DNA of 23,761 bases from Candidatus Zixiibacteriota bacterium (GTDB lineage: Bacteria > Zixibacteria > MSB-5A5 > SM23-73-2). Location of the stretch: NCBI GenBank assembly GCA_030615745.1, contig JAUWYR010000040.1, positions 1-23,761 of the forward strand, in the 5' to 3' direction. A program made the translations under genes and the position numbers. Position 1 is the stretch's first letter, and the number at the start of each line of letters is the position of its first letter. The notes below the pieces were generated by a model. It had not been told where the DNA came from. It saw nothing but the letters and a program-made list of their open reading frames with translations, and searched no databases. Shown here one piece after another: positions 1 through 23,761 of this stretch.

Positions 1-26
1 ACATTGCGGACATCGTTTTTGTGCAT
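1..26 (-). CDS. 5' end of a gene running off the window (possible transposase)
   Basis: On the minus strand an ATG at 26-24 opens a frame reading MHKNDVRN before the window ends. An AAGGA ribosome-binding site lies 8 bases upstream, which is ideal spacing. The same upstream region and start occur in inverted orientation at the right end (ATG at 23754). A multicopy gene with a conserved leader suggests an insertion-sequence transposase, but only eight codons are visible, so the product is inference. Confidence 0.35.
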
Positions 27-143
27 TTTTGACATCCTTTATTGAACTGCTTTAACAAACTATAACTAAAATAGCCATAATATATTGAAAAACAAGATAC
101 TTACAAAACTCGACAGCAACACTTTTTATCCTTTAAGCCCATT
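19..143. repeat. Left copy of 125-bp terminal inverted repeat
   Basis: This stretch is the reverse complement of 23637-23761 with one mismatch (G at 87). It contains the ribosome-binding site and start of the outward-reading frame at 26, followed by about 115 bp of AT-rich leader. Past 143 both copies pass into a palindromic intergenic element but differ in sequence. The sharp boundary suggests the end of a mobile element or of a recently duplicated segment. A 125-bp repeat at both window ends is also what an assembly broken at a multicopy element would look like. Confidence 0.85.
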
Positions 144-226
144 CCGAGCGAAGCGAGGAATCTCGGCAAGAGATTGCCACGCCCTTCAGGCTCGCAATGA
201 CAAAAAATCATACTTTTTCAGAGCTC
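140..226. repeat. Palindromic intergenic element, copy 1
   Basis: It contains the hairpin AATCTC-GGCAA-GAGATT and the arm CTCGCAATGACAAA. From about 174 to 226 it is nearly identical to 6085-6137, including the tail TACTTTTTCAGAGCTCT. A reading frame across it (85-282) is an artefact of the repeat. The remaining gene-free stretch to 368 holds only a weak long-range inverted repeat, CCTTGCC at 238-244 with GGCAAGG at 294-300. I see no convincing terminator for the minus-strand operon that ends at 369. Confidence 0.7.
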
Positions 227-368
227 TCGTAAAAAAACCTTGCCTCTCCCCTTTTAAAATATGTATGGACACGAAAAGCTAAATTTTCGGTGGGGCAAGG
301 GTGCTCGACCCATCAAAAAAAATGATAAGCAGAGCTCCTAGGCCCAGCCCTGCCAAAAACACCCCTTT

Positions 369-1898
369 TTATCTCAAAAGCAACATCTTTTTAGTCTTTT
401 TGTAATCCTTTGTTTTTAACCTATAAAAATAGATTCCTATGGCAACGTCTTTCCCTTTTTCATCCTTCCCATCCCAGATAACTTCATAATATCCTGGAAT
501 CATCTTTTCATTCATCAAAGTTCTCACCAACTGCCCTCTGATATTATATATTTTTAGGGTTGTGGGGGTGGAACCGTCAACCGTTTCCCGTGAACCGTGA
601 ACCGTGAAGGGAATGGTGGTGTGGGGATTAAACGGATTTGGATAGTTCTGATAAAGAACAAAATCTTCTGGCGAATTTTCCATATCTGGTTCTTCCTCTA
701 CATCTGTCCAGCTCCACTCAACCACCTTTCCAAAAATATCATAGTCCCCTAAGCGATTATCCTGCCAAACAAAAAAAATTGTTTGACCATCTGTCGTTAC
801 CGAGGGCTCCTTCTGTCCAAAAGAACCAGCTTCGCTATTAACTCTGTAATTTCCTCCCTCAGGCTGAGCATCTGAATCATATCTTTGTGCATAAACATCC
901 GAATCACCATTCCTTCTATCCTCCCAGACAATTATAAAACTACCCGTCCCATTCATAGCAACATCAGAGTGTCCTTGATAACAACTACCTGGGTCATCAT
1001 TTACTCTGAAATTTGGACCCACCCCTTCACCAGACCAATTATAAAATTGAGCATAGATGTCATAATAACTCTCCCTTGTATCCTCCCACACAACCACAAA
1101 ATTTCCCTTTTTATCTGAATCCACCTCTGGAAAACCTTGATATGAGCCTGAAGTATCATCGTTGATTTTGAAGTTATTCCCCAAAGAATTCCCCAAGGAG
1201 TCGAATCGCTGAGCATAAATATCGAAGTCTCCTCCTCTTTTATCCTGCCAGACAACTACAAAGCTACCTGAAGCACTCATAGCAACTGAGGATCGCCTCT
1301 GAATGCTATCCGAATCAACATTAACTTTTATATTTGAATTCACCTTGCTCCCTAACGAATCATAGAGTTGCAAAAAAATATCCTGATTTCCATTTCTGTT
1401 ATCCATCCAGCAAATAACAGAATTAGAGAAGAAGTCACACTCAGGCTCCTGTTGTGTGGAGTTACCTGAATCATCATTTATTTTAAAGTTTGTTGCAATA
1501 GTATCACCTGAAAATTCATACAGTTGGGCATAGATATCGTAATTCCCACCTCTTAAATCCTGCCACACAATCAAAAAATGACCAGAAGAATACTTTGCTA
1601 TGGATGGATTTTTCTGATTTCTTAAAGATTGGTTATTGACTAAAAAATTTTCTCCTGAAAAATCGCCGTCAAAATTGAAACGTTGTGCAAAAATATCGTA
1701 ATCATTATTTTTAATACCCTGCCAAACAAGAACAAAATTACCAGAAGCATCCACATCTATATCTGGCAACTCATGTTCAGAATTAGCACCATCGCTATTT
1801 ACCCTGAAATCATCCTTGATCAGATTCTGGGAAACAGTAAAGGGAGCAAAAAAAAGAATATAAAAACAAAAAATTACTAAAAGAGATTTAAAAAGCAC
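369..1898 (-). CDS. Secreted seven-repeat beta-propeller protein with type IX-type sorting domain
   Basis: A 509-residue protein of unknown substrate. Residues 1-24 form a signal peptide ending near TVSQ. Seven imperfect repeats of about 50 residues (roughly 45-410) each carry a core like VVVWQDKRGGDFDIYAQ, which suggests a seven-bladed propeller. Residues about 430-509 form a C-terminal sorting domain: it begins QNYPNPFNP and ends in YFYRL...KKMLLLR, as in proteins exported by the Por/type IX system. GTG at 1898 is the only sensible start, six bases after the stop of the upstream gene, so it is probably last in the operon. A low-complexity insert, HGSRETVDGS, encoded by a heptanucleotide repeat, interrupts the sorting domain. 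The protein is probably surface-attached or released; binding function is unknown. Confidence 0.85.
   Translation of the reverse strand: MLFKSLLVIFCFYILFFAPFTVSQNLIKDDFRVNSDGANSEHELPDIDVDASGNFVLVWQGIKNNDYDIFAQRFNFDGDFSGENFLVNNQSLRNQKNPSIAKYSSGHFLIVWQDLRGGNYDIYAQLYEFSGDTIATNFKINDDSGNSTQQEPECDFFSNSVICWMDNRNGNQDIFLQLYDSLGSKVNSNIKVNVDSDSIQRRSSVAMSASGSFVVVWQDKRGGDFDIYAQRFDSLGNSLGNNFKINDDTSGSYQGFPEVDSDKKGNFVVVWEDTRESYYDIYAQFYNWSGEGVGPNFRVNDDPGSCYQGHSDVAMNGTGSFIIVWEDRRNGDSDVYAQRYDSDAQPEGGNYRVNSEAGSFGQKEPSVTTDGQTIFFVWQDNRLGDYDIFGKVVEWSWTDVEEEPDMENSPEDFVLYQNYPNPFNPHTTIPFTVHGSRETVDGSTPTTLKIYNIRGQLVRTLMNEKMIPGYYEVIWDGKDEKGKDVAIGIYFYRLKTKDYKKTKKMLLLR
574..608 (-). repeat. Degenerate heptanucleotide tandem repeat within the sorting domain
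   Basis: Five consecutive 7-bp units read on the plus strand as CCGTCAA, CCGTTTC, CCGTGAA, CCGTGAA and CCGTGAA. In the coding direction this is a TTCACGG-type repeat. Because 7 is not a multiple of 3, three units cycle through all frames, giving a peptide of the VHGSRxT type inside the C-terminal domain between two expected beta strands (after TTIPFT and before LKIYNIRG). Confidence 0.8.
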
Positions 1899-1904
1899 TT
1901 ACCC

Positions 1905-2609
1905 TCACTTTTTATCCTCAATAAATTTCTTGGCTAAAATTTTTGCCTCCCTTAAAGGCTCAGGTAATCTGAACTTGGTGCAGCATCTTAAAATTATCTC
2001 AACTGAACTCTCACAGGAAATCCTGTGACCGGGTGTGACAAAGATCGGCTTGGTGTTATTTTTGCTTCTTAGGACTGCTCCAATTCTTTCACCCCCCTCT
2101 TCTCTAAACAAAAAAGAGCCTTTTTCCTTTTCAGTCTCTTTGAAGCTTTTCCACAAAGATCTTTTTGAACAGGCAATAGTTGGAATATCAAACAAAACCC
2201 CTAAATGAGATGCCAATCCCAATCCTTGCGGATGGATTATCCCCCTTCCAGGAAAGATCAAAAGGTCTGGTTTTTCAACCTCCTGTAAACAGGATATAAT
2301 AGAAGGTCCGGAAGAGAACGCAAAGAATCCAGATTTATACGGAAAAGTTGAAAAACCTTCTTTTCTTATCCTTTTTAAGACCTCAAACTTCGGAAATGAA
2401 AAGATGACAACTGCTGTAACTATTTTAGCATCTTTTTGAAAAATCATACCCACACCAGCGACCTTCTCTATTTTTTCAAAATCATCTTTTTTTTTAACAT
2501 ATCTTGAAAACTTTTTTTGAATCTTTATCGCCTCATCCAAACTTACATTCCAAGGGTGTTTGAAAACTAAATTCATTTTTTTACTCTGGGAAAAATTAAA
2601 AAAGTCCAT
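1905..2609 (-). CDS. Endonuclease V-like protein lacking catalytic acidic residues
   Basis: 234 residues, close to the usual length of endonuclease V (Nfi), which cuts DNA or RNA next to deoxyinosine or inosine. Family landmarks are clear: VAGVG at 50-54, FPYKSGFFAFSSGP at 89-102, GIIHPQGLGLASHLG at 123-137, TPGHRIS at 192-198 and RLPEP at 214-218. However, the three metal-binding acids are all replaced: VAGxD has Gly54, SFRE has Ser100, and the VDGHG motif reads FPGRG with Pro120. The conserved His126 and Lys149 remain. By family knowledge this should abolish metal-dependent cleavage, so it may be an inosine or nucleic-acid binding pseudoenzyme. It starts at ATG 2609, overlapping the radical SAM gene by 14 bases, which implies translational coupling. 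The fold assignment is firm; the function is open. Confidence 0.85.
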   Translation of the reverse strand: MDFFNFSQSKKMNLVFKHPWNVSLDEAIKIQKKFSRYVKKKDDFEKIEKVAGVGMIFQKDAKIVTAVVIFSFPKFEVLKRIRKEGFSTFPYKSGFFAFSSGPSIISCLQEVEKPDLLIFPGRGIIHPQGLGLASHLGVLFDIPTIACSKRSLWKSFKETEKEKGSFLFREEGGERIGAVLRSKNNTKPIFVTPGHRISCESSVEIILRCCTKFRLPEPLREAKILAKKFIEDKK

Positions 2610-3528
2610 CCAGCCTTAAAAGCCCTGCATCTTTTGCCATCTTTATAGCGGAAAGAAACTCGTCTTTTGTTATCCTTCTGTTTAAAATAGGAAAGTTTTT
2701 AGCTTTAAATTCAGGACGATACTGTTCCATCACATTAACATATGAGTTGGGTGAAAGCTCTTCAGATATAAATCGCATCGCATCTTTTGTCCCTGCCAAA
2801 TTTTCAGGCAAAACCAGATGCCTGATCAAAAGCCCCCTTTTTGCAATCCCTTTTTCATCAATAACCAGATCACCAACCTGGGTATGCATCTCCTTCAGAG
2901 CCTCTTTTACCACAAGAGGATAGTCCTCTGCATTGGAATACTTTTTTGCCACCTTAGGGTCAAAATATTTAAAGTCCGGCATATATATGTCAAAAATCCC
3001 TTTTAATATTCTTAAAGTCTCAACAGAATCATATCCTCCTGTATTATAAACCAATGGTAGGTCTAATCCCCCTTCTATTGCAAAGGATAAAGCCTTAAGT
3101 ATTTGAGGAATCATATGGGTTGGTGTTACAAAGTTGATATTATGACATCCCATTTTTTTTAGCTTGAGCATAATCAGGGCAAGGTCTTTTTCATCCACCT
3201 CTTCGCCATATCCCAGATGGCTTATATCGTAGTTCTGGCAGAAAAGACAACCTAAGTTACAATAAGTGAAAAATATCGTCCCGGAGCCAGAATAACCAAC
3301 CAAAGGGGATTCCTCACCAAAATGAGGACCAAATGAGGAGACCATAGTTTTTACCCCTGTTTTGCAATATCCCTTTTCTCCCTCCATTCGGTTAACTTTG
3401 CACTTTCTCGGACAAATATCACAAGATAAAAGCTTTTTGTACAAAAGCTCGATTTTTTCATTTAACTTTTTTTCTTTATATAATCTCAAATAAGCTGGTT
3501 CAAATAAGTCTACTTTTTTTTCTCCCAA
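2596..3528 (-). CDS. PflX-like radical SAM protein (COG1313 type)
   Basis: 310 residues. The radical SAM cluster motif is CNLGCLFC (Cys90, Cys94, Cys97), which binds a [4Fe-4S] cluster that cleaves S-adenosylmethionine. An N-terminal cysteine set, CDICPRKC plus GYC (Cys36, 39, 43, 55), precedes it and is typical of the PflX branch related to pyruvate formate-lyase activating enzymes. NTGGYDS and DIYMPDFKYFDP in the barrel also match this branch. The substrate is unknown; no glycyl-radical enzyme is encoded nearby, so it is unlikely to be a dedicated PFL activase. Start is TTG at 3528, chosen because AGGAG lies 8 bases upstream. It overlaps the DUF488 gene by 19 bases and the endonuclease V-like gene by 14. 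Confidence 0.85.
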   Translation of the reverse strand: MGEKKVDLFEPAYLRLYKEKKLNEKIELLYKKLLSCDICPRKCKVNRMEGEKGYCKTGVKTMVSSFGPHFGEESPLVGYSGSGTIFFTYCNLGCLFCQNYDISHLGYGEEVDEKDLALIMLKLKKMGCHNINFVTPTHMIPQILKALSFAIEGGLDLPLVYNTGGYDSVETLRILKGIFDIYMPDFKYFDPKVAKKYSNAEDYPLVVKEALKEMHTQVGDLVIDEKGIAKRGLLIRHLVLPENLAGTKDAMRFISEELSPNSYVNVMEQYRPEFKAKNFPILNRRITKDEFLSAIKMAKDAGLLRLDGLF

Positions 3529-3938
3529 ATTTTATTCTCCTCAAGGATATGCAAAACCCTGAATTCATCCTCATCCAATTTTTGCGCAACAAATCTTCTA
3601 TGGCATCTCCAGGGGAATTTTTCAGCGCACATAAATACGCAGATTGTTTTAGTGGAAAGTCCTTCTAATTTTTCAATCCCTTTTAAAAACTGCACAGAGT
3701 AAGTGTAATTTTTGTAACCCCCTTTTCTGAACCCACCTAAAAGATCACCTAAATAAAGGTAATCTATGTTTTTTTCTCTCAGGATTTTTTCTAAAGTATT
3801 TTTTTTGAAATGGTCTAATCTGCTGGTTGGAAATCTTCTTATATCCACAAGAGTCTTTATCCTAAATTTTTTTAACAGGGTTAAAAACTCCTCTTTTTGT
3901 CTTGTGGATGAACCTATGCTGTATATTATTTTATTCAA
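3510..3938 (-). CDS. DUF488 family protein
   Basis: 142 residues. Family features are YSIGSSTR at 6-13, LVDIRRFPTSR near 30-40 and CAEKFPWRCHRRFVA near 104-118; the paired cysteines and HR of CAExxxxxCHR are the hallmark. The family is small, cytosolic and without an established biochemical role; the cysteine/histidine motif suggests metal or nucleotide binding, but that is inference. Start is TTG at 3938, overlapping the archaemetzincin stop by 8 bases. It sits inside a run of overlapping genes, so it is almost certainly co-translated with its neighbours. Confidence 0.85.
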   Translation of the reverse strand: MNKIIYSIGSSTRQKEEFLTLLKKFRIKTLVDIRRFPTSRLDHFKKNTLEKILREKNIDYLYLGDLLGGFRKGGYKNYTYSVQFLKGIEKLEGLSTKTICVFMCAEKFPWRCHRRFVAQKLDEDEFRVLHILEENKIWEKKK

Positions 3939-4500
3939 TTAAAATCTGAGGCTCAACCTTCCTTTTACAGTTATCACACAATTTTTCAGATTTTCCATCG
4001 GTCTCCAAAAGGGAGTTTGTAAAATGCATCACACATCTGGGGTTAGGACAATGCTTCAATCCTAAAAGATGACCCAGCTGATGCACTGCCTCTTTTACCG
4101 TTCTGAATAAAAACAATTTTTCATCATCAAACATATCAAGGCTTTGTTGTTTCAGACGATGAAGTGAAAGCACTGCCACCTTTCCGTCGTAATCCGCATC
4201 ACCGTAAACAAAACCAGCACTTGGGATATAAAGATCCTCGTCCAAAACCCCTAATATTTTCTCACGGGAAGAGGATCTCAAAAGCTCCAATTTATTCAAA
4301 ATCACCGTGGAATAGTATTGCCCCCTTGTCCTGTTATATGCTTCCTTAGGAATTTTCATTCCCTGAAGGATGTCAACCCCGGTATTGAAAATGGAGACCA
4401 AATTTGTAGCCAAACGATTAACCACACCATAGTCCACCTCACCCAAAGGAACTAAAACTATCTTAAATCTTTTTCTGTATACCCTTTTGTGCACGGTCAT
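3931..4500 (-). CDS. amzA: Archaemetzincin-like protein with Glu-to-Gln change at the active site
   Basis: 189 residues, the usual length for peptidase family M54. The zinc site HQLGHLLGLKHC spans 140-151 and is followed by CX4C (Cys151, Cys156), CVM (156-158) and a distal CDNC (175-178), matching the archaemetzincin consensus. The three zinc-binding His (140, 144, 150) are kept. The general-base Glu of HExxH is Gln141; its codon at 4080-4078 is CAG, one base from GAG. Classical metzincin chemistry needs that Glu, so peptidase activity is doubtful although zinc should still bind. No signal peptide is visible, so it should be cytosolic. The ATG start overlaps the MFS stop by four bases (ATGA). 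Confidence 0.87.
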   Translation of the reverse strand: MTVHKRVYRKRFKIVLVPLGEVDYGVVNRLATNLVSIFNTGVDILQGMKIPKEAYNRTRGQYYSTVILNKLELLRSSSREKILGVLDEDLYIPSAGFVYGDADYDGKVAVLSLHRLKQQSLDMFDDEKLFLFRTVKEAVHQLGHLLGLKHCPNPRCVMHFTNSLLETDGKSEKLCDNCKRKVEPQILIE

Positions 4501-5939
4501 GCTTTAACTTCGGTATCGACTTCCTTACGTAAAAATGAGAGCACCGCTGCTAAAATACATATCGCTCCTGTTATCAAATATACGTCATGAAATGCATGGG
4601 TAAAAGCAAACTTTCCGATATTGGCTTCAGAAATTTTTTGCTGGGAAAAAATCTTAAAATAAAAGCTCTCCCTAATTGTAAATATTGTGCTGGAGATAGC
4701 AATCCCAAAGACCATCCCAACATTCCGCATAGTTGCTAAAAGACCACCTGCCAAACTTAAACTATCCTTTTTAACTGAACCCATTATAGCAGAGTTATTA
4801 GGAGAGTAAAACATTCCCATTCCTATCCCCAAAATAATAAGTCTTATCACCACATCCCAATAGCTTGAATAGGTTTTAAGACCAATGAAAGAAAAAATAG
4901 CAAATCCAGCAACCACCAATCCAAAGGAGGTCAAAAGCTTAGTTCCTATTTTGTCAGATGCCCAACCAGCAAATGGAGCTATTATAGATAAAGTGGCAGG
5001 AATAGTGATCAAAATAAGACCCATTTTGGAAGGTGAGACTTCTAAAACCTTAGTGAGATAAAAAGGCATTAGAAAGACCACCGAAAGGTGAGCTAAGTAG
5101 GCTAAAAAGATACAAACATTACATATACAAAAAATGTTGTTTTTAAATAGATTTAGATTTATTATAGGTTCTGGATTTTTTGACTCAGTTAAAATAAAAA
5201 GGGTGCTGAAAAATAAAAATCCCACAAAAAACCATTGAATTTTAGGTGAGACCCATCCCCAATCTTTTCCATAATTTAAAGCCAAAAGCAAAAGGACCAA
5301 GGCAGAGGAGAAAAACAAAGCACCCTTGAAATCGAACCTCCTTCCTGAAAAGATTATCCTTTCTTTTTTGAGTATAAAAAGTGAGAGGAAAAAGCCTAAA
5401 ACCCCCAAAGGAATATTTAAATAAAATATCCACCTCCAGCTAAAATGTTCCAAAATAAAGCCACCTAAAAGGGGACCACAGGTTAAACCAAAACAGACGA
5501 TTGTTCCTAAGACTCCCAGAGCTTTACCTCTCTCCTTTTGTGGAAAGGAGGAAGTTATAAGCGCAGCTGAGTTTGAAACTATCATCGAACCACCTATAGC
5601 CTGCATCACTCGAAAAACTATTAGCTGGTCAATTCCGAAAGACACAGAACATAAAAAAGTTCCAAAAGTGAAAACCAACATCCCGATAGTGTAAATTATT
5701 TTGCGTCCAAATATGTCTGATAATTTGCCAAATACTAAAAGTAGACTGGAGGCTGTCAAAAGATAAGCCATAACAACCCAGGCAACGCTGGATAATTTGA
5801 TTCCGAAATAAGAAGCGATCGATGGCAAAGAGATATTGACGATGCTGGAGTTCAAAGTTCCTATAAAAACTCCAACACCCACCACAAGCATCACCCACCA
5901 CTTCCGAGAATGACTGTCCTCAAAGGGATTCAAACGCAT
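4497..5939 (-). CDS. MFS drug:H+ antiporter, DHA2/EmrB type
   Basis: 480 residues with about 14 predicted membrane helices. MFS signatures are present in order: motif A GKLSDIFGRK near 71-80, motif B IVFRVMQAIGG near 107-117, and antiporter motif C CGPLLGGFI near 154-162, followed by HFSWRWIFYLNIPLG. This matches DHA2 multidrug exporters that expel amphipathic compounds using the proton gradient; the actual substrate cannot be read from sequence. It is the first gene of the six-gene minus-strand operon and ends in a four-base overlap with the archaemetzincin. No clear Shine-Dalgarno precedes the ATG at 5939, and the upstream region carries a palindromic repeat beginning about 60 bp away. Confidence 0.9.
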   Translation of the reverse strand: MRLNPFEDSHSRKWWVMLVVGVGVFIGTLNSSIVNISLPSIASYFGIKLSSVAWVVMAYLLTASSLLLVFGKLSDIFGRKIIYTIGMLVFTFGTFLCSVSFGIDQLIVFRVMQAIGGSMIVSNSAALITSSFPQKERGKALGVLGTIVCFGLTCGPLLGGFILEHFSWRWIFYLNIPLGVLGFFLSLFILKKERIIFSGRRFDFKGALFFSSALVLLLLALNYGKDWGWVSPKIQWFFVGFLFFSTLFILTESKNPEPIINLNLFKNNIFCICNVCIFLAYLAHLSVVFLMPFYLTKVLEVSPSKMGLILITIPATLSIIAPFAGWASDKIGTKLLTSFGLVVAGFAIFSFIGLKTYSSYWDVVIRLIILGIGMGMFYSPNNSAIMGSVKKDSLSLAGGLLATMRNVGMVFGIAISSTIFTIRESFYFKIFSQQKISEANIGKFAFTHAFHDVYLITGAICILAAVLSFLRKEVDTEVKA

Positions 5940-6000
5940 TAAAAAAGTTTTCTATCTTTGAAATGAAGACACAAAAAAATTGTTACAGAGCTTTACAGAG

Positions 6001-6137
6001 GTCTCTGAAAAAATCGTATTGTTAACGCTTTGTCATTGCGAGGAGTCCCGTCTTTGGCGGGACAACGAAGCCCCGCCAATGGCGGGACCACGCCCTTCGG
6101 GCTCGCAATGACAAAACACATACTTTTTCAGAGCTCT
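6001..6137. repeat. Palindromic intergenic element, copy 2
   Basis: Perfect 14-bp arms TTTGTCATTGCGAG (6029-6042) and CTCGCAATGACAAA (6102-6115) enclose two GC-rich hairpins, GTCCCG/CGGGAC and CCCGCC-AAT-GGCGGG (6072-6086). Outside the arms a second, weaker inverted pair is seen: TCTCTGAAAAA near 6002 and TTTTTCAGAG near 6123. About 50 bp of the right half repeat at 174-226. GC content is far above its surroundings. The short frame 6030-6227 lies on this element and is not a gene. The rest of the gene-free 5940-6416 holds only the stem-loop listed separately. Confidence 0.75.
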
Positions 6138-6323
6138 TTTACAAAAACTTTGACTAAAGCACAATTTATCATAATCTTATTTTTCGGGGTGTCAATCTTT
6201 TTATTTTATTACTTTCTCTCGAAATAAGGCAAAACAACTGAGTTCTTAGAGCCTCTCATATTCTTTCAAAGTTGATTTAAAAAAATACATTTGAATTCCA
6301 TTTTAACAAAGCTTTTTGATACT

Positions 6324-6347
6324 TCCCGAATTCAAAGCTTTTCGGGA
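6324..6347 (-). terminator. Stem-loop downstream of the ROK kinase gene
   Basis: TCCCGAA (6324-6330) pairs perfectly with TTCGGGA (6341-6347) around a 10-base loop, about 70 bp past the minus-strand ROK gene. There is no strong T-run after it in either direction, so its role as a terminator is tentative. Confidence 0.3.
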
Positions 6348-6416
6348 TATAATTTTGATTAGTAGATGAGATAAGAAAACAACATTGTGCTAGGCAGATT
6401 AATTGAAAAATTCTGG

Positions 6417-7382
6417 CTAAGAGGAAAGTTGTGCAAGCAAAGCAGCGCCTATAAATCCAGCATCATTTTCCAATTTTGCCTTGACAACATTTAGATTTTT
6501 GGATGCAACTGGATTTGCTCTTTTGGTTACCTCTTTTTCAATCTTTTTTATAAATTTCATCCCTGCTTCTGCAACTCCACCACCTATTACAACCACCTCG
6601 GGATTTAAAAGATTTACCGCCGACCCAATAGCAGTTCCTAAATAAACACAAGTCTCATTCACAATCTTTGTGCACAATCTATCTCCCTTTTTCCATAGAT
6701 CGAAAATACGTTTAGTTGAAATCTTATTTAAATTCCCATTAACCATTTTATATAACAGTAAGTTTTTATCCTTGTCTAAAAGCTTTTTTGCTTTTTTAAC
6801 CATAGCTCTGGCTGATGCATACATCTCAACACAGCCAATATTTCCGCACCTGCATTTTATCCCATCATAAAAGATACTTGTGTGTCCGAACTCCGCACCG
6901 GCAAAAAAAGACCCTCTGAAAAGTTTCCCATCAATTATGATTCCACTGCCGATCCCTGTTCCAATGGTTAAACATAAACAATTTTTATATCCCTTGGCTG
7001 CCCCAAACTTATGCTCAGCTAAAGCCATCAAATTAGCGTCATTATCCACATAGATAGGACAATGAAAATCTTTTTTAAGTTCAGCTTTGATCTTCACATT
7101 CTTTAATTGAGGAATGTTGGGAACCATATCCATAATTACCCCTTTTTCAACATTAACTATGCCAGGGCAACCTATCCCAATACCTTTTATCTTTATCTTA
7201 TTTTTTCTCGAATAATAAAGAAGTGAACTTATCGCTTTTTTAATATTTGAAAGGATGACATCTTTTTTAAGGTTTGCTCTTGATGGGATTATTCCTTTAG
7301 TTACTATTTCTCCTTCTGAGGAGACAATCCCATATTTTATATTAGTGCCCCCCAAATCAATGCCGATATAGTAGTTTTTCAA
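6417..7382 (-). CDS. ROK family sugar kinase (glucokinase or N-acetylhexosamine kinase type)
   Basis: About 321 residues. DLGGTN near 9-14 is the phosphate-1 ATP loop, GIGCPG near 68-73, DNDAN near 113-117 with the catalytic Asp, and GTGIGSG near 141-147. His167 and the cluster CRCGNIGCVE (177-186) give the ROK zinc site. There is no N-terminal helix-turn-helix, so it is a kinase rather than a NagC/XylR-type repressor. It would phosphorylate glucose or an amino sugar in the cytosol; given nagZ and anmK in the window, GlcNAc is an attractive but unproven substrate. I chose TTG at 7382 because GAGGA sits 8 bases upstream; a GTG at 7397 is in frame but lacks a ribosome-binding site. It is monocistronic here. 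Confidence 0.88.
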   Translation of the reverse strand: MKNYYIGIDLGGTNIKYGIVSSEGEIVTKGIIPSRANLKKDVILSNIKKAISSLLYYSRKNKIKIKGIGIGCPGIVNVEKGVIMDMVPNIPQLKNVKIKAELKKDFHCPIYVDNDANLMALAEHKFGAAKGYKNCLCLTIGTGIGSGIIIDGKLFRGSFFAGAEFGHTSIFYDGIKCRCGNIGCVEMYASARAMVKKAKKLLDKDKNLLLYKMVNGNLNKISTKRIFDLWKKGDRLCTKIVNETCVYLGTAIGSAVNLLNPEVVVIGGGVAEAGMKFIKKIEKEVTKRANPVASKNLNVVKAKLENDAGFIGAALLAQLSS

Positions 7383-7495
7383 CTGACTTTTCCTCACAAA
7401 TTTTAGGCTTTAAATCAAGCTTTTAATATCTTAATTTTTTTTAGTTCGTCAATTTATAAAACCTATATAGTTCGAACCTATCTTCTCCTTTATAT

Positions 7496-7519
7496 TCTTA
7501 GAAAATAAATTTTCTAAGA
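7496..7519. promoter_or_regulatory. AT-rich palindrome in the divergent intergenic region
   Basis: TCTTAGAAAAT and ATTTTCTAAGA are inverted copies separated by AA. It lies about 110 bp upstream of the ROK kinase start, in the 600-bp divergent region before the transport operon. It could be an operator or a weak transcript hairpin; no protein can be assigned. Confidence 0.35.
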
Positions 7520-7678
7520 GAGATAGAATAAATAATTTTTTTCTTCGGTCGTACTCTTATTTTCTTTCTGTGGATAATATAAAAAGCAAGAAAGTTTTGT
7601 CAATTAAAATGAAATTGGGGTAATGTCAGAAATTTCATGTAAATTTATTTAAGGGTAATATCTCTATTTTATTTTTAA

Positions 7679-7780
7679 TTACGTTTCTGAGCTTATGCAA
7701 ATAGTAGCCTGGCTTGCCCGACCAGTGAATTCTCCCCTCCTCTCCATTATATCTTTAACCGTAAACCATATCTGTCGCAT
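7679..7780 (-). CDS. Possible 33-residue protein with consensus ribosome-binding site
   Basis: On the minus strand a full AAGGAGGT Shine-Dalgarno lies 7 bases before ATG at 7780. The frame reads MRQIWFTVKDIMERRGEF at the start, ends ISSET, and stops with TAA at 7679. The Shine-Dalgarno is among the best in the window, which argues for translation. I do not recognise the product: it is basic to neutral, without a membrane helix or signal peptide. It could be a real small protein, a leader peptide, or the surviving start of a lost gene. Nothing in the next 280 bp continues it. Confidence 0.35.
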   Translation of the reverse strand: MRQIWFTVKDIMERRGEFTGRASQATICISSET

Positions 7781-7903
7781 AGGTTGTACCTCCTTCCTTC
7801 AAGTTTATGCCTTTCTAAGGAGATATACCCTATCACTTTTTATGCAATCACAAATTTACATAAGATTTACTACCAATTGCATTGACATCCTCGTAGAAAT
7901 TTG

Positions 7904-7931
7904 TTGACAAAACTTTGTTAAATTTTATATT
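7904..7931 (+). promoter_or_regulatory. Sigma-70-type promoter for the uptake operon
   Basis: A consensus -35 TTGACA (7904-7909) is followed after 16 bases by TATATT (7926-7931); an overlapping TATTAT at 7928-7933 gives an 18-base spacer. It lies about 60 bp before the start of the substrate-binding protein gene. No convincing Fur-type operator could be read around it. Confidence 0.55.
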
Positions 7932-7992
7932 ATATAAAAGATTCCGTTTATGCCAATATATTGAGATTATCTACTTTTTCAAAGGAGCTTTT

Positions 7993-9009
7993 ATGAAACT
8001 AAAAATTTCCACTTTATTATTATTTATACTTATATTACCTCTACTTCTAACCTGTTCCACTGAAAAGAAAGATATCGTGGTGATCTATACCTCGTTAGAT
8101 CAAATCTTCTCTGAGCCGATATTAAAAGAATTCGAGTCAAAAACTAAGATAAAGGTGAAAGCAGTCTATGATACCGAGGCAGCCAAAACCACTGGTTTAG
8201 TCAATCGTCTGATTGCTGAAAAAAGTAATCCACAAGCTGATGTCTTTTGGAATTCCGAGGTAGGGCGAACTATAATTTTAAAGAGGAAAGGGGTTTTGGC
8301 TCCTTATAGATCTCCATCGGCAAAAGATTTACCAGACCAATTTAAAGACAAGGAGGGTTATTGGGTAGGGTTTGCGGCTCGCGCCAGGATTCTTATTTAT
8401 AATTCCAATCTGGTCAAACCCGAAGATGTGCCCAAGTCAATTTTTGAGCTGACTCAGCCCAAATGGAAAGAGAAAGTAGCTTTAGCTAATCCACTCTTTG
8501 GCACCACTGCTACTCATACGGCAGCTTTGTTTTTAGCACTTGGTGATGAAAGAGCAAAAGAATTCTTTGAAAATTTGAAAGAAAATAAAGTAGTTATAGT
8601 GCCCGGTAATTCAACCTCAAAGGACAGGGTCAGTGAAGGAGAGTTAATGATCGGCTTCACCGATACAGACGATGCTAACATAGCTATCCAGGCAGGGAAA
8701 CCTGTAGGAATTATTTATCCTGACAAGGATGGAATAGGTACTTTACTGATTCCCAATACAGTAGCACTGATCAAGAATGGTCCAAATCCGGAGAATGGAA
8801 AGAAGCTCATAGATTTCCTGCTAAGTGAGGAGGTCGAGAGCAAGTTAGCCTTTTCCAAATCTATTCAGATTCCTTTAAGGGAAGATGTCAAAAGGCCGTC
8901 CCATATTCCGAGCTATAAATCGATAAAAACCATGACAACAGATTTTGAAAAAATTGCAGAACAAATGGAGAAAACCGCTCCATATCTGCAAAAGTTATTT
9001 ATTGAATAA
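7993..9009 (+). CDS. ABC transporter substrate-binding lipoprotein, AfuA/FbpA family (COG1840)
   Basis: 338 residues. The N-terminus is a lipoprotein-like signal, LPLLLTCST, with Cys21; Thr before the Cys is unusual but tolerated. The mature protein starts DIVVIYTSLDQ and continues with the family blocks ADVFWNSE, GYWVGFAARARILIYN and PKWKEKVALANP. It should capture a solute outside the inner membrane for the permease encoded downstream. Classical ferric-binding members use a Tyr pair in the second half; here the equivalent stretch reads GFTDTDDANIA, without tyrosines, so the ligand may not be naked ferric iron. I chose ATG 7993 because AAAGGAG lies 5 bases upstream; an in-frame TTG at 7915 falls between the promoter elements. 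Confidence 0.88.
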   Translation: MKLKISTLLLFILILPLLLTCSTEKKDIVVIYTSLDQIFSEPILKEFESKTKIKVKAVYDTEAAKTTGLVNRLIAEKSNPQADVFWNSEVGRTIILKRKGVLAPYRSPSAKDLPDQFKDKEGYWVGFAARARILIYNSNLVKPEDVPKSIFELTQPKWKEKVALANPLFGTTATHTAALFLALGDERAKEFFENLKENKVVIVPGNSTSKDRVSEGELMIGFTDTDDANIAIQAGKPVGIIYPDKDGIGTLLIPNTVALIKNGPNPENGKKLIDFLLSEEVESKLAFSKSIQIPLREDVKRPSHIPSYKSIKTMTTDFEKIAEQMEKTAPYLQKLFIE

Positions 9010-9112
9010 AATTATGAAAGGAGGAAGTGCAAGAAAATTTAAATTTGCTGTTTAAGTAGAGTTTGGAGAATAGTATAATTTTCGACCGTAAACCCAAAGG
9101 AGAAAGGGTAAA

Positions 9113-11302
9113 ATGAAAAACAAAGCAGTTCTTTTGCTGGTCTTATCTCTCTTTGTCGTGTTGACTTTCCCAAGCTTAACCTGGGCAGTTGATACAAAAT
9201 TGCCTTCAGAAGGAGAGTTTAACAACGAAGAGGAGGGAGAAAAAGTCTATATTTTAGAACCAATAATAGTCACTGCAACCCGAACCGAAAGAGAAGTGTT
9301 TAATATTCCCAAAGCTGTGACCTTGGTAGAGACACGTGAGATAGGTAGAAAAAATAATCTTTCAGTATTAGATGGGTTAAATGACAAGATAGGAATTTGG
9401 GTTGAGAAGAGAACCACTACAACAAGTGATCTGGTAATAAGAGGTATGTCCGGTTTCAATATCTTAGCATTAATAGATGGCAACACTTTAAGTACCTTAT
9501 GGGGTGAAGGAGGAGTAGCCGGTGATGATATGTATGGAAAAGTTGACGCTGATAACGTTGAGCGCATAGAGGTGGTCAAAGGTCCTACTTCTGTTTTATA
9601 TGGATCCAACGCTTTGGCTGGGGTTATAAACTTTATTACAAAATCTTCACCATATGATTTCACCGAGGAAGGGACCAGACTTGGTGCACTGACCAAACTT
9701 TCCTTCGCAAGTGCAGCCAGAGAAAAGAGAATAAGAACTGAGGTTTATGGGGCTACTCCAAATTTTAGATTTATTGTAGGCACCTCCTATCGAGATGTGG
9801 AAGATGCGAGAGGAGGAAGAGGCATAGGTTTACAAGTTCCAACCAGTGGTGAGGAGTTAAATTGGGACTTTAAAGTGGAATTTCGCCCTAAGTTGTCACA
9901 TACACTCGAATTTTCCTTTCAGAATATAAACAGGGACGAGTTGTATCGGTTCTATCGCCCCACCCAGACCAATTTTAATGATAGAACAGGAGCATCCCTC
10001 AAATATAAGGGCTCAAGGATTTTTTCCTCCACTGATAAATTGAATTTCACCCTTTATTATCAGTATAAAAAAGATACCAGAAAATGGTTCGAAACAATAG
10101 AAAAAATCAAAGAAAAAGAAACGGGTTGGGCAATCACCAAAACCTACTGCTCGGACCTACAATGGAGCAATCTTTTTAAAGGGAATCATCTGTTTACCTC
10201 TGGAGTTCATTTTGAACTGGATGATGGAGAAGACCCTGATGATGAGCAGTTTACCCACAGAACGGAAACTGGCACAAGAAAAGATGCGCCCGATTCCTAC
10301 TGGACAAACTATGCTCTATACCTCCAGGACGAATGGAATCTTTCCTCCCGTTTACAAATCACTCTGGGAGCAAGATGGGACAGATTTAATTTTGAATCAA
10401 GATTGGATTCTTTGTATCAACCCCTTGGTGATGTTGATCCTTCTATTGATAAAATAAACGAGAGTGAGGATGCTCTGACTGGAGGAGTGGGTATATTATA
10501 TGGTATAACCGATAATATTAATCTTTTCACTAATCTTAGCCGAGGGTTCAGGCAGTATGCGCCGGTATTTGGTATCAAAGAGCATGCCTACGGCATCCAA
10601 GTTCCCAGTGGGCTTTTAGACCCTTCAGTTAGCTTGAACTCTGAGTTTGGAGTTAAATTCAGAAGTAACAGATTGAGAGGAAGCTCGATTATCTATTACA
10701 CTGATTTGAGAGATTTACCGGTTGTCCTTCCTGGAACTTTTCAGGGTAAAGATTGGTATGATTGGAATAACAACGGTACACCAGATCCAGGAGAGGATGT
10801 TTACGTGACACAAAGCGCTGCAAAAGCATATGTTTATGGAATAGAGATAGAAGGCGAATATAGCATTGGATCAGGCTGGTCTTTTTATGCCGGGTTTAAC
10901 TGGAACTATGGAAAGGATATAACAAATGATGAACCGCTGAGACACACGGTGCCTGCATGGGGGCTTGTCAAGTTAATATGGGATGAGCCTGAAACCCATA
11001 AGATCTGGTTGGAGCTTACAGCAGAAATGGCAAGTAGTTTCGATAGAATTCCCTCGGATCGGATTTATAAGGACCCGGGATACCGAGTGGACCCACAGGA
11101 TATGAATTCTCCGCTCATAGGACCTAACGGAGAGGTTCCGGGTTGGATCATATTCAATTTAAGAGGAGAATACCTTTTGAACAAAAATGTTAGGATAAAT
11201 TTTGCAGTTGAAAACTTCACCAACGAGGCTTACAGAAGAGTGCACAGCAGATGGGATGCGCTGGGAGTCAATTTTATTTTAGGGCTAACGTTTACAATTT
11301 AG
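9113..11302 (+). CDS. TonB-dependent outer-membrane receptor
   Basis: 729 residues, typical length. Residues 1-25 form a signal peptide ending LTWA. A TonB-box-like segment, EPIIVTATR, lies at 49-57, followed by the plug domain (about 60-175) with DLVIRGMSGFNILALIDG, RIEVVKGPTSVLYGSNA and GVINFITK. The remainder is a beta-barrel rich in alternating aromatics, ending LGVNFILGLTFTI. It imports a large or scarce ligand through the outer membrane using TonB/ExbB/ExbD energy; those partners are not encoded here. AAAGGAGAAAGGG directly precedes the ATG. Its position between a binding protein and a permease implies that one substrate is handled across both membranes. Iron-siderophore, haem, cobalamin or another metal complex are all possible. 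Confidence 0.92.
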   Translation: MKNKAVLLLVLSLFVVLTFPSLTWAVDTKLPSEGEFNNEEEGEKVYILEPIIVTATRTEREVFNIPKAVTLVETREIGRKNNLSVLDGLNDKIGIWVEKRTTTTSDLVIRGMSGFNILALIDGNTLSTLWGEGGVAGDDMYGKVDADNVERIEVVKGPTSVLYGSNALAGVINFITKSSPYDFTEEGTRLGALTKLSFASAAREKRIRTEVYGATPNFRFIVGTSYRDVEDARGGRGIGLQVPTSGEELNWDFKVEFRPKLSHTLEFSFQNINRDELYRFYRPTQTNFNDRTGASLKYKGSRIFSSTDKLNFTLYYQYKKDTRKWFETIEKIKEKETGWAITKTYCSDLQWSNLFKGNHLFTSGVHFELDDGEDPDDEQFTHRTETGTRKDAPDSYWTNYALYLQDEWNLSSRLQITLGARWDRFNFESRLDSLYQPLGDVDPSIDKINESEDALTGGVGILYGITDNINLFTNLSRGFRQYAPVFGIKEHAYGIQVPSGLLDPSVSLNSEFGVKFRSNRLRGSSIIYYTDLRDLPVVLPGTFQGKDWYDWNNNGTPDPGEDVYVTQSAAKAYVYGIEIEGEYSIGSGWSFYAGFNWNYGKDITNDEPLRHTVPAWGLVKLIWDEPETHKIWLELTAEMASSFDRIPSDRIYKDPGYRVDPQDMNSPLIGPNGEVPGWIIFNLRGEYLLNKNVRINFAVENFTNEAYRRVHSRWDALGVNFILGLTFTI

Positions 11303-11330
11303 GGCCACTATCTTAGTTAAGGTAGTTAGC

Positions 11331-11354
11331 AAAGATCAATATTTTTTAAAGTAA
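11331..11354 (+). repeat. 24-bp direct repeat, copy 1
   Basis: Identical to 11448-11471. The preceding bases are also similar (GTTAGC here, GTAAGCA before copy 2), extending the likeness to about 30 bp. The two copies bracket a structured segment of about 93 bp. Confidence 0.85.
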
Positions 11355-11358
11355 TGCT

Positions 11359-11431
11359 CCGGCTGGATGTTATGCGTATGCATTCATACGAATCATTCAG
11401 CCGGACCGGAAGACGGATGATAACATCCGTC
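11359..11431 (+). promoter_or_regulatory. Structured insert with two stem-loops between receptor and permease genes
   Basis: The first hairpin has outer stem CCGGCTG/CAGCCGG (11359-11365 with 11398-11404) and inner stem CGTATG-CATT-CATACG (11375-11390). The second is a perfect 8-bp stem with a 4-base loop, GACGGATG-ATAA-CATCCGTC (11412-11431). GGATGTTAT in the first can also pair with ATAACATCC in the second, so alternative folds exist. No T-run follows. Position inside the operon suggests an mRNA-processing or stability element that sets receptor expression apart from the inner-membrane genes, or an inserted palindromic repeat. Confidence 0.6.
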
Positions 11432-11447
11432 CAAGAGCAAGTAAGCA

Positions 11448-11471
11448 AAAGATCAATATTTTTTAAAGTAA
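11448..11471 (+). repeat. 24-bp direct repeat, copy 2
   Basis: Exact copy of 11331-11354. It ends only 4 bases before the permease ATG at 11476, so it occupies the place where a ribosome-binding site would be expected; none is evident in it. Confidence 0.85.
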
Positions 11472-11475
11472 AAAG

Positions 11476-13074
11476 ATGCATAATAGACTTGTTTACATCG
11501 TAGCTTTAGCCCTATTTTGCATTATTGTGCTTGCTCCCATCCTGTCAATGTTTCTCGATTCATTTATGGTCGAGGGGAAACCTTCGTTGAGTAATTATTC
11601 AGAAGTCCTGAAGGAAAAAAGACAAATAGGATTATTGGTAAACAGCTTAATTCTCGCAATTGGAACCACTTTTTTCTGCCTTCTGATAGGGGTCCCTTTA
11701 GGTTTTTTGATCAATCGAACCAATATCCACCTTAGGAATCACTTCAGTTATCTTTTCTTAGCTCCATTGGTAATTCCACCTTACATAAGCACAATTGCCT
11801 GGATTCACCTTTTAGGAAGTAAGGGGATTCTTAATATCTATTTGATGAAGCTTTTTTCGGTGACCGAACCTTTTTTCACCATTTATGGATTCTTAGGTTC
11901 AATTTTTGTATTAACCCTTTCCTACTTTCCCTTTGTTACTTTGCTTACTATCACCGGGTTAAAATCCTTTGATAGAAGATTGGAAGAGGCAGCTGAAATC
12001 AGCCATGGTAGCTGGGATATAATGAAGAAAATAACTCTCCCTTTGATTTATCCCTATATTTTTTCGGCTGCTATTTTCGTCTTCATATTTTCAATCTCGA
12101 ATTATAGCGTACCTGACCTTCTACGAGTAAATGTTTATCCGGTAGAGATTTTTATTCAGTTTAGCGCTTACTATAACCATGCAAAAGCTACTGCTTTGTC
12201 CATTCCGTTGATTTTGATATTATTTTTCTTGATTGCATTGCAGAGACGCTATATGGGCAACAAATCGTATGTAACTGTTGAGACGAGTTCCAGAGAGGTT
12301 AAAGTTAGGGATCTGGGATGGTGGAAAGGAATAGCTTTTGCTTTTGTGCTCTTGATTATTTTTCTATCTGTTTTGGTACCGATATCAGACCTCATTTTCA
12401 CCTCCAGATCTATTAACGCATATGTAGTGGCATTTAAGACAGCCCATCCACAGATTATTAACAGCTTCATTCTGGCTTTTTCAGCAGCAACTGTTATGGT
12501 GATTTTAGCTTTTATAGTTTCTTATATTACCGAGAGGGCAAAGAAGGTTTTAAAAGGGAGCTTAGATTTTGTTTCCCTTTTGCCTTTTGCTATCCCTGCT
12601 ACTATTTTCGGTATTGGATTGACAGCAACTTGGAACACTCCCTCGACAAAATTTATATATGGGACTTCGTTAATCATAATATTTGGATACGTGGCCAGGT
12701 TCATACCTTTCGTCATTAGAACAATTGGCTCCAACATCAAACAGATAAAAGTGGGATTAGAAGAAGCGGCGCTAATATCTGAACCATCTTGGGCAAAAAG
12801 AATCTTAAAAGTGGTCGCTCCTCTTTCCAAGTCGGGAATCTTAGCTGGATGGGGAATAGCCTTTGTTCTCTCCATGGGAGAGTTAGCTGTTACTCTTTTA
12901 GTTACCCCGGCTGGAGAAGCCACCCTGCCTATAAGAATTTATACCCTTATGCATTATGGAGCCCAACAATTAGTAGCTGCGTTATGTATCATATTGGTCT
13001 GTGTAACCCTCCTTCCGATCATATCCATTGTTCTGATCGGAAGGTTAAGTCGAGTCCAGATCGCAATTAAATAA
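11476..13074 (+). CDS. ABC transporter permease, fused two-domain FbpB type
   Basis: 532 residues with about 12 membrane helices, made of two homologous binding-protein-dependent permease domains fused in one chain, as in ferric FbpB. Each half has its EAA loop that contacts the ATPase: EEAAEISHGSWDIMKKITLP around 173-192 and EEAALISEPSWAKRILKVV around 427-445. It forms the complete inner-membrane channel without a second permease. ATG at 11476 gives the expected short N-terminus before the first helix, but no Shine-Dalgarno is visible, so it may rely on upstream translation or RNA structure. The ATPase gene follows after 12 bases. Confidence 0.92.
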   Translation: MHNRLVYIVALALFCIIVLAPILSMFLDSFMVEGKPSLSNYSEVLKEKRQIGLLVNSLILAIGTTFFCLLIGVPLGFLINRTNIHLRNHFSYLFLAPLVIPPYISTIAWIHLLGSKGILNIYLMKLFSVTEPFFTIYGFLGSIFVLTLSYFPFVTLLTITGLKSFDRRLEEAAEISHGSWDIMKKITLPLIYPYIFSAAIFVFIFSISNYSVPDLLRVNVYPVEIFIQFSAYYNHAKATALSIPLILILFFLIALQRRYMGNKSYVTVETSSREVKVRDLGWWKGIAFAFVLLIIFLSVLVPISDLIFTSRSINAYVVAFKTAHPQIINSFILAFSAATVMVILAFIVSYITERAKKVLKGSLDFVSLLPFAIPATIFGIGLTATWNTPSTKFIYGTSLIIIFGYVARFIPFVIRTIGSNIKQIKVGLEEAALISEPSWAKRILKVVAPLSKSGILAGWGIAFVLSMGELAVTLLVTPAGEATLPIRIYTLMHYGAQQLVAALCIILVCVTLLPIISIVLIGRLSRVQIAIK

Positions 13075-13086
13075 TGAGGAGAGCCT

Positions 13087-13836
13087 TTGCTAAAGATAAA
13101 AGAACTTACCAAAAAGTTTGACAGTCTGGTGGCAGTCAACAGAGTTTCCTTGGATTGCAAAAAGGGTGAAACCCTAACTGTGCTTGGACCTTCAGGATGT
13201 GGCAAGACTACTTTATTGCGGCTGGTAGCAGGCTTTGAAAAGCCGGATCAGGGCGAAATCCTTTTAAATGGCGAAGTTGTTAGTCAACCGAATAAAATAA
13301 TAGCGCCAAACAAAAGGGATTTGGGTATGATATTTCAGGATTTAGCCCTCTGGCCTCACATGACTGTAGAGCAGAACATCGAATTCAGCTTGAGGTCAAA
13401 AAGAATGAACAAAACTGAAAGAAAAAAAGAAGTTAAAGAGATTTTGGAAAAAATTAATTTAGAAGGATTCGAGAAAAGATATCCAAACAAGCTCTCTGGT
13501 GGAGAACAACAAAGAGTTGCTTTAGCCCGAAGTCTGGTTTCAAAACCGAAACTATTGCTGATGGATGAGCCCTTAAGTAGCCTGGATTCTATACTAAAAG
13601 GAGAACTCATCCAGTTGCTCACTTCTTTAAAAGATCAACTTGAATTGACAATGGTTTATGTCACTCATGATCAAGAGGAAGCAAAAAGCGTAGCTGACAG
13701 AATTGCAGTGATGAACTGCGGGAGAATTGAACAAGTCGGCACTCTCGAAGAGATAAGGTCCGATCCAACAAACAAATTAGTGAAAGATTTTCTTAATATT
13801 CATACAAAACCAAGATCTTTCAGATTGGAGGGTTGA
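13087..13836 (+). CDS. ABC transporter ATP-binding protein, FbpC/PotA-like
   Basis: 249 residues. All nucleotide-binding motifs are intact: Walker A GPSGCGKTT (34-42), Q-loop MIFQDLALWPH (81-91), signature LSGGEQQ (136-142), Walker B LLLMDEP (156-162) and the switch His in VTHDQEEA (about 194). It powers the fused permease. It is shorter than typical FbpC proteins of about 350 residues because the C-terminal TOBE regulatory domain is missing, so ligand feedback through that domain is not expected. TTG at 13087 is the start, with GAGGAG upstream. The last codons carry the ribosome-binding site (GGAGGG) of the next gene. Confidence 0.93.
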   Translation: MLKIKELTKKFDSLVAVNRVSLDCKKGETLTVLGPSGCGKTTLLRLVAGFEKPDQGEILLNGEVVSQPNKIIAPNKRDLGMIFQDLALWPHMTVEQNIEFSLRSKRMNKTERKKEVKEILEKINLEGFEKRYPNKLSGGEQQRVALARSLVSKPKLLLMDEPLSSLDSILKGELIQLLTSLKDQLELTMVYVTHDQEEAKSVADRIAVMNCGRIEQVGTLEEIRSDPTNKLVKDFLNIHTKPRSFRLEG

Positions 13837-13837
13837 T

Positions 13838-14380
13838 ATGCAAAGATTCTTTATACTTTTTTTAGGTTGTTTGTTTTTTCTAACACTATCCATTTCAAAT
13901 GCTGAAGAATGTCACCTTTACTCTACCTGGGATTCGATGGAAACTGATAAACTCGCCTCAGCTTGGTTAATAAAAAGATTTGTAGATGAAAAGGCGGAGT
14001 TTAAATTCTATCCAGTAGGTGAGTTGATTTCAGAGGGAGTTCCTTTTGATACGCCCGATGCAGAATTGAGACGCTATCGTAATATGTCGACTTTTGAAGC
14101 CATATTGAAAAAATATCAGATTGAAGATAAATGTTTAACAAAAATCGCTGTGGTAACGCATTTCTTGGAGATAATTTCCTGGCGAAAAAAAATGAAAGGG
14201 GAACACAAAAAGATAGATGAGACTATTAAAAAAATAATAAAGTCTTCTGAATCCAAAGAGGAGTGTTTAGAAAAAAGTATTGCATTTTTTGACAACTATT
14301 ACGATAGTCTAAAAACAGCCGAAGAAGATAAAGAAAAACCAGAAGAAGAGAAAGAAGAAAAAGACAAATCTAAGAGTTAA
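13838..14380 (+). CDS. Exported protein resembling the ChrB C-terminal (chromate resistance) domain
   Basis: 180 residues. Residues 1-22 form a signal peptide ending SISNA. Residues about 28-115 resemble the C-terminal domain of ChrB: DKLASAWLIKRFVD (37-50), AEFKFYPVGE, VPFDTPDAELRRYRNMSTFE (68-87) and KKYQIEDKCL. In ChrB the equivalent reads roughly DRxACPWLIRRFID...PFDVP. The C-terminal tail (about 155-180) is a highly charged Glu/Lys stretch. It starts one base after the ATPase stop, so it belongs to the uptake operon. Known ChrB proteins are cytosolic and linked to chromate sensing or resistance; here the domain stands alone and is exported, suggesting a periplasmic role in handling the transported metal or oxyanion. 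The exact job is unknown. Confidence 0.72.
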   Translation: MQRFFILFLGCLFFLTLSISNAEECHLYSTWDSMETDKLASAWLIKRFVDEKAEFKFYPVGELISEGVPFDTPDAELRRYRNMSTFEAILKKYQIEDKCLTKIAVVTHFLEIISWRKKMKGEHKKIDETIKKIIKSSESKEECLEKSIAFFDNYYDSLKTAEEDKEKPEEEKEEKDKSKS

Positions 14381-14437
14381 TATCAAAAAGAGATTGAACC
14401 ATTTTCCCTTATTTTTTTATTGTTCTTTTTTGTTTAA

Positions 14438-14797
14438 ATTGACTCAGAGCGAACACGCAAGTCCTGCTCGAAGATTACCTTTATCGCAAATATTGATGGT
14501 GATGGAGATTTTTTCATAATTAACGACTGTTGCACAAGATTGGAGCGTTTGCCGAAAACCCCTTGTGACGAAAAATCGCCCTCTTTTTCGCCTGACTGAA
14601 AGCAAATAGTGTATGGTGTCAATGACGGAAATGTCTTAGACGAGAATGTCTTTATCCATAGCCAAAATCCAAACCTCCCCATGAGTGAATACAATCTAGG
14701 TGACTCGCTCAGGTATGAAAAAATAGTAACCTGGGAGAAAATATCAGAGGTAAACTTAAGACAAAGGAGAATCAGTGGCATTTGCCACCGAGAATAA
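14438..14797 (+). pseudogene. Possible decayed coding remnant in the convergent intergenic region
   Basis: The gene-free interval 14381-14858 contains a 120-codon plus-strand frame broken once by TGA at 14597-14599. The first part includes IANIDGDGDFFIIND, the second YGVNDGNVLDENVFIHSQ; both look protein-like. A 115-codon frame is also open on the minus strand (14434-14781). Neither has a good ribosome-binding site and I recognise no family. A degraded gene is the simplest reading; chance cannot be excluded. Confidence 0.22.
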
Positions 14798-14858
14798 ACC
14801 TTTTACAAGACTTTGGGATGCCAGTGGTTAGAAAACTTCTTTTTTCTCTGATGAATCA

Positions 14859-16130
14859 TTAATAAATCTTTTTTATCTCCACCCCGGTATAATAATGCTT
14901 TAAGATCTCCTTGTAGGAAAACCCTCTTCTTGCCATCCCAATAGCACCGGTCTGGCACATCCCCACACCATGACCATTCCCTTTCCCTTTTGCTATAACA
15001 GTATCTATCTTTCCTTTTTTGTTTTTTTTCAGCTCCAATTCAAAAAAGGTGCTCGGCAAAATCTGGGTGGAATCAGATGCATCTCTTAAAACCCATCTTA
15101 TATCATCTTTTGAAACATAATAAGTCTCAAATTCAGTTCTGAGACATAACTTTTCAACTCTTTTAGAAGAAGTTCTTTCAATTATCTGTAAATCAATCAG
15201 TTTTCCTATCTTATTTTCTAAAAGATCAAAAAAGTCTTTAAGGGAAAACAAAAGCACTCTCTCCAAATCTTTTATTTTCCACACTCTTTCCCACTCATAT
15301 CTTTTATACCAGCTGCAAAAATCTTTGTCATCTACTTTTTTCAAATAGATCTCCTCAAATTTGCTCCAGACATCTTCTATGTTTTCAGTGCTTCCACCAC
15401 AACAGGCATGATAGTAGGCTTTGATGATATCACCATCTTTGGTTATCACCTCCCCTTTGGTTCTTTCAACAGCGATATTAACCACAAGATCTTCTATCTC
15501 CATTCCAGAATAGAGCTGGTCTATGATCGTTGATTCCAGATGATACTCTTTTTCAGAGTTTCGCTCTGTTTTAAAAAGTGCATAAGTCCGAGATGCTATC
15601 GCCTGTGCCTTTAACGCTTCCAACTCAAAAAGACCTTGATTTCCCATCTCAGCTGGAACGACACCTTTGAGATAATCTTCGATATATACTAAGTTCAAAA
15701 CAAAGATTAAGTTATCTTTTTTACTCAAGTTTACCTCCAGAACTCCACGAAATCCCTTTTTATTCAAATAAAGCCAGAAATTTTCTTTTTGTGGAATAAA
15801 AAAGATTTTATCCAAATTTCTCTGGATTACCCTTCCTTTATTTTGACAAAGAATTAATCCTTCTTCTGAGACTTTGACCATTATGGATGCAGAAGAATAG
15901 AAAAAAACATCCTTTTTATCTTTCGAAACACACTTGATAGAGAATGAGCCTTCTGGACTGATTAAAACTTCATCTTCAGTCTCAAAGATCTTAACCTTAA
16001 GGTATGGTTTTTTGAGCTCTAAAGACAAAGCCTCTTTTTGTTCCCTTACTACTTTTTGACAGGAAAAAAAACCACAAAAAAACAATAAAATAAATGATAT
16101 TGACCGAAAATTTTTTATCAAAAAAGACAT
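14859..16130 (-). CDS. SpoIID/LytB-domain lipoprotein (probable peptidoglycan lytic transglycosylase)
   Basis: 423 residues. A short signal with lipobox FFSC puts lipid on Cys24. SpoIID landmarks are GVVPAEM with the catalytic Glu at 161, ALKAQAIASRTYAL (172-185), AYYHACCGGSTE and the C-terminal block GNGHGVGMCQTGAIGMA followed by YKEILKHYYTGVEI. SpoIID cleaves glycan strands lacking stem peptides, leaving anhydro-MurNAc ends. In a diderm non-sporulating context such proteins probably act in wall turnover. It is the last gene of the operon, with its ATG (GGAAGGA upstream) overlapping the anmK end by 13 bases; AnmK and NagZ act on precisely the kind of fragments such cleavage produces. Confidence 0.9.
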   Translation of the reverse strand: MSFLIKNFRSISFILLFFCGFFSCQKVVREQKEALSLELKKPYLKVKIFETEDEVLISPEGSFSIKCVSKDKKDVFFYSSASIMVKVSEEGLILCQNKGRVIQRNLDKIFFIPQKENFWLYLNKKGFRGVLEVNLSKKDNLIFVLNLVYIEDYLKGVVPAEMGNQGLFELEALKAQAIASRTYALFKTERNSEKEYHLESTIIDQLYSGMEIEDLVVNIAVERTKGEVITKDGDIIKAYYHACCGGSTENIEDVWSKFEEIYLKKVDDKDFCSWYKRYEWERVWKIKDLERVLLFSLKDFFDLLENKIGKLIDLQIIERTSSKRVEKLCLRTEFETYYVSKDDIRWVLRDASDSTQILPSTFFELELKKNKKGKIDTVIAKGKGNGHGVGMCQTGAIGMARRGFSYKEILKHYYTGVEIKKIY

Positions 16131-17329
16131 ATCCTTCCCAAAACGCTCTCTTTTTTCGCACCTGTTACTCTTTTTATATTTCCGGGTTTTCCCTTTATCG
16201 CAAGATAGGCAAATAAGGCAAAGACCAGAGCCTCAACTGAGTCCGGATTGTATCCAAAAACTTCAGAGGTCACCACCTCGATCGGCTCAAATAATTGTTT
16301 AAGCCTTAAAGTAAAGTATCGGTTATGTGCTCCACCCCCGGTGATAATTAATCTTTGAATTTTTTGTTTAGTTTTAACAAACCTCAAAAAACTCTCCCAA
16401 ATCGTCTGAACCACAAGCTCTGATGCAGTCCTGACCAAATCCTCAGGCTTTAAGTGATATTTTTTCCCTAACCTTTCAATTCTTTTTATATATTCTTCAC
16501 CGAACTTTTCCCTGCCTGTGGATTTGGGAGGTCTTTTATTAAAATAACTATCTTTTTTCAAAGAAGCCAAAAGCCTTCCCTCCACCTTGCCTGAAAAGGC
16601 GATTCTGCCATCTTTGTCAAATTTCTTTCTGAAATATTTCTTCACCAAAAAGTCAACTATTATATTTGCTGGACCAGTATCAAAGCCCCAGACATCTTTA
16701 ATCTTTTGAGTTCCTAACAAAATTGTTAAATTAGCAATTCCCCCTAAGTTCAAAACCGCCTGGGGTGTGTTGAGTTTGTTAAAAAGCAAAAAATGAGCAA
16801 AAGGCGAAAGCGGAGCACCCTCCCCACCAGAGGCTATATCTGACCTTCTGAAATCCCCTACTGTTATAACACCGGTTTTTAATGCTATAACAGATGGGTC
16901 TCCTATCTGATAGGTCGCTTTTATCTTTTTACCTAAACAAAAAAAGGGGTCTGAAAGATGCCTTATTGTCTGACCATGAGAACCGATAAGATCGATCTTT
17001 TTCATATCGTAGCCAAGATCTTTTACCAAATTAATTGCAGAACGAGCAAAATGCCTTCCCAAAGCCATATCCAGCCTTAAAATCTCATCTAAATTCTCGT
17101 AAGTTGGATCAGATACCTCCAATATCTTTTTTTGAACATCTTTTGAAAAAGGATAGGTTTTAAATGCCAGCTGTTTCAGTCTTATCCTCTTATCAAAACC
17201 AGAAATCTCAACTAAGCAGGCATCGACCCCATCAGCAGAGGTTCCTGACAAAAGTCCTATCACATTAAGTTTTTTCTTTTTTATAAGGGAGGCTAATTTA
17301 TTCATCTTGGTAAAAATTTTTCTATCCAA
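16118..17329 (-). CDS. anmK: Anhydro-N-acetylmuramic acid kinase
   Basis: 403 residues. ATP-binding GLLSGTSADGVD (25-36), GSHGQTIRH (116-124), the substrate region GDFRRSDIASGGEGAPLSPF (158-177), NLGGIANLT (194-202) and GFDTGPAN with the catalytic Asp217 are all present. The enzyme opens the 1,6-anhydro ring of anhydro-MurNAc and phosphorylates it to MurNAc-6-phosphate in the cytosol, a recycling step. The TTG start at 17329 overlaps the nagZ stop by 8 bases; an ATG at codon 9 is an alternative without a better ribosome-binding site. No MurQ etherase gene is in the window, so the next step must be encoded elsewhere. Confidence 0.95.
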   Translation of the reverse strand: MDRKIFTKMNKLASLIKKKKLNVIGLLSGTSADGVDACLVEISGFDKRIRLKQLAFKTYPFSKDVQKKILEVSDPTYENLDEILRLDMALGRHFARSAINLVKDLGYDMKKIDLIGSHGQTIRHLSDPFFCLGKKIKATYQIGDPSVIALKTGVITVGDFRRSDIASGGEGAPLSPFAHFLLFNKLNTPQAVLNLGGIANLTILLGTQKIKDVWGFDTGPANIIVDFLVKKYFRKKFDKDGRIAFSGKVEGRLLASLKKDSYFNKRPPKSTGREKFGEEYIKRIERLGKKYHLKPEDLVRTASELVVQTIWESFLRFVKTKQKIQRLIITGGGAHNRYFTLRLKQLFEPIEVVTSEVFGYNPDSVEALVFALFAYLAIKGKPGNIKRVTGAKKESVLGRICLF

Positions 17330-18338
17330 ATCTCTTGATGCTTCCGCAAAAAGCTAATCTTTTTTTCTTCTCCAAAATTATTTTCTCAACTCTTTTAGAA
17401 AAAGAAGTCTTATCTATTTTTTCATCAATCAGAAGTTTTTTGAAGTATTCCAACAAAGAATTTTGTTTTTCAAACTCCTCGCACAATAAGATTAAATCAT
17501 GCCCGGCTAAAAATGCTTTATAAAATCCAAAGTTTAACTCAGAGCTTTTCTTAATAGCTCCCATGCCCATATCGTCAGTGAGCACAAGACCATCGAATTC
17601 TAACTTTCCTTTTAAAATATCTGAACAAATCTTTTGCGAGAAAGTAGAGAAATCTTTTGAATCCAGGTTAGGGCAAAAAACATGAGAGGTCATAATAAGC
17701 CTCACTCCGCTTTTTATCGCTTCTTTGAAAGGAAGAAAATCGATCTCCTCGAATCTTTTTTTAGAGTTATCATTTGTTGGAAGTTCTTTATGGGGATCAG
17801 CTTCAATATCACCTATTCCTGGGAAATGTTTGGCACAGGCTAAAACCTTCTCTGAGTGAGTCGCATCTATTGCAATTTTGGAAAAAGAAGCTACTTTATA
17901 AGAATCTGAGCCAAAAGACCTCTCACCTATAACCTCGTTTTTTGGATTGGTCAAAACATCAACCACCGGTGCTAAATTTACGTTTATCCCGAGTTTTTTT
18001 AAATTTCTGGCAGTTTTTTTATAAGCAAAATACAACCCCTCCCTATCCTCTTTTTCACCAAAATACAGGTTAGAGGGGAAAATTGGGAAGTCTTTTGTGA
18101 TGCGGTTTCTCTCTCCTCCCTCCTGGTCTATCATAATAAATGGTGGTATATCTGATAAAGACTTAAGTTCAGAACACAAATCTTTAATCTGAGCAGAAGA
18201 CTCGATATTTCTTGAAAAAAGGATAACACCAACTATTTTATTTTTTTCAAAGAATTTTTTAAAATCAGAAGATAAGCTTTTCCCTTCAAATCCGAAAATA
18301 AAGATCTGACCTAAAAAATTCTTTTTACTTTTTTTCAT
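17322..18338 (-). CDS. nagZ: Beta-N-acetylhexosaminidase, GH3 NagZ type
   Basis: 338 residues from ATG 18338. GH3/NagZ features are VGVILFSRN, IDQEGG, NVNLAPVVDV, AKHFPG with Lys170-His171, the Asp/His acid-base dyad in EADPHKELP (Asp181, His183) and the nucleophile Asp in LVLTDDMGMGAI (about 255). It removes GlcNAc from GlcNAc-anhydro-MurNAc (peptides) in recycling. Two deviations: the usual KHFPGHG reads KHFPGIG, and DQEGGR reads DQEGGER. The catalytic residues are intact, so activity is likely. No signal peptide is seen, so it should be cytosolic. Neither ATG 18338 nor an in-frame TTG at 18353 has a ribosome-binding site; I prefer the ATG. It ends with an 8-base overlap with anmK. Confidence 0.92.
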   Translation of the reverse strand: MKKSKKNFLGQIFIFGFEGKSLSSDFKKFFEKNKIVGVILFSRNIESSAQIKDLCSELKSLSDIPPFIMIDQEGGERNRITKDFPIFPSNLYFGEKEDREGLYFAYKKTARNLKKLGINVNLAPVVDVLTNPKNEVIGERSFGSDSYKVASFSKIAIDATHSEKVLACAKHFPGIGDIEADPHKELPTNDNSKKRFEEIDFLPFKEAIKSGVRLIMTSHVFCPNLDSKDFSTFSQKICSDILKGKLEFDGLVLTDDMGMGAIKKSSELNFGFYKAFLAGHDLILLCEEFEKQNSLLEYFKKLLIDEKIDKTSFSKRVEKIILEKKKRLAFCGSIKRFG

Positions 18339-18360
18339 TGACAAAGAAGGCAAAAAAAAT

Positions 18361-19929
18361 TTACAAAGTGCACACTAAATTTTTACCTTTTCCTTTAGCT
18401 ATATAAAGTGCCTGATCCACTTTTTTTATAAGCTCCTCCTGAGCTTCCGCATCCACCGGATAACTTGCAACACCTAAACTAACAGTTAAAAAAGTCTTGG
18501 TTGAACCAGTCTTATCCTTAAAAGTGGTAGATTCAATCTGATAACGAATCCTTTCTCCAATACGTTTAGCATCAATTTTTGTGGTTTGAGGCAAGATGAC
18601 CACAAATTCCTCTCCCCCATACCGAGATAAAATATCCACCTCCCTTATACAAGAGCTTATAACAGAAGACAAGGTCTTTAACACAAAATTCCCGAAAAGA
18701 TGTCCATAAGAATCGTTACATCTTTTGAACCAGTCAATGTCTATCATCAGAAGAGAAAGAGGTTGATGATAGCGTTTAGCCCTTTTCAATTCACCGGTAA
18801 GTTTTTTTGTAAAATAACGAAAATTGTATATCCCTGTGAGCTCATCTATAATTGTTAACTCCTCTGTCTGTTGGTGAAGCATCGCATTTTCGATCGCCAT
18901 AGCAGCAGAGGAAGCTAAAATCGAGAAGACCCTTTGGTCAGCTTCTTTAAAAGCGCCTATTTTTTTCGACTCGGCATCCAAAACCCCCACCACCTTACCC
19001 CTCGAGATCATGGGAACAGCCATCTCCGATCTTGCATCCTCCAGACCTGGAACATACCTTGGATCTGTTCTCACATCGAAAATCCTTACCCCCTTTCTGC
19101 TCTTAACTACTGAGCCGGTTATGCCAGTTAAGGGAATCTTTTTAGGTGGGTCAAATTTGAATTTCTTCTCCAGCTCGAATTTAGCTTTTAACAAAAGGCA
19201 CTCCTTTTCTTTATCAAAAAGGAGAACTGAAAGGGATTGAAATCCCAATATATCCTTAGCAATCCTCAAGATCTCATCTAAGACCTCTTCTAAGTTATAG
19301 ATTTCGCCTAAAGCCCTGGAGGTCTCGTAAATCGTCTCTATCTGAACCTGAGTCCTCTCGAGTTCCACTGTCCTCTGGTTTAACACATCTAAAGTTTTAA
19401 AGAGCCTTCTCTCTGATACCTTGATGAACTTCGAGGCCATTCCAAAGATTATGGCAAAAAGCCAGAGGAAAGAAACCCTCACCATCAAATCTCCAGCGAA
19501 AATCTCTTTACCCAAAAGCATTATCAAACCTAGGTAAGAAAGGGAGGCAAGAAAGGTTAAAAAAAGACCTCCTCCAAAACCCAAATAGTAGGAGCCAATA
19601 GAAACGCTTAAATAATAGAGCAGATAAAAATTGCTTTGTGCTTTCCCTGTAAAAAATATCAATGCGGTTATAAAAATTATGTCAAAAATGAAATTGAAGA
19701 AGAAAAGTTTCTCTAAAAGAATTTTTCTTTTTCTGGATAGGTAAAAAAACAAACCGAGATGTAAAAGAAAAAAAGAAGCCAATATCCAGGCATAAACTGT
19801 GGTATATTCTTTTGGAGCAAATGCCAGCCAAAAACAGACCCCCAAAAAAATCAAGCCTCTGCCCAAAAGCAATATATTTGTTGGCCAGGACCAAAGCTTA
19901 GATTCGGAATTTTCTGAGTGCACTTTCAT
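18361..19929 (-). CDS. Membrane GAF-GGDEF diguanylate cyclase
   Basis: About 522 residues. Roughly six membrane helices occupy 15-170, followed by a short coiled linker, a GAF domain (about 200-345, ending GVLDAESKKIGAFKEADQRV) and a GGDEF domain (about 355-520). The active-site signature is GGEEF (438-442) and the product-inhibition I-site REVD lies exactly five residues before it, so it should make cyclic di-GMP with feedback control. DELTGIYNFRYF marks the domain start. The GAF and membrane parts imply a small-molecule or membrane-derived signal, unidentified. I chose ATG 19929, which overlaps the cstA stop as TGATG; GTG 19935 is also possible. Co-transcription with cstA and wall-recycling genes links second-messenger output to nutrient scavenging, as inference. 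Confidence 0.92.
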   Translation of the reverse strand: MKVHSENSESKLWSWPTNILLLGRGLIFLGVCFWLAFAPKEYTTVYAWILASFFLLHLGLFFYLSRKRKILLEKLFFFNFIFDIIFITALIFFTGKAQSNFYLLYYLSVSIGSYYLGFGGGLFLTFLASLSYLGLIMLLGKEIFAGDLMVRVSFLWLFAIIFGMASKFIKVSERRLFKTLDVLNQRTVELERTQVQIETIYETSRALGEIYNLEEVLDEILRIAKDILGFQSLSVLLFDKEKECLLLKAKFELEKKFKFDPPKKIPLTGITGSVVKSRKGVRIFDVRTDPRYVPGLEDARSEMAVPMISRGKVVGVLDAESKKIGAFKEADQRVFSILASSAAMAIENAMLHQQTEELTIIDELTGIYNFRYFTKKLTGELKRAKRYHQPLSLLMIDIDWFKRCNDSYGHLFGNFVLKTLSSVISSCIREVDILSRYGGEEFVVILPQTTKIDAKRIGERIRYQIESTTFKDKTGSTKTFLTVSLGVASYPVDAEAQEELIKKVDQALYIAKGKGKNLVCTL

Positions 19930-21713
19930 CACCACTTTTTATTTTTATCGGCAGAAGGATTAAATCCAAAACCACCCATCTTTTTTCTCTTCAGAATCTC
20001 CAAAACTGTCTTTATTGCAAGATAAGTAACTCCTGAGGATAAAACCAAAAGCAAAATATCTGTTGTTATCAAAGTTAAATTTTTCTGGGGTAGATATTTT
20101 TTAAAAAGGAGGATAAAAAGGGATGCGGTAGTGGTCAAAAGCATAAAAACTGCAGGAATAAGTGTAAACCAATTCTTTTTCCCTTTCAGGTAAAGCCATG
20201 TGGACACAGCTATAAGGGTCAATGCGGAAAGGAGCTGATTGGCGGTTCCGAATATCGGCCATAAAGCCACGAATGTGTTGAAATAAGCTAAAAGCCACAT
20301 CAGTGCGCAAGCCAATCCTGAGTTCACCCAGTATATTTTTAAAAGTTTGGGGACTTTCTTGAATATTATGTTCCACAACTCCTCAAAAAGATACCGGTTT
20401 AATCTCACCGCGGTGTCGAGTGTGGTTATGACAAATCCCTCAACCATAAGTATTCCAAATACACAACCTAAAGCCAAGGGAATAGATAATGAGTTCTGCA
20501 AAAGTTTTCCCACAGCTAAGGAGAATGCTAAAATAGGATTGGAAAGACCCGCTTCAGGCCAGACAATCGATTTATATTCGGAAAAAGTGAAAACGCATCC
20601 TATTGCTAAAAGAACAGAGAGTGCTAAGACAGACTCTAAGATCATCCCATTAAATCCGATTTTTTTCGCATCGGTCTCCTTTGAAAGTTGCTTGCAGTCA
20701 GTCCCGGTTGTTACTAAAGCATGAAATCCTGAAATGGCTCCGCATGCTATTGTGATAAAAAGCATGGGCCAGACAAATCCCAAATTTTTTATCCCTTCAG
20801 CCAAATTGAAAGCTGGCATTTTCAAACTCAACCCTCCAAATCCACCAACAAATAAGGAGAAGACCAGACCTAAAATCCCCAAATAGAGTATCTGGACATT
20901 GACGAAATCTCTCGGCTGAAGGATCATCCATACCGGGGCACCAGATGCAAATAAAACATAAAAAGATAAAATGACCATCCAGGTCTCAGGAGAAAGGGTT
21001 ATTGGATGAAGAATCCCAACATAAATTGAGACAAAACAAAGTATAGCGGCAAGTATATATGCTTTGTAAATTTTAACTTTTCTTTTATACAAAAGGTAAC
21101 CTAAAAATGGAGAAAAGAAAGTTATGATAACCACAGACATCGAAGCAATTCCACCGATAATACCTAAGACCTCCCCTTTTTCTGAAACCTCAGTTTGCAA
21201 AAGTGTCTGGTCAGGTGGAAGTCCCAATTTATCCAAAGGCCACATAGAGGTCAAAGAGGTGGCTGTGGCTCTGAGAAATGAGGAGGTCACCAAAACTATC
21301 ATAACAATGGTAAAAAGGATGAAAAGGACAAAACCGACATTACCTAAAGTTTTTCTGGCTATCTCAGCCATAGATTTCCCCCCTTCTCTTATGCTAACAA
21401 AAAGGGAGGTGAAATCGTGAACCGCTCCTATAAAAACACCACCTACAACAACCCAGAGCCAGCCGGGAATAAATCCGTATAATATCCCCATTGTAGGACC
21501 TATAATAGGACCTGCTCCAGCAATACTTGAAAAATGATGCCCGAATAAAATATGAAGCTTGGCTGGAACATAATCCTTTCCATCATATCTCTTTACAGCT
21601 GGAGTAGTTTTTTTCGGATCCTCTCCTAACTTTTTGGCAATATATCTTGAGTAGAAGCGAATGGCTAAACCAAATACCAATAAAGCTGAAAGAAAATAGA
21701 ATAAGATGTTCAT
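19929..21713 (-). CDS. cstA: Carbon starvation protein A, peptide/pyruvate transporter family
   Basis: 594 residues with about 16 hydrophobic helices; shorter than the E. coli protein of about 700 but usual for the short CstA group. Diagnostic stretches are DYVPAKLHILFGHHFSSIAG (47-66), GAGPIIGPTMG, GAVHDFTSLFVSIREGGKS and, later, ALVTTGTDCKQLSKETDAK and TTLDTAVRLNRYLFEE. Members import peptides or pyruvate, and some are induced on carbon limitation. It starts at ATG 21713, 16 bases after the Cys-rich membrane protein gene. A transporter for wall-derived peptides would fit the downstream nagZ/anmK/SpoIID genes, but this is inference. Confidence 0.94.
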   Translation of the reverse strand: MNILFYFLSALLVFGLAIRFYSRYIAKKLGEDPKKTTPAVKRYDGKDYVPAKLHILFGHHFSSIAGAGPIIGPTMGILYGFIPGWLWVVVGGVFIGAVHDFTSLFVSIREGGKSMAEIARKTLGNVGFVLFILFTIVMIVLVTSSFLRATATSLTSMWPLDKLGLPPDQTLLQTEVSEKGEVLGIIGGIASMSVVIITFFSPFLGYLLYKRKVKIYKAYILAAILCFVSIYVGILHPITLSPETWMVILSFYVLFASGAPVWMILQPRDFVNVQILYLGILGLVFSLFVGGFGGLSLKMPAFNLAEGIKNLGFVWPMLFITIACGAISGFHALVTTGTDCKQLSKETDAKKIGFNGMILESVLALSVLLAIGCVFTFSEYKSIVWPEAGLSNPILAFSLAVGKLLQNSLSIPLALGCVFGILMVEGFVITTLDTAVRLNRYLFEELWNIIFKKVPKLLKIYWVNSGLACALMWLLAYFNTFVALWPIFGTANQLLSALTLIAVSTWLYLKGKKNWFTLIPAVFMLLTTTASLFILLFKKYLPQKNLTLITTDILLLVLSSGVTYLAIKTVLEILKRKKMGGFGFNPSADKNKKW

Positions 21714-21729
21714 CGCAAATCCCCTTTTT

Positions 21730-22236
21730 TCACTTAAAAGGAACTTCTGGACAGAAATCTTTAAGGTAGCATCTTTTGCAGCAAGCCCATCTTAAAAATA
21801 GCTTGCTCAAAAACCAGAGTAAAATGAAGGCACAAAACAAAATTAAATACTTGAGATTTCTTTTAATCAAAAGTTCAAAAAAAACTAAAGCTCCGGGTAA
21901 CATCCATAAAGGATAGGTTAAGATATAAAAGGGAGATTTTTTCACGTAGTCGCGCTCATCTTTTTTCTCAAAAAGACAAGCGGAGACTTTTCTCCACAAA
22001 GTATTGCAGAATCTTCCATAATAGAAGCAGTGAACACATCTGGATAAAGGTAAAACCAGAGTTAAACAAAAAATACCATAAAGAACCCAAAGGTAAGCGA
22101 AAACTTCTTTAAAATCTAAAAGGATATAAAGACCGAGTATAAAAAAAGAGAAAAGAAAAATCAAGCGTAGAAAATTTATAAACCAAGGATAGTTCTTATA
22201 ATAAAAAAAGCTCTGTTCTTTGTTTTCTCGATCCAT
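21730..22236 (-). CDS. Cysteine-rich four-helix membrane protein, unrecognised
   Basis: 168 residues from ATG 22236 (a TTG at 22254 would add six). Four hydrophobic helices fall at about 23-41, 45-64, 104-124 and 128-148. Conserved-looking cysteines cluster next to membrane edges: CVHCFYYGRFC (67-77) after helix 2, and CCKRCYLKDFC (152-162) at the C-terminus. Two such clusters could bind a metal or iron-sulfur centre, or form a redox pair. I do not recognise the family. The gene directly precedes cstA with a 16-base gap, so it is probably co-expressed and may be an accessory to transport. Neither start has a good ribosome-binding site. Confidence 0.75.
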   Translation of the reverse strand: MDRENKEQSFFYYKNYPWFINFLRLIFLFSFFILGLYILLDFKEVFAYLWVLYGIFCLTLVLPLSRCVHCFYYGRFCNTLWRKVSACLFEKKDERDYVKKSPFYILTYPLWMLPGALVFFELLIKRNLKYLILFCAFILLWFLSKLFLRWACCKRCYLKDFCPEVPFK

Positions 22237-22247
22237 TCGAAATTTTA

Positions 22248-22275
22248 TTGTCAAAGCCTTTAATTTTTTTATATT
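22248..22275 (+). promoter_or_regulatory. Candidate promoter for the bactofilin-like gene
   Basis: TTGTCA (22248-22253) and TATATT (22270-22275) are separated by 16 bases in the short divergent region, about 70 bp before the GTG start. It is read by eye from AT-rich sequence and so is tentative. Confidence 0.3.
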
Positions 22276-22342
22276 AATAAAAATTTAATTCGAAACCAAG
22301 AGAAAAATTTAAACGTAATCTAAAATAGAAAAAGGAGGAAAT

Positions 22343-23476
22343 GTGGATAAGAAATTAATCTTTTTTATCGCACTAAGTTTATTTCTTTTTTTATTGGTAA
22401 GTGGACTCTCTTTTGCAACTGAATTTAAATCTGGTAGGAATATCTTCGTCCGTCAGACAAAAACAATCGAAGATGACTTAATCATAGCTGCAAATAATGT
22501 AAGAATCGGTGGAGTGGTGCAGGGGGATGTCATTTTTGGTTCCCGTTCCTTAGTCCATAATGGAAAAATCACCGGGAGCTTAAATGGTGCCTGCCAGAAT
22601 GTGCGCATATTAGGTGAGGTTAGGGGGAGTGTAAGAGCGTTCTGCCAGAACAACAACATAGAAGGCACCATAGGAAGAAATCTGATTAACTTCTCCCAAA
22701 CCCTGAACATAAGGCATAATGGCAAAATCAACGGGGATGTTACTTCTTTTTGCGCGGAGATGACAATAGATGGTGAGGTGGGAAGAAATGTGAAATGTGG
22801 AGCTGGAACTGTGATAATCTCTGGAACGATCCATGGAGACGTTGACCTTGAGGCTGATGAGATCTCCATTATGCCCACTGCCAAAATATTAGGGAATCTC
22901 AAATATAAGAGCCGAGAAGAAGCAAGGGTCGAACAAGGCGCCCAGATCGCAGGAGAGGTAGAATGGATTAAATTAGAGCCTAAGGAGAAAGAGAAAAAAG
23001 GATTTCTCACCACAAAAAATATAATAATTAAGCTTCTCTTTTTGTTAGCTGCTATTGTTACTGGTTTGATCTTGTTAGGTATCTCCAAGAATTTTGTAAG
23101 GGGAGCTAAAAGGGCGGTAACTGAATCTTTTCTAAAATCTTTAGGTTTGGGCTTTATCTGCTTAATCTGCATTCCCATAGCAGTTGTGATTTTATTGATA
23201 ACGGTTATAGGAATTCCCGTAGCAATAATTAGTTTATTCGTCTATCTGATTTTATTCTATATTGCCAAAATCTTTGTTGGAATTGCTTTTGGGGAAAAGA
23301 TTTTGACCGGATTTAAAAAGGGCAAAGAGGCGCCTTTAGGCTGGTCCCTGGTAGTTGGTCTTATAATAATAAACATTTTGACCTCAATCCCTTATTTAGG
23401 CTGGATTGTTTATCTTGCAGTACTTTTCATCGGTTTCGGAGCCGCCCTTTTAGCTCGAAAGCATCTATTGGCCTAA
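22343..23476 (+). CDS. Exported bactofilin-like protein with C-terminal membrane domain
   Basis: 377 residues. Residues 1-25 form a signal peptide ending GLSFA. Residues about 30-205 are a right-handed beta-helix of short repeats with the G-x-I-x-G-D/S-V pattern (GGVVQGDV, NGKITGSL, GEVRGSV, EGTIGRN, NGKINGDV, DGEVGRN, SGTIHGDV), as in polymer-forming bactofilins. A charged linker (KLEPKEKEKK) leads to about four or five membrane helices from 228 to the end. Cytosolic bactofilins form scaffolds; the signal peptide here puts the helix domain outside the cytoplasm, anchored by the C-terminus. The GTG start is set by AAAGGAGG 6-7 bases upstream; an ATG two bases earlier is in another frame. It is divergent from the cstA operon. 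Confidence 0.88.
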   Translation: MDKKLIFFIALSLFLFLLVSGLSFATEFKSGRNIFVRQTKTIEDDLIIAANNVRIGGVVQGDVIFGSRSLVHNGKITGSLNGACQNVRILGEVRGSVRAFCQNNNIEGTIGRNLINFSQTLNIRHNGKINGDVTSFCAEMTIDGEVGRNVKCGAGTVIISGTIHGDVDLEADEISIMPTAKILGNLKYKSREEARVEQGAQIAGEVEWIKLEPKEKEKKGFLTTKNIIIKLLFLLAAIVTGLILLGISKNFVRGAKRAVTESFLKSLGLGFICLICIPIAVVILLITVIGIPVAIISLFVYLILFYIAKIFVGIAFGEKILTGFKKGKEAPLGWSLVVGLIIINILTSIPYLGWIVYLAVLFIGFGAALLARKHLLA

Positions 23477-23487
23477 TTCTTTGGAGT

Positions 23488-23524
23488 GTCAACCTTCAGG
23501 TTGACTTCAAGGCTAAAGCCTTGA
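23488..23524 (+). repeat. Twin stem-loops after the bactofilin-like gene
   Basis: Two adjacent hairpins, GTCAACC-TTCA-GGTTGAC (23488-23505) and TCAAGGC-TAAA-GCCTTGA (23507-23524), each with a perfect 7-bp stem and 4-base loop. They start 11 bases after the stop codon. No T-run follows, so they may protect the mRNA 3' end or be a dispersed palindromic repeat rather than a classical terminator. Confidence 0.65.
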
Positions 23525-23574
23525 GTTACGACTACTATTGCCAGTGTAGTGTCTCACAAATAGCTTTACTATCC

Positions 23575-23641
23575 TGTCATTCCTCAGCTTTGCGAGGAAT
23601 CTCGATAAGAGATTGCTTCAGGACTTCGTCCCTCGCAATGG
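23575..23641. repeat. Palindromic intergenic element, copy 3
   Basis: Hairpins ATTCCTC/GAGGAAT and AATCTC-GATAA-GAGATT are enclosed between TGTCATT and CTCGCAATG. The stretch 23592-23616 matches 153-177 in the same orientation with two differences. It abuts the terminal inverted repeat at 23637, as copy 1 does on the left. Confidence 0.65.
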
Positions 23642-23761
23642 GCTTAAAGGATAAAAAGTGTTGCTGTCGAGTTTTGTAAGTATCTTGTTTTTAAATATAT
23701 TATGGCTATTTTAGTTATAGTTTGTTAAAGCAGTTCAATAAAGGATGTCAAAAATGCACAA
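23637..23761. repeat. Right copy of 125-bp terminal inverted repeat
   Basis: Reverse complement of 19-143 with one mismatch. It ends with AAAGGATG, then ATG at 23754 reading MH before the window stops, so it duplicates the leader and start of the gene seen at the left edge. Confidence 0.85.
23754..23761 (+). CDS. First codons of the same gene as at the left edge, running off the window
   Basis: ATGCAC plus two bases, with AAGGA eight bases upstream, identical to the outward-reading start at 26-1. Too short to identify on its own; supported only by the matching leader. Possibly a transposase gene. Confidence 0.3.

Follow-up and report, generated by a model that had tools for sequence, protein, structure and literature searches.

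To our knowledge, endonuclease V (EndoV) is taken to be a nuclease in every organism that carries it. For the enzyme from Thermotoga maritima (TmEndoV), roles have been assigned to the wedge, to the hypoxanthine pocket, and to Lys139 as a phosphate clamp, and the E. coli enzyme needs no metal to bind nucleic acid (PMC4650699). Cleavage is abolished by replacement of the first Asp alone in mouse EndoV (PMC4842958) and by an Asp-to-Ala change at one metal ligand in trypanosome EndoV (PMC5561087). The RNase H-like superfamily includes members with incomplete catalytic centres, e.g., DUF99, which clusters apart from the EndoV family PF04493 (PMC3985635). Endonuclease Q (EndoQ), an enzyme with an unrelated PHP fold, incises DNA at hypoxanthine, uracil, xanthine, and abasic sites (PMC4357722). 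In P. furiosus, EndoV and EndoQ are both present and were judged to work independently (PMC4858679).

Identity and Predicted Structure

The window analyzed here is a stretch of 23,761 nucleotides from a Candidatus Zixiibacteriota bacterium. The first-pass annotation had placed an EndoV homologue at positions 1905–2609 without giving the strand, and both the position and the assignment were borne out. Frame 1 of the plus strand contains many stops across this interval; the open frame lies on the minus strand and comprises 234 codons (234 aa) from an ATG at 2609. Its product matches Pfam Endonuclease_5 (PF04493) over profile positions 2–197 of 198 (E = 3.3e-53, 180.7 bits, with a gathering score of 23.4 bits) and can be aligned with the Thermotoga EndoV structures (PDB 2w35, 2w36, and 3hd0) at an E-value of about 5e-43. 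PF04493 is the only Pfam family matched; the protein shares a superfamily with DUF99 and the other RNase H-like members whose centres are incomplete but falls within the EndoV family itself. The source genome (2.28 Mb, 98.6% complete) contains no second EndoV, active or otherwise.

Structural modelling, which the first-pass annotation had proposed as a check, yielded the EndoV fold. The AlphaFold2 model, obtained from a shallow alignment (pLDDT 74.6, pTM 0.77), has a good core, with low confidence at wedge residues 91–94 and modest confidence around residues 121–130. Its best PDB matches in a Foldseek search were T. maritima EndoV entries, with TM values of 0.78–0.81 (approximately 0.79). In comparison with the EndoVs of T. 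maritima and E. coli (PF04493, COG1515), the window protein has the same fold, a whole-length sequence match, the wedge Tyr, the RLPEP region, most of the hypoxanthine pocket, and Lys139. However, it lacks the three metal ligands and Arg88, has a basic residue (Arg or Lys in its order) at position 112, belongs to an order in which His214 is often lost, and falls short of both NCBIfam cut-offs for EndoV equivalogs (195.6 versus 300 for NF041102 and 186.4 versus 230 for NF008629). No result depends on the E. coli Nfi sequence included in our alignments.

Loss of the Metal Centre

Active EndoV requires three metal ligands, D43, E89, and D110 (T. maritima numbering), and none of them is present in the window protein or in the nine-member clade to which it belongs. 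In the alignment with T. maritima EndoV, these positions are occupied by Gly54 (codon GGT, 2448–2450, minus strand), Ser100 (TCC, 2310–2312, minus strand; Val, Cys, Ala, or Ser in the clade), and Pro120 (CCT, 2250–2252, minus strand), as the first-pass annotation had read them. Accordingly, VAGVD of Thermotoga EndoV has become VAGVG, AFREG has become AFSSG, and VFDGQG has become IFPGRG. Conservation was assessed over the 30 alignment columns in which 25 canonical (D-E-D) relatives show at least 90% conservation. Six of the 30 are wholly lost in the order: columns 43, 88, 89, and 110, together with two beside Lys139, namely 136, where Gly has become Ala, and 138, where Ala has become Ser; the loss of Arg88 had escaped the first reading. 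If six of the 30 columns were lost at random, the probability of all three previously named metal positions being among them would be 2925/593775, i.e., about 0.005.

The canonical relatives have Asn, His, Gln, or Ala at position 112, two residues from D110; the order has Arg in eight members and Lys in one. The corresponding residue of the window protein is Arg122 (codon 2244–2246, minus strand), and we suggest that a cation at this position may stand in for the missing metal.

Together with Arg/Lys122, His126 and Lys149 are conserved across the clade, which could speak for a nuclease that remains active through a rebuilt centre, either binding metal through other residues or cutting without metal through Arg122, His126, and Lys149. 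Such a centre would be evolvable in this phylum, since other EndoVs there tolerate the loss of D110. We nevertheless consider a rebuilt nuclease improbable. Alternative acids filling the metal site, the observation that the first-pass annotation had named as contrary to its reading, were sought in the alignment of the nine clade sequences, and no obvious one was seen: the only newly invariant acid, Asp42, is remote in sequence, 12 residues before Gly54. Arg88 is lost as well, and other EndoVs lose cleavage when a single ligand is mutated (PMC4842958, PMC5561087). Because the loss of one metal ligand is enough to kill the mouse and trypanosome enzymes, the window protein very probably does not cut as an EndoV does.

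Conservation of the Substrate-Binding Residues

All nine members in the order keep the wedge Tyr80, Gly111, Gly113, Gly121, His116, and Lys139; in the window protein, the wedge Tyr, which separates the strands, is Tyr91 and the phosphate-holding Lys is Lys149. Leu142 and Pro82 are each kept in eight. The wedge motif of active EndoV and most of its pocket, which reads hypoxanthine via main-chain contacts, are therefore present in the clade, as far as its sequences tell. Leu85 is replaced by Phe in all nine. Part of the substrate grip appears to be relaxed, because Gly83 is kept in six members and is Asn in the other three, and His214 (the His of LAHIY in the alignment) is kept in only four.

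Among the Foldseek matches of the model are the Thermotoga D110N and E89Q mutants, each solved with inosine DNA (PDB 6ozf and 6ozg); these single metal-site changes therefore do not prevent binding. The concentration of losses on the metal centre, with the wedge Tyr, the pocket glycines, His116, and Lys139 retained, fits a loss of cutting better than a loss of all nucleic-acid contact. We infer that the protein is about as likely as not still to read hypoxanthine in nucleic acid.

Distribution and Selection

The survey covered 11 genomes of the source order and 121 others of the phylum. An EndoV gene is carried by nine of the 11, and each of the nine proteins has Gly at 43, Val, Cys, Ala, or Ser at 89, and Pro at 110. 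Among 87 EndoVs, these nine form a single clade, with a support of 100 when the three trait columns were masked and of 99 when eight active-site columns were masked, so that homologues with the same substitutions do group together, a point that the first-pass annotation had left to be checked. The phylum's remaining EndoVs include no Gly-x-Pro member, and scans of IMG/VR for such proteins returned only intact EndoVs. A genome-contig scan with a single query returned only a Helarchaeota EndoV (D-E-N); the Gly-x-Pro survey thus covers essentially one phylum. The open-access literature that we searched contained no description of a natural EndoV clade without all three ligands, which is not proof of absence. 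The simplest account is a single loss of the metal centre, in the common ancestor of the order, followed by retention of the gene.

The EndoV homologue is under purifying selection. Nei-Gojobori dN/dS values for four pairs of clade EndoVs are 0.15, 0.16, 0.18, and 0.09, in agreement with the earlier claim of selection rather than decay, and those of the neighboring radical-SAM gene are 0.06–0.12; the values are only approximate for pairs with dS above 1, and the closest pair (dS 0.34) gives 0.15. The frames are open in all nine genomes, and the clade has about 50 invariant columns, its members being 46–62% identical to the window protein. Sequencing error or decay as the cause of the substitutions was ruled out by the occurrence of Gly-x-Pro in nine genomes and by the dN/dS values.

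The metal centre has also changed elsewhere in the phylum, which the first-pass annotation did not report: D110 is already absent from most of its EndoVs. In a group of 45, D43 (or Glu) is retained and so, with few exceptions, is E89; D110 is replaced by His, Ala, Pro, Ser, Asn, or another residue, and K139 by Arg. These proteins (e.g., L017, L028, and L052) resemble the window protein in the replacement of D110, but differ from it in keeping D43 (or Glu), nearly always E89, and Arg88, and in having Arg for Lys139. The EndoVs of family f4 (six genomes, L041–L046) keep D43 and have lost D110, and in five of the six, E89 is Leu, His, or Asp. The D110-less group is separate from the Gly-x-Pro clade in the tree; a tree joining the two is compatible with the data (p-AU 0.45) but not demanded by them, and the loss of D110 may have preceded the triple loss. 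The D110-less EndoVs with D43 and E89 (L017, L026, L052, L057, L059, L064, and about 40 other loci) appear from their residues to have a remodelled two-acid centre. The EndoV homologues at L048 (G068) and L055 (G084) are split over two frames or contain stops, as if decaying or mis-assembled.

Gene Neighborhood

A radical-SAM protein with an intact CxxxCxxC motif is encoded at 2596–3528 (minus strand), directly upstream of the EndoV homologue. When the ATG at 2609 is taken as the start, the two frames overlap by 14 nt. The first-pass annotation had cited an intact frame overlapping its neighbor as a sign of selection. The frame is indeed intact, and the overlap exists only with this start; as evidence of selection it is weak, because several relatives start at a Met aligned to Met12 of the window protein, the alternative start at 2576. 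The same cluster contains a DUF488 protein (3510–3938, minus strand) and a homologue of archaemetzincin (M54) with HQxxH instead of HExxH (3931–4500, minus strand), and both genes usually lie just upstream of the radical-SAM/EndoV pair in the order.

The radical-SAM gene is an order-specific paralogue that adjoins the EndoV homologue in all nine genomes. The linked copies share 63–78% identity across the order, versus 44–55% for most other copies, and CxxxCxxC is intact in the eight readable ones, the ninth being cut by a contig end. None of these cluster neighbors lies at any of the phylum's further EndoV loci that we retrieved, each with approximately 1.4 to 5 kb of adjoining sequence on either side. 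We are not aware of any function of the radical-SAM group; the protein matches the AmmeMemoRadiSam enzyme model weakly, and no literature on the group was found with the terms used.

So constant an association raises a reading without any nucleic-acid role, in which the EndoV homologue would be a structural or regulatory partner of the radical-SAM enzyme, perhaps also of the DUF488 and M54 proteins, and the kept glycines and Tyr would preserve the fold only. The exclusive pairing with this paralogue is consistent with such a role, as are new order-specific invariant residues, which include Ala146, Ser148, and Ser106. However, a mere scaffold would not readily account for the retention of the wedge Tyr, the pocket glycines, His116, and Lys139 in all nine members, nor for losses that centre on the metal site, and we consider this reading rather unlikely.

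The M54 homologue is probably a non-proteolytic archaemetzincin-like protein, i.e., a second pseudo-enzyme of the cluster, because it has HQxxH and only three homologues in the phylum have HExxH. Across the 30-odd M54 homologues of the phylum, the other variants are HQ, HR, HL, and others. No matches to PADLOC anti-phage defence models were found for the EndoV homologue, the radical-SAM protein, or the M54 protein. The DUF488 protein matches PDC-M45B (E = 2e-27) and PDC-M19A (E = 6e-15), which may mean little for so broad a family.

Endonuclease Q Homologue

Elsewhere in the source genome, and not beside the EndoV homologue, the minus strand encodes a homologue of EndoQ (L128:1438-2691; G000 contig C50:5405-6583), which the first-pass annotation, confined to the window, did not include. 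It is named a homologue rather than EndoQ because its score against NCBIfam TIGR00375 (196.5 bits) lies below the cut-off of 326.6. The second ORF beside it is presumably DUF72-like. TIGR00375 searches gave matches in eight of the 11 order genomes (all four of the best ones) versus two of the 121 others of the phylum. One of these two (G111) is a partial, distant fragment; the other (G026; 99% complete, one contig) is a full-length EndoQ with 62–65% identity to those of the order, in a genome without EndoV. The match between the order's proteins and P. furiosus EndoQ (PfuEndoQ; E = 3e-63) extends over the full length, and PHP motifs I–IV and the Glu and His are intact in eight full-length homologues. 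The C-terminal four-cysteine site reads His-Cys-Cys-Cys, with His aligned to the first Cys.

PfuEndoQ recognizes hypoxanthine in DNA (PMC4357722), and a homologue of it is present in the order of the window protein as a proposed replacement for EndoV, not as a relative. EndoQ has possibly replaced EndoV in its cutting role, with serious caveats: the correlation between EndoQ and EndoV loss represents one or two evolutionary events only, many phylum genomes without EndoV also lack EndoQ, and the two enzymes coexist in P. furiosus.

The same distribution might be taken to mean that the EndoV homologue is a decaying gene left behind after EndoQ took its role, given that EndoQ is present in the order, that EndoV is absent from G026, the sole outgroup genome with a full-length EndoQ, and that two order genomes have no EndoV match. 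Those two genomes, however, have a completeness of just 74% and 82%, and the linked radical-SAM copy is missing from them too; the nine open frames, the dN/dS values of 0.09–0.18, and the invariant columns described above make decay highly improbable.

Proposed Function and Significance

Retention of binding with loss of cutting is the reading that we propose as a whole, at about even confidence: the EndoV homologue would be a non-cutting binder of inosine/hypoxanthine, and incision at deoxyinosine (dI) would probably have been taken over by EndoQ. In such a mechanism, the protein would flip and hold the hypoxanthine (inosine) of DNA or RNA but leave the strand uncut; Arg/Lys122 might make up for the charge of the lost metal. 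Once bound, it would protect or mark the site or hand it to another enzyme, while deoxyinosine in DNA would be incised by the EndoQ homologue. The takeover of incision by EndoQ would have left EndoV free to lose its catalytic centre, as in the order, or to be lost, as in G026. A more elaborate, and unlikely, extension is a two-part deamination system, in which the dead EndoV is the hypoxanthine/inosine reader, the EndoQ acquired by the lineage cuts, and the radical-SAM enzyme, which is tied genetically to the reader, may act on the marked nucleic acid.

The nine proteins constitute a pseudo-enzyme clade within a known family. If the clade is indeed fixed as non-cutting, it would be a natural separation-of-function EndoV, offering an inosine-binding reagent and a test of the non-cutting roles of EndoV, such as product holding and enzyme recruitment. 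Likewise, the apparent exchange of EndoV for EndoQ, if true, would offer a concrete example in which one deamination-repair nuclease has been displaced by another.
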